Positions 1 to 64,000 of a DNA stretch of 64,000 nt are shown one piece after another. Within the stretch, counting starts at the first letter, position 1. Each line of letters opens with the position of its first letter. A program made the position numbers and the translations under genes. A model generated the notes under the pieces. It was not told where the DNA came from. It worked only from the letters and a program-made list of their open reading frames with translations, and did no database searches. The stretch is taken from the NCBI GenBank assembly GCA_017526785.1, contig JAFXQV010000003.1, forward strand, positions 62,001-126,000, in the 5' to 3' direction. The stretch is from Oscillibacter sp. (lineage in GTDB: Bacteria; Bacillota; Clostridia; Oscillospirales; Oscillospiraceae).

Positions 1-773
1 TGATTATAGAAGCGGATGAATACGACGATTTCATAGCACAGGAACCTAAAGCGATTCCCTATATCAAAAAGCTGATTGGTGCGGCAGAGTTTATCAATAA
101 TAAACAACGCTGGTGCTTATGGCTTGTCGGTGCAAATCCCGCTGAACTGCGAAAAATGCCGAAAATTATGGAGCGCGTGGAACTGTGCAGGCAAGACAGG
201 TTACACGCGCCTGATGAAGGTAGAAGAAAACTTGCCGATACTCCGACGCTGTTCCGGGAAACAAAAAACCCTGATACTTTTATTGTTATTCCGGCTACTT
301 CATCTCAACGGCGCAGATATGTTCCCATAGGGTTTCTAAACGGGGATACGATTGCAACAAATGCGGTGATAATTATTCCCAATGCAACGCTTTACCATTT
401 TGGTATCTTGACTTCCAATGTGCATATGGGGTGGATGCGGGTAGTCTGTGGACGCTTGAAAAGCGATTACCGCTATTCCAAGGATATTGTTTACAACAAC
501 TTCCCGTGGCCTAACCCCACGGGCGCGCAACGGGCGACCATCGAACAGACGGCGCAGGCGATACTCGACGCCCGCGCCCTGTACCCGGACGCCAGTCTCG
601 CGGACTTGTACGACGAGACGGTTATGCCCGCCGAACTGCGGAAAGCGCACCAGAACAATGACAGGGCGGTGATGTGGGCGTACGGCTTCGACAAAGACCA
701 CCCCGCGTGGAACAACGAAAGCCAGTGCGTCGCCGAACTGATGAAACTGTATCAGCGACTGGCGCGGGCGTAG
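1..773 (+). CDS. C-terminal part of MmeI-like class I DNA methyltransferase (5' truncated by window)
   Basis: The reading frame is open from base 3 and ends at TAG 771-773, giving the last 257 residues. The segment IIEADEYDDFIAQEP followed by the KFIGAAEFINN-like stretch, RWCLWL, and the later FPWPNP and YGF segments match the target-recognition and C-terminal helical parts of MmeI/YeeA-type DNA methyltransferases, which methylate adenines and in MmeI also carry a nuclease. The catalytic NPPY-bearing part lies outside the window, so activity and the presence of a nuclease domain cannot be judged. The family call is from recognition, not a search. Confidence 0.8.
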   Translation, partial: IIEADEYDDFIAQEPKAIPYIKKLIGAAEFINNKQRWCLWLVGANPAELRKMPKIMERVELCRQDRLHAPDEGRRKLADTPTLFRETKNPDTFIVIPATSSQRRRYVPIGFLNGDTIATNAVIIIPNATLYHFGILTSNVHMGWMRVVCGRLKSDYRYSKDIVYNNFPWPNPTGAQRATIEQTAQAILDARALYPDASLADLYDETVMPAELRKAHQNNDRAVMWAYGFDKDHPAWNNESQCVAELMKLYQRLARA

Positions 774-788
774 TGTCGGCGCGGAAAA

Positions 789-868
789 GTTCCCCCGCCC
801 TCCCCCTCTGAGGGAGGGTGGCGCGTCAGCGGCGTTCCCCCTCTGCCGCATAAGGGGGCGACAAGAGC
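789..868. repeat. Dispersed palindromic GC-rich element
   Basis: Two hairpins lie side by side downstream of the methyltransferase: a CTCCC/GGGAG-type stem near 796-820, and CCCCCT (837-842) facing AGGGGG (853-858). The core GGGAGGGTGGCGCG recurs near 8411, and related GTGGCGCG/CGCTGACG text is at 31981-31998. Elements of this style are common between genes of gut Clostridia. It may also help end transcription of the upstream gene, although no T-run follows. Confidence 0.5.
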
Positions 869-907
869 GCAGGCGAAAAAATTCAGGAAAATTTATGAAA
901 AAAAGAC

Positions 908-936
908 TGGCATTCTTTCGGGGAATGTGGTACTAT
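908..936 (+). promoter_or_regulatory. Possible extended -10 promoter for the HPr-LDH gene
   Basis: A TACTAT -10 (931-936) is preceded by TG at the extended -10 position; the -35 TGGCAT (908-913) is poor, with a 17-base spacer. An inverted repeat CATTC (911-915) / GAATG (923-927) lies in the spacer and could be an operator. The leader to the ATG at 1013 is about 70 bases. Confidence 0.4.
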
Positions 937-1012
937 GGAATCGGCAGTTTCAGCGCATGATGAAGCCCGGTATTGCGCCCGCCAAGCGCCCGGGACACAA
1001 GGAGGAACCGCT

Positions 1013-2314
1013 ATGCAGACAATTCAGTTTGAAGTAACTAACCCCTTTGGCATTCATGCCCGCCCGGCGGCGATTTTGGCACAGGCTTGCGTCAAAATGC
1101 CCTCACAGATTACCGTGAAGTGCAACGGTAAGACCGCCAACGGCAACAATGTCATTCAGCTTCTGAGCCTCCACGCGGTGCAGGGTTCCGTTCTGGAAAT
1201 CAGCGCCGAGGGCGGCGACGAGGCCGCCACGCTCGCGCAGATTGAACAAATCCTGAATGACACCTTTGCCGAAAAGAAAAAGGTCGATGTCCTGAAAATC
1301 GCCTTTTTCGGCACCAAGGACTATGACCAGCTCTTTTTCAGCGAACTGGTCAAGGACAAGGGAGAGGGGACTTTCAACTGCGACATTAACTTTTTCAGTA
1401 CCCGCCTGACCCCCGAAACGGCCTACCTTGCCAAAGGCTATGACGCGGTGTGCATTTTCGTCAACGACGAATGCCCCGCGCAGGTCGTCGACACGCTCGC
1501 CGACGCGGGTGTCAAGCTGATTCTGCTCCGCTGCATGGGCTTCAACAACGTTGACTTGGAAGCGGCGGCGCGCCGCGGCTTGACGGTTGTCCGCGTCCCG
1601 GCCTACTCCCCCTACGCCGTCGCGGAACACGCCATGGCAATTATCATGGCGGCCAACCGCCGCCTCCACAAGGCCATTTACAGGGTCAAGGACAACAATT
1701 TCTCCCTGAACGGCCTGATGGGCGTCGACCTCCACAACAAAGTCGCGGGTATCATCGGCACGGGGCAGATTGGGCAGTGCTTCGCCCGTATCTGTAAGGG
1801 CTTCGGCATGACGGTCATCGCGTGGGACGCGTACCCGAATCAGAAACTGGTCGACGAGGGTCTGCTGACCTACGCCGACAAGAACACCGTGCTGGAAAAG
1901 GCCGACTTGGTGTCCCTGCACGTTCCCCTGTTCATGGGCGAGGGCGGCACGTTCCACATTCTGGACGCCGAGGCCATTTCCCATATGAAGGACGACGCCA
2001 TGCTTGTCAACGCCGGGCGCGGCGCGTTAATCGACACGGAGGCGTTAATCGCGGCGCTGAAGGCCGGGAAGTTCCACGCCGTGGCGCTGGACGTGTACGA
2101 GGACGAGGACGCGTACGTGTACACCGACCACTCCGACGACTTCATCCGGAATGAAAATCTGGCGCGTCTGCTGATGTTCCCGAACGTGGTGGTAACGTCT
2201 CATCAGGCATTCTTCACGCGGGAGGCGTTGCAGGCTATCGCCGGAACGACGCTCGAAAACGCCCGCAACTTCAACGAGGGCAACCCGCTCGGCGCTGGCG
2301 AGTGCAAGGCGTAA
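1013..2314 (+). CDS. HPr-domain / D-lactate dehydrogenase fusion protein
   Basis: The 433-residue protein starts at ATG 1013 behind AAGGAGG. Residues 1-88 form a complete HPr domain: GIHARPAA carries His15 and Arg17 at exactly the HPr positions, but the regulatory Ser46 is Asn46. Residues about 93-433 are a D-2-hydroxyacid (D-lactate type) dehydrogenase with the NAD motif GTGQIG (249-254), substrate-site segment RCMGFNNVDL (173-182), and the catalytic set Arg336, Glu365, His397 at the same spacing as in lactobacillal D-LDH. HPr carries phosphate from enzyme I to PTS sugar transporters; the dehydrogenase reduces pyruvate to D-lactate with NADH. A fused protein could couple PTS phosphorylation state to lactate formation; that is inference. 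The HPr part could also be only a structural remnant. Confidence 0.9.
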   Translation: MQTIQFEVTNPFGIHARPAAILAQACVKMPSQITVKCNGKTANGNNVIQLLSLHAVQGSVLEISAEGGDEAATLAQIEQILNDTFAEKKKVDVLKIAFFGTKDYDQLFFSELVKDKGEGTFNCDINFFSTRLTPETAYLAKGYDAVCIFVNDECPAQVVDTLADAGVKLILLRCMGFNNVDLEAAARRGLTVVRVPAYSPYAVAEHAMAIIMAANRRLHKAIYRVKDNNFSLNGLMGVDLHNKVAGIIGTGQIGQCFARICKGFGMTVIAWDAYPNQKLVDEGLLTYADKNTVLEKADLVSLHVPLFMGEGGTFHILDAEAISHMKDDAMLVNAGRGALIDTEALIAALKAGKFHAVALDVYEDEDAYVYTDHSDDFIRNENLARLLMFPNVVVTSHQAFFTREALQAIAGTTLENARNFNEGNPLGAGECKA

Positions 2315-2345
2315 CAACCGAATAAGCGGCAATATCGCATAAGAA

Positions 2346-2380
2346 CGGAAACGGGCAGTCCGCGTGACTGTCCGTTTCCG
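2346..2380. terminator. Strong hairpin between convergent genes
   Basis: A 15-bp stem (2346-2360 with 2366-2380, one G-U pair, 5-base loop) lies 31 bases after the HPr-LDH stop and just beyond the stop of the convergent SLATT gene. No T-run follows directly, so it is a terminator-like structure rather than a textbook one. Confidence 0.6.
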
Positions 2381-2412
2381 CGTTCGCATAGCCCATTAAG
2401 AGCCGTTTTTGA

Positions 2413-3000
2413 TTACTTTTCCATCATGGAGCGCCATGTGCCGTTCTCACGCGCCATTTCCGCCTCACAGACCTCAATAAGGAGCGCGTCCTTTTCCGCT
2501 TCCGTCCCTTTTGAGAACTTTTCGGCGTTGTTGAAATAGAAATACAGCGTTCTGAGCAGAATTTCCCGCGTATTGCGATAAGTCACCCATAAGTCCTTGG
2601 AGTTGTTCAGGGATATATACGCGTTCAGAGCAGTCACGGCAACGCCAAATACGGCAATCAGAACCTGCGCCACCGACGGTTCCCCCAGAAACAGAGAGGT
2701 CACCGGAATCAAAGCGCCAAATACAATGGAAGCGGACATCAGGCGATGATACTGCTTCTTGCACTCTCCGCTTTTCTTGCTGTACCATTTCATTTGCTCC
2801 AGTAGACGATTCTTTACGTAGTCTTTGGTACGGGGGTCTTGGATTTCCTCGACCAGTGGGGCAAGCGCGTCATGTCTGGAAGACGACGCCTTTTTTTGCG
2901 TCGGGGTTGCCTCTGTCGGCGTTATCGCCGGAGTTTCGTCTGGCGGCACCGGGGTTACATCCGCCTGCGTGGTGGTTACATCTTGATTTTGATTCTCCAT
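2413..3000 (-). CDS. SLATT-type (DUF4231) two-TM membrane protein
   Basis: This is a 195-residue protein with a Pro/Thr-rich, charged N-terminal tail (1-45), a basic amphipathic stretch, two membrane helices at about 88-105 and 110-130, and a C-terminal helical part containing YRNTREILLRTLYFY. That layout matches DUF4231 in the SLATT superfamily, predicted pore-forming effectors in nucleotide-signal conflict systems. No cyclase, SLOG or other sensor gene sits next to it; its only partner is the upstream membrane protein 6 bases away on the same strand. The family match is by recognition, and the defence role is inference. Confidence 0.65.
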   Translation of the reverse strand: MENQNQDVTTTQADVTPVPPDETPAITPTEATPTQKKASSSRHDALAPLVEEIQDPRTKDYVKNRLLEQMKWYSKKSGECKKQYHRLMSASIVFGALIPVTSLFLGEPSVAQVLIAVFGVAVTALNAYISLNNSKDLWVTYRNTREILLRTLYFYFNNAEKFSKGTEAEKDALLIEVCEAEMARENGTWRSMMEK

Positions 3001-3006
3001 AAAACC

Positions 3007-3558
3007 TCACTCCATTAGTTCCTTGCTGGGAATACTGTTACGTACCTGACTTCTAAGGTTCTTGAGTTTGCCACTCAGGGAATCATATTTCCCGGAGAAT
3101 TTGGAAGGGTCAAAAGCGTCCCAATTCAAAGTTCTGTCCGGACACAGGGGGCTTTTCGTACGGTCGCACCACTGTTCCCATTCAGGCGGTCGCAATGCCT
3201 TGTACCAGTCATTTATGAAGGCCTGATGTGCGTTGAAAAAATCATACACCGCTTCTTCCGGGCAATCAAGGTAGCAACCGTTCATTTTGAAAATGCTATC
3301 TTGGAGGTTTTGAATCAGCCGCACAGCATCAGCCTGACGATTGACATCATAAGCGATTTTGCTGTCTTTGCCGTGCTGAAACAAATGATAGACATTGTTG
3401 ATTTCGGTCAGGTAATTCTGCCTGTTTTTCGTGTGCCTGTTTTTATAGCGAATCCAAAATCTCCACGCCACAACCACGACAGAGAAAACGGCGCTAAAGA
3501 TTCCCCAGCAATCGCCCAATGACGCATTCTCAAACAGTTGTTTGATATATATTATCAT
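3007..3558 (-). CDS. Hypothetical membrane-anchored protein, operon partner of the SLATT gene
   Basis: This 183-residue protein has one membrane helix near residues 18-38 (GIFSAVFSVVVVAWRFWI) followed by a basic stop-transfer segment and a cytosolic, mostly helical region rich in Asn, Asp and aromatic residues. I do not recognise the family. It is the first gene of a two-gene unit with the SLATT protein (6-base gap) and has a good promoter 36 bases upstream. Its codon use looks more AT-rich than that of the housekeeping genes nearby, which fits a transferred accessory pair. Confidence 0.6.
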   Translation of the reverse strand: MIIYIKQLFENASLGDCWGIFSAVFSVVVVAWRFWIRYKNRHTKNRQNYLTEINNVYHLFQHGKDSKIAYDVNRQADAVRLIQNLQDSIFKMNGCYLDCPEEAVYDFFNAHQAFINDWYKALRPPEWEQWCDRTKSPLCPDRTLNWDAFDPSKFSGKYDSLSGKLKNLRSQVRNSIPSKELME

Positions 3559-3593
3559 AACGTTGCACCCTTTACTGTAACGTAACGATTAAA

Positions 3594-3621
3594 ATTATAG
3601 CATAAAATATTGATTTGTCAA
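3594..3621 (-). promoter_or_regulatory. Sigma-A promoter of the SLATT pair
   Basis: Read on the minus strand: -35 TTGACA (3616-3621), 16-base spacer, -10 TATAAT (3594-3599). Both hexamers are perfect consensus. Confidence 0.75.
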
Positions 3622-3642
3622 GCTGTCGATTGTCCAAAAGTC

Positions 3643-3670
3643 TTGCAAAACGGGAAAAACGTGCTACAAT
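3643..3670 (+). promoter_or_regulatory. Promoter of the WapI-like gene
   Basis: -35 TTGCAA (3643-3648), 16-base spacer, -10 TACAAT (3665-3670). It is back to back with the SLATT-pair promoter, the two -35 boxes being about 20 bases apart. Confidence 0.65.
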
Positions 3671-3719
3671 ATAGCGCCGTGGGGGCGTCAAAAACTATGT
3701 CCCACGGAAAGGAACCGCT

Positions 3720-4154
3720 ATGTTTTTTCAAAACGAGGCTTCGAGCCTAAAATTAGACGTTGTGAGCTACGAACTGCCGGAGGGCGTCGGCGACCCGGAG
3801 AGCGACGACCGCAACTGGCTGACATTACGCGCCACTTGGAACGATGACGGCGAAATCGTCAAGGACTCCAACGCCTGCCTGTTGACGTACGAGTTACAGG
3901 AACTGACGGCCGGGTTAAAAGTCCTGAACGCGGGTATCCGGGACGCCTACGAGAGCGAGTTTACGGAACCCTATTTTTCGCTGTCGGCGCGGGCGGACGG
4001 CGACGGCTTCGCGGTATCGGTCGCGTTCTACCTGCCAAATATTATGTCCGGCGAGGACACGGCGGAACTGACCTGCTTCATGGACAAGGCGCAAATGCGG
4101 ACGCTTTTGGACGAGTTGACGGCGCTTTGCGCAAAATTCCCCGACCGGCCTTAA
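3720..4154 (+). CDS. WapI-like immunity family protein
   Basis: This is a small soluble acidic protein of 144 residues with no signal peptide. The pattern DDRNWLTLRATW, then LLTYELQEL and a C-terminal beta-rich half (PYFSLSARADG) resembles the WapI immunity family, cytoplasmic proteins that neutralise WapA-type contact-dependent toxins. No toxin gene is adjacent, so it would be an orphan immunity or a domesticated homologue. The start is ATG 3720 behind AAAGGAA. Confidence 0.55.
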   Translation: MFFQNEASSLKLDVVSYELPEGVGDPESDDRNWLTLRATWNDDGEIVKDSNACLLTYELQELTAGLKVLNAGIRDAYESEFTEPYFSLSARADGDGFAVSVAFYLPNIMSGEDTAELTCFMDKAQMRTLLDELTALCAKFPDRP

Positions 4155-4182
4155 AAAAATCCGCGTTCCCGTCAAAAAGCGC

Positions 4183-4211
4183 TTTCCAAACTCGGGAAAC
4201 TGTGATACGAT
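4183..4211 (+). promoter_or_regulatory. Possible promoter of the M20 amidohydrolase
   Basis: -35 TTTCCA (4183-4188) and -10 TACGAT (4206-4211) are 17 bases apart. Both boxes are imperfect, but the position 40 bases before the ATG fits. Confidence 0.45.
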
Positions 4212-4250
4212 AGGCAAGTCATTTCATGCTTGGTATAGGAGGGAAGCCCC

Positions 4251-5351
4251 ATGCTGTCACCTGTCGCGGCACATCGCCGCTACCTGCACCAGATTCCGGA
4301 GCTGGACGACCAGCTCTCCCAGACGTTGACCCTTGTGACGGGTGTCTTGCGCGGACACCGTTGTGAATATGTCTCACCGATTCAGGGGAGTGTGTGCGCG
4401 TGGTTCGACTTCGGGCAAAAAGAGACCGTCGCGTTCCGCGCCGACATGGACGCCCTGCCCATTGCGGAGGCGACCGGACTGCCGTACTCGTCGCGCCACC
4501 CCGGCAATATGCACGCCTGCGGACACGACGGCCACACGGCTATGTTGCTGTCGCTCTGCCAATGGCTCTCGGCGAAGCCGGAGGGAATGCCCCGGAACGT
4601 GCTTGCGGTGTTCCAGCCGTCGGAGGAGACGACCGGAGGCGCGGGACGTATCTGTGATTCCGGCATTCTGGAAGAGAAGAACGTGAAGCGTATTTTCGGC
4701 CTGCACCTCTGGCCGGGACTGCCAAAGGGGGAAGTGTTCGCGCGTCCGGGGCCGATGATGGCGCGCTCCAACGAGGTGACGGTATACGTCAATGGCAAGA
4801 GCGCGCACCTGTCACGCGCCGAACAGGGGCGCGACGCCATGCTTGCGGGCGTCGAGTACCTGACCCGCGCGTACAAGCTGGCGGAGGAAGTGCCGCCGCC
4901 GTGCGTACTGCGCTTCGGGAAGATGTGGTCGGGCACCGTGCGGAACGCTGTCAGCGGGGAAACCACGCTGGAGGGCAGTCTGCGGACGTACCGGGACGCG
5001 ACTTTCGAGGCCTGCCGCGACGGCTTGGGCGTCATCGGCGCGGCAATCGAGCGCGAAACGGGCTGTCATGTGGCAACGCGTTTCGGGAGCGGCTACCCGG
5101 CCGTCTGGAACCACGAGGCGCTGTACGAGGAAGTCTGCGCGGGTCTCGGCGAGGACGCCCCAAAACCGCTGGACAAGCCGTCACTGGCGGCGGAAGATTT
5201 TTCATTCTATCAGCGCCATTTGCCGGGCGTGTTCTTCTTTCTCGGAATCGGCGACACCCCCGAATTGCACGCTTCCAACTTCGACTTCGACGATGAGTAC
5301 ATTTTGCCGCTTGGCGTGGAGTTTCTGAAAAAATTAGCGCGGCTTCCCTGA
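4251..5351 (+). CDS. M20D-family amidohydrolase (N-acyl-amino-acid hydrolase type)
   Basis: This 366-residue cytosolic metallohydrolase has the M20D signatures FRADMDALPI, MHACGHDGHTA (metal-binding His/Cys/Asp) and QPSEET (catalytic Glu), and a late AAEDFSFY segment that supplies another metal ligand. The family removes acyl groups from N-acyl amino acids or hydrolyses indole-acetyl-amino acids and related amides; the substrate cannot be read from sequence. A dimerisation (lid) domain occupies roughly residues 160-270 (NGKSAH motif). The start is ATG 4251 after GGAGGGAA. It stands alone, before the queT-ogt pair. Confidence 0.88.
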   Translation: MLSPVAAHRRYLHQIPELDDQLSQTLTLVTGVLRGHRCEYVSPIQGSVCAWFDFGQKETVAFRADMDALPIAEATGLPYSSRHPGNMHACGHDGHTAMLLSLCQWLSAKPEGMPRNVLAVFQPSEETTGGAGRICDSGILEEKNVKRIFGLHLWPGLPKGEVFARPGPMMARSNEVTVYVNGKSAHLSRAEQGRDAMLAGVEYLTRAYKLAEEVPPPCVLRFGKMWSGTVRNAVSGETTLEGSLRTYRDATFEACRDGLGVIGAAIERETGCHVATRFGSGYPAVWNHEALYEEVCAGLGEDAPKPLDKPSLAAEDFSFYQRHLPGVFFFLGIGDTPELHASNFDFDDEYILPLGVEFLKKLARLP

Positions 5352-5441
5352 ATCGCGCCGCCGCGCAGTTCCCGGCATTGTCCCGGCTACCACGGACGCG
5401 GGATTTCCGCGCCGGAAAATCAATCAGGAGGAACTTTTTCC

Positions 5442-5969
5442 ATGCACAACCCCGAACCCATGTTCACCCCCAACCAGCGCCGTTTCACGGCGGTGTCCAC
5501 GCGCCAGATTGCCAAGGCCGGACTTATCGCCGCGCTCTACGCCGTGCTGACTGTTTTTGTGCCTGTTCCGCAATACGGCGGGATTCAGTTCCGCGTCGCG
5601 GAGGCCATGACGGTTTTGCCGTTCCTGTTTCCGGAAGCCGTTTTCGGACTGACGGTCGGCTGTTTCATCGCGAATCTGTTCTCCCCGTTCCTGCTCGACT
5701 GCGTGATTGGCACGTCCGCCACACTGTTGGCCGCCCTCTGGACATCCGGCCTCAAAAACCCGCTGTTAGCCCCCATGCCGCCCGTGGTGTGCAACGCCGT
5801 CATTATCGGCGCGGAAATCGCGTGGTTCGCCGCGCGGGACGGCGAAAACTTCCTCCGGGCGTGGCTGTTCAACGGCTTTACGGTCGGATTCGGCGAACTG
5901 CTGGCCTGTTACGTCCTCGGCCTGTTGCTGTTGCGTACGCTTCCCCGCGTGATGGGGCGCCGGAAATGA
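5442..5969 (+). CDS. queT: QueT-family queuosine-precursor ECF transporter S component
   Basis: The 175-residue membrane protein has about five hydrophobic helices. The segment IQFRVAEAMTVLPFLFPEAVFGLTVGC is typical of QueT proteins (shown here only as its family mark: FRVAEAMTVLPF). QueT is the substrate-binding subunit that brings queuine-type precursors into the cell with a shared ECF energising module, which is not encoded here. The start is ATG 5442 after AGGAGG; the alternative Met7 is also possible. The stop overlaps the ogt start in an ATGA arrangement. No convincing preQ1 riboswitch was found in the 90-base leader. Confidence 0.85.
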   Translation: MHNPEPMFTPNQRRFTAVSTRQIAKAGLIAALYAVLTVFVPVPQYGGIQFRVAEAMTVLPFLFPEAVFGLTVGCFIANLFSPFLLDCVIGTSATLLAALWTSGLKNPLLAPMPPVVCNAVIIGAEIAWFAARDGENFLRAWLFNGFTVGFGELLACYVLGLLLLRTLPRVMGRRK

Positions 5970-6445
5970 GCGCGTACGTTTTTCGTTACGCGTCCCCGCT
6001 TGGGGCGCTGACGCTCTGCTCCGACGGCCACGCCCTGACGGGGCTGTACTTCGATGGACAGCGCCACTTCATGGAAGCCTCTTCCGAACCGTGGGAGGAG
6101 GCGGAGCTTCCCGTATTCGCGCAGTCGGCGCGCTGGCTGGACGCCTATTTCTGCGGTACCGCGCCGGACTTCACGCCCCCGCTTGCCCTGCGCGGTACGC
6201 CGTTCCGCGTGGCGGTCTGGAATGCCCTGCTCGAAATCCCCTATGGGCATACCGTCGCCTACGCAGACCTTGCGCGGCGGCTCGGAAGTTCCCCGAGGGC
6301 TGTCGGGGGCGCGGTCGGACACAACCCCGTTTCGCTGATAGTCCCCTGTCACCGGGTTATCGGCAGACGCGGAACGCTGACCGGTTACGCCGCCGGACTG
6401 GATATCAAAGCCCGTTTGTTGGCACTGGAACGCGGAAACACGTAA
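5966..6445 (+). CDS. ogt: Methylated-DNA--protein-cysteine S-methyltransferase
   Basis: This 159-residue suicide repair enzyme removes O6-alkyl groups from guanine. It contains the active-site PCHRVIG motif with acceptor Cys128, the helix-turn-helix region YGHTVAYADLARRLG and the conserved Asn hinge (GHNP). The true start is ATG 5966, inside the ATGA overlap with queT. A longer open frame back to 5378 exists, but its extra part only shadows queT. It lacks an Ada-type regulatory domain. Confidence 0.92.
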   Translation: MSAYVFRYASPLGALTLCSDGHALTGLYFDGQRHFMEASSEPWEEAELPVFAQSARWLDAYFCGTAPDFTPPLALRGTPFRVAVWNALLEIPYGHTVAYADLARRLGSSPRAVGGAVGHNPVSLIVPCHRVIGRRGTLTGYAAGLDIKARLLALERGNT

Positions 6446-6452
6446 ATTCATG

Positions 6453-6496
6453 ATTCCTGATGAGCTTCGGAAAATCCGAATCTTATCGGGAATTTT
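6453..6496 (+). terminator. Terminator after ogt
   Basis: Outer arms 6453-6461 and 6485-6493 pair (one G-U), and an inner TTCGG/CCGAA hairpin with loop AAAAT closes the structure; a short T-run follows (6493-6496). Confidence 0.6.
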
Positions 6497-6518
6497 ACTC
6501 TGTCGGCGTAAAATTGAC

Positions 6519-6557
6519 CAAGTAAAAACTTGATTTTTTGCGTACATATAGTATAAT
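6519..6557 (+). promoter_or_regulatory. Promoter of macrodomain-sirtuin pair with palindrome over the -35
   Basis: -35 TTGATT (6530-6535), 16-base spacer, -10 TATAAT (6552-6557). The 14-base palindrome CAAGT-AAAA-ACTTG (6519-6532) overlaps the -35 box and is well placed as a repressor operator. The binding protein is unknown. Confidence 0.6.
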
Positions 6558-6597
6558 CGACATACGTTGTTTGTCAAGCGACAGGGAGGGAATCGGC

Positions 6598-7392
6598 ATG
6601 ACGCAGGAACAGAGGCTGGATTACTTGATAAAACGCTTCAAAGAGGATTCCGGCGAATACCGGAATCTGCGGACAGGAAACGGCGCGGAGGAAAAACGCC
6701 GCGCTTTGCGTTCCCTGATGAATGTCCGAATGCCGGGAGACATGGACGCGGAAACGCTGGCGGAGCAGGACGCGTATTTGCAGGAACGGGCGGAGGAAAA
6801 AGGCGTCGTCACGCCGGACATGATTCCCGCCGCGAGGAATCCGCGCCTTTCCCTGTGGCAGGGAGACATTACCCGGCTGGCGGTTGACGCCATTGTGAAC
6901 GCGGCAAACTCCCAAATGCTGGGCTGTTTTGTCCCCATGCACAACTGCATTGACAACTGTATTCACACATTCGCGGGCGTCCAGCTTCGCAACGAGTGCG
7001 CAAGACAAATGAACATTCTGCGCAAGCGGTACGGGCGGGACTACGAACAGCCTACCGCCGTTCCTATGCTGACGGACGCCTTCAATCTCCCCGCGAAAAA
7101 GGTCGTCCATATTGTCGGCCCCATCGTACAGGGAAATTTGACCGCAGAGAACGAGCGGGATTTGGCGTCCTGCTACCGCAACACGCTGGACATTTGCGCT
7201 GAGAACGGACTGCTGACCGTTGCGTTCTGCTGTATCTCTACCGGAGTGTTCCGCTTCCCGCCGGAACGAGCCGCCGAAATCGCCGTGGGGACTGTCACGG
7301 ACTGGATGAACGCGTACGCGGGGAAGCCGGAGCGGGTCATTTTCAATGTGTTCGGCGACCGGGACAGGGCAATCTATGAGAAACTTCTATAA
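6598..7392 (+). CDS. Zinc-type macrodomain protein-ADP-ribose hydrolase (SirTM-linked)
   Basis: The protein has 264 residues. An N-terminal helical segment of about 75 residues precedes a macrodomain with the ADP-ribose loop VNAANSQMLGCF and the zinc-site pattern GCFVPMHNCIDNCIH that marks the zinc-containing macrodomains coded with class M sirtuins. These enzymes remove ADP-ribose from protein targets modified by SirTM. The second loop ISTGVFRFP is intact. The start is ATG 6598 after GGGAGGG; the frame is open further upstream, but that part runs through the promoter. The sirtuin gene follows after 18 bases. Confidence 0.88.
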   Translation: MTQEQRLDYLIKRFKEDSGEYRNLRTGNGAEEKRRALRSLMNVRMPGDMDAETLAEQDAYLQERAEEKGVVTPDMIPAARNPRLSLWQGDITRLAVDAIVNAANSQMLGCFVPMHNCIDNCIHTFAGVQLRNECARQMNILRKRYGRDYEQPTAVPMLTDAFNLPAKKVVHIVGPIVQGNLTAENERDLASCYRNTLDICAENGLLTVAFCCISTGVFRFPPERAAEIAVGTVTDWMNAYAGKPERVIFNVFGDRDRAIYEKLL

Positions 7393-7410
7393 CAAACCGG
7401 GGGACAGCGT

Positions 7411-8322
7411 ATGTTTGGATTGGAAAATTCACGCAATGAAAAGAAAGCCGCACGTCTGAAACAGGCGTTGTCAGACTGCCGCGCCGTGGTAATCGGGGCG
7501 GGAGCCGGACTTTCGACGTCGGCGGGGTTTACTTATTCCGGGGAACGCTTCCGGCGGTATTTCTTTGACTTCATTGAAAAATACCGCATTCCCGATATGT
7601 ATTCTGGCGGATTTTACCCCTTTCCGTCGCCGGAGGAATACTGGGCTTGGTGGAGCCGCTCTATTTACATCAACCGCTACATGAATCCCCCAAAGCCCGT
7701 CTATGAAACGCTGCTGTCTCTGGTGCGGGAAAAGGATTACTTTGTACTGACGACCAATGTTGACCACTGCTTTCAAAAAGCGGGGTTTGACAAGACGCGC
7801 CTTTTCTATACGCAGGGGGATTATGGGCTGTTGCAGAGCGCGACGCCCAAAGTACAGAAAACTTACGATAACGAAACGATAATCCGCGCTATGGTTCTGG
7901 CACAAGGGTTTTCCATCGGTACGGGCGGGGAACTGCTTCCACCGGAAGGCGTAACGCCGAAAATGGAAGTCCCAACGGAACTGCTTCCAGTCTGCCCCGA
8001 CGACGGACAACCCATGATTCCGAACTTGCGGACAGATGACAGTTTCGTAGAAGACGCGGGCTGGCGGGCGGCTTATGAGCGGTACGCGGAGTTTCTCGAC
8101 CGTCATAAGGCCGGACGGGTTCTGTACTGGGAACTTGGCGTCGGCGGCAATACGCCGGGAATTATCAAGTTTCCTTTCTGGAGCATGACGGCGCAAAACA
8201 AGAGCGCCGTTTATGCCTGCGTGAATCTCGGCGAGGCGGCCGCGCCGGAAGAAATCGCCTCCCGCTCCATTTGTATCGACGGAGACATAGCGGCGGTTCT
8301 GGAAAAAATCAGAGGGCGTTAA
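7411..8322 (+). CDS. Class M sirtuin (SirTM), protein ADP-ribosyltransferase
   Basis: The 303-residue Sir2-fold protein has the NAD site GAGAGLSTSAGF, TTNVDHCF with the active-site His region, and a GVGGNTPGIIKFPFW segment that replaces the usual GTSL of deacetylating sirtuins. This is typical of SirTM, which ADP-ribosylates rather than deacetylates. In staphylococci and streptococci the target is the lipoylated GcvH-L protein and the genes sit with lplA2 and gcvH-L. Those two genes are absent here, so the target is either encoded elsewhere or different. It is cotranscribed with the macrodomain gene. Confidence 0.87.
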   Translation: MFGLENSRNEKKAARLKQALSDCRAVVIGAGAGLSTSAGFTYSGERFRRYFFDFIEKYRIPDMYSGGFYPFPSPEEYWAWWSRSIYINRYMNPPKPVYETLLSLVREKDYFVLTTNVDHCFQKAGFDKTRLFYTQGDYGLLQSATPKVQKTYDNETIIRAMVLAQGFSIGTGGELLPPEGVTPKMEVPTELLPVCPDDGQPMIPNLRTDDSFVEDAGWRAAYERYAEFLDRHKAGRVLYWELGVGGNTPGIIKFPFWSMTAQNKSAVYACVNLGEAAAPEEIASRSICIDGDIAAVLEKIRGR

Positions 8323-8467
8323 AATCTGGACAGTGAAAAGTTCTTGTGAATCAAAAAGCGAGCTGTGCGCTTGAAAGTTTTAAAGCCTTCTTTGTCATAG
8401 GGCTTCGCGGGAGGGTGGCGCGGAAAAGCGCGTCAAGCGCACAGGTCGAATTTTTTTTGCCTTGTTC

Positions 8468-8496
8468 TTGCTATCATGGCGCAACTATGGTAAAAT
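8468..8496 (+). promoter_or_regulatory. Promoter of the RelE-helicase gene
   Basis: -35 TTGCTA (8468-8473), 17-base spacer, -10 TAAAAT (8491-8496). It lies 62 bases before the ATG. The preceding part of this 236-base gap holds a GGGAGGGTGGCGCG repeat copy and a T8 run (8452-8459) that may end sirtuin transcription. Confidence 0.55.
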
Positions 8497-8558
8497 GAAA
8501 CGATAATACAGAATATGGCAACGTCCGCAAGAATTTTGTTTAGAAATCTGGTGATGAG

Positions 8559-11267
8559 ATGCGAGTCGATGTTTTCATGCACAGAAAATTTCTCCGGCAA
8601 CTCCAAGACCGGAAAATCCCCGACGACGTACTCCGGGGTCTGCTGAAACGCTTTCAGGAGATGGACAGCCTGCCCAATGCCGCCGCGTTTTCGGACTACC
8701 TCGGCCGCAAGGGCGTGGACTGGCGCAAGTTCCACGGCGACGACGTGGGCAAGCTCAAAATCTCCGCCGGAAACCGTCTTCTGTGCGCGTGGGCGGAGGA
8801 TATCGGCTGGAAGCGCGCCGACGCCTTTGTCCTGCTGGAATGGCAGCCCCACGACAATCAGGAAAAGTACAGTTTCGAGGGCGGCGTGACGGAACAGGAC
8901 TGCGTACCGCTACAGGATGTCGTGCAGATGTTCTATGATTTGGGCGTCTTACAGCGCCCGGACGTGCCGGGCGTGGCTCCGTCCGAGAGCGACGACGTGA
9001 ATCTGACCGACGCGGGCGACGTTCTGCGGATGATTTGGGAGGACTATTCCAAGCTCTATCTCCGTTCCGATGAAGAACTGATTCAGGAAAACACCCGCGA
9101 AGTACACCTTTCGTCGCGCCAGATGGCCTGTATCGACGCGTTCCAGACGCGCAAAAGCCCCATGTTGCTGTTAGGGAGTGCCGGAAGCGGAAAGACGCTG
9201 GTCGCGGTGCATGTCCTGAATGATTTGCCGGTCAGTCCGGCGGTGTACCTGACGCAGTCCAACGAACTCCTGCACTACTCCAAGGGCATTTATGACGAGC
9301 TGTGCCGTGACCGCGGGGGCGTCCCCGGAAAGCGCGTGGAATTTCTCAATATCAATGACTACTGCATGGAGAAATTGGGCTGGAACGAAGAAAACTTTGT
9401 CCGCGCCAAGGGCTTTCTGAAGTTTCTGGAGTTTTCGTCGTGCTGGCGCTCTCGGAAGCCGGACACCCCGCTTCCCATGTCGGTGTGGCGCGAGGTGCGC
9501 GGCGTCATCAAGGGCTACATGGGCGTCGACTGGAACCGGAACGCCCCGCTGTCGCAGGAACAGTTCCCGCGTCTCGACCGCCTTTTCCGTGACGGCTATC
9601 TCCGGCGTTGCGCCGAAAACGGCGCGCTGAGCCGTAAGTTCACGCTCTCAAAGAGCGTGGCGCTGACGCGCATTGACTTGGACGAGGCGCGACGCCGCGC
9701 CGAACGGGAACGGGCGTTATCGGCGGGCGGACGCCGCAACCGGAAGCAGTCCGACGGCGGCCTGTCGCAACAGGACGAGGCCGCGTTAGAGCGCGTGCTA
9801 CAGTATTACAGCCGCTTTCAGGATGTGCCGCCGCTTCTGCCGCGCGACGAGTACCTGAAACTCAAGGAGGAGGACACCGCGCTGGAATCGCGCCACCGGG
9901 AGTTCATTTACGCGCTCGCCGAGGAGTACGAGAACTACTTGCGCAGTCATCACCTGTTCGACGAAAACGACTTGGCGCGTACCCTGCTCGAACGCGACTG
10001 GGACACACTCCCGGCCTTTGAGTTAGTCGTCGTCGACGAGGTGCAGGACTACACCGAAATGCAAATCTTCCTGATACACCGCCTCAGCCGGAACGGCCGC
10101 CTGTTGCTGTTCACCGGGGACGAACACCAGACGATTCACCCAACCGTGTTCAGCCCCGGACACATGGGGAAACTCTACTACGGGGAATCCGCCCTGCAAA
10201 GACAGCTACTGACGACAAATTACCGTTGCCGCCAGTGCATTTTGGACAAAGTCAACATCATTTCGGGGCTTCGCCGCGACTGCACCGGGTGGCGTGACAG
10301 CGGCGTCGAACAGCCCGAAACGTCCATCAACCCCGGCGGCGGACTGGTGTACCGTCTCCGTTACGACAGCGAGACACTCCCGGCGCTTCTGGCCGATATG
10401 GCCAAGTACCCCGACGCGGTAATTTTGACGCCCGACGAACAGGAGAAACAGCGCGTCGAAACCCTGCTGACGCAGGTCAAGGCCAAGCACCGCTACGTCT
10501 TCACGGCGGCGGAAATCAAGGGCGTCGAATACGACTTTGTGCTGTGCCTCAACATGATGAGCCGCAACCGGGAAGCGTTGGAGCGTATCTTGTCCGAGGG
10601 GAAACACCGCTCGACCGGGAATCGGTACTATTTCAATTTGATTTACGTCGCCATGACGCGGGCGCGGCAGTATCTGGGATTTGTGGACTTCGAGACCGTG
10701 CCGCAACTGGAGGACGCGCTGGAACTGTCGGATGTGAGTTACGAACAGGCCGAGGCGCGGCTGAAAAGTCTGGGCAGTGAAGACCGCGACTGGCTGGCCA
10801 AGGCCGCCGAACTCGAACGCGCCGGACTGTACCGCGAGGCGCTGGATTACTACCGCGAAGGCCACGCCGCGCCACAAGACGAATACCGCTGCCTTGCGCG
10901 TCACGCCGAGTACGAGGCCGAACCGCGCGAATTTTTCGAGGCCGCCAAGTGGTACCTGCTCACGCGGGACTGGGACTCCGTACGGCGCACCGCCGAACGC
11001 GTCAAGAACCGGAACAATTTACCGTACCGACTTTTACAGTATATGATTTCCCCGGACACGCTGGGCGCGGATACCCCTTACGAGGACGGCTTCATGTCGA
11101 AACTCATCAAGGCCGCCTACCCCAAGGTCGCCGAACAGCGCATAGCGCGGCGCGTCGTACGGGAGCGGATGTCCGACCAGTTGGAACACAGTTGCGCCCA
11201 ACTCCTCCAATGGCTGGAGGCCGTCCGCAGTGGAAAGGAGAACGCGGAATATGGCGAAATTAGATGA
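8559..11267 (+). CDS. UvrD/Rep-like helicase with N-terminal RelE/ParE-like domain
   Basis: This protein has 902 residues. Residues 1-106 look like a RelE/ParE toxin fold (basic N-terminal helices, then the strands GKLKISAGNRLLCAW and AFVLLEWQPHDNQEKY). Residues about 185-720 are a superfamily 1 helicase: Walker A GSAGSGKT (206-213), Walker B VVDEVQD (near 490), motif IV TTNYRCR (near 552) and motif VI YVAMTRAR (near 696). A TPR-like helical tail (about 735-840) follows. The next gene overlaps its end by 17 bases. It may act on DNA or on stalled complexes as part of a stress or defence unit; no partner nuclease is present. The RelE-like assignment is by pattern and the catalytic residues are unclear. 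Confidence 0.82.
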   Translation: MRVDVFMHRKFLRQLQDRKIPDDVLRGLLKRFQEMDSLPNAAAFSDYLGRKGVDWRKFHGDDVGKLKISAGNRLLCAWAEDIGWKRADAFVLLEWQPHDNQEKYSFEGGVTEQDCVPLQDVVQMFYDLGVLQRPDVPGVAPSESDDVNLTDAGDVLRMIWEDYSKLYLRSDEELIQENTREVHLSSRQMACIDAFQTRKSPMLLLGSAGSGKTLVAVHVLNDLPVSPAVYLTQSNELLHYSKGIYDELCRDRGGVPGKRVEFLNINDYCMEKLGWNEENFVRAKGFLKFLEFSSCWRSRKPDTPLPMSVWREVRGVIKGYMGVDWNRNAPLSQEQFPRLDRLFRDGYLRRCAENGALSRKFTLSKSVALTRIDLDEARRRAERERALSAGGRRNRKQSDGGLSQQDEAALERVLQYYSRFQDVPPLLPRDEYLKLKEEDTALESRHREFIYALAEEYENYLRSHHLFDENDLARTLLERDWDTLPAFELVVVDEVQDYTEMQIFLIHRLSRNGRLLLFTGDEHQTIHPTVFSPGHMGKLYYGESALQRQLLTTNYRCRQCILDKVNIISGLRRDCTGWRDSGVEQPETSINPGGGLVYRLRYDSETLPALLADMAKYPDAVILTPDEQEKQRVETLLTQVKAKHRYVFTAAEIKGVEYDFVLCLNMMSRNREALERILSEGKHRSTGNRYYFNLIYVAMTRARQYLGFVDFETVPQLEDALELSDVSYEQAEARLKSLGSEDRDWLAKAAELERAGLYREALDYYREGHAAPQDEYRCLARHAEYEAEPREFFEAAKWYLLTRDWDSVRRTAERVKNRNNLPYRLLQYMISPDTLGADTPYEDGFMSKLIKAAYPKVAEQRIARRVVRERMSDQLEHSCAQLLQWLEAVRSGKENAEYGEIR

Positions 11268-11907
11268 AAGAATTGTCGAATCCTACGCCGGACTGCTGGG
11301 CGCGTTGAACCGCGTCAACCGGGAAGCGCCGGAAATTCAGGAACTCTACCAGCGGGCGCGGCAGGAAGTCGAGACGGAACAGCGTCTGTTGCGCGAGGCG
11401 CGGGAGGAGGTCAAGAAACTTTCCAAGACGCTCAAACAGAAAATCGCCGACGCCGACGCCATGAAGGCCGCCTATCAGGCCAAAATCGCCGAGTGGAACT
11501 CGTTTCAGGAGGAAGTACGCAAGTTGTCAGGCCTCTGGAACGAAAAAATCACCGAGGCCGAGGCCTTGCGGCAGAAAATCATGAACGCCGAACCCCTCCT
11601 AAACTACCGTCTCGACGAACTCTCCCGCGCTTTCGACTACGACAAGAGCGAGACTGTCGCGGGGATGTACCAGAAGTATAAGGACGTGGGACCCGTCATT
11701 GTGCGCCGCCCCAACTGGCCTGTCGACACGGGCTTCTTGGTGCGGGCGGTGCGCGGGAATCAGGTCAAGGGCATTGCCTTCACGGACGGAAAGCCGAACG
11801 CGTCTGGCTCGACACCCCGCGCAAGTTCGCTTTGCAAAATCTTCCACGGCCCGTCACAGCGCGACATCTTCCGCTATGCCCTCCGCGAACTGAATGCCGA
11901 TAAGTAA
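11251..11907 (+). CDS. Coiled-coil protein, partner of the helicase
   Basis: This 218-residue protein has a long charged coiled coil at residues about 20-130 (heptad-rich, many Glu/Lys/Arg) followed by a small globular C-terminal part containing RRPNWPVDTGFLVRAV. I do not recognise the family. ATG 11251 was chosen because GGAAAGGAG sits upstream and the gene then overlaps the helicase stop by 17 bases, implying translational coupling and a shared task. It could be a structural or loading partner of the helicase. Confidence 0.65.
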   Translation: MAKLDERIVESYAGLLGALNRVNREAPEIQELYQRARQEVETEQRLLREAREEVKKLSKTLKQKIADADAMKAAYQAKIAEWNSFQEEVRKLSGLWNEKITEAEALRQKIMNAEPLLNYRLDELSRAFDYDKSETVAGMYQKYKDVGPVIVRRPNWPVDTGFLVRAVRGNQVKGIAFTDGKPNASGSTPRASSLCKIFHGPSQRDIFRYALRELNADK

Positions 11908-11915
11908 ATGTCAAA

Positions 11916-11946
11916 GCCCCTTGCCCTCTCCGGGAGGGTAAGGGGC
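11916..11946. repeat. GCCCCTT...AAGGGGC hairpin element
   Basis: A 13-bp stem (11916-11928 with 11934-11946, one G-U pair, loop TCCGG) lies 8 bases after the coiled-coil gene. There is no T-run. The CCCTC/GAGGG core matches hairpins near 23950, 37120, 47450 and 60610. Confidence 0.5.
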
Positions 11947-11963
11947 AGATTGGAGCGGTTTGC

Positions 11964-12728
11964 ATGAAAAAAGTGCCTCTAATAAGTTACGGGGATATGC
12001 TTCCCCGTATTGACAGGGTGACATGCGGAACTGTTTACCCGCTGTCCGTCGCCCAAGGGATTCAACCGGGGGACATCTACGCCACGGAAACGGCGGCGCT
12101 GTTCTGGCACCACAGCGGTTTCGCGTTCCTGTTCGGCGCGTGTGACGACGATTTTCTGCGCCGCGTATATGAAAACTTTCTAAGCCCCGACAGCGTGACG
12201 GCAAGACGTTTTATTCTGTTCGCAACGAACCCAAAAGTAACGCGTTTCTTCGAGGACAAAGAAAACCTTGTGTCTGAAAAACGGTATTTCTTCGTGTATC
12301 CAAACCATGTTCCCCCACCGTGCGGCCGACTGTCCGCACATCTCAAAACACAGGAAATCAGCCGGGAATTGTTCGATAAAATACAAGGCACCGTCACGCC
12401 GCGCTTTTCATGGGCGGACGCGTCCTCGTTTCTGGACAGAGGCAAAGGATACTGTATCACGGACGGGAACACGGTCGCGGCGTGGACGTTTTCTGCCGCA
12501 GTCAGCGCGGACGAAATAGACATAGGCGTGGAAACAAGAATAGAATACCGCCATCTGGGACTGGGAACGGTCGCGGCCGGACAAATGATACAGTATTGTT
12601 TGGAGCGTCACAAACGCCCGGTCTGGGCGTGTAGCGCGAATAATGTCGCGTCGCGGAAACTCGCGGAAAAAACAGGATTCGTGAAAACAGCGGAATGTGA
12701 CACTTTCAAAAAATCGGACTTTCAGTGA
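11964..12728 (+). CDS. GNAT-family N-acetyltransferase
   Basis: The protein has 254 residues. The C-terminal third carries the acetyl-CoA region RHLGLGTVAAGQMIQYCLE and ACSANNVASRKLAEKTGF, typical of GNAT_acetyltran-type enzymes. The N-terminal half (ALFWHHSGFAFLFG, LFATNPKVTRFFEDKE) matches the extended domain of that subfamily. The acceptor substrate is unknown. Its stop overlaps the possible GTG start of the next gene. The neighbours, a coiled-coil protein and an rRNA-modification enzyme, give no clear hint. Confidence 0.8.
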   Translation: MKKVPLISYGDMLPRIDRVTCGTVYPLSVAQGIQPGDIYATETAALFWHHSGFAFLFGACDDDFLRRVYENFLSPDSVTARRFILFATNPKVTRFFEDKENLVSEKRYFFVYPNHVPPPCGRLSAHLKTQEISRELFDKIQGTVTPRFSWADASSFLDRGKGYCITDGNTVAAWTFSAAVSADEIDIGVETRIEYRHLGLGTVAAGQMIQYCLERHKRPVWACSANNVASRKLAEKTGFVKTAECDTFKKSDFQ

Positions 12729-12745
12729 AGCGGGGCGGTTGCGGC

Positions 12746-13690
12746 ATGGAACATATCACAAGAACCGTCACGCCGGACGAGGACGGGCTGACGGTGCGGC
12801 GGTATCTGCGGGGCAGACTGCACTTTTCGGCGCGGGCGGTGTCGCGTCTGACCCGCGCCGAGACCGGAATCATGGTCAACGGGGAGCGCGCCTTCACGAT
12901 ACGCGTACTCCGCGCCGGGGACATCCTGCAAGTCGAGACCGGAGACCACAAAGCCCCCAAGAAGCCCTTGATTCCGGGGAACTGGCCTCTGCCGATACTC
13001 TGGGAGGACGAACATCTATTGATACTCGACAAGCCCGCCGGGATGACCTCGCACGCGTCGAACTTCGACCCGGACGCGCCGAACGTCGGCGGGGCGCTGG
13101 CGTACCAGCGCGGCGGGAATTTCGTATTTCACCCGGTGAACCGTCTGGACAGGGGAACGTCGGGCGTTATGGTGGTTGCGAAAAGCGGGTACATTCACGA
13201 CCGGTTACGGCGGATGTTGCACGGCCGCGCATTTCTGCGCGAATACCGGGCAATCTGTACGGGGAGGCCGAACCCGCCCAACGGCGTCATAAATTCCCCA
13301 ATCGGGCGCGACGAACGTTCGATAGTGGCGCGCATGGTGCGCCCCGACGGCGTGGAGGCCGTCACGGCGTACGAGACCTTGACCGTGAGCGACGCGGGGA
13401 ATCTGTCACTGGTGCGTCTGTGTCCGGGAACCGGGCGCACACACCAATTACGGGTGCATATGGCGCACATGGGTTGCGCGTTGCTGGGCGACTGGCTCTA
13501 CGGCGTCGAAACGCCGCTGATTGCGCGTCCGGCGCTGCACTCGTACAAGCTGGCTTTGCGCCACCCGGTCACGGACGAACGCTTGGAACTCACAGCGCCG
13601 TTGCCGGACGACATGCGGCGGGTCGCCGAACAGTATTTCAACACGGGAGGAAATCAACATGCTGACATGGCTGGTGACGTACCACTGTAA
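12746..13690 (+). CDS. RluA-family pseudouridine synthase
   Basis: The protein has 314 residues: an S4-like N-terminal RNA-binding part (about 1-75, SRLTRAETGIMVNG), then the catalytic domain with the NRLDRGTSG motif, whose Asp attacks the uridine, and the GRTHQLRVHMAHMG motif. It isomerises uridine to pseudouridine in rRNA or tRNA; the site is unknown. ATG 12746 follows a weak GGGGCGG; a GTG at 12725 overlapping the upstream stop is the alternative start and adds seven residues. Confidence 0.88.
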   Translation: MEHITRTVTPDEDGLTVRRYLRGRLHFSARAVSRLTRAETGIMVNGERAFTIRVLRAGDILQVETGDHKAPKKPLIPGNWPLPILWEDEHLLILDKPAGMTSHASNFDPDAPNVGGALAYQRGGNFVFHPVNRLDRGTSGVMVVAKSGYIHDRLRRMLHGRAFLREYRAICTGRPNPPNGVINSPIGRDERSIVARMVRPDGVEAVTAYETLTVSDAGNLSLVRLCPGTGRTHQLRVHMAHMGCALLGDWLYGVETPLIARPALHSYKLALRHPVTDERLELTAPLPDDMRRVAEQYFNTGGNQHADMAGDVPL

Positions 13691-13949
13691 GCCCGGACAG
13701 CGGGAGGCGTTCCGGGAGGCAATCGCGAAAGCGGGCGTTCAGGAGGTGTCCAAGGGCGAAAACGGGAATCTGGCCTACGACTACTATCTGTCCGCCGCGA
13801 ACCCCGACGAACTGCTGTTGGTCGAACGCTGGGCGGACAGCGGGGCGCAGGCCGCGCATACGTGGACGGACAGTTTCGCGACCTTGCAGGAACTCAAAGC
13901 CCAATACTGCGATGACGTGGAAATCGACAAGTACGAGCGCCCGGACTAA
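13659..13949 (+). CDS. Antibiotic biosynthesis monooxygenase (ABM) domain protein
   Basis: This is a 96-residue single-domain ferredoxin-like protein: MLTWLVTYHCKPG, then GNLAYDYYLSAANPDELLLVERW and AAHTWTDSF match the ABM/YgiN family. Such proteins act as small quinol or heme-type oxygenases or stress factors; the reaction here is unknown. ATG 13659 lies behind GGGAGG and inside the end of the pseudouridine synthase gene (32-base overlap). Its stop overlaps the stop of the convergent dus gene. Confidence 0.82.
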   Translation: MLTWLVTYHCKPGQREAFREAIAKAGVQEVSKGENGNLAYDYYLSAANPDELLLVERWADSGAQAAHTWTDSFATLQELKAQYCDDVEIDKYERPD

Positions 13950-14914
13950 ATCAAATCCCCGGCGGAATCGCTTCTTAACGGCAGTTCCCGGAAAATTTCG
14001 TCCGCAATGGCGCGGTATTCGGTGGCGGTGCGGAAGCGGCGCATAGCCTTATTAAGACGGCGCGTGTCGTCGAACAGGTGTATCAGGTAAAACCAGACCT
14101 CGCGCATACGCTGGGCGGCGTGTCCGGTCTGGCCGCCGTAGAATATTGTGTAGGCGTCGAACAGCGCGGCGGTGAAGTCGCGGAGTTCGTCACGGGACGC
14201 CGCCGCGCCGCCCCTGAGCTTGCGGAACAAGGCCGGGTCGGCAACCGCGCCGCGCCCAATCATAACGGCGTCGGCGTCGGGGAAGCGTTCCGCGAACGCG
14301 GACACCTCTCCGACAGTGCGCAAGTCGCCGTTATACGAAACGGGGTTGCGGCTCTCCCGGAGCGCGTACCGGAACGCGTCATAGTGCAAAGCGCCGCTGT
14401 ACTTGTCTTTCCGGACGCGGACATGGAGTGTCAGACTGGCCAGCGGGTAGCGGTTGAAGATATCCAGCAGGCGCGGGAACTCGTCCGGGTTCGCGAACCC
14501 GATTCGGGCTTTGACCGACAGCGGCAGGCAGAGTTTCCCGCAGGCACCGTCAAGAAGCGCGTCGAGGGTGTCGGGACTGGCCAACAGTCCGGCACCCTTG
14601 CCTTTCGCGGTAATTGTGCCGGACGGGCAACCCGCGTTTAGATTCAGTTCCCGGTAGCCGAAACTTTGCGCAGTCTCCGCCGCCCAAATCAGTTCGGGGG
14701 CGCGGTTCGTCATGACTTGCGGGACAAGCACCGCGTCGGGATTGTTTTCCGGCAACAGTTCCACGCGTTCGCGCTTGGTAATGAGGTGTTCTTTTGTGGG
14801 GGAGAAGTACGGAATAAAGCAACGGTCAGCGCCGCCGAAAAACCGTTGCCACACGCGGCGGTAGACGGCTTTCGTGATACCGTCCAGCGGCGCGAAGTCA
14901 TAGCGTCGTATCAT
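13946..14914 (-). CDS. tRNA-dihydrouridine synthase
   Basis: The 322-residue FMN enzyme reduces uridines in tRNA D-loops. It starts FAPLDGITKAVYRR (the flavin-site PL/MAG region) and contains NLNAGCPSGTITAKGKGAG with the catalytic Cys, then VKARIGF and SYNGDLRT. It is shaped like a short bacterial Dus of uncertain subtype. The ATG at 14914 forms an ATGA overlap with the stop of pepD upstream. The frame stays open far upstream, but that part shadows pepD. Confidence 0.88.
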   Translation of the reverse strand: MIRRYDFAPLDGITKAVYRRVWQRFFGGADRCFIPYFSPTKEHLITKRERVELLPENNPDAVLVPQVMTNRAPELIWAAETAQSFGYRELNLNAGCPSGTITAKGKGAGLLASPDTLDALLDGACGKLCLPLSVKARIGFANPDEFPRLLDIFNRYPLASLTLHVRVRKDKYSGALHYDAFRYALRESRNPVSYNGDLRTVGEVSAFAERFPDADAVMIGRGAVADPALFRKLRGGAAASRDELRDFTAALFDAYTIFYGGQTGHAAQRMREVWFYLIHLFDDTRRLNKAMRRFRTATEYRAIADEIFRELPLRSDSAGDLI

Positions 14915-16377
14915 CTGGCGCGTTTGAGGACTTCCAGCAGGTACCGCCACACACGTTGTACGGACGAAATCCGCATGCGTTCGCGGGGGGTGTGGATGTC
15001 GAGCAGGTCGGGGCCGAACGACACGCAGTCGAGGCCGGGGATTTTGTCGGCGAAGTAGCCGCACTCCAACCCCGCGTGAATGGCTTCTACTTTCGGCTCT
15101 GTGCGGTAGAGGTCGCGGAACACTTCCACGCACAGTTGGCGGATGGGCGAGTAGGGCTGATATGTCCACGCGGGATAATCGCCCGTCACGCGTAACTTTC
15201 CGGCGGGGGCGGACTTTTTGCCGCGCCGTCCGCCGCCGGATTCCGTCAAAGTGCGGAAACGTTCCACAAGCGCGGACTTCTCGCGGGGGTCACTGCTCCG
15301 CACACAGAAAGAGGCCGTCACGGCTTCCGGCTCCGTGGAGAGAATGCCCAGATTCAGCGACGTTTGCACGAGGTCGGGCAGGTCGGCGCTCATGGACTGT
15401 ACGCCGTTCGGCGCGGACGACAGAAAGTGAATGACGCGCTTTGTCGAGTCGACGTCCATGCACATGACCGCGACGGAATCCACGACTTCCACGGTCAAGC
15501 CGGGGTCTGTGCTTTGGAACTCGCGCCGGAGTGTGTCGGCGTACTGTTCGATGGCGCGGCGTACGCCTAACGGTTCTTGCGTGACGATTTCGGCGTCAGC
15601 GGAAACCGGAATGGCGTTATCTTTCATGCCGCCGCCGACACGCACAAGGCGAATGTCCGCTTTCGCGGAGGCCTCCCGGAGAACGCGTCCAAGCAACATG
15701 TTCGCGTTGGCGCGGTTCTTGCCGATTTCGACGCCGGAGTGTCCGCCCGTCAGTCCGCGTATGGAAATATGCAGCGCGTCCCCGGCGTCCGACGCCGATT
15801 CCCAGCGCGGCGTCAGCGTGCAGACCGCCGTACAGCCGCCCGCACATCCCGCCGTGAACACGCCCTCTACTTCCGAATCCAGATTCAGCATACGGCGTCC
15901 GCGCAGGCGGGAGGCGTCGAACGCCGCCGCCCCGAGCATGCCGATTTCCTCGTCAGCGGTCATGACGCATTCAAGGCGCGGGTGGGGGATGTTCGTCTCC
16001 TGTAGAATCGCCAGCATCATGGCAATGGCAATGCCGTCATCGCCGCCGAGCGTGGTACCGTTCGCGGAGATGAAATCGCCGTCCATGCGGAGTTCCAGCG
16101 GGTCGCGCTCCATGTCGATACGGGAACTGGCCTCTTTCTCACATACCATGTCCAAGTGTCCCTGCAGGATGAGCGTTTCGGCGTCCTCGTACCCGGGATA
16201 GGGCGGGGAGACAATCACAATATTATTGGCGCTGTCCTGCCAGTGTTCAAGATGGTACGATTCCGCGAACGCGGCGCAAAAGTCGCTGATGGTTTTTGTA
16301 TTGCGGGAGCCGTGAGGAATCATGCACAGCGCCTCGAAGTAGCGGAAAACGGAAATGGGCATGACGTATTCTAACAA
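14911..16377 (-). CDS. pepD: Aminoacyl-histidine dipeptidase (M20C)
   Basis: The 488-residue zinc dipeptidase opens Xaa-His dipeptides such as carnosine and supplies amino acids. Motifs are ILQGHLDMVCEK (metal His/Asp), NGTTLGGDDGIAIAM and MTADEEIGMLG (catalytic and metal Glu), and ITGGHSG-like LTGGHSGVEIGKNRANAN. A TTG at 16377 is used as start because GAAAGGA lies 9 bases before it; the internal ATG 16362 has no ribosome site and would trim the usual N-terminus. It is translationally coupled to dus. Confidence 0.9.
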   Translation of the reverse strand: MLEYVMPISVFRYFEALCMIPHGSRNTKTISDFCAAFAESYHLEHWQDSANNIVIVSPPYPGYEDAETLILQGHLDMVCEKEASSRIDMERDPLELRMDGDFISANGTTLGGDDGIAIAMMLAILQETNIPHPRLECVMTADEEIGMLGAAAFDASRLRGRRMLNLDSEVEGVFTAGCAGGCTAVCTLTPRWESASDAGDALHISIRGLTGGHSGVEIGKNRANANMLLGRVLREASAKADIRLVRVGGGMKDNAIPVSADAEIVTQEPLGVRRAIEQYADTLRREFQSTDPGLTVEVVDSVAVMCMDVDSTKRVIHFLSSAPNGVQSMSADLPDLVQTSLNLGILSTEPEAVTASFCVRSSDPREKSALVERFRTLTESGGGRRGKKSAPAGKLRVTGDYPAWTYQPYSPIRQLCVEVFRDLYRTEPKVEAIHAGLECGYFADKIPGLDCVSFGPDLLDIHTPRERMRISSVQRVWRYLLEVLKRAR

Positions 16378-16395
16378 CGAAATTCATCCTTTCTG

Positions 16396-17520
16396 TCACT
16401 TTGTCTCCCACGGGGCTTTCTGGACGGCGGAGCCGCCGAGACCGAAATCATCACTGACAGACCCGGCGTCGCGTTTGAGCATGGTTTCCATGACGCGGAT
16501 ATCGCTGTTAATGTCCATGGCGTCCGTTTTGTAGAGTTCGTCCAACTGGTGGGAAAAGCCTTTCAAAATCATGTCCATTGTGGCGGAAATGCGCTGTTTC
16601 GATTCGCGGAGATTGTCGCCCTCGACGCCCGCGGCCTCGAAACGGGCGTAGGAATCCAGCAGTTTTTGCGTTGTGGGGAGATAGTATGTCATAAAGGTGT
16701 CCATGCGCTTGGCCTTTTCGGGGTCATCCTCCATAGCGCGGAGAATGCGTCCGACGATATCTTCCAGACGGTCGATTTTCGCAGACAGCACCGGGTCGGC
16801 GATACGGTCATTGGCGCGGCGGATATCGCGCAGAATTCCGGAGTAGCCTTCGGAAGTTTCGGGGGGCGTCTCCTCGAAATCGGGGTGTTCATCCTTCCAT
16901 TTCTGGTCGGCCTCCGCGCTCTTGAACAGATAGCCCAATTCGCGGTTCAGATAGGCGTCGCCGCCGAAGTAGTTCTGTTCCAGCATTTTTTGCAGGTCTT
17001 TCAGGACTTTCTTTTCGTCCACGCCGGATTTACGGGCGAGTTCCTCCACGTCCACGGCCTCCCGGGCACCAATCATGGGCAGATACGCCGCGAAACGCTT
17101 CTGCTCCTTATCGGTCAGAAACGCGTTGGCTCCCAGCGCGACGCCGCCCAGCATGAACGCCAGTGACGTGATAATGTCGGCGAGGTCTCCGGTAATGGAC
17201 AACGAGCCGATTAAAAACAGTATCACGCCGAGGACTTTCATACCGCCCGTTTTCGTCTTTTTCGGCGCGGGCGGGATTTTGGAATGGGGCATGGCGTCGG
17301 CATATTTGGGCTTGTTAATGCGGGTGTCGACTTTCTCCACGGGCAGTTGCATAGGCGCATACTGCTGTAAAGATGGCTCATTCATGGCGGTGGACTGTCC
17401 CCCGCCCGCAAAGAGTTTCACCAGAAGTAACACCAGCGCCAGCGGCGCGGAAATCAGGAACCCTACGCCAATCAGCCACCATGGGATTTTCTTCCCGTCA
17501 AAATTCTTCAAAAAGTCCAT
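16396..17520 (-). CDS. xpaC: XpaC-type membrane protein (5-bromo-4-chloroindolyl phosphate hydrolysis family)
   Basis: The protein has 374 residues: an N-terminal membrane helix (about 13-37), a short linker, two close helices (about 94-130), then a cytosolic helical domain ending in the XpaC region (YYLPTTQKLLDSYARFE to the RVMETMLKRD stretch). The molecular activity of the family is poorly known; XpaC often lies next to a TelA-like toxic-anion-resistance gene, absent here. It is 3 bases downstream of the DUF896 gene. Confidence 0.8.
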   Translation of the reverse strand: MDFLKNFDGKKIPWWLIGVGFLISAPLALVLLLVKLFAGGGQSTAMNEPSLQQYAPMQLPVEKVDTRINKPKYADAMPHSKIPPAPKKTKTGGMKVLGVILFLIGSLSITGDLADIITSLAFMLGGVALGANAFLTDKEQKRFAAYLPMIGAREAVDVEELARKSGVDEKKVLKDLQKMLEQNYFGGDAYLNRELGYLFKSAEADQKWKDEHPDFEETPPETSEGYSGILRDIRRANDRIADPVLSAKIDRLEDIVGRILRAMEDDPEKAKRMDTFMTYYLPTTQKLLDSYARFEAAGVEGDNLRESKQRISATMDMILKGFSHQLDELYKTDAMDINSDIRVMETMLKRDAGSVSDDFGLGGSAVQKAPWETK

Positions 17521-17523
17521 GCG

Positions 17524-17730
17524 TCAGTCCTCCCTTTTCTGGAATGTATGCCGGGAGCCGTCCTCGTCGATAATCACAAGGTTGTCAATCTGCTGTTGGA
17601 GATTGCCCAGCACGGCGTCAAGATATTCCCGGCGAAGCTGTGCGCGTTCGCGCTGTTCGGCGTCGGACAACGCCCCCGCTTTCGCCTTGCGCGCCAGTTC
17701 GTTGATACGGTCGATTTTCGCCTGTTCCAT
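17524..17730 (-). CDS. DUF896 family small protein
   Basis: This 68-residue helical hairpin protein starts KIDRINELARKAKAG and contains REYLDAVLGNLQQQID, the DUF896 (YnzC/YozC) pattern. Members are small cytosolic proteins of unknown role, and one is linked to the SOS regulon in Bacillus. It is cotranscribed with xpaC (3-base gap) and probably ylmH (24-base gap). Confidence 0.88.
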   Translation of the reverse strand: MEQAKIDRINELARKAKAGALSDAEQRERAQLRREYLDAVLGNLQQQIDNLVIIDEDGSRHTFQKRED

Positions 17731-17754
17731 GTTTCTCCTTTCCGCGTCACGAAA

Positions 17755-18555
17755 TTACAGAAAGCGCGTGATGAACACCGGGAAGCGTCCCTTCCGGGTG
17801 GGTTCGCCGACACGCGACAGAATAAAGCGCCCGAACCCCCGCGCCGTCACGCAATCGCCGGGTTTCAGAATACGGTCAGGTTTCGCGCAGTCCAGCCAAT
17901 TGACCTGCACGCGCCCGGCGTTGACGAGTTCGGCGGCCTTGCCCCGCGGAATGCGGAACCCCGCCGAGATGACGGCGTCCAGACGGACGGACGACACGGT
18001 GTCGCGGAGTTCCTGCACCGGGCGCGGCGGGATTGTCACGGCGTCCGGGTCGAGTTCCGACACGCGCAGTCTGACGCGTCCGGCGCTGTCCCAGTTCTGT
18101 AGCAGGAACTCCCGCACGCTGTCGAGTACCAGCACGTCGGCGCTGTTGGAGCCTACGTAAATATCCCCGGTTTTCGCCCGGACGATACCCAGCCCCATCA
18201 GGCCGCCCAATATGTCGCGGTGTGACAGGGTTTCGCCGTCGCGCCACGCCGCCCGCAACGCCCGGACGGGCAACAGTTCCGGCGGGAGCGCGTCGCGTTC
18301 CATCCAGTCGGGCAGGAAGCACAACACCCGGCGTTCGGCGTCCCCGACGCCGCCCGTGAACAGGTACGTATCTTCGGGGGTGCCGGACAGCCGGAGCAGT
18401 TCCAGCGTCAAAGCCTGCTCTCGCGGGGAGAGAAAGTCCGTGGATATCGGCGCGCCGTGGTTTCGCGCCTGCCGCTGCCTGTCCAGCACACGCGACAGTA
18501 GTAAACGCTCGTCGCCGTCGACGCGCAGTCGGTCTAACAGTGATGTCTTGTCCAT
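17755..18555 (-). CDS. ylmH: YlmH-type S4-domain RNA-binding protein
   Basis: The protein has 266 residues. The N-terminal part is the YlmH domain (FLSPREQALTLELL, FLPDW) and the C-terminal S4 domain spans about 190-250 (SVRLDAVISAGFRIPRGKAAELV). YlmH binds RNA and ribosomes and belongs to the Hsp15-like set that rescues nascent-chain-bound large subunits. ATG 18555 follows GGAGGGGGCGGC. The frame opens 29 codons earlier, but that stretch has no ribosome site. Confidence 0.88.
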   Translation of the reverse strand: MDKTSLLDRLRVDGDERLLLSRVLDRQRQARNHGAPISTDFLSPREQALTLELLRLSGTPEDTYLFTGGVGDAERRVLCFLPDWMERDALPPELLPVRALRAAWRDGETLSHRDILGGLMGLGIVRAKTGDIYVGSNSADVLVLDSVREFLLQNWDSAGRVRLRVSELDPDAVTIPPRPVQELRDTVSSVRLDAVISAGFRIPRGKAAELVNAGRVQVNWLDCAKPDRILKPGDCVTARGFGRFILSRVGEPTRKGRFPVFITRFL

Positions 18556-18679
18556 GCCGCCGCCCCCTCCGCGTACATTATAACGGGTTTCCCCGCGCTT
18601 TGCAAGAGGAATGCCGGGGTTCCGGATAGCGTCAGTCGGCAAAAATCAAGGCTTGCGATTATGTATAAGGCGTCTGCTA

Positions 18680-18719
18680 AAAAGATTCCACAATCCGCCG
18701 CCGGACTGTGGAATCTTTT
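18680..18719. terminator. Bidirectional intrinsic terminator after purA
   Basis: A perfect 13-bp inverted repeat (AAAAGATTCCACA at 18680-18692 with its mate at 18707-18719) carries an extra inner CCG/CGG stem and gives T-runs on both strands. It lies 4 bases from the purA stop. Confidence 0.85.
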
Positions 18720-18723
18720 GGTA

Positions 18724-19998
18724 TCAGCGCAGGATGATGGCGTCACGCTCCGGCCCCACCGACACATACGGAATCGGACACTCGAGGCGCTCTTCCAGAT
18801 ATTCGACGTACGCACGGGCGGCGCTTGGTAACTCCTGCCATTTCCGAACGCCGGAAATGTCGCAGTGCCAGCCGTCCAAATACTCCGTCACGGGTTCGGC
18901 GTCCGGCAGAAGCGCCGGAAACGGAAAGTCGTCCGTCTCGACCCCGTTCAGCCGATAGCGCGTACATACCGGAATCCGTTCCAGATAGCTTAACACGTCC
19001 AGTTTCGTCAGCGCGATGGCCGTCGCGCCCTGCACCTGTATTCCGTAGCGCGTCGCCACAAGGTCTATCGGCCCCACGCGGCGCGGGCGTCCCGTTTTCG
19101 CGCCGTACTCGTTGCCCTCTTTGCGGAGGCGTTCGGCGTCCTCCCCGAACCACTCGCAGGTAAAGGGACCCTCCCCCACACAGGTCGAGTACGCTTTCAC
19201 AACGCCGATGACCTTGTCAATTTTCATGGACGGCAGTCCCGCGCCGACAGGGGCGTAGGCCGCGACAGGGTTAGAAGATGTCGTATAGGGATAAATGCCG
19301 TAATCGAGGTCGCGCAGGGAACCCAATTGCGCCTCAAACAGAATCCGCCGATTCTGCGCCACGGCCTCCCGGAAAAACTTCCCGGTGTCGCAGAGGTACG
19401 GGCAGAGTTTCTCGCCCCACGCGGAAACCCACGCTTCCATCTGCTCCATTGTGTAGCCCTCCGCGCCGTAGACGCGGCGCAGAATCAAGTTTTTCCACTC
19501 CAAGATGTCCGCCAGATGTGCCTTGAACTTCTCCGGGTAGCGCAGTTCCCCCGCCATGACCGTTTTTTTCTGGAACTTGTCCGAGTAGAACGGCGCGATT
19601 CCCTGCTTTGTGGAACCGTATTTCTTATCGGCCAAGCGGGCTTCTTCCAGACTGTCTAACTCCCGGTGCCACGGTAACAGCAGTGACGCCCGCTCGCTGA
19701 CTTTCAGATTTTCCGGCGTGATGGGGACGCCCTTCCCCCGGATATCCTCCATTTCCTTCCAGAGGCTTTCGCAGTCCAGCGCGACGCCGTTGCCGAGTAC
19801 GTTTACCACGCCTTCCCGGAAAATACCGGACGGCAGTAAGTGAAGCGCGAATTTGCCCTTTTCGTTGATAACGGTATGCCCGGCGTTGCCGCCGCCCTGA
19901 TAGCGGACGACCACATCGAATTGTTCTGTAAGCAAGTCGACCATGCGTCCCTTGCCCTCGTCGCCCCAGTTAATGCCCACTATCGCACAATTTGACAT
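18724..19998 (-). CDS. purA: Adenylosuccinate synthase
   Basis: This 424-residue enzyme joins IMP and aspartate with GTP, the first committed step to AMP. GINWGDEGKGR (Asp and His region of the active site; Asn where many bacteria have Gln), GGGNAGHT, and the GTP-site region of the C-terminal third are present. ATG 19998 is chosen because GGGAGG lies 9 bases upstream; an in-frame ATG at 20028 would put that site inside the gene. It has its own promoter although it follows pgsA. Confidence 0.95.
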   Translation of the reverse strand: MSNCAIVGINWGDEGKGRMVDLLTEQFDVVVRYQGGGNAGHTVINEKGKFALHLLPSGIFREGVVNVLGNGVALDCESLWKEMEDIRGKGVPITPENLKVSERASLLLPWHRELDSLEEARLADKKYGSTKQGIAPFYSDKFQKKTVMAGELRYPEKFKAHLADILEWKNLILRRVYGAEGYTMEQMEAWVSAWGEKLCPYLCDTGKFFREAVAQNRRILFEAQLGSLRDLDYGIYPYTTSSNPVAAYAPVGAGLPSMKIDKVIGVVKAYSTCVGEGPFTCEWFGEDAERLRKEGNEYGAKTGRPRRVGPIDLVATRYGIQVQGATAIALTKLDVLSYLERIPVCTRYRLNGVETDDFPFPALLPDAEPVTEYLDGWHCDISGVRKWQELPSAARAYVEYLEERLECPIPYVSVGPERDAIILR

Positions 19999-20052
19999 CT
20001 GCACTGAACCTCCCGAAAATATGTTCATGGTTCCGGCGCGTACGCCCCGCCT

Positions 20053-20081
20053 ATTATGTGGGATAAATTCCCGGTTGTCAA
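20053..20081 (-). promoter_or_regulatory. Promoter of purA
   Basis: Minus strand: -35 TTGACA (20076-20081), 17-base spacer, -10 CATAAT (20053-20058), in the 101-base gap between pgsA and purA. The spacer carries an imperfect GGGA...TCCC palindrome. Confidence 0.65.
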
Positions 20082-20099
20082 CATATTTTCCGGGAAAGT

Positions 20100-20621
20100 T
20101 CACATGTCCGAGAGCGCGTCCGCGTTTTTGATGAAGTATTCCACGCCCGAATACAGCGTTGTCAGCGCGATGACCCACACGCAAAGCGTATTCACAAGCG
20201 CCGGAATCGGCAGGAACATCAGCACGATACAGACCATGGTCGCGGCGGTCTTGACCTTGCCCGACCAGCCCGCTGCGATAACGCGTCCCTGTTCGGCGGC
20301 GACCATGCGCAGGCCGCTGACCGCGAACTCCCGGCAAATCACGATTAACGGCACCCACGCGGGCATTTTGCCGCACTCGACAAACCACAGCAGAGCCGCC
20401 GTGACAAGCATTTTGTCCGCCAGCGGGTCGGCGAATTTGCCAAAGTCCGTGACAAGGTTGTACTTCCGCGCTATTTTGCCGTCTAACAGGTCTGTCAGAC
20501 TGGCAAGGATAAACACGAACAGCGCCGCGTATTCTGCGCCCGGGAAGCCCCAGTACAGAATGACCATGAACACCGGAATGAACAGTATCCGAAGCAATGT
20601 CAGTTTGTTGGGCAGATTCAT
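20100..20621 (-). CDS. pgsA: CDP-diacylglycerol--glycerol-3-phosphate 3-phosphatidyltransferase
   Basis: The 173-residue inner-membrane enzyme makes phosphatidylglycerol phosphate. The CDP-alcohol phosphotransferase motif is complete: DLLDGKIAR, then G and DPLADK with all conserved Asp. About five membrane helices are visible. The start overlaps the rimO stop in an ATGA, a linkage conserved in Firmicutes. Confidence 0.93.
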   Translation of the reverse strand: MNLPNKLTLLRILFIPVFMVILYWGFPGAEYAALFVFILASLTDLLDGKIARKYNLVTDFGKFADPLADKMLVTAALLWFVECGKMPAWVPLIVICREFAVSGLRMVAAEQGRVIAAGWSGKVKTAATMVCIVLMFLPIPALVNTLCVWVIALTTLYSGVEYFIKNADALSDM

Positions 20622-21952
20622 AACAGGTTCCCCTCTTCCTCTCCGACGAGTTCGCCGTCCATCGTGTCCGTAAGGCGGACGCGCACAAAGGTTCCGGGCG
20701 GAATGTCGCGCCCCGACGTGAACCAGATTCGCCCGTCAATGTCCGGCGACTCGGCGTAACTGCGCCCGTAAAATCGCTGTGCCTGTCCGTCGAACCCCTC
20801 ACAGAGTACCTCCCGCGTGTTGCCTAACACCGATTCGTTGTACGCGTCGATAATGTCCGATTGCACGTCCACCGCGAGTTCAGCGCGGCGCTTGGCCTCC
20901 TCCGCGTCCGGGTGCGGCATTTCCGCCGCCGGGGTGCCATCCTCCGGTGAAAACGGAAACACTCCGGCGCGTTCAATTCTCTGCTCCCGCAGAAAGCCGC
21001 ACAGTTCCTCGAAAGCCGCTTCATCCTCCCCGGGCAGTCCGGTAATGATACTCGTACGGAGTACAAGCCCCGGAATACGCTCCCGCAGTTTGCGGAGTAC
21101 CGCCGTCAAGCTGGCTTTCGTGTCGCGGCGGCGCATGGACTTTAGAATAGCGTCGTTGCAGTGCTGTATGGGAATGTCCAGATAGGGTAAAATCTTCGGC
21201 TCCCCCGCGATAACGTCTATGAGTTCGTCCGTGATGTCGCTTGGGTAGAGGTAGTGCAGGCGTATCCAGTGAAAGTCAAGTTTGCATAACTCCCGCAAGA
21301 GTTCCGCAAGCTGACGCCGCCCCGTCAGGTCGATTCCATAGCGCGTGATGTCCTGCGCGATAACGATTAACTCCTGTACCCCGGCGTCCGCGAGTTCCGA
21401 CGCCTCGTCCAGCAGTTCCGGCATGGGACGGCTCCTGTACCGCCCGCGAATCGACGGTATCACGCAGTACGCACAGCGGTTGTCGCACCCTTCGGCAATG
21501 CGTAGCCACGCGTACCATGGCGGCGTCGACAGAATCCGCTCCCCGCTCTGGTTCGCGGCGTGGATATCGCCCATGTAACAGGGCTTGCTCCCCTTCGCCA
21601 TGACTTCCGCGACCGCGTCCGCGATACGGTCATAGCTTCCCGTGCCTAACAGGCCGTCGACTTCGGGCAGTTCGCGCAAAATTTCCTCTTGGTAGCGTTG
21701 CGCCATACAGCCCGTGACCAGAATCTTTTTCAGCAGTCCGGCACGCTTCAACTCCGCCATTTCCAGCACGTTGTCAATGGCCTCCTCGCACGCCGACGCC
21801 AGAAAGCCGCAAGTGTTCACTACCACCACGTCCGCGCCTTCCGGCTCTACCTGTATCGTATGTCCGGCATTTGCGACAAGCGCCATCATCTGTTCACAGT
21901 TGACTTGATTTTTCGCGCAGCCCAAAGAAATAAATGATACTTTATATGGCAT
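20618..21952 (-). CDS. rimO: Ribosomal protein uS12 methylthiotransferase
   Basis: The 444-residue radical-SAM enzyme adds a methylthio group to an aspartate of ribosomal protein S12. The N-terminal cluster cysteines are Cys12, Cys48 and Cys82; the radical-SAM CxxxCxxC is CDNRCAYC (156-163); a TRAM domain ends the protein. ATG 21952 follows GGAGGAGTAAT; 18 upstream in-frame codons lie inside recX and are not used. The start overlaps the recX stop by one base. Confidence 0.94.
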   Translation of the reverse strand: MPYKVSFISLGCAKNQVNCEQMMALVANAGHTIQVEPEGADVVVVNTCGFLASACEEAIDNVLEMAELKRAGLLKKILVTGCMAQRYQEEILRELPEVDGLLGTGSYDRIADAVAEVMAKGSKPCYMGDIHAANQSGERILSTPPWYAWLRIAEGCDNRCAYCVIPSIRGRYRSRPMPELLDEASELADAGVQELIVIAQDITRYGIDLTGRRQLAELLRELCKLDFHWIRLHYLYPSDITDELIDVIAGEPKILPYLDIPIQHCNDAILKSMRRRDTKASLTAVLRKLRERIPGLVLRTSIITGLPGEDEAAFEELCGFLREQRIERAGVFPFSPEDGTPAAEMPHPDAEEAKRRAELAVDVQSDIIDAYNESVLGNTREVLCEGFDGQAQRFYGRSYAESPDIDGRIWFTSGRDIPPGTFVRVRLTDTMDGELVGEEEGNLL

Positions 21953-22566
21953 TACTCCTCCACATCTTCCCCGACGCGTTCCCACGCGGCGCGGATATCG
22001 TCCCACGAGAACCCCCGCCGCAACAGCGACGCCGTGAAACGCCGTTTCGTGTCCGCGTCCGGCGCGCCCGACAGCTTCCGCGACAGGTACGCGTCAATTT
22101 GCGCGGCGCAGTCCGGCAAAGCCGACATAGCCGCGTCCCAGAGTTCTTTCGGGACGCCCTTTTCGTACAGCTTCGAGCGAATCCGGGCGGCTCCGTACCC
22201 CTTCGCGGCGTACGTCCGCGCCAGCGTCGCGGCGTACTCCGTATCGTTCAAGGCTCCAATTTCCGTCAGCCAGTCGGCGGCGCTCTCGGCCTCCTCCGGC
22301 AACGCGCCCTTCTCCGACAGCTTCCGAATGAGCGCCTTCCGCGACAGCGGACGCTTCGCTATCATATCTACGGCCTTCGCCCGGACGTTCGACACGCCCG
22401 CCGCGTCCTGTAGACGGCGCAACGTCTCCGCGTCGAGTTCGTCCCCGGCGCGGAGGCCAAATGTTACCAATTCCTGTTCCGTGACTTTCAGGCAGATTCC
22501 GCCGTCCAGAAACAGCAGAACCCGTCCTTTCTTGTGCGCGGATGGCTCGATACGGTCAATTCTCAC
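21952..22566 (-). CDS. recX: Recombination regulator RecX
   Basis: This 204-residue all-helical protein binds RecA filaments and limits their activity. The three-helix repeats are visible (RPLSRKALIRKLSEKG, DTEYAATLARTYAAKGYGAARI, and FTASLLRRGFSWDDI). It heads the recX-rimO-pgsA unit and has its own promoter. In related genomes recX usually lies right after recA; here two TIR genes separate them. Confidence 0.88.
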   Translation of the reverse strand: MRIDRIEPSAHKKGRVLLFLDGGICLKVTEQELVTFGLRAGDELDAETLRRLQDAAGVSNVRAKAVDMIAKRPLSRKALIRKLSEKGALPEEAESAADWLTEIGALNDTEYAATLARTYAAKGYGAARIRSKLYEKGVPKELWDAAMSALPDCAAQIDAYLSRKLSGAPDADTKRRFTASLLRRGFSWDDIRAAWERVGEDVEE

Positions 22567-22590
22567 AGCGTTTCCCCCTTTGCCGTTTCC

Positions 22591-22619
22591 ATGATACGGA
22601 AAAAATACGTACCTGTCAA
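22591..22619 (-). promoter_or_regulatory. Promoter of recX-rimO-pgsA
   Basis: Minus strand: -35 TTGACA (22614-22619), 17-base spacer, -10 TATCAT (22591-22596), 25 bases from the start codon. It diverges from the TIR promoter. Confidence 0.7.
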
Positions 22620-22633
22620 GATGAAATTTTCTC

Positions 22634-22662
22634 TTGCAATATGTTCTGTCTTATGATAAAAT
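22634..22662 (+). promoter_or_regulatory. Promoter of the TIR gene pair
   Basis: -35 TTGCAA (22634-22639), 17-base spacer, -10 TAAAAT (22657-22662), 21 bases before the first TIR start codon. Confidence 0.65.
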
Positions 22663-22682
22663 AGAAAGTAGAGGTGGAACTT

Positions 22683-23282
22683 ATGAAGGTTTACATTGGC
22701 TGGTCTGGCGAAACAAGCAAGGAAATCGCTTCTATCTTGAAGTCATGGCTCCCGCTGATGAATCCCCACATTGAAGTGTTTAACACTGTAGATATTCCGA
22801 CAGGTTCAGCATGGGAGCACATTTTTTTCAAAAATTTGCTTGCTTGCGATTGCGCTATTTTCTGTTTCACACAAGATAATATTCATTCGCCGTGGCTTCT
22901 TTATGAAGCGGGGGTAGTCAGTGGCGCAGAGAAACCAATCATTCCTCTTTTGTTCGATGTGCCGTTATCTCGCTTATCTGACCCTCTACGTTTTTTTCAA
23001 CCGATTCTGTTTACAAAAGACCATATCTGGCAAATGGCATTAACTTTGAATGACCTTTGCGGACAAGACGCTTTCTCTTATCAAGAGCTTGCCATAAAAT
23101 TTGACCAGCTGTATCCCACTGTGGAGAAAATGGTGGAGCAAGTGCGCAATTCCCAGAAAGAACAGCCCGAACAGGGTACAGAAGACTTGAAGTGGAATCT
23201 CGCTACCATCAACAACAAATTGGACGCCATTCTCTCCGGGATTTCCATGGATTCCTACCCGCGTCAGAAAAACAGTCTGTAA
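22683..23282 (+). CDS. TIR-domain protein 1
   Basis: The 199-residue cytosolic protein has a TIR fold at residues 1-140: first strand KVYIGWSGE, SAWEHIFF, CAIFCFTQDN, and SPWLLYEAG with Trp71 and the likely catalytic Glu75. Bacterial TIR domains cleave NAD or make cADPR-type signals in antiphage systems; activity here is inferred from the Glu. The tail (about 150-199) is a short coiled coil. ATG 22683 follows AGAGGTGG. The gene is AT-richer than its neighbours, suggesting transfer. A second TIR gene follows after 27 bases. Confidence 0.75.
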   Translation: MKVYIGWSGETSKEIASILKSWLPLMNPHIEVFNTVDIPTGSAWEHIFFKNLLACDCAIFCFTQDNIHSPWLLYEAGVVSGAEKPIIPLLFDVPLSRLSDPLRFFQPILFTKDHIWQMALTLNDLCGQDAFSYQELAIKFDQLYPTVEKMVEQVRNSQKEQPEQGTEDLKWNLATINNKLDAILSGISMDSYPRQKNSL

Positions 23283-23309
23283 GCGTTTTCAGGAAAGCGG
23301 GTAATTCAG

Positions 23310-23903
23310 ATGAATATATTTCTCAGTTGGTCGGGAACAAGAAGCCACCTTGTGGCAAAAGCATTTCAACGATGTCTGCCGCTCCTTTTTAACGGCTTGG
23401 AAATTTACCTTTCCACAAGTATGAATAAAGGCGTTCGTTGGAGTGCCGCCTTGGATGAAGCATTGGAAAAGGCGGATTTCGCAATTCTGTGCGTAACCAG
23501 AGAAAACCGCGCCGCGCCGTGGATGATGTACGAGGCGGGCGTACTGTCCCGGACGGCTGGCGCGGAGAATGTGGCACCGTTTCTGTTAGACATTGGCGCG
23601 TCGGAATTGCAAAGCCCCGTGACACGATTTCAGCTCACCGTTTTCGAGCGGGAAGATTTGGAAACGCTGGTTTTGACTATCAATCAATGCCATACGATAG
23701 AAGAGCGTATTCCAGAACCTGTCTTGAAAGAGCGCTTTCAATTGGTATATGGCGGATTTTTAGAAAAGCTCCTGAAAGAAGCGCTGGACTTTCAAGACGA
23801 GGAGGGGGCGGAAGATATAGCCCTGAAAACCCTTGCCGGGGTAGAGCGGTTGCTGGACATATCAAAGTTACAGCTTTCCGATATGAAGAAACACCGTCAA
23901 TGA
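23310..23903 (+). CDS. TIR-domain protein 2
   Basis: This 197-residue protein has the same plan as its upstream neighbour: NIFLSWSGTRSH, WSAALDEALEKADFAILCVTREN, and APWMMYEAG with Trp71 and Glu75 at identical positions, then a helical tail. The two are diverged paralogues, so they may form a heteromer or a signal-maker and effector pair. No ThsA-like or SMF/SLOG effector is adjacent, so this is not standard Thoeris. A terminator follows 40 bases after the stop, closing a two-gene unit. Confidence 0.75.
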   Translation: MNIFLSWSGTRSHLVAKAFQRCLPLLFNGLEIYLSTSMNKGVRWSAALDEALEKADFAILCVTRENRAAPWMMYEAGVLSRTAGAENVAPFLLDIGASELQSPVTRFQLTVFEREDLETLVLTINQCHTIEERIPEPVLKERFQLVYGGFLEKLLKEALDFQDEEGAEDIALKTLAGVERLLDISKLQLSDMKKHRQ

Positions 23904-23942
23904 ACAGATTTTTTTTGGCTCATTGGGCGGTCAACCACGTCA

Positions 23943-23973
23943 CCCTCTCCCGCAAAGCGGGGGAGGGATTTTT
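23943..23973 (+). terminator. Terminator after the TIR pair
   Basis: CCCTCTCCCGC (23943-23953), loop AAA, mate 23957-23967 with one mismatch, then ATTTTT. It also ends close to the stop of convergent recA. Confidence 0.8.
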
Positions 23974-23994
23974 CGCAAACAGAACAAAACAGTA

Positions 23995-25137
23995 TCAGTC
24001 CTCATCGTTGAAGTCGTCGGCGGAAATGTCCATAGGCCGCAAGGGCGGCGGCATGCGGTTTTCCGCCATGGGCGGCATGACAGGTGCCGGACGCCCTCCG
24101 CCCGGTGCCGGGGAGAGTTTGTCCAGATTCCGCCGGATATCGTCCTCTAACTTCGCGGCGATGTCCGGATTTTCCTGTAGATAGCGCTTGGCGGCGTCGC
24201 GTCCCTGTCCAATGCGGTGTTCCCCCATGGAGAACCACGAGCCCGACTTCTGCATTAAGTCCAGTTTCACGGCCAAATCCACCAGTTCGCCCTCGTGTAC
24301 GATACCCTGCCCGTAGATGATATCAAACTCGGCTTCCCGGAACGGCGGCGCGAGTTTGTTCTTGACAATCTTGGCGCGTGTCCGGTTGCCTATCATCTCC
24401 GTTCCGTTCTTGATGGTCTCGATACGCCGCACGTCAATTCGGACAGACGAATAGAACTTCAAGGCACGTCCGCCCGTCGTCACTTCCGGGTTGCCGTACA
24501 TCACGCCGACTTTCTCCCGCAACTGGTTAATAAATATCACGATGGTTTCCGTTTTGCCGATAGCGCCCGTCAGCTTGCGCAAGGCCTGGCTCATCAGACG
24601 GGCGTGGAGACCTACAAAACTGTCGCCCATTTCGCCCTCAATCTCACTGCGCGGCACCAGCGCCGCCACAGAATCGACTACCACCACGTCCACCGCGCCC
24701 GAACGCACTAAAGCCTCGGTAATTTCTAACGCCTGTTCCCCAGTATCGGGCTGTGATATCAGCAAATCGTCAATCTTGACGCCCAGCGCCTGCGCGTAAT
24801 AGGGGTCAAGCGCGTGTTCGGCGTCGATAAACGCCGCTTCCCCGCCGCGCTTCTGCGCCTCCGCCACAACGTGCAAGGCCAGCGTGGTTTTACCCGACGA
24901 TTCGGGGCCGTAAATCTCTACGACGCGTCCGCGGGGCAGTCCGCCGATACCAAGCGCCACGTCCAGCGCAAGCGAACCCGTCGGAATTACGCCGACCGTC
25001 GGCACGGGGCGGTCTCCGAAACGCATAATGGAGCCGCGCCCGTACGCCTTTTCAATTTGTGACATTGCCGTTGTCAAGGCCTTTTTCTTATCAGCGGCGG
25101 GTGCCGGAACCGGAATCGGTGCCTTTTCTCTTGCCAT
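23995..25137 (-). CDS. recA: Recombinase RecA
   Basis: The 380-residue DNA strand-exchange ATPase has Walker A GPESSGKT (77-84), the [10 protein letters not shown] and [11 protein letters not shown] segments, loop L2 [26 protein letters not shown] (only family marks cited), and an acidic C-terminal tail ending DDFNDED after a Pro/Met-rich linker that is longer than usual. It is 18 bases downstream of prmC and appears to rely on the DUF1385-prmC promoter; no obvious LexA box was seen in that gap. Confidence 0.97.
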
Positions 25138-25155
25138 TTGGTTTTCCTCCTGTAG

Positions 25156-26022
25156 TCAGATGTCCGGGTAGCGAACCGCCGTGACAACGCGCCGGATACC
25201 GTGATTGTCGTCACAGCTTTCGATTTCCCCGAAACCGTTTTCCCGTAAAATCCGCCCCACGGAAACGGCTTGATTGATTCCCACTTCAAAAAATATCCGT
25301 CCGCCGGGGTAGAGCGCTTCGCGCCACTTCCCCGCGATTGCGCGGTAGAAGTCGAGGCCGTCCGCGCCGCCGTCAAGGGCTAAACGCGGCTCATAGTTGC
25401 GGACAGAAACATCTAATCCGGCGATGTCCCCGCTGGCTATGTACGGCGGATTGCACGTAATGCACTGGAACAGGCCGATTCTCCGGTCAGGTTCCCGGAG
25501 TGCGTCCATCTGGACAGGCACCACGCGCCCGCTAAAGGAATTGCTCCATATGTTCCGGCTGCACAGTTTCAGGGCGTCGTCGGAGATATCGCCCAGCACG
25601 ACCTTCGCTTCCGGCACCTGCGACGCCACCGCCAGTCCGACACAGCCACAACCCGCGCACAAGTCCAGCACCCGGCACGGCGCTTGCGTTCGGAGATACT
25701 CCACGGTTCTGTCCACAAGCGTTTCCGTGTCGGGGCGCGGAATCAGCACGCTTGGCGACACCGCAAGCGTCAGCCCGTAAAACTCCCACTCGCCGATGAT
25801 GTACGCCACCGGCTCGCCGTCAAGGTGACGCCGCACCAGTTCCCGGACACGCGCTTCCAGTTCCCCCGACACGTACAAGTTAGCGTCACGGAACAACGCC
25901 TCTTTCGTCTTGCCGGACGCCGCGCACACCAGTTCCCGCGCCGACAGGTCGGAGGCAACCGAACCGGCCGACTTCAACGCCCGGCGGGTTTCCAGATACA
26001 GACCGCTGTAAGTCGTCGCCAT
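25156..26022 (-). CDS. prmC: Release factor glutamine methyltransferase
   Basis: The 288-residue enzyme methylates the GGQ glutamine of release factors. It shows the N-terminal helical bundle, GEWEFYGL with the following VSPSVLIPRPDTE, the SAM site VLDLCAGCGCVGL (Cys-rich variant of the usual GTGSG) and the catalytic NPPY at 191-194. It lies between DUF1385 and recA in one operon. Confidence 0.93.
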   Translation of the reverse strand: MATTYSGLYLETRRALKSAGSVASDLSARELVCAASGKTKEALFRDANLYVSGELEARVRELVRRHLDGEPVAYIIGEWEFYGLTLAVSPSVLIPRPDTETLVDRTVEYLRTQAPCRVLDLCAGCGCVGLAVASQVPEAKVVLGDISDDALKLCSRNIWSNSFSGRVVPVQMDALREPDRRIGLFQCITCNPPYIASGDIAGLDVSVRNYEPRLALDGGADGLDFYRAIAGKWREALYPGGRIFFEVGINQAVSVGRILRENGFGEIESCDDNHGIRRVVTAVRYPDI

Positions 26023-26026
26023 ACTT

Positions 26027-26998
26027 TCACCATGTGTCTTTACCTTTCTCGTCGGGTATGACCAGTTCCAAAGAACGGATTGCGCACTCTATCATACTGT
26101 CATCGGGTTCGTTGGTGGTAAAGTTCTGCATCCAGAGGCCGGGCGCGGTCAGAATCTGTGCAAGGCGACTTTCCTGTACGTGCCGCCCCACCCAGCGGTT
26201 GAACTCGTACGTAATGCCCACCACCAAAGGCAACAGAATCAGGTGTACCAGCGTCCGCAACCACGGATTTGTCATAGGCCGGATTCCGAACACCACCCCG
26301 GAAACCAGTATCGAAACGAAAATCACCACGAACAGGAAACTTGTCCCGCAACGCGGGTGATGACGCGGCTGTACCCGCACATTCTCCACCGTCAGCGGAA
26401 GCCCCGCCTCGTAACAGAAAATCGTCTTGTGTTCCGCGCCGTGGTACTGGAACACCCGGTAAATGTCCTTCTGACGGGAGCAGAATATCAGGTACAACAG
26501 GAAAATGGCGATTTTCAGCAGACCTTCCAGCACGTTCCGCCCCCAGAGCGGGAAGCCCGGAAAGAAGTGCAGTAACGCGCCTGTAAGAAGCGTCGGGAGC
26601 ATGAGGAACAGGAACAAACTCATTCCGATTCCCAGCACCACCGCGAACACAATCACGAGTTCCTCTAACTTCTTACTCGAAATGTGCGCTTCCAGCCACT
26701 TGTCCAGTTTGGACGGCTCGGCGTCGTCCTCGTCGGGGTAGAACTCGGCGGAGTACATCAGAGCGCGTACGCCCTGCACCATGGCCGCCAGAAAATTGAC
26801 CGTGCCGCGAATCAGCGGCAGTCCCAGAACCGGGTAACGGTCTTTGACAAGTTTCAGCGTCTCGACCTTCTCGACCAGTTGCCCGTTCTGGTCGCGCACG
26901 ACAATGGCCTGTTTTTCGGGGCCGCGCATTAAGATTCCCTCAATCAGCGCCTGTCCGCCGATACTCGTACGGAACGCGCAAGACTGTTTCTCGTCCAT
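26027..26998 (-). CDS. DUF1385 (YqhQ-like) membrane protein
   Basis: The protein has 323 residues with four or more membrane helices (about 115-165 and 195-265) and the DUF1385 marks GGQALIEGILMRGP, YHGAEHKTIFCYE and CGTSFLF. The histidine-rich motifs suggest a metal site, but the activity of the family is unknown. ATG 26998 follows AAGGAGG. Its place upstream of prmC is conserved in Clostridia. Confidence 0.9.
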   Translation of the reverse strand: MDEKQSCAFRTSIGGQALIEGILMRGPEKQAIVVRDQNGQLVEKVETLKLVKDRYPVLGLPLIRGTVNFLAAMVQGVRALMYSAEFYPDEDDAEPSKLDKWLEAHISSKKLEELVIVFAVVLGIGMSLFLFLMLPTLLTGALLHFFPGFPLWGRNVLEGLLKIAIFLLYLIFCSRQKDIYRVFQYHGAEHKTIFCYEAGLPLTVENVRVQPRHHPRCGTSFLFVVIFVSILVSGVVFGIRPMTNPWLRTLVHLILLPLVVGITYEFNRWVGRHVQESRLAQILTAPGLWMQNFTTNEPDDSMIECAIRSLELVIPDEKGKDTW

Positions 26999-27016
26999 AA
27001 CAAACCTCCTTCGGAC

Positions 27017-27045
27017 AGTATACCACCGTCCGCCACAAAAGTCAA
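27017..27045 (-). promoter_or_regulatory. Promoter of DUF1385-prmC-recA
   Basis: Minus strand: -35 TTGACT (27040-27045), 17-base spacer, -10 TATACT (27017-27022). The leader is only about 12-18 bases. Confidence 0.7.
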
Positions 27046-27061
27046 ACAGATGTTTTATAGT

Positions 27062-27104
27062 GTCCCCCTGTCGCAAACCCTGCAACGAGAGCGGACAGGG
27101 GGAC
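27062..27104 (-). terminator. Hairpin after the small BspA-like gene
   Basis: An 11-bp perfect inverted repeat GTCCCCCTGTC / GACAGGGGGAC has a 21-base loop and starts 7 bases after the gene's stop. The T-run is short, so it is a probable rather than certain terminator. Confidence 0.55.
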
Positions 27105-27110
27105 GCGGGA

Positions 27111-28331
27111 TTACGCACCCAGCACAGAGACGTACGGACTGCACAAGGGGCGGTACTGGTCATCGAACATACTCACGCGGGCGCGGTTCACGTTCAAGAG
27201 CTTCAGTTCCACGCTTCCGGCGTTGGCGGGTACTGCTTTCATGTCGGTGGTTAGGTACTGCCCTTTTGTGTCGAAGTACGACACAAACACAGTCGCGGCG
27301 GCGGGGTTGGTCAGTTTAACGGTCAAGATTTTGGTGTCCGCGTTCGGTATGAGCGCGGTTATCTCGTACGCCACGGGCGCGGGGGCGTCTTTGGCGGTAA
27401 AGTAACCGGGCGCGGACGCCATATCAATCCGGGCGTATTCTTTATCGGTGTGACTTTTATCAAATTTGGTTCCGTTGCCACCGACAAGGGACGTGCAATT
27501 TTTGAACATGTCGGAACTGGAAGTCAAGGACGCCGTTGTAAATTTATCGGAGGTGCAAATTGTTTTCAACTTAGAAGAGCCGGAAAACATAGAGGACATA
27601 GACTTGACGTTGGCGGTATCGAATTTAGACAAGTCCAGCGCCGTCAGCTCACTACAGTTCCCAAACATCTCGAACATAGAAATGACGTTTTTAGTATCGA
27701 ACTTAGACAAGTCCAGCGTTGTCAGCTTAGTACAGCCGCGAAACATCTGGGACATATTTTTGACGTTGGCGGTATCGAAGTGAGAGACATCCAGCGCCGT
27801 TAGCTCGCTACAGCCGCAAAACATCGCGACCATAGACGTGACATTTTTGGTATCGAAGTGGGACACGTCCAGCGCCGTCAACCCACTACAGTTACAAAAC
27901 ATCTGTGTCATAGACGTGACGTTTTTGGTATCGAAGTTGGACACATCCAGCGCCGTCAGCCCGCTACAGCCAGAAAACATCCATGACATGGACGTGACAT
28001 TTGCAGTATCCAAATTTTGGATGTTATCTATGCGTTCCAGATTTGAGTAACGATAAAACCAGTCTGCCGTAGAGGTTGGGCTGATTTTGTCAACGAAGTT
28101 CACAATGCGGATGGATTTACGCTCATCAGACCACGGCACTTTCGCAGTTGTCAAATCGACCGGATACGTTTTTTTGACGGCGCGCCCGTCCAACGCGTCG
28201 CCGTATTGGAAAACGAGCGTCCCGTCCTCGTACAGAATCGCGTAGACGTTATCCGCCGCGTGTACGTCCGGCGCGAACAGTGCCACAAAGACGAACAGCG
28301 CCGCCAGCATGACAAATACCTGCTTTTTCAT
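27111..28331 (-). CDS. BspA-like exported leucine-rich (DUF285) protein
   Basis: The 406-residue protein has a signal peptide (1-26, ending VHA-AD), a lead domain with YAILYEDGTLVFQYG, then six to seven 24-25-residue DUF285 repeats of the form FDTxNVTSMxxMFxxCSxLTALDVS (about 105-270), and a C-terminal beta module ending in MFDDQYRPLCSPYVSVL. BspA-type repeats bind host or neighbouring-cell proteins. No anchor motif is present. The gene is 13 bases after the histidine kinase gene, so it is probably cotranscribed with that signalling pair. Confidence 0.85.
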   Translation of the reverse strand: MKKQVFVMLAALFVFVALFAPDVHAADNVYAILYEDGTLVFQYGDALDGRAVKKTYPVDLTTAKVPWSDERKSIRIVNFVDKISPTSTADWFYRYSNLERIDNIQNLDTANVTSMSWMFSGCSGLTALDVSNFDTKNVTSMTQMFCNCSGLTALDVSHFDTKNVTSMVAMFCGCSELTALDVSHFDTANVKNMSQMFRGCTKLTTLDLSKFDTKNVISMFEMFGNCSELTALDLSKFDTANVKSMSSMFSGSSKLKTICTSDKFTTASLTSSSDMFKNCTSLVGGNGTKFDKSHTDKEYARIDMASAPGYFTAKDAPAPVAYEITALIPNADTKILTVKLTNPAAATVFVSYFDTKGQYLTTDMKAVPANAGSVELKLLNVNRARVSMFDDQYRPLCSPYVSVLGA

Positions 28332-28344
28332 GGTGTGTCCCTCC

Positions 28345-29811
28345 TTATTTCCCGTTTTCCGGGAGACTGATACTCACGACCGCCCCGCCGCCCTGCGCGT
28401 TGCCTATTGTGAACGTGCCGCCGTGGAGCTTGATTATCTCGTCACTCACCGCAAGCCCGATACCGCTTCCCCGCGCTTTCGACGAACCCTTGTAGAATTT
28501 CTGCTTGATGAACGGAAGTTCGGCCTCCGGAATGCCGGGGCCGTAGTCCCGCACTTGGATTGTCTGAAAGCCGTTGGCGCGGTTCAGGGAAACACTGATA
28601 CGCTTTCCCGCGCCGCCGTGTTTTGCGCCGTTGTCGAGTACGTTGCAAAATACTTGTTTCAGGCGTTCGGGGTCGCCGGAAATCGGCGGAAACGCGTCCT
28701 CCTCGTCAGATACGGCGTATTCCAGCGTGATTCCCTCCTGCTTGAAGAGTTCCCGGTAGGTGAAAATCGCGTCCTCCAGTTCGGCTTGCAAGTCCATGGT
28801 CTCAATGTGGAGTGTGAAACGCCCGTCCTCCATCTTGGAAAATTCAAGCAGTTCCTCGACCATGTTCGACAGCCGCTTTGTCTCGTTCAGGATAATGCGT
28901 ATCCCGCGCCGCATTTGCATGGGGTCGCCTGTGGGGTCCTCTAAAATCGTCTCGCCCCAGCCGTTGATAGCGGTCAGCGGCGTTCGCAGTTCGTGGGAGA
29001 CGGAAGATATAAATTCTGTTTTCATCTTCTCGTTCTGCCCGATTTTCAGGGACATGTTGTTGATACTCTCCACGAGTTCGCCCAGCTCGTCGGAGTAGGT
29101 CTTGTCGATACGGTAGCCGTAACTGCCGTCGGAGATACGTTTCGCCGCGCCCGTGACCTCCGCGACGGGTTCCACAACGTTGTTGATGAATACAAGGTTT
29201 GTGGCCAGCACGATTCCCATACCCGCCGACACAATCAGCGTAATCAGAAGCACCGCCGTGACCACCTGTCTGTCCACCTGCCGCAGAGACGTTACCACGC
29301 GCATGACGCCCTGCACGCGTCCATTATACACCAGCGGATGGGAAACCGCCATAATATTTTCTCCGGTTTCGGGGTCGTGTCCCTGAAAGGCCACCATACG
29401 GTTGTCGGAGAGTGCGCGGCTGATATCGTCTGTGCCGGGGGTCGTCCCGGCGGTCAGTCCGGACGTGGAGACAACGATACGCCCGCGACTGTTGATAAAT
29501 TGCAGTTCCACGCGGTCTTTGTCCTCGAAGCGTTCCGTAGACTGTACCGCCTTCTGATAGTAGCTGTTGAAGCCGCTGCCCATGAAGTATTCGTTAAAGG
29601 AGTTGGCGATAGCCTGCGCCCGTGATTCCAGTCCCTTTTGCATGGAGCCGAAGTAGTAGCTGGAAATCCCGGCGGCGAACAGTATCACGGTCGTCATGAG
29701 AATGACGCACACGGGCGCGACGGTGTTGGTAATCCAGCGCCGCCGGAGTCCGGTCAGGTGCGGAATGGACAGGTTTTCCGCCCCGTTCTTCAGATGATTC
29801 AGAATCCCCAT
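28345..29811 (-). CDS. Two-component sensor histidine kinase
   Basis: The 488-residue membrane kinase has TM1 at about 28-50, an extracytoplasmic sensor of about 135 residues, TM2 near 187-208, HAMP, then HisKA with SSVSHELRTPL (phospho-His) and HATPase with NVLDNGAKHGG, DYGPGIPE and GSGIGLAVS. It should phosphorylate the response regulator encoded just upstream. ATG 29811 lies inside the end of that gene (13-base overlap). Confidence 0.9.
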   Translation of the reverse strand: MGILNHLKNGAENLSIPHLTGLRRRWITNTVAPVCVILMTTVILFAAGISSYYFGSMQKGLESRAQAIANSFNEYFMGSGFNSYYQKAVQSTERFEDKDRVELQFINSRGRIVVSTSGLTAGTTPGTDDISRALSDNRMVAFQGHDPETGENIMAVSHPLVYNGRVQGVMRVVTSLRQVDRQVVTAVLLITLIVSAGMGIVLATNLVFINNVVEPVAEVTGAAKRISDGSYGYRIDKTYSDELGELVESINNMSLKIGQNEKMKTEFISSVSHELRTPLTAINGWGETILEDPTGDPMQMRRGIRIILNETKRLSNMVEELLEFSKMEDGRFTLHIETMDLQAELEDAIFTYRELFKQEGITLEYAVSDEEDAFPPISGDPERLKQVFCNVLDNGAKHGGAGKRISVSLNRANGFQTIQVRDYGPGIPEAELPFIKQKFYKGSSKARGSGIGLAVSDEIIKLHGGTFTIGNAQGGGAVVSISLPENGK

Positions 29812-30485
29812 TTGTAACCATATCCCCAAACGGTCGTGATGTAGTTGGGCGTCTGCACGTTGTCCTCGATTTTGAGACGGAGACGCCGGATGTTGACATC
29901 CACAATTTTCAGGTCGCCGAAGTAGTCCTGCCCCCATACGCGGTCAAGGATTTCCTCCCGGGAAAGCGCCTTGCCGGGGTTCTCCATGAAAAAGCGCATG
30001 ATGGAATATTCGACTTGTGTCAGTTTGATTCGTTCGCCGTTCTTTTCCAGAGTACGGTTCCGGGTGTTCATCAGGAACGGCGGCTGTCGGATTTCGCCGG
30101 AGTGCGCGAGGTCTTCCCCGCCCGAACGGCGGTAAAGCGCGTCGACACGCGCCGTCAGTTCGGCGGGGGAAAAGGGCTTCGTCACATAGTCGTCCGCCCC
30201 GGTCATAAGTCCGGTCACTTTGTCCATTTCCTGAGAGCGCGCCGTGAGCATGATAATGCCAATGCGGGCGTTGGTGGCGCGGATACGGCGGCAGACCTCG
30301 AAGCCGTCGATTCCGGGGAGCATAATGTCAAGCAGTGCCACGCGGGTGTCGGGGTGTTCTTTGAGGCGTTCGAGCGCGTCTTCCCCGGTCTCGGCCTCTA
30401 TGACATCGTACCCGGCGCGCCGGAGGTTGATTACAATGAAACTCCGAATGCTGGATTCATCTTCCAATACCAGAACTTTTCTCAT
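29799..30485 (-). CDS. OmpR-family response regulator
   Basis: This is a 228-residue transcription factor with a receiver domain (phospho-acceptor Asp53, Lys103 in VTKPF) and a winged-helix DNA-binding domain with IVDVNIRRLRLKIE and TVWGYGYKW. It lies between a lipoprotein gene (21 bases upstream) and its kinase (overlapping). Confidence 0.93.
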   Translation of the reverse strand: MRKVLVLEDESSIRSFIVINLRRAGYDVIEAETGEDALERLKEHPDTRVALLDIMLPGIDGFEVCRRIRATNARIGIIMLTARSQEMDKVTGLMTGADDYVTKPFSPAELTARVDALYRRSGGEDLAHSGEIRQPPFLMNTRNRTLEKNGERIKLTQVEYSIMRFFMENPGKALSREEILDRVWGQDYFGDLKIVDVNIRRLRLKIEDNVQTPNYITTVWGYGYKWGF

Positions 30486-30506
30486 AAAATACTCCCTCTT
30501 TTCGTG

Positions 30507-31856
30507 TCAGTTGTCGGAAGTCAGCCAGTCCTCGCGGATAATCAGACTGAACGCCGAACGCAGTTCTTCCTCTGTGATACTGAAATCCCCGCCGACGCTT
30601 TTGTCCGGGATTTCGGCGGTGTAGATGGTCTCGGTACGGCGTCCGATAATGAAGCGGTTGCCGCGTACGGCGCGCATATCGCGCCCGGAACCCGTCAGCG
30701 CGGAGACGCGCAGAAACGGTTGTGCGCTGCCGCGCAGGCAGAACGTCACGGACGCCTCGCCGGGGGACGTTGTGCGGACGGCGTAGAAGCGGTCGAGCCA
30801 CGCCGACGGCACGCGCAGATACCAGCCGTCGTCAAGGTTGTGGTACGTACACAGTACGGAGACGGATTCGCCGGAGCGGTCGAACTGCCGCCAGTCAATG
30901 AGGCGGTAGGCGGTTTCGCCGGAAGGCCCCGTCGGGAGCGGAATGGAGCGGGGGGTCTCGGTAATGCCGTCGCTGTTGAAGTCGGACGGGTAGAGCGAGC
31001 AAAACGGACTGATTTCCGCCGAAACGCCCGTTGTCTGGTCAATGACGACATTGGAGATTTCGCCGCCGCGCAGTGTCAGAATATCCGTGACGGCCATGCC
31101 TTGGTCTGTAATGCCGCTGACGAAAATCGCGGGTTCGCCGTTGCGGAGCGTCCCGGAGCGGACGCGCCCCTGCTGACTGAGTTCCGCCATGGTGGAGGAA
31201 ATGCGGATGTACGAACGGGTCATTAAGGTATCGTCGTCCTGCCAACTGTAGTAATCGGCGACGCCGTCGCCGTTCTCCCCGGCGCGGAGTACGATTAACT
31301 CCTGCTGTTCGTCCTCGTTCAGGTCGAATGTCAGATACTTGACGTAGTCGGTACGGACAAGCGGGTGTGTCTCCTCTTCGTCGCTGGTGTAGATTTCCAG
31401 CACTTGGAGTTCGGCCGCCGCTTTCCAGCCCACGGCGATTTCCATTCGCCCGTCCTTGTTCATGTCGACATAGTTGATACTGTAAATGGCGGTGCCGGAA
31501 CCCTCAATACGCGTGGCGAGACGGTAGCTGTCGCCCTCCGCGCTGAAAATACAGATTTTCAGGGGCTTTTCGTCGGTGGGGTTCCGGAAAAACGCGACGG
31601 CCTCCTCTCTGCCGTCCCCGTTCAGGTCGATGAGCTGTACGGACTGGATATTTGTCCCGGACGTGGGCGCGGCGTACTCCGCGCCGCTGCTGAGAATTTC
31701 CGTCAGAAGTCCGTTGAGTTCGGTATACTTGGCGGGGAGTTTCGGAAGCGCGTAAAGTTCCTGCGGGTTGAGCGTGAAACTGGGCGCGCTGGCGCAGCCC
31801 GTCAGCGTGCATAACATCATGAATAGCAGTATCACCGTGAGGCGGTGTCTGGTCAT
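30507..31856 (-). CDS. Lipoprotein with VCBS/FG-GAP-like repeats
   Basis: The 449-residue protein has a type II signal peptide and lipobox LTGC (Cys21). Acidic calcium-loop-like motifs DLNGDGREE, DMNKDGRMEI and DLNEDEQQEL at regular spacing indicate a beta-propeller of the FG-GAP/VCBS type in the N-terminal half. ATG 31856 follows GGAGG. It heads an apparent lipoprotein-regulator-kinase-BspA operon and may feed an envelope signal to the kinase; that role is inference. Confidence 0.8.
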   Translation of the reverse strand: MTRHRLTVILLFMMLCTLTGCASAPSFTLNPQELYALPKLPAKYTELNGLLTEILSSGAEYAAPTSGTNIQSVQLIDLNGDGREEAVAFFRNPTDEKPLKICIFSAEGDSYRLATRIEGSGTAIYSINYVDMNKDGRMEIAVGWKAAAELQVLEIYTSDEEETHPLVRTDYVKYLTFDLNEDEQQELIVLRAGENGDGVADYYSWQDDDTLMTRSYIRISSTMAELSQQGRVRSGTLRNGEPAIFVSGITDQGMAVTDILTLRGGEISNVVIDQTTGVSAEISPFCSLYPSDFNSDGITETPRSIPLPTGPSGETAYRLIDWRQFDRSGESVSVLCTYHNLDDGWYLRVPSAWLDRFYAVRTTSPGEASVTFCLRGSAQPFLRVSALTGSGRDMRAVRGNRFIIGRRTETIYTAEIPDKSVGGDFSITEEELRSAFSLIIREDWLTSDN

Positions 31857-31952
31857 TGTGGAAAGCCTCCTCTCTGCCGTAATGCCTGCCATGATAGCAT
31901 ATTTTTTGTATTTTGTGTAGCCCCTTTTTCCGATTTTTGCGGGAAGCGCGAC

Positions 31953-31988
31953 GCGCCACCCGTTCCCGTTACCGGGAAGAGTGGCGCG
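31953..31988. terminator. Hairpin after the RCC1 protein gene
   Basis: GCGCCAC and TTCCCG pair with CGGGAA and GTGGCGC around a TTAC loop with small bulges. It lies 22 bases past the stop of the minus-strand RCC1 gene but lacks a T-run, and it shares the GTGGCGCG core with the dispersed repeats. Confidence 0.45.
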
Positions 31989-32009
31989 GAACCGCTGACG
32001 AGAAAATGG

Positions 32010-34127
32010 TCACTTTAACCGCCTTACGGCGTCTGGCGCGACAAGGCGGCCGTCACTGTCCAGAAGAAACGCTTTGATTGTGGCGGCGTCCGTTTCGATT
32101 GCGACTTTGAGCGTGTCGGCGGTTCCCGGCGCAATCCGGGAGGCGTCCGCGACCGCGCAGCGGAGCATTTTCCCGCTTTCGTCATAGGCACCGACTACCA
32201 ATGACGCCCCTTCGCCGCTGAAATTGGCGACTTCCACGCTTACGCTTTCCAAATCCGGTTCCGCAATGCCCGGAATCGAATACGGCCACACGCTGTCACC
32301 GACATACACAACACAGGTAGCCGTAAAGCCTCCGGACGCCGTGGCGACGGTAATCGTAGTCTTTCCCACAGACCACGCCTTTACCAGACCGTTCGAGACT
32401 GTGGCGACGCCCGGCGCGGACGACAACCAGTGTACGTTCCGTTCCTCGGCACCCGCCGGGATAACCGTTGCCGTCAGTGTCAAGGAATCGCCGGGGCGCA
32501 TTGCCGCCGATGTACGGTCTAACTTTACGCCGCTGACTTCGTACGGCACGGTAATCACGCAGTCCGCCTTACACTCGCCGTCCACCGTAATGACACTGAC
32601 CGTCGCCGTACCGCCGCCGACAGCGGATACCGTGCCGTCCTCGGACACGGCAGCCACGCCGGGGGCGCTGGAAAACCATGCAATGTCCGTTTCTTCACCG
32701 GGGGCGCGCCGGACAGACGGCGTAAGCTGGAACGTCTCCCCGACACGCAGCGTCAGGGCGTCCCTGTCCAGTGACAGCGGGGCGGAGACAGTCACATGAC
32801 AAACGGCGGTAGCGCCCGTTTTCGACGCCATGACCGTAATATCAGCCTCCCCGGCGCTTTTCGCCGTGACAGTTCCGTTATCGACCGCCGCCACGTCCGG
32901 ATTGGACGACGCCCACACAAGCGCGGAATCACGGTCACTTTCGGGGTAAATGGTCGCTGTGAGTGTCGCGCTGTTGCCTATGAAAAGTTCCAGAATTGTC
33001 CTGTCAAGATACACGGCGGGAGCGGGGACAATTTCAATCTTTGATTTAGAAGGCGGGATTCCGTCAAAATCATATTGCCAAAGAGAACCATCTTGGAAAA
33101 GGTACAGGCCGCTTGTATAGCCAGAACTTACGGCAGATATGTTATCAGGTATTTGTACCGGAACATTACTCAGGCAGACGTAGGAACCAGTAAATTTCCC
33201 TCCCCACATCCACATGGAGCCGTCAGTTTTGAATGCCGCTGAAATACGCTCACTTATGTGAAAACCGGAAACGTTATCCAAAAGTTTTATGGGCGTTTTG
33301 CGGTCTGTTTTCGTGCCGTCTCCTAATTGCCCACAATCATTATTTCCCCATACCCAAAGGGAGCCGTCTGTACGGATTGCGGAGGAATACGTGCCGCCTA
33401 AACTGACGCTGGAAACATCATCTAAAATTTTCACAGGCGTGGAACTGTGCGTTTCCGTGCCGTTTCCCAGTGCGCCGTAGTAATTGTATCCCCATGTCCA
33501 GAGGGAACCGTCCGGGCGTAACGCGGCGGAATGATAGTTGCCTAAACTGATACTGAAAACGTTGTCCATAGTTTTTATGGGAGTGGATTGGTTTATAGTC
33601 GTGCCGTCCCCCAGTTGACCATAGTCATTACGTCCCCATGTCCAGAGGGAACCGTCTGGGCGTAACGCGGCAGAATGATAATAGCCCAAACTGACGGCAG
33701 AAACATCATCCATGATTTTCACGGGCGTGGAACGATTTGTAGTCGTGCCATCGCCCAACTGACCGTATTCATTGCATCCCCACATCCAAAGAGAACCGTC
33801 CGCACAAATTGCGGCGGATTGAAAGTCACTCAAACTGACGCCGGAAACACTGTCCATGATTTTTACGGGAAAAGAGCGGTCTGTCGTTGTGCCGTCGCCT
33901 AATTGACCATAGTTGTTGCTTCCCCATGTCCAAAGGCAATGATTAGCGTCGATGACCGCGTGATGATTGTACAGGTTGCCATTATCGCCGCGAGAACCGC
34001 CGCTGGCAATCTGCCGAATGGGCGCGACCGGAACCTCTGCCGCGTCCGCCGCGAACACCCGCGCCGGAAACAGTGTCAACAGGAACAAAAACGCAAGAAA
34101 CGCCGAAAAACATTGTTTTTTCTTCAC
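32010..34127 (-). CDS. Exported RCC1-repeat / Ig-like (Big_2) surface protein
   Basis: The 705-residue protein has a signal peptide (1-26), then a beta-propeller of five clear RCC1 repeats (WxWGxNxYGQLGDGT) and one or two decayed ones (about 50-345), three Big_2 Ig-like domains (about 365-600, each with SSxPxVAxVxxGxVxA), and a C-terminal beta module (YDESGKML, FLLDSDGRLVAP) that resembles the tails of the two BspA-like proteins. It has no LPXTG or SLH anchor. Likely a cell-surface or secreted binding protein; ligand unknown. Confidence 0.85.
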   Translation of the reverse strand: MKKKQCFSAFLAFLFLLTLFPARVFAADAAEVPVAPIRQIASGGSRGDNGNLYNHHAVIDANHCLWTWGSNNYGQLGDGTTTDRSFPVKIMDSVSGVSLSDFQSAAICADGSLWMWGCNEYGQLGDGTTTNRSTPVKIMDDVSAVSLGYYHSAALRPDGSLWTWGRNDYGQLGDGTTINQSTPIKTMDNVFSISLGNYHSAALRPDGSLWTWGYNYYGALGNGTETHSSTPVKILDDVSSVSLGGTYSSAIRTDGSLWVWGNNDCGQLGDGTKTDRKTPIKLLDNVSGFHISERISAAFKTDGSMWMWGGKFTGSYVCLSNVPVQIPDNISAVSSGYTSGLYLFQDGSLWQYDFDGIPPSKSKIEIVPAPAVYLDRTILELFIGNSATLTATIYPESDRDSALVWASSNPDVAAVDNGTVTAKSAGEADITVMASKTGATAVCHVTVSAPLSLDRDALTLRVGETFQLTPSVRRAPGEETDIAWFSSAPGVAAVSEDGTVSAVGGGTATVSVITVDGECKADCVITVPYEVSGVKLDRTSAAMRPGDSLTLTATVIPAGAEERNVHWLSSAPGVATVSNGLVKAWSVGKTTITVATASGGFTATCVVYVGDSVWPYSIPGIAEPDLESVSVEVANFSGEGASLVVGAYDESGKMLRCAVADASRIAPGTADTLKVAIETDAATIKAFLLDSDGRLVAPDAVRRLK

Positions 34128-34178
34128 AGACTACACCCCCACAATTTTCCGCATGGTTTACGCGTCATGCTTGCCGTT

Positions 34179-34207
34179 AGAGTAGCACAATTTTCCTTGA
34201 ATTGCAA
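34179..34207 (-). promoter_or_regulatory. Promoter of the RCC1 protein gene
   Basis: Minus strand: -35 TTGCAA (34202-34207), 17-base spacer, -10 TACTCT (34179-34184), 52 bases before the start. Confidence 0.5.
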
Positions 34208-34226
34208 TACGCGAAACATATTCATA

Positions 34227-34256
34227 TTGACATTCCGGGAAGCGAAACTGTATAAT
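34227..34256 (+). promoter_or_regulatory. Promoter of the TRAP-binding-protein gene
   Basis: -35 TTGACA (34227-34232), 18-base spacer, -10 TATAAT (34251-34256); both hexamers are perfect. Confidence 0.75.
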
Positions 34257-34292
34257 ACAGCGTAACATGAACCATCACAGGGGGATTTTTCC

Positions 34293-35282
34293 GTGAAGTT
34301 GTGGAAAATAATGGTACCGCTTGCCGTGGCGGCCGTACTGCTGGCCGGGTGCGGCGGAGAGTTGGGAGCGCAGACGCTGAAAATGAACGTCGGCGCGGCG
34401 GAGGGTACGGTCTGGCATACCGCCGCCGACACCTTCGCGCAATTGGTGCGGGACAATACCGACGGACGCTGGCGCGTGGATATCGCCTACGCCGCGTCCG
34501 AGGAAGACCATATACGCACGCTAAACCGCCTCTTGGACGGGAAAGCGGATATCGACCTCCGGGCGGTGTCGGACTTGCGGGAACTGGAGGCGCGCCTGTC
34601 CGTACTCTCCCTGCCGTGGCTGTTCACGGATTATCAGGACGTGGACAGGCGACTTTTCAACGGAAGCGGCGGGGAGGCCGTCCGGAATCTGATACGCGCC
34701 ACGGGTCTGGAACCGCTCTCGTTAGCCGAAAACGGCTTCTATCAGGTGACGAACGACCGCCGCCCGATAGCGGCTCCGGCGGATTTCCGCTGGCTGACAA
34801 TCCGTGTCGGGGACGGCGCGGCGGAGGCGGCACTGTTTACGGGCTTCGGCGCGGAACCTGTACGGATGGACTGGGGCGAGACGTTCCCGGCACTCCGGGA
34901 CGGTGCCGTTCTGGGACAGCAGAACACGTTAGAGGCGATACGCGCCGCGCAAGTCGACCGTGTACAGCGGTACTTGACGGTCTGGAACTGCGTCTATGAC
35001 CCGCTGTGCCTGAGCGTGTCGGCGGAACTCTGGGCGAGGCTGTCCGACGGGGACAAGGAAATTTTCTCCGCCGCCGCGCGGGAGGCATGCGCCGCCGAAA
35101 TCGCCGCGTCCCGTGCGCAGGATACCGAAATTCTGTCGAGACTGCGTAACTCCGGCGTACAGGTCACGGTCTTGACACAATCGCAGATTCAGGCGTTCCG
35201 CGCCGCCGCCGAGCCGGTTTACGCAACGTGGCGCGGCGACAACGGGGACGAGTTGCTTTCCGCGCTGGGCTATTCCGGGTGA
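34293..35282 (+). CDS. Orphan DctP-family (TRAP-type) solute-binding lipoprotein
   Basis: The 329-residue lipoprotein has lipobox LLAGC (Cys20). The fold follows DctP: SVLSLPWLFTDYQD, ENGFYQVTNDRRP, the LTIRVG strand with the substrate-binding Arg, and LGQQNTLEAI where family members have EN/ENPL. TRAP systems need DctQ and DctM membrane partners; neither is here, so it is orphan or works as a sensor protein. The start is GTG 34293 after AGGGGGA. The degenerate YhaN-like gene follows after 52 bases. Confidence 0.82.
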   Translation: MKLWKIMVPLAVAAVLLAGCGGELGAQTLKMNVGAAEGTVWHTAADTFAQLVRDNTDGRWRVDIAYAASEEDHIRTLNRLLDGKADIDLRAVSDLRELEARLSVLSLPWLFTDYQDVDRRLFNGSGGEAVRNLIRATGLEPLSLAENGFYQVTNDRRPIAAPADFRWLTIRVGDGAAEAALFTGFGAEPVRMDWGETFPALRDGAVLGQQNTLEAIRAAQVDRVQRYLTVWNCVYDPLCLSVSAELWARLSDGDKEIFSAAAREACAAEIAASRAQDTEILSRLRNSGVQVTVLTQSQIQAFRAAAEPVYATWRGDNGDELLSALGYSG

Positions 35283-35334
35283 CGCGCGCATAGTCTCAAC
35301 AGAGGAAGATTTTCAGGAAACAGGGGGAATTACT

Positions 35335-37107
35335 TTGTTCATTCATCGGATATCCGCCGACTGGGCGGACGGTTCCGGCGGCGCGCTGGAACTCCGCGAC
35401 GGGCTGAACGTTATCCACGGACAACAGCCGGATTGGGACGAGGCTTTATGTACGCTCCTGTACGGCGCGGACGCCGAAAGCCCCGAACGCGCCGAAATGG
35501 AGTGTGAGGTATCGGGACACGCGCTGACGCTTGCCAAAGACGGCGACGCGTTCCGGATATCGGGCGACGGCGTGCCGGACAAGCGCGGGGAAGCGCTGAC
35601 GGGCGTCAGGCGCGAGACCTACGAAAATCTGGCTTGCGTCGCGTGGGATGCGGAGGCCGTCACGGCGGAACCCGTACGGGAAATCGAAAGCCGCTTGAAC
35701 CGCTTCGACGCCCGCATGGAGGAACTTGAACGCCGGGAGGCCACGCTCAATCGCGCTTTGCGCGGCACGGAAAGCGGACAGGCCGCGCCCACGCCGGACG
35801 GCGTCCCCGACCTGTACACGCTGACCGCCGCCTACGCCGCCATGAAGCACAAGCTGGACGAGGACAACATACCGGAAATGGACGAGATTTCCCATTTGCG
35901 CGGGGCGATTGTCAACATCATGACGGCCGGGAAACAGCTTGACAAGGCCGAGGCCGAACAGGAAGCCGCCGAAAGCGTCCTCTCCGCCGCAAAGGCCGAC
36001 GTGGACGCCACGCGCTTCGCGGGCATGACCCCGGAAGAGGCCGAACAAAGCCCCCTGAAACTCCCGTTCCGTCCCGTCATCCCCAAATGGCTTGTGATTG
36101 CTTTTGGGGTAACGGTTGCGATTGGAGCCTTGTTTATCTTTCACAGTCCGGGGGCGTGGTACCCGCTGGCGTGGGTTCTGTACGTGGGGCTGGGCATTCT
36201 GTCGGGCTGGCTTGTGCGGAAGTGGGACGAGCGCTGGGTCGTCGAGGCCGCCAAACGCCGGAATCAGTGGGAATCGGACTTGGTGCGCTACGCGGAACTC
36301 TACCGCGTCATGGAGGAGGCGCGGGCGGCGGCGGATATCAAGATTGCCGCCGCAGACAGCCTCCGGGAATCGCTCACGACCAACGAACGCGGCATTTTGC
36401 GGGAAATCCACCGCTTCGCGCCGGAGGTGTCGGACATGCAGGGAGCCGACGAACAGTTACGGCTCTGCGCCCGGCGGCGGAAGGAACTGTCGATTGCCGA
36501 GGCGGTCGTGCGCAAGGCGGAGGCCTTGGAAGGCAAGTCGGTTCCGGCGTTCGCGATTCTGGAACAGCCGGACAGCCATCCGGCCGCGACGCCCCCCGAA
36601 CGTGACCAGCTCATACAGGCCTTGAACGGGGTTCGCGAGGAGCGTTCGGCGTTGCGTCTGGAAATCCGCCGCGACCGGGAGGAACTCAACAAAAGCCGCG
36701 AGGCGGAAGAAGCGTTTTCTCAATCTCTCTGGAAACGCGCCCGCCTGTCGCTGGACACGCTTTCCGAAACCGAATCGGGCTTCCCTCTGCCGGAACTCGC
36801 GTCGCGGGTTACGGAACTGTTCCACGCGCTGACCGGACGCCGCCACGCCGATGAAAACCGTTTCCGCGCCGAGGTGCTTTCCGAACTCTGCGCGGGGACG
36901 CTGGAAGACGAATGGAAGGCTTACGCGGACTGCGCCGCGCCATTGAGTTTAGCCGTGTGTCTGGCCTGTTTCGAGCGCGCGTTCTCCGGGGACGCCCGCC
37001 CGCCGCTGTTGCTGTGGGACATCCCGCGCGGGTTCGGCGAAACGTCCGCGCGGGTGCTGGAATCCATGTGCGAAAACCGCCAAATCCTGTTCTTCACCGA
37101 CCAATAA
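35335..37107 (+). CDS. YhaN-like coiled-coil membrane protein with degenerate ATPase
   Basis: The protein has 590 residues. Both ends match SbcC/Rad50-like YhaN proteins, with two membrane helices (about 249-294) in the middle of the coiled coil as in YhaN. However, the P-loop region GLNVIHGQQPDWDEAL...LLYG lacks the GxxGxGKST residues, the signature region reads LCAGTLEDEW, and the Walker B/D-loop region LLLWDIPRGF lacks the acidic pair. It is therefore probably unable to hydrolyse ATP. No SbcD-like nuclease gene is adjacent. TTG 35335 follows GGGGGA. Confidence 0.7.
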   Translation: MFIHRISADWADGSGGALELRDGLNVIHGQQPDWDEALCTLLYGADAESPERAEMECEVSGHALTLAKDGDAFRISGDGVPDKRGEALTGVRRETYENLACVAWDAEAVTAEPVREIESRLNRFDARMEELERREATLNRALRGTESGQAAPTPDGVPDLYTLTAAYAAMKHKLDEDNIPEMDEISHLRGAIVNIMTAGKQLDKAEAEQEAAESVLSAAKADVDATRFAGMTPEEAEQSPLKLPFRPVIPKWLVIAFGVTVAIGALFIFHSPGAWYPLAWVLYVGLGILSGWLVRKWDERWVVEAAKRRNQWESDLVRYAELYRVMEEARAAADIKIAAADSLRESLTTNERGILREIHRFAPEVSDMQGADEQLRLCARRRKELSIAEAVVRKAEALEGKSVPAFAILEQPDSHPAATPPERDQLIQALNGVREERSALRLEIRRDREELNKSREAEEAFSQSLWKRARLSLDTLSETESGFPLPELASRVTELFHALTGRRHADENRFRAEVLSELCAGTLEDEWKAYADCAAPLSLAVCLACFERAFSGDARPPLLLWDIPRGFGETSARVLESMCENRQILFFTDQ

Positions 37108-37110
37108 GCG

Positions 37111-37140
37111 ACGCCCTCCCAATTCCGGGAGGGCGTTTTT
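37111..37140 (+). terminator. Terminator after the YhaN-like gene
   Basis: ACGCCCTCCC (37111-37120) pairs with GGGAGGGCGT (37127-37136) and a T-run follows. Confidence 0.85.
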
Positions 37141-37157
37141 ATAGAATCTCGCGCCGC

Positions 37158-37832
37158 TTACGCCTGACTGCCGAGCAGGTCGCGGCCTCTGTAGATGAAC
37201 GTCACAATCTGGGCGCGGGTACAGCGTTTCGACGGGGAGAACGTGGTCTCGGTCGTGCCGTTGGTCACGGAATGCGCTATAGCCCACGCAACGGCGTTCA
37301 GGGCGTCGGGGTCGTCGGGTACGTCCGTAAAGGCGAAGCCGTCCCCGTAGGCCGCCGGAGCGCCCGACAGCTTCCACATATACGTGACCGCCTGCAGACG
37401 CGTACAGTACGCGTACGGGTTGAAAGTATCGTCAATCAAGCCCTTTTCGTAACTCCACAATGCCGCCGGGTAATAGTAGGCGTTGGTCTCGATATCCGCC
37501 GGGAAGGGGTTGTCAATATTCGACGCCGGACTGCCCGACGCCCGCCACAGAAACGTTAAAATCTGCGCGTGCGTGCAAATTGCGTACGGCGTAAAGGTCT
37601 TGGCGGTTGTGCCGTTGGTGATGTTTTGCTCGACGGCGTACAGAATCCCCGGCAGAAAGGGACTGTCCGCTTTCACGTCCTCGAAGGGGCTGACGGTTTC
37701 GACGACTTCCGCCACGGGTTCCGGTGTCGGTTCCGGGGGGGCGGATTCGCTCTCCGCCACCAGTACGGGTACCGCCACCAGTACCAGCGACATCAGCAGG
37801 GCGTGAATACGCTTATGGATACGGTCTCTCAT
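37158..37832 (-). CDS. S-layer homology (SLH) domain protein
   Basis: The 224-residue protein has a signal peptide (about 1-27), a short Pro/Glu linker and three SLH domains (FEDVKADSPFLPGILYAVEQ; FPADIETNAYYYPAALWSY; FTDVPDDPDALNAVAWAI), each with a TFTP/TFSP-type turn and a CTRxQ motif in place of the usual TRAE. SLH triplets bind pyruvylated wall polymers. With nothing else attached it may be a small S-layer component. ATG 37832 is preferred over ATG 37838 because AGGAG is 7 bases from the former and almost touches the latter. Confidence 0.85.
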   Translation of the reverse strand: MRDRIHKRIHALLMSLVLVAVPVLVAESESAPPEPTPEPVAEVVETVSPFEDVKADSPFLPGILYAVEQNITNGTTAKTFTPYAICTHAQILTFLWRASGSPASNIDNPFPADIETNAYYYPAALWSYEKGLIDDTFNPYAYCTRLQAVTYMWKLSGAPAAYGDGFAFTDVPDDPDALNAVAWAIAHSVTNGTTETTFSPSKRCTRAQIVTFIYRGRDLLGSQA

Positions 37833-37868
37833 AATCATTCTCCTTTTTTGTTGTATTACAAGGCTCGT

Positions 37869-40226
37869 TTAAAGAACCGACAAGGCGGCCAGCGGCGCGA
37901 AATTCTCCCCGACGAGTACCATTTGCGCGGACACAATGCCCAATTCCCGCGAGAGCTTGTCCGTCTGGAAAGAGGTGTTTTCGGACAACTGCCAACTTTG
38001 TAAAGCTGTCATTTTTCCTTGTGCGTCATAGAAAGCAAGGAAGATTCCGACAGGGAACGCTTCCCCGGCGTCAAACTCTGTCCGGATGTTCACGCCGTCG
38101 CGCAAGGCGGACAGCGTGAGGGACGTTCCCGCGTCCAGTGAATCCCCGTTCCGGGAAAGCCGCACAGAAACGGGCGGCAGAGGTTCGCTGAAATATCCCG
38201 GCGCGGAGGACGTGTCAAGCCGGGCGTATTCGGCGTTCATGTGCTTGGCGTCGTAACGCGTACCCGCGCCGCCCGTCAGCGCCGCACAGCCCGAAAACAT
38301 ATTGTCGGAGACAAGACCCCAGATGAGTTTGAAGTGACCGGTAGCGTAAATCTTTTCCAGTTTGGGGCAATTGGCGAACATGGAGGACATGTCCGTGACT
38401 TTGGAGGTGTCAAAGCCGCTAATATCGAGTTCCACCAGCGCGGCGCAATCCTTAAACAGTTCTTTCATGGTCGTGACAGAGGAGGTCTGAAACTTGCTCA
38501 AATCCAGCGTTGTCAGCCCGGAACAGCCGTAAAACATGGCATTCATATTGGTAACGCGGAACGTGTCAAAGTTGTGTACGTCCAGCGCTTTCAGAGCAGG
38601 GCAGTCGCGGAACATATGCTCCATGCTGGTGACTTGGAATGTGTCAAAGCCGCTCACGTCCACCGCTTCCAGCGCCCGGCAGGCATAAAATACTCTGTTC
38701 ATGTTCGTGACTTTCGACGTTTTGAAGCCGCTTACGTCCAGCGTTTTCAGCGCGATACATGCCTGAAACAGTCCTTGCAGATTGGTGGTGTTTTCAGTTT
38801 TGAAGTGGCTCACGTCCAGCGCTTCCAGCGCGGTACAGTTGGCGAACATAAACTCCATGTTTTCGACACTGGACGTGTCGAAGCCGCTGACATCCAGCGA
38901 TTGCAGGCTTTTGCATTCGTTAAACATCCGGTTTGTGTCAGTGACTTTGGACGTATCGAAGCCACTGACATCCAGTGTCACCAGTTTTTCACAACCCTGA
39001 AACATTTCTTTCATACTGGTTACGTTGGACGTGTCGAAGCCGCTCACATCCAGTTCCGTCAGGCTTTTACAATACATAAACATCCCCGCCATATTCGTGG
39101 CTTTGGGTGTCCGAAACCCGCTCACGTCCAGCGATTCCAGCGCGTAGCAGTAATCGAACATCCCGCTCATGTTCTCAACATTGGACATGTCAAAACTGTG
39201 TACGTCCACGGTTTTCAGTTTTCCGCAGTTGTGAAACATTCCCGCCGTTGTGGTCACATTAGACGTATTGAAACTGCTCAAATCCAGTTCCGTCAGGCTC
39301 ATAGCTTGAAACATTAAACTCATTTTGGTGACACTGGACGTGTCGAAGTGACGCAAGTCCAGCGATTCCAGCCCGGAACACATACTGAACATCGAGCGCA
39401 TATCGGTTACATTAGACGTGTCCCACCCGCCTACATCCAGTTTTTTCAGACCGGAACAACTTTGAAACATACAGCCCATATCTGTGACCTTGGACGTATC
39501 CCAGCCGCTCAAATTCAGTTCCTCAAGTCCCTTGCTGTGGTTGAACATGAAGCCCATACTCGTGACATTTGCGGTGTCGAAGCCATGCAAATCCAGCGAT
39601 TTCAGCGCGGCGAAATCGGAAAACATCCCGTACATATTCGTGACGTTGGCAGTGTCGAAGCGGCTCACGTCCAGCGCGGTCAGCGCGGCGCAACCGCTGA
39701 ACATATTCGACATATTCGTGACGCTGGCGGTGTGGAAGCCGCTCACGTCCAGCACCGAGAGGTCGGAACAGCCCTGAAACATTGCGCTCATGTCTGTGAC
39801 ATTGGACGTGTCGAAGCCGCTCACGTCCAGCGCGGCGAGGCGGCTACAGTTACGGAACATCGCCGCCGCACTCGTGGCGCGGGAGGTGTCAAGGCGGTCA
39901 AGGTTGTCAACGGCTTGCAGATAGTCGAAGCCGTCGAACCAGAACGCGACGGACGTTGGTTGCAGGGTGTCGGCGAACGTGACGCGGGTCACATAGGAAC
40001 TGACGCCGCGCCACGGCACCGCGTCGGCGCGGTTGTAGCCGTCCAGCGATACCGGGTACGTTTCCCGGAGTTGTCGCCCGGATTCGGGGGTGTCGCCGCG
40101 CTGAAAGACAAGCGTCTTGTCGGCGTAGAGGAGCGCGTAGAAGCCGGGTTGTGTGTCTGTGGCGGCGGCGTGCGGGGAGAATAGCGCGAACAGGAAAAGA
40201 AACAGCGTCAGCGCGTACTTTTTCAT
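37869..40226 (-). CDS. Large BspA-like (DUF285) exported protein with 20 repeats
   Basis: The 785-residue protein has a signal peptide (about 1-22, HAAA-TD), a lead domain with YALLYADKTLVFQRG homologous to the smaller BspA-like protein, then 20 consecutive 24-25-residue repeats of the FDTSNVTDMSxMFxxCxxLxxLDVSG type, and a C-terminal beta module (FYDAQGKMTAL, LVGENFAPLAALSVL). It probably binds proteins at the cell surface. ATG 40226 follows AAGGAG. It lies between the AI-2E permease gene (26 bases upstream) and the SLH gene (36 bases downstream) on the same strand, so the three are probably cotranscribed. Confidence 0.87.
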   Translation of the reverse strand: MKKYALTLFLFLFALFSPHAAATDTQPGFYALLYADKTLVFQRGDTPESGRQLRETYPVSLDGYNRADAVPWRGVSSYVTRVTFADTLQPTSVAFWFDGFDYLQAVDNLDRLDTSRATSAAAMFRNCSRLAALDVSGFDTSNVTDMSAMFQGCSDLSVLDVSGFHTASVTNMSNMFSGCAALTALDVSRFDTANVTNMYGMFSDFAALKSLDLHGFDTANVTSMGFMFNHSKGLEELNLSGWDTSKVTDMGCMFQSCSGLKKLDVGGWDTSNVTDMRSMFSMCSGLESLDLRHFDTSSVTKMSLMFQAMSLTELDLSSFNTSNVTTTAGMFHNCGKLKTVDVHSFDMSNVENMSGMFDYCYALESLDVSGFRTPKATNMAGMFMYCKSLTELDVSGFDTSNVTSMKEMFQGCEKLVTLDVSGFDTSKVTDTNRMFNECKSLQSLDVSGFDTSSVENMEFMFANCTALEALDVSHFKTENTTNLQGLFQACIALKTLDVSGFKTSKVTNMNRVFYACRALEAVDVSGFDTFQVTSMEHMFRDCPALKALDVHNFDTFRVTNMNAMFYGCSGLTTLDLSKFQTSSVTTMKELFKDCAALVELDISGFDTSKVTDMSSMFANCPKLEKIYATGHFKLIWGLVSDNMFSGCAALTGGAGTRYDAKHMNAEYARLDTSSAPGYFSEPLPPVSVRLSRNGDSLDAGTSLTLSALRDGVNIRTEFDAGEAFPVGIFLAFYDAQGKMTALQSWQLSENTSFQTDKLSRELGIVSAQMVLVGENFAPLAALSVL
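38370..39890. repeat. Tandem 72-75-bp coding repeats of the DUF285 array
   Basis: About 20 diverged tandem units encode the leucine-rich repeats. They have no spacers and are not a CRISPR array. The most alike neighbouring units could recombine and change repeat number. Confidence 0.7.
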
Positions 40227-40252
40227 AGTCGGTTCTCCTTGAACAGTTGTAT

Positions 40253-41599
40253 TCAGGAATCCTCCTTGGGCTTTTCGGGTTCCTTTTTGCATTCCTTTCC
40301 GATACGGAATTCCTCCTTGCCAATCCGCACCACAAGCGGCTGTGTGGGTTTCAGGTCGTGGAAGGGCTTCACGGGGCGCGGTTCACGGTTGACTTTCGCG
40401 TAGGTCATTAAATCCGTGGGAAGGTTGCGCTTGGCGAGGCGCTGGCGTATCAGAAAATCCCCCGCGTAGCGCAGGCACGCGCACACCGGAACGCCGAAAA
40501 ACATGCCCGCTACCCCGAAGAAACTGCCGCCCACCAAAATGGCGATAATCACCCACAGACTGGAAAGCCCCGTCTGGTCGCCTAAAATCTTGGGGCCGAT
40601 GATGTTGCCGTCCAACTGTTGGAGCGCCAGCACAAAGACCGTGAAATACAACGCCTGCATGGGCGACACCAGCAGAATCAGAAACACACTCGGAATCGCG
40701 CCCAAGAAGGGGCCGAAGAACGGTATAATGTTCGTGACGCCGACAAAGACGGAAATCAGCGGCGTGTAGGGGAAGTTCAGGAGCGAACAGCCGATGAAGC
40801 ACAGAACGCCGATTATCAGGGAATCGAGCAGTTTCCCGCGCACGAACCCGGCAAAAATAGTATCTACGCGCCGCGCCCCCCGGAGAATCCAGCGGACATT
40901 CTTCCGCGAGAACAGGCCGTAGAGAATCCGCCGCGCGCTTGCGGCACACTGCTCTTTCGTACCCAAAAAGTAGATAGAGACGATAACGCCGATTAACAGA
41001 TTTTTCAGAAACGTCATGACGCTTATCATACCGCGTCCGGCGGCGGCCATGAGGCTTTGCAACTGGGAGAGCATATCCGTGACATAGGTTTCAATCTGCG
41101 TGTAGATATCGGCCATGCGGTCACTCAGCCAGACTTCCGTTTCCGGGAAGCGCTCGAAGAGCATACGAATCCAGCCGTTGATGGTGTGGTAGTACGTCTC
41201 CAGATTGGACGCCAGTTGGATAATGCTCCGGTAGAGTTCCGGCAGAAGCACCGACAGCAGTAAATAGACCAGTATCGACAGAATGAGCCACATAATCACG
41301 ATACTGCACACGCGGGCGCTTGTAGAGGACAGTTTGCCCTCCTTGCGGGCTTTGCGGAGGGAGTCGAAAAACAGCCAGCCCTCAAAGAAGTTAATCGCGG
41401 GCGCGAGCATATACGACAGGAACGCGCCATAGATAATGGGCATGAAGGCGTCAAAGAACTGCGACCAGAGACGCGGGAGCTGTTTCGTGCCAAAGAAGGT
41501 GTCGAAAAAGAGCAGAATCGCGGCGACTGTCCCGAAGGCGGCGACAGCGATTTTCATATAAGCGGCGTGGTCTGTGTTGTTGGAACTGTTCTGCGGCAA
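40253..41599 (-). CDS. AI-2E family transporter (TqsA/YdiK-like permease)
   Basis: The 448-residue membrane protein has about eight helices. The TPLISVFVGVTNIIPFFGPFLGAIPS region and the later GNIIGPKILGD are hallmarks of the AI-2E exporter/sodium-antiporter family; the substrate is uncertain. A charged cytosolic tail with several KEE/KEP runs ends it. The start is TTG 41599, set by AGAGGGGA 6 bases upstream; no ATG has a ribosome site. It heads the BspA-SLH unit. Confidence 0.86.
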   Translation of the reverse strand: MPQNSSNNTDHAAYMKIAVAAFGTVAAILLFFDTFFGTKQLPRLWSQFFDAFMPIIYGAFLSYMLAPAINFFEGWLFFDSLRKARKEGKLSSTSARVCSIVIMWLILSILVYLLLSVLLPELYRSIIQLASNLETYYHTINGWIRMLFERFPETEVWLSDRMADIYTQIETYVTDMLSQLQSLMAAAGRGMISVMTFLKNLLIGVIVSIYFLGTKEQCAASARRILYGLFSRKNVRWILRGARRVDTIFAGFVRGKLLDSLIIGVLCFIGCSLLNFPYTPLISVFVGVTNIIPFFGPFLGAIPSVFLILLVSPMQALYFTVFVLALQQLDGNIIGPKILGDQTGLSSLWVIIAILVGGSFFGVAGMFFGVPVCACLRYAGDFLIRQRLAKRNLPTDLMTYAKVNREPRPVKPFHDLKPTQPLVVRIGKEEFRIGKECKKEPEKPKEDS

Positions 41600-41648
41600 A
41601 ATGAATCCCCTCTTTCGCGTGATATGCGCCCGGAGGCACTGCGGGATA

Positions 41649-41700
41649 ATTATACACTTTCTTCCATGCAATTGCAATCCTGTTTTTCGTGTGCTATACT
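41649..41700. promoter_or_regulatory. Divergent promoters sharing a single -35 hexamer
   Basis: TTGCAA at 41672-41677 is its own reverse complement. To the right, a 17-base spacer leads to TATACT (41695-41700), the promoter of the diacylglycerol-kinase-like gene. To the left, a 17-base spacer leads on the minus strand to TATAAT (41649-41654), the promoter of the AI-2E permease unit. The two could not be bound by polymerase at once. Confidence 0.65.
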
Positions 41701-41736
41701 GGGCGGAAAATCCAAGCGAACAGGGAGAGAGGATTT

Positions 41737-42630
41737 ATGGACGCGCAGGAAAAGAAACTGCTGATGATTGTCAACCCCCGCGCCGGGAAGAGCAAGTCAC
41801 GCGGGCCGCTCTACGACGCCGCCGCGATATTCTCCGGCAACGGCTATCTGGTCAAGATTCACAACACGGTCGCCCCCGGCGACGCCCGCGACTGCGCCCG
41901 CCGCGAGGGCGGACATTACGACGCCGTGGTGGCCGTCGGCGGCGACGGCACATTAAACGAAGTCGTCACGGGCTTGATGAAGCTGGACGCCCCGCCGCCG
42001 CTGGGCTATCTGCCGCAGGGGAGTACCAACGATTTCGCGGCCAGTCTGAGGCTGTCGCAAGACCCCGCCGAGGCCGCCATGACCGTCGCGCAGAGCGCCG
42101 GACGCCGTCTCGACATCGGACAGTGGAACCGCCGCTATTTCGTATACGTGGCGTCGTTCGGGGCGTTCACGCGAAGTTCGTACTCCGCCCCGCAGAACGT
42201 CAAGAACGCCCTTGGGCATTTCGCGTATCTGCTGGAGGGCGTCAAGGACTTGGACAGTCTCCGCCCGTACCCAATCCGGCTGACCGCCGACGGCGAGACC
42301 TTGGACGGAGAATACCTGTTCGGCGCGGTATGCAATACGCTGTCCATAGGCGGCATTGTCAAACTCACGCCGGAGCAGGTCGCGTTGGACGACGGGCTGT
42401 TTGAACTGCTGTTAGTTCCGAATCCGCGCACCCCCGCCGACTTGCAGGATTTCATGATATCGTTCATGAATCAGGACTACGCCGGGAAGGGGCTGATATT
42501 CCGCCACGCGGCGTCGATTCATGTGGAAACGTCGGACGCCCTGCCGTGGTCGCTGGATGGCGAGTACGCGCCCGGCGTCCCGTCTGTGGATATCTCCAAC
42601 AGGCGTCAGGCGCTGTCCATGCTGTTGTAA
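41737..42630 (+). CDS. Diacylglycerol kinase family (YegS/DgkB-like) lipid kinase
   Basis: The 297-residue protein has the nucleotide-site motif VVAVGGDGTLNEV, the LPQGSTNDFA segment, and late VETSDALPWSLDGEY with the catalytic Asp-Gly-Glu region. The family phosphorylates diacylglycerol or similar lipids and so recycles lipid from teichoic-acid synthesis. ATG 41737 follows GGGAGAGAGGA; upstream in-frame codons run into the promoter. Confidence 0.88.
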   Translation: MDAQEKKLLMIVNPRAGKSKSRGPLYDAAAIFSGNGYLVKIHNTVAPGDARDCARREGGHYDAVVAVGGDGTLNEVVTGLMKLDAPPPLGYLPQGSTNDFAASLRLSQDPAEAAMTVAQSAGRRLDIGQWNRRYFVYVASFGAFTRSSYSAPQNVKNALGHFAYLLEGVKDLDSLRPYPIRLTADGETLDGEYLFGAVCNTLSIGGIVKLTPEQVALDDGLFELLLVPNPRTPADLQDFMISFMNQDYAGKGLIFRHAASIHVETSDALPWSLDGEYAPGVPSVDISNRRQALSMLL

Positions 42631-42645
42631 GCCCGCTACGTCGTT

Positions 42646-42673
42646 GCGTCCTGTCTCAACGGGGGCGGGACGC
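42646..42673 (+). terminator. Hairpin after the lipid kinase gene
   Basis: A 10-bp stem with two G-U pairs (42646-42655 with 42664-42673) lies 16 bases after the stop, followed only by a weak CTTTG run. The remaining 42675-43050 is AT-richer, encodes nothing I can support and shows no clear RNA structure. Confidence 0.45.
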
Positions 42674-43050
42674 CTGCTTTGTCGTCACGGGGCGTCTCCC
42701 GTAGCCTATTTATGCGCTGAAATATCTTTACTAAATATGCTCCGGATTTTTCAGGAATCCGCGCGACGATTTATCCATATCCGGGCGCGCTGTCATATTC
42801 TGTCAGATTGCTTACGACTGTCCGCCGGACGGGTTATCACAAGGCCGTTTCCGCCGCGTCGTCCGCCAACCGTCCCCGGCACCTGAAAATACCTTGTCAT
42901 AAGACAGTGGCAGAGGCTCTCCCGGCGCAAAGTTCCGCTTTCGCAAGCGTAAAAGAGTTCCGGAAATCCCGCCGCGCTTTCGGACATGAAAGCCGCCTGA
43001 AAAAATCGAAAGAAAAGTGAAAAAAAACGAAAAAATTTTCAAATTCCCTA

Positions 43051-43079
43051 TTGCGTTTTTCCTCATAAGCTATTATAAT
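43051..43079 (+). promoter_or_regulatory. Promoter of the DUF6465 gene
   Basis: -35 TTGCGT (43051-43056), 17-base spacer, perfect -10 TATAAT (43074-43079), preceded by an A/T-rich stretch that could act as an UP element. Confidence 0.75.
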
Positions 43080-43130
43080 ACCCTCATACCAGATACCGGA
43101 TAATTTTGTGTTTACAAGGAGGGTATTTTC

Positions 43131-43475
43131 ATGGACGAAAACAACATCATGGAAGGACAGGAAGTCGTGCAGGAAGCTGTCCCCGCCAAGAAGCCCCGCA
43201 AGCCCCGCCGCAAGATGACCGAGGAAGAAAAGGCCGCCGCGAAGCTGAAACGCGACGAACGCAAGGCTATGGCCGAGAGCATGAAACCCGAAGTTTACGT
43301 GCAGTTCGAGGGGGCGGAAGCCGCCATTAGCGACCTGATTGACGCCGCCATCGCCAATTTCCGCAAGGAGAAGAAACGCGCCAGAATCGTCGAGTTCAAG
43401 CTGTATATCAAGCCCGAGGAGCGCGCCGCCTACTACGTTATCAACGGCACCGCTGACGGGAAAGTCGAATACTGA
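43131..43475 (+). CDS. DUF6465 family small protein
   Basis: The 114-residue protein has a Lys/Arg/Ala-rich, probably disordered and nucleic-acid-like N-terminal half (KKPRKPRRKMTEEEKAAA) and a small folded C-terminal half with EVYVQFEGAEA and KLYIKPEERAAYYVIN, the mark of DUF6465, common in Clostridia and of unknown function. It has an excellent AAGGAGG site and a strong promoter, so it is probably abundant. Confidence 0.85.
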   Translation: MDENNIMEGQEVVQEAVPAKKPRKPRRKMTEEEKAAAKLKRDERKAMAESMKPEVYVQFEGAEAAISDLIDAAIANFRKEKKRARIVEFKLYIKPEERAAYYVINGTADGKVEY

Positions 43476-43826
43476 CGTTCCGTACCGCTAAGGAACCGGA
43501 ACGGTTCGCCGGATTTATTCGCGAAATTTTCCGCTGTAGAAAACGTCCGAAACACGCTGTGATACTGTTTCCGGTTCAGCCGTAAGGCGACTGTAAGCCC
43601 ATGGGAGACGCCGTACGCCGACCCGTATCGAGCGATAAGGCAACTCTAACCAACCCGGACGCCGTGAAAGCCCCTTCAGACGCGTTTGGACTGCGTTATC
43701 GGACGGCGTTGAGTGCGCTGTCCGCGCCGTTGGGGATTTCACCGGAATCATAAGGCAATGTTAAGGCCGGAAACGGCGGGGCGCGCGCCTTGCGCAAGCG
43801 TGCAAAACGCCTAACACATACGCGTA
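43476..43826. other. Non-coding stretch with three TAAGGC direct repeats
   Basis: This gap between convergent genes has no supported ORF. It holds TAAG-N7-TAA(G/C) units with the shared text TAAGGC at 43583-43597, 43636-43650 and 43751-43765; the 11-base period resembles OmpR/PhoB-class binding sites. A related TAAGGAACCGG is at 43489. It may be regulatory or an sRNA locus; neither is shown. Confidence 0.4.
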
Positions 43827-43828
43827 AA

Positions 43829-43856
43829 AACCGGGTCATGTACCCGGTTCTTTTTT
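43829..43856. terminator. Bidirectional terminator before the second kinase gene's stop
   Basis: AACCGGGT (43829-43836), loop CATGT, ACCCGGTT (43842-43849), then C and T6; the minus strand also has a T5 run, so it can end the kinase operon. Confidence 0.85.
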
Positions 43857-43879
43857 GCGTTCCGCGTCGGCGGGGCGGA

Positions 43880-45124
43880 CTACATACCCGTTTCTTTTGG
43901 ATGTTCGGAAAGCGCGGCGCGTTTCGCGTTCGGGCGCGACAGCGGGAGCAGTGCCGTAAAGCGGGTGGCGTGTTCGTCACTCTCGGCGCGGACGACGCCC
44001 TTGTGTTCCCGCGCGATTGCGGCGGCGATACTCAGTCCCAGCCCGAAGCCCGACGATTCCCCGCGCGAGGCGTCGCCGCGATAGAAGCGCTCAAAGAGAT
44101 GGGAGAGCGTTTCCGGCGGAATCGGTTCCCCGGGGTTGCTGACCGTCAATTTCGCCTGCCGCTCGGACTTCTCCAGCGTCATGGAAACCGTGCCGCCGTC
44201 CGCGCCGTACTTTAAGGCGTTGTCCAGAAAGACCGACACCAGACGGCGCAGTTTTTCAGCGTCGCCGCTGACCGTCACATCCGGCGCAATTTCGTAACGC
44301 AGTGGCTTTCCGGCCTCGAACGCCACAGGCTCAAACGATAACGCGCAGTCTAAAGCCGTATCCGACAGCGATACCTCCCCGTACGCCGCCGACGGCGCGG
44401 CGTTGTCGGCGCGCGCCAACGTCAGCATTTCCTCGACTAATGTTTTCATACGTCCGGCCTCGGCGCGGATGTTGTCCGCCCAGCGCCGCGGACGCTCCGG
44501 AAGTTCGGAAGCGTCCAGCAGTTCCGCGTTCGACAGAATCACCGTCAGCGGCGTTTTCAGCTCGTGGGAGGCGTCGGACAGGAATTGCCGCTGCTGTCTC
44601 CACGCCTTCTCCACCGGGGACACCGCCCAATGGGACAGCGCCACCGACACGCCCAGCAGCGGTATCAGCGCCAGCAGGGCTATCGCAAATTGCGACCGCA
44701 CGAGTTTTCGGAGCGTCTCCACCTCCATGGACATGTCCACGAACGCGATACGCACATAGAAGCCGTTGTCTTTGCGGAGATAGCGCAGGCCGTAGCCGGA
44801 CAGTTGCCCCTCGTTGCCGGACTGTTCCAGACAGGCGCTCACAATGTCCGTCAGCGCTTCCGCGTCCTGTAGCGCGTCGTAGGTGCCGCCCGTGGGGTAA
44901 ATCGTGCCGTTGAAGACGTTCACCGTGAAGTAGGGCAGGGACACGGGGCGCTTGTCCCAGTTCGGCACGAACTCCTCCCGCATGACGCGGCGCAGTACGT
45001 CCTTGCTGATACGTTCCAGATTGTCCCGCGCCGACACCACCGCCGCGCACACCACCACAGCGAGTACCACTGTCACCAGCGACATCGACAGCGCGACAAA
45101 TTTCAGACGCAGTTTCCGAAGCAT
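43880..45124 (-). CDS. Two-component sensor histidine kinase
   Basis: The 414-residue kinase has two membrane helices (about 8-32 and 145-165) enclosing a sensor of about 110 residues, then HisKA with SDASHELKTPL, N-box VFLDNALKYGA, and the G-box SSGFGLGLSIA. It starts 3 bases after the response regulator gene. No separate HAMP domain is obvious, which fits small envelope-stress kinases. Confidence 0.9.
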   Translation of the reverse strand: MLRKLRLKFVALSMSLVTVVLAVVVCAAVVSARDNLERISKDVLRRVMREEFVPNWDKRPVSLPYFTVNVFNGTIYPTGGTYDALQDAEALTDIVSACLEQSGNEGQLSGYGLRYLRKDNGFYVRIAFVDMSMEVETLRKLVRSQFAIALLALIPLLGVSVALSHWAVSPVEKAWRQQRQFLSDASHELKTPLTVILSNAELLDASELPERPRRWADNIRAEAGRMKTLVEEMLTLARADNAAPSAAYGEVSLSDTALDCALSFEPVAFEAGKPLRYEIAPDVTVSGDAEKLRRLVSVFLDNALKYGADGGTVSMTLEKSERQAKLTVSNPGEPIPPETLSHLFERFYRGDASRGESSGFGLGLSIAAAIAREHKGVVRAESDEHATRFTALLPLSRPNAKRAALSEHPKETGM

Positions 45125-45127
45125 GGC

Positions 45128-45808
45128 TTACCCCTTTTCCAGACAGTAGCCCGCCATCCGTATGGTACGGATACGGACGCCGGAATGCAAGTGGGACAGT
45201 TTCCGGCGCAGGAACGAAATATAAACTTCCACGCTGTTTTCGTCGCCGCTGTCATAGCCCCAGATTTTCAGCAGGATATTTTCTTTTGTCAGCACCATTT
45301 CGCGGTTCAGCATGAACAATTCCAGCAGGTCGTATTCCTTCTTGCTCAGGCGGATGTTCCGCTCTCCGCAGTGCAACAGGAAGCCGTTCTTTTCGAGTTT
45401 CAGGTCTCCGTACTCCATCACGCCCGTTTCGCGCAATTCGGGTTGGCGGCGCGTCAGGGCGCGCAGACACGCCAGCAGTTCTTTCGGCTCGAAAGGTTTC
45501 GTCAAGTAGTAGTCCGCGCCGCTGTCCAGACCCTGTACGCGGTCGGACACGTCCGAGCGCGCCGTCAGCAACAGCACGGGAAGCCCGCTTCCGGCCTCCC
45601 GGAGCCGCCGTAACACGGCGAAGCCGTCTAATTTCGGTAGCATGACGTCCAGCACGCAGACATCGTAAATCCCCGACAAGGCCTCGTCAAGCCCGCTTTC
45701 GCCGTCGTGGCGCACGTCCACGGTATAGCCGTCCATCTCGAGCATGTCCCTGAGCGTCGCGGCAAGGCGCGTCTCGTCCTCCACAACCAGTACCCGCACA
45801 CGCTTCAC
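45128..45808 (-). CDS. OmpR-family response regulator
   Basis: The protein has 226 residues: receiver with Asp54 in VCVLDVMLPKLDG and Lys in LTKPF, then a winged helix with SVEVYISFLRRKL and the RTIRMAGYCLE wing. It is the cognate partner of the kinase gene downstream and lies 22 bases after the SDR gene in an apparent five-gene unit. Confidence 0.93.
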   Translation of the reverse strand: MKRVRVLVVEDETRLAATLRDMLEMDGYTVDVRHDGESGLDEALSGIYDVCVLDVMLPKLDGFAVLRRLREAGSGLPVLLLTARSDVSDRVQGLDSGADYYLTKPFEPKELLACLRALTRRQPELRETGVMEYGDLKLEKNGFLLHCGERNIRLSKKEYDLLELFMLNREMVLTKENILLKIWGYDSGDENSVEVYISFLRRKLSHLHSGVRIRTIRMAGYCLEKG

Positions 45809-45830
45809 CTCCTAATCATACGAACGATAA

Positions 45831-46577
45831 TCACACAATAAAGCCGCCGTCGGCGCACAAAACCTGTCCCGTGACGAACGACGCGCCCTCCGAACAGAGG
45901 AACGCCGCCGCTTGCGCGATATCCTCCGGGGTTCCCAGTCGGCCTGACGGCGTCTGTTGCGCGAGGTCGCGCAGGGTGTCCGCGCCCAGAACCTGTACCA
46001 TGTCCGTGTCAATCACGCCGGGGGCGATACAGTTCACGCGGATTCCCGACGGTGCCAACTCTAACGCCAGAGAACGCGTCAGCGCGATTAAGGCCGCCTT
46101 CGTGCAGGCGTACGCGCTTTCACAGCTTGCCCCGCGCAGTCCCCAGATAGAGGATATATTAAGGATACAGCCGCGCTTCTCGTGCAACATGTGCGGCAGG
46201 ACGGCGCGGATACAGTTCCGCGCCCCGCCGAGATTCACGGCGAAATAGCGGTTCCACAACGCGTCGGTGATGTCCTGAAACAGACACTGCCCGGCCACCC
46301 CGGCGTTGTTCACGAGCAGTTCCACGGGTCCCAGATGTTTTTCGGCCTCGTGTACCATGTGCGACACGGCGTCCATGTCGGACACGTCCGCGCCCACGGC
46401 GATTGCCGCCCCGCCGCGCGCGCGGATTTCGCGTACCAGACTTTCCCCGGCGTCGCGGCGCTCGTGCCAGTTCACGCACACCGGCCAGCCGTCCAGCGCG
46501 AGACGCAGCGCGATTGCGCGTCCGATTCCGCGCGAAGAACCCGTCACTAACGCGGCGGGGCGCTGTCTGAACTCCAT
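45831..46577 (-). CDS. SDR-family reductase (FabG-like)
   Basis: The 248-residue Rossmann enzyme has the NADP motif TGSSRGIGRA (12-21), NNAG, and the catalytic set Ser143, Tyr156 and Lys160, ending with a GQVLCADGGFIV tail typical of 3-oxoacyl-ACP reductase-like SDRs. Since no other fatty-acid genes are near, it may be a YmfI-like paralogue with another keto substrate. GGGAGGG precedes ATG 46577. Confidence 0.88.
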   Translation of the reverse strand: MEFRQRPAALVTGSSRGIGRAIALRLALDGWPVCVNWHERRDAGESLVREIRARGGAAIAVGADVSDMDAVSHMVHEAEKHLGPVELLVNNAGVAGQCLFQDITDALWNRYFAVNLGGARNCIRAVLPHMLHEKRGCILNISSIWGLRGASCESAYACTKAALIALTRSLALELAPSGIRVNCIAPGVIDTDMVQVLGADTLRDLAQQTPSGRLGTPEDIAQAAAFLCSEGASFVTGQVLCADGGFIV

Positions 46578-46634
46578 AAAATCCCTCCCATGATGAACGC
46601 GGGCAGGAACCGGAAATTCCTGTCCGCGTGTACG

Positions 46635-46955
46635 TTACGATTTGCGGCTATGGAACAGCGACTCACGGAGTACGCCCTTCGGGTCACGCGCCAGCAGGAC
46701 GCACAGCCAGATAACCAGCCCGAGCGCCACCGCGCACAGTCCCAGATATAAGTCGTTGAGCATGTCCGGCGGTTCGGGCGTGAAGTACGCGCTCCCGCGT
46801 TCGGCGTACTCGTACACGGCGTCGACAAGCCACATCAGCGACGCGCCCCAGTACAGCCAGCACGGCACACTTAAACACAGTTCGGCTCTGTGGGCGCTCC
46901 GGTACCACTGCGCCGTGAAGAACGCGGCCGCGAACACCGTCACCAAGAGCGTCAT
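46635..46955 (-). CDS. Small membrane protein of unknown function
   Basis: The 106-residue protein has three hydrophobic helices (about 1-17, 30-48, 71-92) joined by short charged loops, with a basic C-terminus. I do not recognise the family. ATG 46955 overlaps the stop of the upstream small membrane gene (ATGA), which implies that the two are made together; a longer frame to 47129 only shadows that gene. Confidence 0.65.
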   Translation of the reverse strand: MTLLVTVFAAAFFTAQWYRSAHRAELCLSVPCWLYWGASLMWLVDAVYEYAERGSAYFTPEPPDMLNDLYLGLCAVALGLVIWLCVLLARDPKGVLRESLFHSRKS

Positions 46956-47338
46956 TTCGCGGCCTCGCTTCCCGATAGGGTACGCCGTTCCATGGAACGT
47001 ACGACCGCCGTCAGCCCCGCCCAGACCGCCGTCACGACCGCCGCCATAGTTACGCCAACTGTGGACATCTCGTGCAACATCTCCGCGAACGCGGCGGGGT
47101 TCTCGGCCGCCGTCAGGAACGGGAACCACGGCACAATCTCGCCGTGCCAGAGGTGTTCGTAGGCCAGAAGCGCCGAGCCGCCCCAGAGCAGATTGGACAG
47201 CCAGCCCAGTTTACGCGACAGCGGCACATGGGATTCCATACGCGGCATAGACTTCTCCGCCGCCTCGCGGGACTTCAGGACACGCGCCGCCGTACTCACG
47301 ACAACCGCTTCCGCCGCCGGAACAAGGAAACACGCCAT
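46952..47338 (-). CDS. Small membrane protein of unknown function
   Basis: This 128-residue protein is the first gene of the unit. It has two or three helices (GWLSNLLWGGSALLAYEHLW and VTMAAVVTAVWAGLTAVV as marks), a possible N-terminal signal helix, and charged loops. It is not recognised. It has a perfect promoter about 50 bases upstream and is followed by a second small membrane gene, SDR, regulator and kinase. Confidence 0.65.
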   Translation of the reverse strand: MACFLVPAAEAVVVSTAARVLKSREAAEKSMPRMESHVPLSRKLGWLSNLLWGGSALLAYEHLWHGEIVPWFPFLTAAENPAAFAEMLHEMSTVGVTMAAVVTAVWAGLTAVVRSMERRTLSGSEAAK

Positions 47339-47388
47339 AGATACTACCTCCCAATTCTATGAAATTGCGCTTTTTCCGATACACTGTT

Positions 47389-47417
47389 ACTATACGCCGC
47401 CAAAAAACGCTTGTCAA
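47389..47417 (-). promoter_or_regulatory. Promoter of the five-gene membrane-SDR-two-component unit
   Basis: Minus strand: -35 TTGACA (47412-47417), 17-base spacer, -10 TATAGT (47389-47394). Confidence 0.78.
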
Positions 47418-47445
47418 GCACAATTTTTCGCAAGTTGTACGTATT

Positions 47446-47476
47446 GACGCCCTCCCCCGCAACGGGAGAGGGCGTC
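47446..47476 (-). terminator. Hairpin after the GLUG protein gene
   Basis: GACGCCCTC (47446-47454) pairs with GAGGGCGTC (47468-47476) and CCCG with CGGG inside. It follows the minus-strand GLUG gene stop by 18 bases; the T-run is poor. Confidence 0.6.
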
Positions 47477-47494
47477 GGAACTCTGTCCGCGGCC

Positions 47495-50400
47495 TTATTC
47501 GCTTTTCTGTTTACGCTTGTAGCGGCGGGAACGAATCACCGCGCCCGCAATCAGAACCAGCGACACGGCCGCCGCTACCGGAATCAAGTGCTGAATCATA
47601 GCCGCCTGTCCCGCGCCGCCGGGAATGACACAGTAAATCCCGCTGTTGCCCTCCATGTTGACGAGCAGATAGTGTCCGTTGGCCTCGGAACTGACGGTAC
47701 GCCAGCGACTGTCATAGAATCTCCACACGGTCGCCTGCGTCCCGGTCTGATTCAAGAGCCGAATTGGCACAATGTCGGTTTCCGTCAAGTCGGTTCCGTC
47801 AAGCCGGATGTCCATCACCATGGCGTCCGCGCCGACGGGCGCGCCCACGTCGCTTTCCGCGACGCTCAAAGCCGCCTCGCGGGTGAAAGCGCCCTCCGCC
47901 AGCACAAGCGGCTGTTCGCCGGACTTCTCCTCACTGGAAAGCATGGTAATCCACGGCTCATAAATCGGCTCCAATGTGATATCGGGAGAGCGCCCGGACG
48001 TGTCGAACGAAGGCCAGTAGCCGTGCAGGCCACCCTTTTCGGGAATTTCGGGCAACGTGATTCCGGACAAGTCGTCCTCGTACTGGAAGGGGATTTTCTC
48101 GACCTCCACGCCGTCTATGACGAACACAACCGCGCATTCCGTGAAGGCCTCCGGCGGCGCTCCCTCGACAAGAAGCGTCTCCCACGACGCCGGCTCCGCG
48201 ATTCCGATGTAGCTGATACCGTCGATTCCGCCGACGCCAAGGCCAGTGTCAAGAAAGAGGTTGCCCTGTATTCTGCCGTCGGCGGTGTCGGCGCTCCCGG
48301 CGATAGAGCCGATAGATTGCATGCCGTCGGCGACCGTGGTAAACGTCGGAATGGCGCGGCAGTTGCGGAGTACGTCGGCTTCCCCGGCGATTCCGCCGAC
48401 GAAGCGTTCCCCGGAGACCGTGCAACGGCTCCAGCTCTCCCGGACAATTCCGCCGGAACGCCCGGCCAGTCCGCCGACGTAGCCGCCCGCCGTACTCTTG
48501 ACCGTGCCGTAGTTCTCGCAGGCGACCAGCGTACCCAGATTCATGCGCCCGGCGATACCGCCGACGTAGTCTTTGCGCGTCGTGACCGTTCCCTGATTCC
48601 GGCACGCTTGGACGACGGCTCTTGTTTCGAGTACGCTACCGAAGGTCTGCGGCCCCGTGATATCGTCCTCGGGGTCGATGTCGTACTCAATGCCAATCAT
48701 GCCCGCGATTCCGCCCGCGTTGCGGTCGGCCTCCAACGCGCCCATGTTGACGCTCTCGGTGATTTTGCCCAGACGCGTCCCCGACACGTCGTGGTCGGAC
48801 ACGTCGGACACCATGGTGTCCGCGCCCACGGAACCGTTGTTGATGTTTTCGAGCGTCCGAAGCATGGCCTCCGAAACGGCGTTCAACTGCTGGCTGATTC
48901 CCTGCAAATTCGCGGAAACGCTGTTTTCCATGCGGTTGACGGCTACCGTCAGCGCGTCGGCGGTGTTGGTCAGCGTGCCCAAGGCGCTGTAGAGGGAGTT
49001 CCCGGTACTGCGCAACTCCTCCGTGTTGCTGGTCACGGTGACGCTGACGGCTCCCGTCTCCTGCAAGTCCGACACGGAACGGTAGAGTTCCGTACAGCCG
49101 GATTCCAAGTCCCCGCCGATTCCGGCGAGGGTGTCGGCGGCGTCGGCCATTTGCGACATGGGCGCGAGCAGTTGCCCGGACGGGTCGTCAAGATTCCGAA
49201 GCGCCGACGCCAAATCCGACGCCGCGCCGGAAATCTTCTGCATAGCGCTGAGCAGGGAATTTATCGGTTGCCGCAAGCCCCGTAACCCCTGTTCGAGTTT
49301 GTCCCAGTCGAGCGAGGAACTCTCCGCGAGATTCTGGATATTGTCGCCTATTGTGCGGAGTGCCGACACTTGGTCGCGTAGCGACGCGTTTACACGGCCT
49401 AACGCCGACTGTACGTCGTTCGTATTCAGCGGAAAGCCGCGATTCAGGGACTTTCCGATATCTTCCAGCGCGTTCCGGCGCGTTGTCTCGGCCTCGGCGA
49501 CCGCGCCCACGGCGTCACAGAGCGTCCAGAGGGCGTTTTTCTGTTCGGTGGTGTCCTGCACCAAGACCGCGCTTTCGAGCTGTTCCATGCCAATTTGCAG
49601 ATTGGAAAAGGCCGCGAATACTTCGCCCGTCGCGCCGTTGAGGGCTTCGGCGTTACTCCGCAGGGCGTCAATGGTTTCCTCCTCTAAAATGCGCGTGTTC
49701 TCCAACGCGGTGATGGACGCGCTCAACTGGTCTTGCGCCGTGACGGCGTGGGTAGGTGCGGCGGAAAACGTGGTCAGTGACATGGTAATCCTGTCCAGCG
49801 CCCCCGCCACCGACGACGCCATAGAGCGAATGTTCGTGACGGTCGTTTCCCTGCTGCGCGACGACTGGTCTACAAGGCGCTGTGACAAATCCCGCGCCGT
49901 GTTGGTGTTGCGCTGGAGCTGCTGGAACTGCCGGGCAAGTCCGGCGCGGTTGGCCTCGTTCCCGGTCAATGCGCCGTCAATCAGTTCCGACAGCGTGTTT
50001 AGCTGGCTGCGGAGTTCGGAAAGCACGGTGGGGTCTGCCAAGAGCGTGATATCGGGTTCTGCCTGTCCGGCGATGCCGCCGATGTCCTTACGGCCGCGCA
50101 CGTCGCCGCGATTCTCCGCCGCCGCCAGATATCCCGACTGCCGCCCGACAATGCCGCCCGTATTATAGCCCGTATGCGGTACGCCGACGGTGCCGACGTT
50201 GGTACAGCTTTGCAGGACGCCCGTGGACGTTCCGGCGATTCCGCCCGTGTCGAAGAAGGCTTCCGAGACTTGCACGGATTCTCCGGCGGCGGACGTGTTG
50301 ACGGCGGCCTCGTTCCAGCACTTGAGGAGCAGGCCGCGATTCCGCCCGACGATTCCGCCCGTACGGCGTCGGCCTTGCACGGTGCCATTGACGGTACACC

Positions 50401-50941
50401 CGGAGACCTCCCCGGTCTCCATGTTCTCGCCGACGACGCCGCCGACGTTGTAGCGCCCGACGACACTGCCCGTGAAGGCGCAGTCCAGTACGCTTCCGGC
50501 GTTAATGCCGACGATTCCGCCGACCTGTTCGGCGTCGCCGCCGGGGTGAACCGTGCCGGAGACGTTCAGGGAGCGGATGACCGCGCCCTCCCGCACGTAC
50601 CGGAACACGCCCATATTAGAGCCTGTCGCCGTGAGGTTCAGGCCGGAAATCGTGAAGCCCTCGCCGGAAAATTCCCCGCTGAATGTCGGAATGGGCAGGA
50701 AACTTTTCCCGGTCAAGTCCAAGTCACAGGTCAGCCGGATGAGCTTCCCCTGAGACCATGTGTCGACGGTACAGGCGCGGGCGAACTCCCGCAGGTCTGT
50801 GAGGGAGGAAATCAGGAACGCGCCTGTTTCGGGGTCAGTTTCCAGCGCGCAGGCGCGGGGCAGGCTGTCCGAAATTGTCCAGAAGGCCAGTACCAGCGAC
50901 AGCAGAGCCGCCGCCACGGAACGGAGTTTAGTTTTCTTCAT
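47495..50941 (-). CDS. Large GLUG-repeat / coiled-coil surface protein with C-terminal membrane anchor
   Basis: The 1148-residue protein has a signal peptide (about 1-32), then GLUG-type repeats (GGIVGxNxG, NVGTV, GGIAGxxxG) at about 130-310, a long helical coiled-coil region at about 315-760 rich in Leu/Ser/Asn/Gln, a second GLUG block at about 770-960, a domain with PPEAFTECAVVFVIDG, and one membrane helix near the end (VAAAVSLVLIAGAVI) followed by a basic RSRRYKRKQK tail. It is therefore wall- or membrane-bound and faces outward. The start overlaps the MMPL gene stop by 14 bases, so the two are translated together. Confidence 0.82.
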   Translation of the reverse strand: MKKTKLRSVAAALLSLVLAFWTISDSLPRACALETDPETGAFLISSLTDLREFARACTVDTWSQGKLIRLTCDLDLTGKSFLPIPTFSGEFSGEGFTISGLNLTATGSNMGVFRYVREGAVIRSLNVSGTVHPGGDAEQVGGIVGINAGSVLDCAFTGSVVGRYNVGGVVGENMETGEVSGCTVNGTVQGRRRTGGIVGRNRGLLLKCWNEAAVNTSAAGESVQVSEAFFDTGGIAGTSTGVLQSCTNVGTVGVPHTGYNTGGIVGRQSGYLAAAENRGDVRGRKDIGGIAGQAEPDITLLADPTVLSELRSQLNTLSELIDGALTGNEANRAGLARQFQQLQRNTNTARDLSQRLVDQSSRSRETTVTNIRSMASSVAGALDRITMSLTTFSAAPTHAVTAQDQLSASITALENTRILEEETIDALRSNAEALNGATGEVFAAFSNLQIGMEQLESAVLVQDTTEQKNALWTLCDAVGAVAEAETTRRNALEDIGKSLNRGFPLNTNDVQSALGRVNASLRDQVSALRTIGDNIQNLAESSSLDWDKLEQGLRGLRQPINSLLSAMQKISGAASDLASALRNLDDPSGQLLAPMSQMADAADTLAGIGGDLESGCTELYRSVSDLQETGAVSVTVTSNTEELRSTGNSLYSALGTLTNTADALTVAVNRMENSVSANLQGISQQLNAVSEAMLRTLENINNGSVGADTMVSDVSDHDVSGTRLGKITESVNMGALEADRNAGGIAGMIGIEYDIDPEDDITGPQTFGSVLETRAVVQACRNQGTVTTRKDYVGGIAGRMNLGTLVACENYGTVKSTAGGYVGGLAGRSGGIVRESWSRCTVSGERFVGGIAGEADVLRNCRAIPTFTTVADGMQSIGSIAGSADTADGRIQGNLFLDTGLGVGGIDGISYIGIAEPASWETLLVEGAPPEAFTECAVVFVIDGVEVEKIPFQYEDDLSGITLPEIPEKGGLHGYWPSFDTSGRSPDITLEPIYEPWITMLSSEEKSGEQPLVLAEGAFTREAALSVAESDVGAPVGADAMVMDIRLDGTDLTETDIVPIRLLNQTGTQATVWRFYDSRWRTVSSEANGHYLLVNMEGNSGIYCVIPGGAGQAAMIQHLIPVAAAVSLVLIAGAVIRSRRYKRKQKSE

Positions 50942-53213
50942 CGCCGGACGCCTCCTTTTCCCCGTTTTCGCCGCCGGAATCGTCCGGTGACGCCTTGCCG
51001 CGCGGTTCCGGCAGTAACAGTAACATTTGCGGCAGTACCCAGAGCGTCAGGCACAGGTTGAGCAGGACGCCCGCGCCCATATAGGCCGACATGGCGGCCG
51101 CCACGCGGTTCATGGACGCCGCGCCCGCCGCGACGGCCGCCAGCGCGATAACGATACCGCAGAGCGTCAGCGTGGACGCGTTTTCGTGGAGCGCCGCCAC
51201 GAGTGCCGTACGGGAATCGGCGCTTTTCCCGCGTTCGAGCCACGTACCCGCCAAGAGCGCGGCGGACAGCATGCCCAGTCCCATTTGCGCGGCGTTGAGT
51301 ACGAAATCGGACAGGAAGTAGAGGCCTTGTCCCGCCAGCAGGAACAGGGAGAACGTCGCCCAGATACCGCCCTGCACCACCAGCGCCGACACCACCGACA
51401 CGCCCAGAGAACCCGTGACCGCGAACAGTGCCACGAGCGCGACGGCGAGCGTCAGCGCGAAGAACAGAACCCGGTCACGCTGGAACGCTATGGACAAATC
51501 GGTATCCCGCACGGCGTCGCCGACGAACAGCGCGCCCTCCGGGTAATAGCGGCCTGTCATATTCCGGAGCGTGTAGAGGAAAGCGTAGGTTTTCGCGCCG
51601 CCCCTCGGAATGGAGAGGTTCAGAATCAGCCGATGATATTCCGTGCCGCCCATCTGCTGACGGGCGCTCTCGGTACGCTTGCGGAGCAGTTCGAGTTGGT
51701 TGCCCTCGCCCCAGTCGAGCGTAACGTAGCCCTCCCGGGCGCGGTCACAGGCGAACGGCAGCATTTCCGCCAGCGGAATGGCGGCGTTGTCCAGTCCGGC
51801 GGCGAGGTGCCGGGACACGTTCTCCTGTTCGATGTAGGCCGAATACAGTTGCCGTGCCTCGTCCATGTCCAGATTCATCAGTTCCGCGAACTGGCGCGGC
51901 GTGAGGCGTTCGGCGAGCATGTAGCCGTTCATGGCCTCCATGTTGGCCAGACCCCGCGCCGTTCTGACCTCGTCCAGCGCGGACAGTTCCTGTAATAACG
52001 CGCTCTCCCGGCTGAAATCCCCCGCCGGAATCAGGACGGACAAAGTATTGTCCTCCCCGAACAGAGTACGGATTTCCGCTTCCGCCTTTTGGCTGCCCCA
52101 CGGAAACCAAATCGGCAACGCCTCCGCGCTGTAGGCGCGCGGCAGGTATCCCGCGCAGGCATTCGCCGAAATCAGAATTGCCACGAACGCCAGCGGCATT
52201 AAAACTTTTGTCTGCACGGCGAAATCCGCCAGACCGGAGCCGGCTTTCTCCGCCTCCGGGGTACGGTCGAGCGGTTCGCACAGGTCGAGCAACAGTCCCG
52301 GCGTGAGCGCGCAGAGCGTCAGGAGCGTCAGCGCCACGGCCTTGGCCAGCACGAAGCCGGGGTCTGCGCCGATACGCAGATGTAACAGCCCCATAGCCGC
52401 GAACGTACACGCCAGCGCGGCGCATGCGCCGAATATCACGGGGGCGGTACGCCTCCACGCGGACAGCACCGCGTCACGCGTACTCATGCGGGTACGCGCT
52501 TCCATACAGCGCCGGAACAGCGGCACCACGCAGGCCACGCAAAGCCCGAACTGCACCAGCCCCGACAGGTACAAGGACGCCGCCGAGACTTCCCCGGACA
52601 GAAACCATGTCCCGCTGTTAAGCAGGAACGCCGCCCCGAACGTCAGCGCCACAACGCTGCCCCCCGTCACGGCGGGGGACTTCATCAGCAGTGACAGCCC
52701 CACCAGCGCCGCAGCGCAGACGGCCGCCACGGCAAGCCATATCTCCCCCCGGATACTGACGCCCGTATCGCTGACTATGGAGAAGTCGTAGCCTTCCAGC
52801 AGAAATCGCAGTTCCGACACGGCCTCCCGCGTGTCGGAATCCCGGAACGTCACCGTCAGGAGCGCCCGTCCCGTCTGGTAGCCGGAACGTTCGTCGAAGT
52901 CGACCGACCGCACGCCCGACGCCAGCGACAGGCGTTCGGCGAGTTCCGCCGCCTGCGGCGCGGCGATATTGTCCACTAAAATCCGACCCGTCGCGGGGTT
53001 CGAGAACTCCGCCTCCATGACCGCCAGTCCGCGCCGGGACTCCGCGCTTTCCGGCAGAACGGCGTACGGGTTTTCACTGACCGCCGCCCGTTCGCTGGAC
53101 ATACAGCACAGCACGGCAAGGGCAATGGCAATCAGGCCGCAGACGCGCCGCCTGTCCAGCATGAACGCACACAGACGGGGCAAAAATTCCCCTCCCTGAA
53201 CCGATTGATTCAA
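50928..53213 (-). CDS. MMPL/RND-superfamily membrane transporter
   Basis: The 761-residue protein has the RND plan of one helix, extracytoplasmic domain, five to six helices, second domain, five to six helices (about 20-40, 165-290, 345-365, 595-720), with PNPYAVLPES-like and GGAKTYAFLYTLRNM segments in the outer loops. RND/MMPL proteins export lipids, peptides or drugs with the proton gradient, or help in envelope assembly. TTG 53213 is chosen because AAGGGGGGG lies just upstream; ATG 53255 would sit at the transcription start. It is coupled to the GLUG surface protein. Confidence 0.82.
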   Translation of the reverse strand: MNQSVQGGEFLPRLCAFMLDRRRVCGLIAIALAVLCCMSSERAAVSENPYAVLPESAESRRGLAVMEAEFSNPATGRILVDNIAAPQAAELAERLSLASGVRSVDFDERSGYQTGRALLTVTFRDSDTREAVSELRFLLEGYDFSIVSDTGVSIRGEIWLAVAAVCAAALVGLSLLMKSPAVTGGSVVALTFGAAFLLNSGTWFLSGEVSAASLYLSGLVQFGLCVACVVPLFRRCMEARTRMSTRDAVLSAWRRTAPVIFGACAALACTFAAMGLLHLRIGADPGFVLAKAVALTLLTLCALTPGLLLDLCEPLDRTPEAEKAGSGLADFAVQTKVLMPLAFVAILISANACAGYLPRAYSAEALPIWFPWGSQKAEAEIRTLFGEDNTLSVLIPAGDFSRESALLQELSALDEVRTARGLANMEAMNGYMLAERLTPRQFAELMNLDMDEARQLYSAYIEQENVSRHLAAGLDNAAIPLAEMLPFACDRAREGYVTLDWGEGNQLELLRKRTESARQQMGGTEYHRLILNLSIPRGGAKTYAFLYTLRNMTGRYYPEGALFVGDAVRDTDLSIAFQRDRVLFFALTLAVALVALFAVTGSLGVSVVSALVVQGGIWATFSLFLLAGQGLYFLSDFVLNAAQMGLGMLSAALLAGTWLERGKSADSRTALVAALHENASTLTLCGIVIALAAVAAGAASMNRVAAAMSAYMGAGVLLNLCLTLWVLPQMLLLLPEPRGKASPDDSGGENGEKEASGDEEN

Positions 53214-53261
53214 AAACAGTCCCCCCCTTAAAGATTGACCGATTGAGCATTTCATCGAAAG

Positions 53262-53291
53262 ATTATACCACGCCTCCCCGCCCGTTTGCAA
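53262..53291 (-). promoter_or_regulatory. Promoter of the MMPL-GLUG operon
   Basis: Minus strand: -35 TTGCAA (53286-53291), 18-base spacer, -10 TATAAT (53262-53267). Transcription would start near 53255, which argues against the ATG there. Confidence 0.7.
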
Positions 53292-53334
53292 CATAATTTT
53301 CGGGCGTGGGCGGGCGGAAAAGCGAATTTGCCTC

Positions 53335-53362
53335 TTGTAATTCTGAAAAAATGTGGTATGCT
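53335..53362 (+). promoter_or_regulatory. Promoter of trxA-flavin reductase
   Basis: -35 TTGTAA (53335-53340), 16-base spacer, -10 TATGCT (53357-53362), 49 bases before the thioredoxin start. Confidence 0.6.
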
Positions 53363-53410
53363 ATCCAGAGAGGTGGAAATCATCATGAATATCGAAAAGA
53401 GGTAGTGTAT

Positions 53411-53728
53411 ATGTCTTTACAGCATTTCCAAGAGGCGACGTTTGACAGCGCCGTGAACGCGGCACCGCTGGCGATGGTCGATTTCTGGGCGGACTGGTGC
53501 GGCCCCTGTAAAATGCTCAGCCCGGTCATCGAAAGTCTGGCGAAAACCTATGACGGAAAGGTACTCGTCGGGAAAGTCAACGTCGACGACGAGCCGGAAC
53601 TGGCACAGCGTTTCGGCGTGATGAGTATCCCGACCGTAGTATTCCTGAAAAACGGCGCGGAGTTTGACCGCAAAATCGGCGTCATGCCCGCCGACACGTT
53701 TACCGCCGTTCTGGACGCGAATCTATAA
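53411..53728 (+). CDS. trxA: Thioredoxin
   Basis: This 105-residue canonical thioredoxin has active-site WCGPC (Cys30 and Cys33), the buried Asp in MVDFWADW and cis-Pro in MSIPTVVF. It reduces protein disulfides with electrons from thioredoxin reductase, which is not in the window. ATG 53411 follows AGAGGTAG; a longer open frame covers the promoter and is not used. A flavin reductase-like gene follows after 16 bases. Confidence 0.96.
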   Translation: MSLQHFQEATFDSAVNAAPLAMVDFWADWCGPCKMLSPVIESLAKTYDGKVLVGKVNVDDEPELAQRFGVMSIPTVVFLKNGAEFDRKIGVMPADTFTAVLDANL

Positions 53729-53744
53729 CTAAGGAGACAGAACC

Positions 53745-54317
53745 ATGAAAAAGAACCTCGGTGTAATTCCTGCCGTTTACCCCATGCCGGTACTCATGGT
53801 GGCCGCCTATGACGAGGCCGGAAATGTCAACGTCATGAATGCGGCGTGGGGCATGACTTGTGACACGGACAAAGTCGCGCTGTTCATCGACGAGGACCAC
53901 AAGACTACAAAGAACATCCGGCAGTCGAACGCCTTCACGGTCAGCATTGCCGACCGCGCCCACATGGCGGAGGCCGACTTCTTCGGAATCGCCACCGGAA
54001 ACAAAATGCCGGACAAGTTCGCCCGGACGGGCTTCCACGCCGTAAAAAGCGCGTACGTCAACGCGCCTGTCATTGAAGAATTTCCGCTTGTGATGGAGTG
54101 CGAGCTGGCGGAAATCGTGGAGACGGAACATCTGCACGCGGTCGTCGGCAAAGTCGTCAACGTCGGCGCGGAGGAGAGCGTGCTTGACGAAAAGGGCAAA
54201 GTCGACCCCGAAAAGCTCCAAGCCCTGATTTTCGACCAGTTCCGCCACGGCTACTACGTCACCGGGGAAAAGGCGGGCGTGGCGTGGAACGCCGGAAAAG
54301 ACCTGATGAAGAAATAA
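53745..54317 (+). CDS. Flavin reductase-like FMN-binding protein
   Basis: The 190-residue split-barrel flavoprotein has PAVYPMPVLMVAAYDEAG, VMNAAWGMTCDTDKVALF, and TTKNIRQSNAFTVSIA, typical of the flavin reductase-like (FMN-binding) family common in anaerobes. It probably moves electrons between NAD(P)H or reduced partners and small acceptors. Its place 16 bases after trxA suggests a joint redox role. A terminator follows. Confidence 0.87.
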   Translation: MKKNLGVIPAVYPMPVLMVAAYDEAGNVNVMNAAWGMTCDTDKVALFIDEDHKTTKNIRQSNAFTVSIADRAHMAEADFFGIATGNKMPDKFARTGFHAVKSAYVNAPVIEEFPLVMECELAEIVETEHLHAVVGKVVNVGAEESVLDEKGKVDPEKLQALIFDQFRHGYYVTGEKAGVAWNAGKDLMKK

Positions 54318-54344
54318 GCCGTCCGGACACGGGCGCGGAGATGG

Positions 54345-54375
54345 AAAAGGACTGTCCCGGCGGGGCAGTCCTTTT
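54345..54375 (+). terminator. Terminator of the trxA unit
   Basis: AAAAGGACTGTCCC (54345-54358) pairs with 54362-54375 (one G-U) and ends in T5, 28 bases after the flavin reductase stop and just before the TetR ribosome site. Confidence 0.85.
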
Positions 54376-54391
54376 TCGCGGGAGGGATACC

Positions 54392-54985
54392 ATGCGGAAA
54401 AACAGTCGCAACACGCGCGGGCGGATTATCTCGGCGGCGTGGAAGCTGTTCTATGAGCAGGGCTACGAGGAAACCACCGTCGAGGATATCGTCTTTGAAT
54501 CCGGCACTTCAAAGGGTTCCTTCTACCACTACTTTGACGGCAAGGACGCCCTGCTCGGCACATTGGCCTACGTGTTCGATGAGAAATACGAGGAACTCAC
54601 GCGCGTGATGAACCCCGGCTTGGGCGCGGTCGAAAAGCTGATTTATCTGAATCACGAACTGTTCGCCATGATTGACAGCGGGATTTCCATGGACCTTGTG
54701 GCGCGTCTGCTCTCGACACAGCTTCTGGCGCGCGGGGAAAAGAGCCTACTTGACCGGAACCGATTCTATTTCAAGCTCCTGCGGCGGATTATCGCCGACG
54801 GGCTGGCGTCCGGCGAACTGCGCCGCGACCGCACCGCCGGGGAAATCCTCCGCGCTTACGCCATGTGGGAGAGGGCTCTGCTATACGACTGGTGCCTGTC
54901 GGGCGGGGAATACTCGCTGGTGGCCTACACAGACCAGATGACGCCGCTGTTTCTGGCGGAGTACCGCGGAACCCCGGGGGCGTAA
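54392..54985 (+). CDS. TetR/AcrR-family transcriptional regulator
   Basis: The protein has 197 residues with an N-terminal helix-turn-helix (TRGRIISAAWKLFYEQGYEETTVEDI then SKGSFYHYFDGK; only family marks cited) and a ligand-binding helical body. ATG 54392 follows GGGAGGG. It stands between the thioredoxin pair and the peptide ABC operon and could control either; no operator palindrome was identified with confidence. Confidence 0.92.
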   Translation: MRKNSRNTRGRIISAAWKLFYEQGYEETTVEDIVFESGTSKGSFYHYFDGKDALLGTLAYVFDEKYEELTRVMNPGLGAVEKLIYLNHELFAMIDSGISMDLVARLLSTQLLARGEKSLLDRNRFYFKLLRRIIADGLASGELRRDRTAGEILRAYAMWERALLYDWCLSGGEYSLVAYTDQMTPLFLAEYRGTPGA

Positions 54986-55065
54986 TCCTTGAACTGCTCG
55001 AGAGCCTGCTGTCGTAATGATACTGTTTGCCGTGTTATTGCGCGGCGGATGTGCGATAACGGACG

Positions 55066-55094
55066 ACGCCCCGACTTTCCGCCGGGGCGTTTTC
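55066..55094 (+). terminator. Terminator after the TetR gene
   Basis: ACGCCCCG (55066-55073) pairs with CGGGGCGT (55083-55090), then TTTCTTTCT. A weaker hairpin GTTATTGCGC / GTGCGATAAC (55034-55060) precedes it. Confidence 0.8.
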
Positions 55095-55118
55095 TTTCTA
55101 AAATTCACAAAATCTCTA

Positions 55119-55147
55119 TTGTCAGCGGAAATATTTTATGATAAGAT
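55119..55147 (+). promoter_or_regulatory. Promoter of the peptide-type ABC operon
   Basis: -35 TTGTCA (55119-55124), 17-base spacer, -10 TAAGAT (55142-55147), 24 bases before the first start codon. Confidence 0.65.
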
Positions 55148-55171
55148 ACCCGCCGAAAGGGGGGAGCGCGT

Positions 55172-56167
55172 ATGGCGGAAACTGTGCTGACTGTGTCCGG
55201 ACTGAAAAAGTATTTCCCAATCACGGTCAGCGGCAGGGGCTTGTACCGTGAAAAGCGGGTACTCAAAGCGCTGGACGGCGTGTCTTTCACAATCCGGAAG
55301 GGCGAGACCCTCGGCTTGGTCGGGGAATCCGGCTGCGGCAAAAGCACGCTTGCAAAAATCATCATGCGCCTGCTCCCCGTCACGGACGGACAGATTGTCT
55401 ACGGCGACACGGACGTGACGCGCCTTTCCACGAAACAACTGCGTCCCCTGCGCCGCCGCGTGCAGATGATTTTTCAGGACCCCTACGCGTCCCTGAACCC
55501 CCGCGAGACCGTGCGCGAACTGCTTGCCGCTCCGCTGGAAAGCATGGAACTCGGAGAACCCCGCGAGCGGACAGTGAAAATACATAAGGCGCTGGATTCC
55601 ATCGGGCTGGACACGTCTTTCTTGGAAAAGTACCCCCACGAGATGTCGGGCGGACAGCGGCAGAGAATCGCGGTTGCCCGGGCGATGATATCCAAGCCGG
55701 ATTTAGTCGTCTGTGATGAACCGGTCAGCGCGTTGGACGTGTCCGTACGGGGACAGATACTGAACCTGATGAAGCGTCTGCAACGGGAGCAGGGTCTATC
55801 CTACCTGTTTATCTCGCACGACTTCGGGAACGTCCGCTACCTCTGCGACCGCGTGGCGGTGATGTACTTGGGGCGCATTGTGGAGGAAGGCACGAAACAG
55901 GACATCTTCGACCGCGCCGTACACCCTTACACAAAGGCCTTGCTCTCGGCGAACCCCGTGCCGGACATCCGCCAGCAGGGCAAACGCGTCATGCTCCGGG
56001 GCGATACCGCCGGGGCGGTCTATATACCGTCGGGTTGCGCGTTCCGTACGCGTTGCCCGCACGCCACAGAGGGGTGTTCCAAGGGCGGCGGACGCCTCTT
56101 GACGCCCTTGAAGCGCGCCGACGGCGACACACACAGTAGCGCGTGTCCGCGTTACCCCGCACTGTAA
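55172..56167 (+). CDS. Oligopeptide/nickel-type ABC transporter ATP-binding protein (OppF-like)
   Basis: The 331-residue ATPase has Walker [10 protein letters not shown], signature MSGGQRQRI, Walker [13 protein letters not shown] and the C-terminal oligopeptide-binding extension [12 protein letters not shown] with a Cys-rich [11 protein letters not shown] segment typical of OppF/DppF. It powers uptake through the two permeases encoded downstream. AAGGGGGGAG precedes ATG 55172. It is the first gene of a five-gene unit. Confidence 0.92.
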
Positions 56168-56181
56168 GTAAAGGAGGTCTC

Positions 56182-57759
56182 ATGAAGCTACACCGAAAAT
56201 TCACGGCGCTGATTCTGGCGGCGCTCACGCTTCTGTCTCTGACGGCCTGCGGCGGAGTGGGCGGCACTGCTGAAAAAGTCATCAACATGGCCTACACCAC
56301 CGCGTGGGGGAGCTTTAACCCCTACTATTCCACGTCCACGACCATGTACGAGTACGCGCTGTACGACAAGATTTTTGACAAACTGGTGTTCACGGACATG
56401 GCGGGCGCGGAAATCCTGCCCCGCGCCGCCGAAACTTGGGAGAGTTCCGCCGACGGCACGGAGGCCATTTTCCATCTCAACCCGGACGCGTCGTGGTCGG
56501 ACGGGACGAAAGCGACTGCCCATGACTGGGTTTTCACGGCGCGGTTGCTGGCTGACCCGGCGTCGGCGTTCTCGACCCGCGTTTTCACGCACACGCTCAC
56601 CGGGACGAACGACGACGGCGCTCTGCTGGACGCGGACGCCTTCGGCGCTGTCGCCGTGGACGACCATACCCTGAAACTCATCTTCAAAGAACCGACCGCC
56701 ACGGAAGATTTCCTCTTGCACTACAACCGGAAGTTTCTGGTACTCCCGGAACACCTGTTAGGCGGCCTTGACCCGGCGAACATTCTGGAGTCGGACTTCT
56801 GGCGGAAACCAGTGGGTTCCGGACCATGCGTGTACGTCTCACAAATGACGGGTTCGGAAATGGTGCTTGCCCCGAACCCCTATTACCAGCTCAGGGGCGG
56901 CAACTGGGACAAACTTGTGTTGCGCGTCCTCGACTCGGCAAGCCGTTTCACGGTGCTGATGTCCGGCGAAATCGACCAGATTGAATTGGGTTCGAGCATT
57001 GGCCCGGAGGACAAGGCCACAGCGGAGGCGCACGGAATCACGGTGCGGAACGCGGAAGTGCAAAACTTCTTTATGGAAGTGCTGATTAACGACCACGGAA
57101 TCCCCGACCCGCGAATCCGGCAGGCCTTGCATTACGCCATTGACAAGGACGCCATTGTGGGAGCCGCCGCGCAGAACGTCGGGACGCCCGCCTACAGTTA
57201 CGAAATGCTCAACACGGAGTATCACGACCCGTCGTTAGCGTTCCCCCGCGACGTGGAAAAGGCCAAAGCCCTGCTGAAAGAGGCCAATTACGACGGCCGC
57301 CCGTATACCATTGCCTTCGCGGCCAAGCGGGAGAATATCGCCGCGCTCCTCACGCAACAATGGAAAGAGGCCGGAATCAACGTGGAAATGGTCATTGTGG
57401 ACGTGGCTACCATGTTTTCCGGGCTGTCCAGCGGCATTTATGACTTAGGCATTTCCGGGCATTCCGCGTCGGCGTACTCGCTGTGGTTCGAGACGGAGTT
57501 CCCCGCGAACAACACCAACGCCACGTTTTCCTCCGACCAGACGCGTGACAGCTACGTAGACCGTATCAGCACCACGGTTGACCACGCGGAGAAAGTCGCA
57601 CTCGTGAAAGAGTATCAAAAGTATCTGGCGGAGCAGACATGGTTTATCCCGCTCTACTTCGCCGGGGAATACTGGGTGGAATCGCAGAGGGTTTCCAATA
57701 TCCGTAACTCGGCCTCCCTGATGTGCAACGACAACGTGTGGGAGTGGTATGTAAACTGA
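56182..57759 (+). CDS. ABC transporter solute-binding lipoprotein (SBP_bac_5)
   Basis: The 525-residue lipoprotein has lipobox LTAC (Cys23). The family-5 signature WGSFNPYYSTS and the later FHLNPDASWSDGTKATAHDWVF region mark peptide/nickel-type binding proteins. It delivers substrate (peptides, opines or metal-chelator complexes) to the permeases; specificity cannot be read. ATG 56182 follows AAGGAGGT. Confidence 0.93.
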   Translation: MKLHRKFTALILAALTLLSLTACGGVGGTAEKVINMAYTTAWGSFNPYYSTSTTMYEYALYDKIFDKLVFTDMAGAEILPRAAETWESSADGTEAIFHLNPDASWSDGTKATAHDWVFTARLLADPASAFSTRVFTHTLTGTNDDGALLDADAFGAVAVDDHTLKLIFKEPTATEDFLLHYNRKFLVLPEHLLGGLDPANILESDFWRKPVGSGPCVYVSQMTGSEMVLAPNPYYQLRGGNWDKLVLRVLDSASRFTVLMSGEIDQIELGSSIGPEDKATAEAHGITVRNAEVQNFFMEVLINDHGIPDPRIRQALHYAIDKDAIVGAAAQNVGTPAYSYEMLNTEYHDPSLAFPRDVEKAKALLKEANYDGRPYTIAFAAKRENIAALLTQQWKEAGINVEMVIVDVATMFSGLSSGIYDLGISGHSASAYSLWFETEFPANNTNATFSSDQTRDSYVDRISTTVDHAEKVALVKEYQKYLAEQTWFIPLYFAGEYWVESQRVSNIRNSASLMCNDNVWEWYVN

Positions 57760-57795
57760 TTCTGGTTCCGCGTGGCGCGGAAAGGGGGTGTTCCC

Positions 57796-58749
57796 GTGGC
57801 GCGTTATCTGTACGAACGGATTTTATCGGCGCTGTTGACGATGTTCTTTGTTACCGCCATTATCTATCTGATACTCTCGCTGATACAGGGAAGCGCCCTG
57901 ACTGTAATGGGCGGCTCCGGCTCGGAAATGTCGGCGGCGGAGTACGAGGCCGCCCGCCGCGCGCTTGGGCTGGATTTGCCCGTCTGGCTCCGCTACGCCC
58001 ACTGGCTCCGCGACGTACTGCGCGGGGATTTGGGCTCCAGTTACCGCTACGGCGTGCCGGTGGGGGAGGTTATCGCGCAACGCTTCGGCTCCTCCGCCCT
58101 GCTGGTGGGTACCGCTATCCTGTTCACGCTTCTGCTGGGACTGCCCGTCGGCGTCATGGCGGCCTACAAGCCCGGGTCCGTATGGGACAGGCTCTCGTCC
58201 TTTTTCGCGCTGGCGGGGTTCAGCGCCCCGCGCTTCATTACCTGTATCGCCTGTATCTACGTTTTCTCGTTCAAGCTCCGTCTGGCACCCCCGATGGGCA
58301 TGCACAACGCCGGAAACGCTTCCCTGCTCGACCTGATACACCACTTGATTATGCCCTCGGCAATCATCACCTTTGGGGCGATGGGGTACATGATTAAGCA
58401 GACCCGCGGCGCGTGTCTGGAAGTCTTCCAAGAGGACTATTTGAAAACCGCGCGGGCAAAGGGACTTTCGGAAGTGGAAGTCATCTTCAAGCACGGTCTC
58501 CGTACGGCGCTGGCTCCCATTCTGACACAGATGATGGTGCAAGTTCCGGAAATCGTCGGTTCCGCCGCGATTGTGGAAAAAATCTTCGGCTGGCCGGGTA
58601 TCGGTTCCCTCATGTTGGACGCTATCCGGAACCGGGACACGCCGCTCATTATGGGCGTCACGCTGGTGATTGCGTCCGTTGTGCTGGTTGCGAACATCCT
58701 GCTTGACCTCGCCTACGGACTGCTTGACCCCCGCGTTAGATACCGCTAA
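57796..58749 (+). CDS. ABC transporter permease (DppB-like)
   Basis: The 317-residue permease has about six helices, an extracytoplasmic loop after TM1 with the LGLDLPVWLRYAHWL segment of DppB/OppB proteins, and the EAA coupling loop EDYLKTARAKGLSEVEVIFKH (family mark EAA-like region). GTG 57796 is used since GGGGGTG is 7 bases upstream; the GTG at 57772 has no site. Confidence 0.92.
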   Translation: MARYLYERILSALLTMFFVTAIIYLILSLIQGSALTVMGGSGSEMSAAEYEAARRALGLDLPVWLRYAHWLRDVLRGDLGSSYRYGVPVGEVIAQRFGSSALLVGTAILFTLLLGLPVGVMAAYKPGSVWDRLSSFFALAGFSAPRFITCIACIYVFSFKLRLAPPMGMHNAGNASLLDLIHHLIMPSAIITFGAMGYMIKQTRGACLEVFQEDYLKTARAKGLSEVEVIFKHGLRTALAPILTQMMVQVPEIVGSAAIVEKIFGWPGIGSLMLDAIRNRDTPLIMGVTLVIASVVLVANILLDLAYGLLDPRVRYR

Positions 58750-58763
58750 GAAAGGAGGCCGCC

Positions 58764-59609
58764 GTGAATCATAGGGGATTCTGGAACAAGTTCCGGCAGT
58801 CGAGAGGCGCGATGATAGGTCTGTGCTTTCTGGTGGCGGAGGCGCTAGCGGTGTACCTGCTCCCGGCGATTTTCCACATGGACCCGGTATCGTCGGACGT
58901 GCAGGCGGGTTTCAACGCCGCGCCCTCGGCGGCGCACCTGCTGGGTACGGACGGCGCGGCGCGTGACCTGTTGGCGCGGACGCTCTGCGGCGGACGGGTG
59001 TCTTTGCTGGTCGGCGTGGCGGCTCCGCTCATCAGCGTTTCGATTGGCCTGCCGCTGGGGCTGGCCGCCGGGTACTACCGGGGCGTCGTCGAAATGGTGG
59101 TTATGCGTCTCTCCGACGTGTTCATGTCGTTTCCGGATATTTTGCTGTCCCTGATTTTAGTTTCGGTCATCGGCCCCTCGCTGGGTTCGCTGATTGGCGT
59201 CATCGGGGTCATGGGCTGGACAAGCATCGCAAGGCTGGTTTACGCGAATGTGCTGTCTATCCGGGAAAAGGAGTACATAAACAACGCGCTGAGTATCGGG
59301 CGGAACGACTTCGAGATTTTGTCGCACGAGATTCTGCCGGGGGTGCTCAGTCCGGTATTTGTTTCGCTGTCGTTCCTGTCGGGGAACGCGGTTTTACAGG
59401 AATCGGGGCTATCGTTCTTAGGCGCGGGAATCCGTCCGCCGCAGGCGTCTTGGGGCGGGATTATCTTCGCTGCGCAGGACTTGTCCGTGCTGACGCGCAT
59501 GCCATGGATATGGGCTCCGAGCGGGATTTTGATTGTGCTGACCGTTGTCGCGTTCCAATTTGTGGGGCAGGGTCTGCGGGACACGCTTGACCCGAAAATG
59601 ACCGTGTAA
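58764..59609 (+). CDS. ABC transporter permease (DppC-like)
   Basis: The 281-residue permease has an N-terminal FRQSRGAMIGL helix start, the LLGTDGAARDLLARTLCGGR segment found in DppC/OppC (LGTDxxGRDxxSR variant; the usual GRD reads ARD), and an EAA loop near NNALSIGRNDFEI. It pairs with the DppB-like protein. GTG 58764 follows AAAGGAGG. Confidence 0.92.
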   Translation: MNHRGFWNKFRQSRGAMIGLCFLVAEALAVYLLPAIFHMDPVSSDVQAGFNAAPSAAHLLGTDGAARDLLARTLCGGRVSLLVGVAAPLISVSIGLPLGLAAGYYRGVVEMVVMRLSDVFMSFPDILLSLILVSVIGPSLGSLIGVIGVMGWTSIARLVYANVLSIREKEYINNALSIGRNDFEILSHEILPGVLSPVFVSLSFLSGNAVLQESGLSFLGAGIRPPQASWGGIIFAAQDLSVLTRMPWIWAPSGILIVLTVVAFQFVGQGLRDTLDPKMTV

Positions 59610-59622
59610 GGGGGTGGCGGGA

Positions 59623-60612
59623 ATGCCGGAAACGCTTCTGGAAGTCCGGAATCTGACGGTGAATCTGAAACTGGGAAACCGTCAGGATGTCACGGCGGTG
59701 GACGGCGTGTCGTTCTCCCTGAAACGCGGCGAGACGCTGGGCATTGTCGGGGAATCCGGCTGCGGGAAGACGTTGACCGCTTCGGCGGTTATCGGGCTTC
59801 TTCCGCCCTACACGGGCTATATCGCCGGGGGGGAAATCCTCTTCGAGGGCGAGGACTTGACGAAAAAGACGGCGCGGCAAATGCGCGCCGTCCGGGGCGC
59901 GAAAATCTCCATGATTTTTCAGGACCCCATGTCGTCGCTGAACCCGGTCTACCGGATTGGAACGCAAATGCGGGAGGCGTTGCGCGTCCACCGGGACGTA
60001 ACCGCGAAAGAGGCGCGGGAAATCTCCGCCGAGATGTTGCGCAAGGTCGGAATCCCGCTGCCCGAAACGCGTCTGCGCGAGTACCCCCACCAGTTGTCGG
60101 GCGGACAGCGCCAGCGCGTCATGATTGCCATGTCCCTGTTGTCGAACCCGTCCCTGCTGATTGCCGACGAGCCGACGTCGTCTCTGGACGTGACCATACA
60201 GGCGCAGATACTCGACCTGATTCGCGCACTCCGGGACGAAATGGGCATGTCCGTCATGCTGATTACGCATGACATGGGCGTTGTGGCGGGGAACGCCGAC
60301 AAAGTTATGGTCATGTACGCCGGGAAAGTCGTGGAGTACGGCACGGTCGAGGAGATTTTCACGAACCCCCTGCACCCGTACACGCAACGCCTGATAGGTT
60401 CCATCCCGCGACTGGACATGGACGTGGAGTATCTGTCCACGATAGAGGGCATGGTTCCGCCGCTGGGACAAATGCCGAAGGGGTGCCGCTTCTGCGCGCG
60501 CTGTCCGCTTCATACGGGCGCATGCCAAGAGCAACCGCCGCCGCCGTTCCGGATTGGGGAACATGTCACTTTCTGCCGCCGCGCGAACCCGGACTTTCGC
60601 CCTCCCCCGTGA
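59623..60612 (+). CDS. Oligopeptide/nickel-type ABC transporter ATP-binding protein (OppD-like)
   Basis: The 329-residue second ATPase has Walker A GESGCGKT, signature LSGGQRQRV, Walker B LLIADEPTSSLD and the tail HPYTQRLIGSIPRLD with a Cys-rich GCRFCARCPLH segment like its OppF partner. It forms a heterodimer with the gene-one ATPase. ATG 59623 is 8 bases from GGGGG. Its stop codon lies in the stem of the operon terminator. Confidence 0.92.
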   Translation: MPETLLEVRNLTVNLKLGNRQDVTAVDGVSFSLKRGETLGIVGESGCGKTLTASAVIGLLPPYTGYIAGGEILFEGEDLTKKTARQMRAVRGAKISMIFQDPMSSLNPVYRIGTQMREALRVHRDVTAKEAREISAEMLRKVGIPLPETRLREYPHQLSGGQRQRVMIAMSLLSNPSLLIADEPTSSLDVTIQAQILDLIRALRDEMGMSVMLITHDMGVVAGNADKVMVMYAGKVVEYGTVEEIFTNPLHPYTQRLIGSIPRLDMDVEYLSTIEGMVPPLGQMPKGCRFCARCPLHTGACQEQPPPPFRIGEHVTFCRRANPDFRPPP

Positions 60613-60640
60613 CTGTCACGGGAGAGGGCGTCGACTTTTT
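60598..60640 (+). terminator. Terminator of the ABC operon overlapping the last stop codon
   Basis: The CGCCCTC-CCCCGTGA arm (60598-60612) pairs with TCACGGG-GAGGGCG (60616-60630) around CTG; T5 at 60636-60640. The TGA of the OppD-like gene is part of the stem. Confidence 0.82.
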
Positions 60641-62498
60641 ACGTGTACTGCCGGAGCATGGTATACTTTGCCACGAACTCCTCAACGGGCAACGGTTTCG
60701 AGAAGTGGTAGCCCTGCAAAAAGTCACAGCCAAGCGCCGTCATGGCGTCGGCCATTTCCGCGTTTTCGATACCCTCTGCCGTGACGCTGAAGCCCATCTC
60801 TTTGAAGGCCTGCACGATAGTCGGTAACAGCACGTCCTTGTCCCGGATGTAGTCCCAGACAATGCCCATGTCGAGCTTGATATTGGCGAAGGGGTACTGT
60901 TTCACCCGCGACAGGTTCGAGTAGCCGCTTCCGTAGTCGTCCAGCGAGAACCGAAAGCCGATTCCGCGCAAGACCTGAATCTGGTATTCGAGCCGGGAAA
61001 TGTCCATCACGGACTGCTCCGTGATTTCCAGATGTATGACCTCCGTCGAGACGCCGTACTGTTCCAGAATCGTGGCGAAACGTTCGCTCAAGTCCTTGCG
61101 CATGCACTGAATGGGGGACAGGTTCACGTTGAGCCAAGACAGGCCGATTTCGTCCAGATTGTGGTCACGGACAAACTGGCAGGCCTTTTCAAGCACCTGT
61201 TCGCCCATCAGATTAATACACCCGTTCTGCTCCGCGACCGGGACGAATACCGAGGGGGAAATCAACTTCCCGGCTTCGTCCCGGATACGGCAGAGAACCT
61301 CCGCCCCCGCAAGTACGCGCCTCCGGCTGTCAATCAGGGGCTGCAGGAAAATTTCCACCTCGTTGCGTTCCAGACAGCGGTCGAGAGAACGCTTGATTTC
61401 GATTTGGCGGTCAATTTTGCGGATACTGTCGGCCTCAATCAGCCCGTCGGGACGGGACAGCGTTTCCTCCGCGTTCTCAAAGGCGAGCAGGATGTAATTC
61501 AAAATGTGGTCAACGCTCTCCAGACCCGTCGCGGGTTCGACCTGAATAAACAGCACGCCCAAATCCAACTCGGCGTCGGCGGCAATCCAAGGAGCCTGAA
61601 AGCGGTCGTAAATTTCCTTTTGCATCTGGTTCCAGTCCATTGTCTCCGACCCCAGTATCACAAAGCGCCCGTTTCGGAGGTAGAATACCTGATACTCCGG
61701 ATACGTCCGCACCAAAAACTGGCCAATCATCGAAACGCCGCTGTCCATCTGCGCCCCGCCGTAAATCCCGCGCATGTCGATATAGTCCCGGAGCGCGAAC
61801 GCCAAGATTCTGTAGGAATGCTTCTGCACCCGTTCCTCCATGACTTCCCGGAACGCCCGCACATTGAACGTGTTCCCGCGATTGGACATGTACAGGTGGG
61901 GGTTCTCAAAGGCCAGAAAGAAGTTGATAACCGCCATCAAGTTCGCCGTGCTGACCAGCAGGTGAGACGGAAAGAAGATATGTACCAGATTTCCCGCCAA
62001 GAGCAGCATATGACTGCCCGCCGCGCTGACGCACTCGTAACGGCTCAACCGGTCTCGGAAGCGGAAAATCAGAAACAGGGACACGGCGGAATAGAACGCG
62101 ACAAACAGCCGGAGCAGGGGAGACAGCAGTTCCACCCGCCCCACGCCCGCGGCACAGAGCGTGACGGCCTCGGAGACAATCAGCGCCGCCATGGAGAAGC
62201 GCCGCCATAGCGCGCCCCCCATTTTCAGGCGGAGGATGTCTATCGTGAACAGGAAGAACCAGCAGGCACCAAGCAAGGTCAGGGCGCTGTAGGCGGCACG
62301 CGCCGGAGTTGCCCATGTCGCCGCGTAGGCCTCCGCCCATCCGGCGGCGAAGTCCAGCGGCGGAATCAGGATTTGAAAAATCAGCAGATGTACGAAAATT
62401 CGATTCTGCCTGTTTTTCAGGCGCGGCATGGACAGATAGCCAAGCGGGAAAATCAGCAGTACAAATAGACTGGCAAGCACATAGGGATAATCGCTCAT
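60639..62498 (-). CDS. Membrane EAL-domain phosphodiesterase with degenerate GGDEF region
   Basis: The 619-residue protein has about six N-terminal membrane helices (1-200), a GGDEF-like region (about 215-350) without the GGDEF loop, and an EAL domain (about 365-615). The EAL residues are kept: GAEVLCR (EVL), NVNLSP, LEITE, DDYGSGYS, IKLD, AEGIE and QGYHFSKP, so hydrolysis of c-di-GMP is likely. It may sense a membrane signal and lower c-di-GMP to change surface or motility programmes. Confidence 0.9.
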   Translation of the reverse strand: MSDYPYVLASLFVLLIFPLGYLSMPRLKNRQNRIFVHLLIFQILIPPLDFAAGWAEAYAATWATPARAAYSALTLLGACWFFLFTIDILRLKMGGALWRRFSMAALIVSEAVTLCAAGVGRVELLSPLLRLFVAFYSAVSLFLIFRFRDRLSRYECVSAAGSHMLLLAGNLVHIFFPSHLLVSTANLMAVINFFLAFENPHLYMSNRGNTFNVRAFREVMEERVQKHSYRILAFALRDYIDMRGIYGGAQMDSGVSMIGQFLVRTYPEYQVFYLRNGRFVILGSETMDWNQMQKEIYDRFQAPWIAADAELDLGVLFIQVEPATGLESVDHILNYILLAFENAEETLSRPDGLIEADSIRKIDRQIEIKRSLDRCLERNEVEIFLQPLIDSRRRVLAGAEVLCRIRDEAGKLISPSVFVPVAEQNGCINLMGEQVLEKACQFVRDHNLDEIGLSWLNVNLSPIQCMRKDLSERFATILEQYGVSTEVIHLEITEQSVMDISRLEYQIQVLRGIGFRFSLDDYGSGYSNLSRVKQYPFANIKLDMGIVWDYIRDKDVLLPTIVQAFKEMGFSVTAEGIENAEMADAMTALGCDFLQGYHFSKPLPVEEFVAKYTMLRQYT

Positions 62499-62555
62499 GG
62501 CGGCCTCCTCATCAGAACGAAAGGCGGGGCGACAAACAACAATTTTAGGCTTCGC

Positions 62556-62584
62556 ATTCTATCACATTTGTGTGGAAAGTTCAA
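62556..62584 (-). promoter_or_regulatory. Promoter of the EAL gene
   Basis: Minus strand: -35 TTGAAC (62579-62584), 17-base spacer, -10 TAGAAT (62556-62561). Confidence 0.6.
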
Positions 62585-62882
62585 CCAAAACTTTCGACCT
62601 ATCAACAGAAGAAAGTCCGGAGCGGCTTTGGCGTAAAGAGGAAACAGTCTGCGCTGGCCGCCTTTTGCGATTTCAATGTAAGACAGTTTCTCAACAAGTG
62701 AAAAATAAAAATACAGAAATTCCTCTTAACAAAAGCGGATTTTTTGCCACTTTGGGAGGCACCCCTAAACCCTCAAAATACAGCCGCAGTTTTAGTGCCT
62801 TAAAGGGTTGCAAGTTTCACATATCTGACTAACTTTTCATTAGCGGCGGTCGTGTCCAGTTCGTCAAGGTTCAAGTCGACCA
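62585..62882. other. AT-richer gap next to the recombinase
   Basis: No gene could be supported. AACCCT...AGGGTT arms near 62768 and 62805 flank a mixed A/T stretch. It may hold the element's attachment site because the recombinase gene ends here, but no crossover core could be named. Confidence 0.3.
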
Positions 62883-64000
62883 CTATCTGTCGTCGGGCTT
62901 TTGTTGGGAGAGAAGAACAACGGTCTCGACTGTTGTTTCATCATCCCAACTCAATTCGCGGACTTCGTCGCCGTCGTAAAACACCGGGAATTTGAACCGG
63001 ATACGCTTCAAAAAGCGTCCGTCAGGGCGTTCGTCCTCGTAAATATCCACCCTGTCCACGAAACTGCCGAGAAACTCCTTTTTCTCCGCGTCCGTGAATT
63101 TCTCATACAGCCTGTCAAAGTATAGCAGATACTGGTACACGTTGTCGCCTGAAATTTTCTGCTGACGGATATTTTGTATCCGCGCTTCCGTTTCGGCAAT
63201 CGCCCGCTCCATTTCGTCTATTCTGTCATAGAAGCGGTCAAGACGCTCCTGCATATCCTGATATTTCCGCTCATAGTGGCTGTCGGCGATGTCTAAGCTG
63301 TCCATCTGTTGGGACAGCTTGTTTTTCGCTCCGATGACCTGCCGGAGTTGCTTCCGATAGTTTTCCGCTTCCTGTTCGAGTTCGCCCGTGTCAATCCGGG
63401 CGTCGATTTTGGCGCGTATCGCCGCCTCAAACTTCGGATTCTGTACCAGTTTCCGTATTACTTCCGCTACGGCGTCATTGACCTTATCCTCGCCCCACTG
63501 TTTTTTGTACGTGCAGACGTGTCCGTCCACCGTTTTCCTGTGCTTACAGGCGTAATAGAAGTAGTCCCGATAATGCGTCCCGTCCGCTTTGCGCTTGCGG
63601 TTCACGTTGCCGTACATCCCCGCCCCGCATACCGGACAGCGCACAATGCCCGATAACAAATGCTCATGGTCAAGGCTGTGCGTCTTTTTCCGCTTGAAGC
63701 CGTTGATTTTCCGCTTCTGTTGCGCAAGATTCCAGACTTCCTCCGATACAATCGCCTCGTGGATTCCGTCATGCAACATATAGGAATCCTGTTTCATGAT
63801 ATGGTAGCCGTTCCGCGTACCGGGTATTTTCTCGTTCTTCCGCCGCCCATAGGCCAGTTTGCCGCAATATACCGGATTATCCAGCACACCCTTGACGAAT
63901 GACGCCGCGAACGCGTCCAGCGTGTTATTCTGCCGCTTCTTCTTCTGATACCCCTGCTGATTCAGCCACGCCGCGATTCCATTGACGCCCAGCGTCGTAT
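62883..64000 (-). CDS. Large serine recombinase, N-terminal part outside the window
   Basis: 372 residues of the C-terminal part are present. The recombinase domain (YCGKLAYGRRKN, HEAIVSEEVWNLAQQ), a zinc ribbon (CPVCGAGM ... YYACKHRK with a later Cys) and a long coiled coil are clear marks of phage or element-borne large serine integrases. The catalytic resolvase domain would lie beyond the window end. It probably moves a phage, integrative element or cassette. Confidence 0.9.
   Translation of the reverse strand, partial: TTLGVNGIAAWLNQQGYQKKKRQNNTLDAFAASFVKGVLDNPVYCGKLAYGRRKNEKIPGTRNGYHIMKQDSYMLHDGIHEAIVSEEVWNLAQQKRKINGFKRKKTHSLDHEHLLSGIVRCPVCGAGMYGNVNRKRKADGTHYRDYFYYACKHRKTVDGHVCTYKKQWGEDKVNDAVAEVIRKLVQNPKFEAAIRAKIDARIDTGELEQEAENYRKQLRQVIGAKNKLSQQMDSLDIADSHYERKYQDMQERLDRFYDRIDEMERAIAETEARIQNIRQQKISGDNVYQYLLYFDRLYEKFTDAEKKEFLGSFVDRVDIYEDERPDGRFLKRIRFKFPVFYDGDEVRELSWDDETTVETVVLLSQQKPDDR

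Follow-up and report, generated by a model that had tools for sequence, protein, structure and literature searches.

The window, a 64,000-nucleotide stretch of Oscillibacter sp. DNA, carries at 1013–2314 on the forward strand a single open reading frame that starts with ATG and encodes 433 amino acids followed by a stop codon. The product is one protein, in which an HPr domain is fused to a D-lactate dehydrogenase (D-LDH). The open reading frame list gives a longer form of 459 aa from an in-frame ATG at 935; the start at 1013 is preferred because of the ribosome site in front of it and the starts of the relatives. Among the 26 relatives with upstream DNA inspected, all but locus L059 show a ribosome site in front of this same start (25/26). 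The features of the gene are listed in Table 1.

Table 1. Features of the fused gene and their positions in the window
Feature	Position	Strand	Basis
Ribosome site AGGAGG	1000..1005	+	Sequence; 7 bases before ATG 1013
Fused gene HPr-D-LDH	1013..2314	+	Open reading frame, sequence, Pfam
HPr domain, residues 1–85	1013..1267	+	Pfam PF00381 at 4–82
His15-Ala16-Arg17, HPr phosphorylation site	1055..1063	+	98/98 fused proteins with N-terminus
Asn46 where the HPr-kinase serine stands	1148..1150	+	Residue counts over 98 fused proteins
Linker, residues 86–92	1268..1288	+	Alignment of fused proteins
D-lactate dehydrogenase part, residues 93–433	1289..2311	+	phmmer to 5z21/5z20; PF00389, PF02826
GTGQIG, residues 249–254	1757..1774	+	Position in sequence; inside NAD-binding Pfam domain
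Arg336	2018..2020	+	99/99 fused proteins
Glu365	2105..2107	+	99/99 fused proteins
His397	2201..2203	+	99/99 fused proteins

An MmeI-type restriction-modification protein is represented upstream of the fused gene, at 156–773, by its C-terminal part, with the target recognition and C-terminal domains. Downstream, the region 2413–3558 on the reverse strand contains a SLATT_1/DUF4231 protein (2413–3000), preceded on the same strand by a 183-aa open reading frame without a Pfam match; SLATT domains are often defence effectors. The stretch 3720–4154 matches a WapI-like immunity protein family, and at 5442–6445 a QueT transporter is followed directly by a methylguanine-DNA methyltransferase.

The N-terminal part of the fused protein is an HPr by profile. 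The Pfam PTS-HPr match has an E-value of 4e-21 and 75.2 bits against a cut-off of 23, the TIGR01003 match has 70.5 bits against a cut-off of 47.9, and the closest solved relatives are free HPrs, e.g., 1rzr_T, 3le5 and 3le1. The remainder is assigned by sequence to the D-2-hydroxyacid dehydrogenase superfamily, since it matches the Pfam domains 2-Hacid_dh (PF00389, residues 114–425, E 5e-29) and NAD domain (PF02826, residues 208–399, E 2e-47) and contains Arg336, Glu365 and His397, the catalytic residues of the family. GTGQIG is presumably the NAD-binding glycine motif. In phmmer searches, the D-LDH structures 5z21 (E 1e-96) and 5z20 (E 4e-93) align from residues 93 and 94 to 426; we take these to be the D-LDHs of F. 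nucleatum and P. aeruginosa, of the tetrameric, allosteric type. In solved structures, the match to D-LDH begins at residue 93, and by its closest solved relatives the LDH part is a D-LDH of this type. Among the best 25 of 32 NCBIfam families, no named D-LDH model was matched over its cut-off, the highest being vanH_gen (217 bits; cut-off 540) and PRK12480 (206; 579). Pyruvate is presumably the substrate.

A total of 99 distinct fused proteins were collected. The first set of 102 fused sequences was reduced by 12 duplicates to 90, and a second set of 10, less one duplicate, added nine. The N-terminus is present in 98 proteins; L060, truncated by the end of its contig, was excluded from the HPr counts. 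The lengths are uniform, 429–436 aa in 89 sequences and 431–434 aa in the nine added, and the stretch aligned to residues 81–96, around the linker, comprises 15–18 residues in the 89 fused proteins examined. The scan of genome contigs with the fused protein yielded 28 loci: 24 full fusions, sharing 61–97% identity with the protein of the window, the cut L060 and three one-part matches. The records of the fusion loci are attributed to Oscillibacter, Oscillospiraceae, Erysipelotrichaceae, Solobacterium, Lachnospiraceae, Clostridiales and Merdimonas, and several of them name ruminant hosts. The fusion was found in 3 of 300 genomes of the window's family (its own included), which by its nearest named relatives is taken to be Oscillospiraceae. 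An Erysipelotrichaceae-like family, that of genome G313, has it in 65 of 272 genomes, and a Lachnospiraceae family, that of G320, in 13 of 397. The 65 cases comprise 61 full-length fusions on one contig, three split over two contigs and one cut. Class samples searched at E 1e-150 gave 1/391 (the window's own only) and 11/395, two of which were already known.

A frame error or chimera that fuses two genes is ruled out by the 98 distinct sequences of the same layout across many assemblies. The dN/dS values also argue against such an artefact, the probability of which is negligible: calculated for seven sequences from the close group around the window's protein (L041 was omitted for its length), they are 0.066 for the HPr part and 0.040 for the LDH part, rough values because dS is near 1, and by this measure both parts are under purifying selection. 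The earlier note on this DNA had described HPr and D-LDH as one protein with His15, Arg17, Asn46, Arg336, Glu365 and His397. Each residue is at its position, the order of the parts recurs in all 98 proteins whose N-terminus is complete, that of the window among them, and His15 is retained in every one of them. The same note had raised the case of a fusion without relatives, where 99 distinct fused proteins were found, and had the two parts joined without a gap; the union stands, but a linker of about 10 residues separates the end of the HPr match (82) from D-LDH residue 93.

The two parts diverge at different rates. The mean identity over 351 pairs of 27 proteins is 54% for the HPr part and 76% for the LDH part, which corresponds to a 1.9-fold faster divergence of the former. 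Against this background the fixity of the HPr active site stands out, with His-Ala-Arg at positions 15–17 invariant in the 98 fused N-termini. The hydrophobic docking residues are also well kept (Val47 in 94/98, Leu48 in 90/98 and Leu51 in 94/98). Over 89 rows, the mean entropy is 0.90 bits in 14 residues taken to face enzyme I and EIIA and 1.79 bits in the remaining residues (permutation p 0.0009). A docking face of low entropy is to be expected in any HPr that still docks, so this feature cannot tell control of the enzyme from its mere location. The reading that we favour, and hold to be rather more probable than an even chance, is that of a D-LDH with a built-in PTS sensor, in which phosphorylation of His15 by enzyme I would gate the formation of lactate.

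At residue 46, the site of HPr kinase in HPr, 77 of the 98 fused proteins have Asn, 19 have Asp, one has Glu and one has Ser; the sole protein with Ser46, L168, branches off at the base of the fused rows in the tree. The kinase site, proposed by the earlier note to be lost on account of Asn46, is indeed lost in 97 of the 98. This loss is not special to the fusion: out of 22 separate HPrs taken from fusion genomes, 20 were read (L067 and L083 were left out), with Ser in 11, Gln in five and Lys in four, and since nine of the 20 are without Ser46, its loss is nothing unusual in these genomes. The window's genome itself has Gln46 in the HPr linked to enzyme I, beside EIICBA, and Ser46 in a second separate HPr on another contig. 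By these counts, the mark of the fusion is Asn, Asp or Glu at residue 46 and not the mere loss of Ser46. The HPr kinase C-domain was found in 26 of the 28 fusion genomes and not found in that of the window (G000) or in G313; its absence from the former is not proven, because the assembly is 94.6% complete.

Asp and Glu resemble phosphoserine, but Asn and Asp both serve well as helix caps, too. Work on HPr phosphorylated at serine 46 suggests that Asp or Glu at this position (20/98) could weaken phosphorylation by enzyme I, which counts against gating through His15. These acidic residues and the faster change of the HPr part would fit a domain retained for folding, oligomer formation or stability, with no phosphate chemistry. 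The invariant His15-Ala16-Arg17 inside a fast-changing domain and the low entropy of the docking face speak against a purely structural role, which we consider quite improbable. The sequence evidence sets this role apart better than it separates gating by phosphorylation, docking at enzyme I and phosphate carriage from one another.

The PTS content of the fusion genomes bears on these latter possibilities. EIIC and an HPr match outside the fused gene were found in all 28 genomes and the enzyme I N-domain in 25; it was not found in G314, G316 and G321, which counts against the proposed sensor, and these three genomes may be incomplete MAGs. The window's genome encodes enzyme I with all three domains, beside EIICBA and HPr, and two separate HPrs in total. 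With its phosphorylation site intact and EIIC present throughout, the fused HPr might act as an extra phosphocarrier, handing phosphate from enzyme I to EIIA domains with the LDH as cargo. However, as another HPr is matched in every genome, the fused domain need not serve transport, and in the window's genome the enzyme-I-linked HPr already adjoins EIICBA. Phosphate carriage would also leave the attachment of the LDH in every case unexplained, and we regard it as improbable. A TnpB-like transposon protein, recognised by eye (L198:331–1656), is located near the enzyme I, HPr and EIICBA genes of the window's genome.

The same spare HPr is compatible with a scaffold, since the fused domain then need not carry phosphate onward. 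The HPr domain would dock the LDH at enzyme I, which is established to make pyruvate from PEP; the released pyruvate would be reduced on the spot and PTS flux pulled forward, and phosphorylation need not alter catalysis. The conserved docking patch agrees with this proposal. On the other hand, docking alone should not require invariant His15 and Arg17 (98/98), and pyruvate diffuses freely and is also made by pyruvate kinase. A scaffold is rather unlikely in our estimation.

The L-LDH/malate-DH C-domain was found in eight of the 28 fusion genomes and not found in the other 20, the window's among them. A second close D-LDH was not found in the window's genome either, the other dehydrogenase matches there being 27–30% identical. 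On these grounds, the fused enzyme is probably the fermentative LDH of this genome.

For the preferred reading, a D-LDH gated through His15, the following course of events can be proposed. Enzyme I charged by PEP would phosphorylate His15 of the N-terminal HPr domain. During inflow of PTS sugars, phosphate would drain to the sugar, the PEP/pyruvate ratio would fall and His15 would be mostly free. The unphosphorylated domain would permit or activate the LDH, and the phosphorylated domain would restrain it. In this way, the pyruvate and NADH that PTS-driven glycolysis supplies would be converted to D-lactate mainly while sugar flows in. The loss of the HPr-kinase site would free the domain from control by the ATP/FBP-driven kinase. 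We infer the phosphorylation of His15, its effect on the LDH and the sign of this effect. The sign, with free HPr as the activator, was chosen by analogy with HPr and pyruvate kinase: pyruvate kinase A of V. vulnificus is stimulated by unphosphorylated HPr through a lower Km for PEP (PMC5987630), and in E. coli both PykF and PfkB are bound by HPr (PMC8167557). The LDH type would also suit a switch, judging from the related D-LDH of F. nucleatum, which shows cooperativity for pyruvate and is enhanced by both FBP and Mg2+ (PMC4230899). As read from its sequence, the fusion suggests that sugar uptake may directly control fermentation in some gut bacteria.

The LDH part has residues of its own. 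Trp271 is present in 90/90 fused proteins and 0/53 standalone D-LDHs, Asn242 in 90/90 and 3/53, and Lys290 in 86/90 and 0/53, respectively; Asn419, Phe108 and Asn122 are further residues of the fused LDHs that are rare in unfused ones. Such class-specific residues may mark contacts with the HPr part. These residues and the tree described below cover the first 90 of the 99 fused proteins, and the entropy covers 89 of these.

A tree was built from 143 D-LDH domains. One of its branches (SH-aLRT 100) has all 90 fused proteins on one side, which corresponds to one change of state between unfused and fused. This is a quick tree, in which 41 of 140 branches are open. The 53 standalone rows (27 loci, nine stretches and 17 loci) are part of those found and were mostly picked by rank, so it is for this sample that the fusion is concluded to have arisen once. 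The first fork among the fused rows leads to L058 and L168 of the Lachnospiraceae family, and the unfused rows adjoining them are L169–L171 of the same family, plus L011. At least nine changes of host family were counted among the 78 of 90 fused rows with a family label (12 have none), a count to be read with the caveat that MAG contigs may be misplaced. The single branch, the changes of host family and the differing gene neighbours together suggest that the fusion took place once and that the gene was then transferred by itself.

No constant operon partner was found, neighbour families being each common to at most five of the 26 loci, and shared neighbours occur mostly between close relatives; the lack of a conserved neighbour counts against the proposed sensor. 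In two of the loci, L042 and L044, an antisense open reading frame masked the fused gene, which was itself counted in 24 of 26. A GH1 glycosidase is encoded within 1.5 kb of the fused gene in four of the 26 loci (L047, L051, L061 and L062); two were profiled, one being nearer to 6-phospho-beta-glucosidases and one to plain beta-glucosidases, both under the cut-off. Four of the loci also have an aldo/keto reductase with a 4Fe-4S domain downstream of the fused gene (L048:7398–8519, L051, L061 and L062), as profiled in the L048 copy.

On the matches described here, plasmids and phages were rejected as carriers of the fusion. All 2786 matching plasmid records have less than 60% identity, compared with 61–97% for the fused relatives; 11 of them cover 80% of the query, and in the one inspected, from Vibrio campbellii, the stretch before the LDH is by eye not an HPr. 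The 45 phage records are likewise all below 60% identity, with none covering 80%. In viral contigs, eight loci were obtained, with matches beginning at residue 81 or later; both search patterns lie in the LDH part. Within 300 bases upstream of the gene in 25 loci, a cre box was not found and a search for Rex boxes gave one weak Rex-like match, in L043.

Several known systems resemble parts of this arrangement. Free HPr (PF00381/TIGR01003) shares the profile family, His15, Arg17 and the hydrophobic residues 47, 48 and 51; it is, however, a carrier of about 85–90 residues and not the front of an enzyme, and its Ser46 is replaced by Asn, Asp or Glu in 97 of the 98 fused proteins. The tetrameric, allosteric D-LDHs (5z21, 5z20) align over the whole LDH part with the catalytic Arg, Glu and His kept, but they have no HPr domain, and the fused class has residues of its own (Trp271, Asn242, Lys290). 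Crh of Bacillus, an HPr-like protein found besides HPr, is presumably regulatory, and Crh chains match the HPr part weakly. Crh has lost His15 and kept Ser46, and the fusion is the reverse.

The HPr domain is already a module of longer proteins in the multidomain PTS phosphotransferases (FPr/FruB, MTPs and DhaM, itself a multidomain PTS protein with an HPr module). Their partners are PTS domains, whereas here the partner is a fermentation enzyme: in Pfam, only HPr and dehydrogenase/NAD-binding domains match in the window protein, with no EI or EIIA partner. In PMC2405797, which treats multidomain HPr proteins, EIIA and EI are named as partners, and the paper does not contain the word dehydrogenase. 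HPr also controls metabolic enzymes in trans, namely glycogen phosphorylase in E. coli (PMC5320558), E. coli PykF and PfkB, both bound by HPr (PMC8167557), and PykA of V. vulnificus. The regulation of PykA and PykF acts, as the fusion would, at the pyruvate node; in these cases a separate HPr binds the enzyme, and in the fusion HPr is covalently attached. The main texts of PMC11793828 and PMC8167557 contain neither 'LdhA' nor 'lactate dehydrogenase'. Among the open-licence literature matches listed (titles and abstract starts), no HPr-dehydrogenase fusion was found, in agreement with the earlier note, which knew of none; the 'HPR' of PMC6303947 is hydroxypyruvate reductase and not HPr. HPr and D-LDH are thus known kinds, and their union, in 99 distinct proteins, appears to be undescribed within the open-licence literature searched.

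Taken as a whole, with a probability that we put slightly above even, the fused proteins would be fermentation enzymes wired to the PTS: enzyme I would phosphorylate the LDH polypeptide, and the state of His15 would set the flow from pyruvate to D-lactate. Such a unit would have a single origin, probably in Lachnospiraceae, would have shed its control by HPr kinase and would since have passed between families of gut Firmicutes as a self-contained whole. The natural fusion makes the link between HPr and an enzyme testable with one protein. If the proposal is true, lactate output in many Firmicutes of the rumen and gut would track PTS flux directly, with no need for transcription, and this has a bearing on acid production in the rumen. 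The fusion would then also provide a ready-made module with which an enzyme could be coupled to sugar uptake.

A different extension is seen in the standalone D-LDHs of the tree. A Cys-rich C-terminal tail, CYxC..C..KCF, is present in 22 of the 53 (L012, L013, L015, L019–L022, L025, L027–L030, L037 and L147–L155) and absent from the 90 fused proteins tested. This tail may be a metal or redox site, another add-on to the same enzyme.
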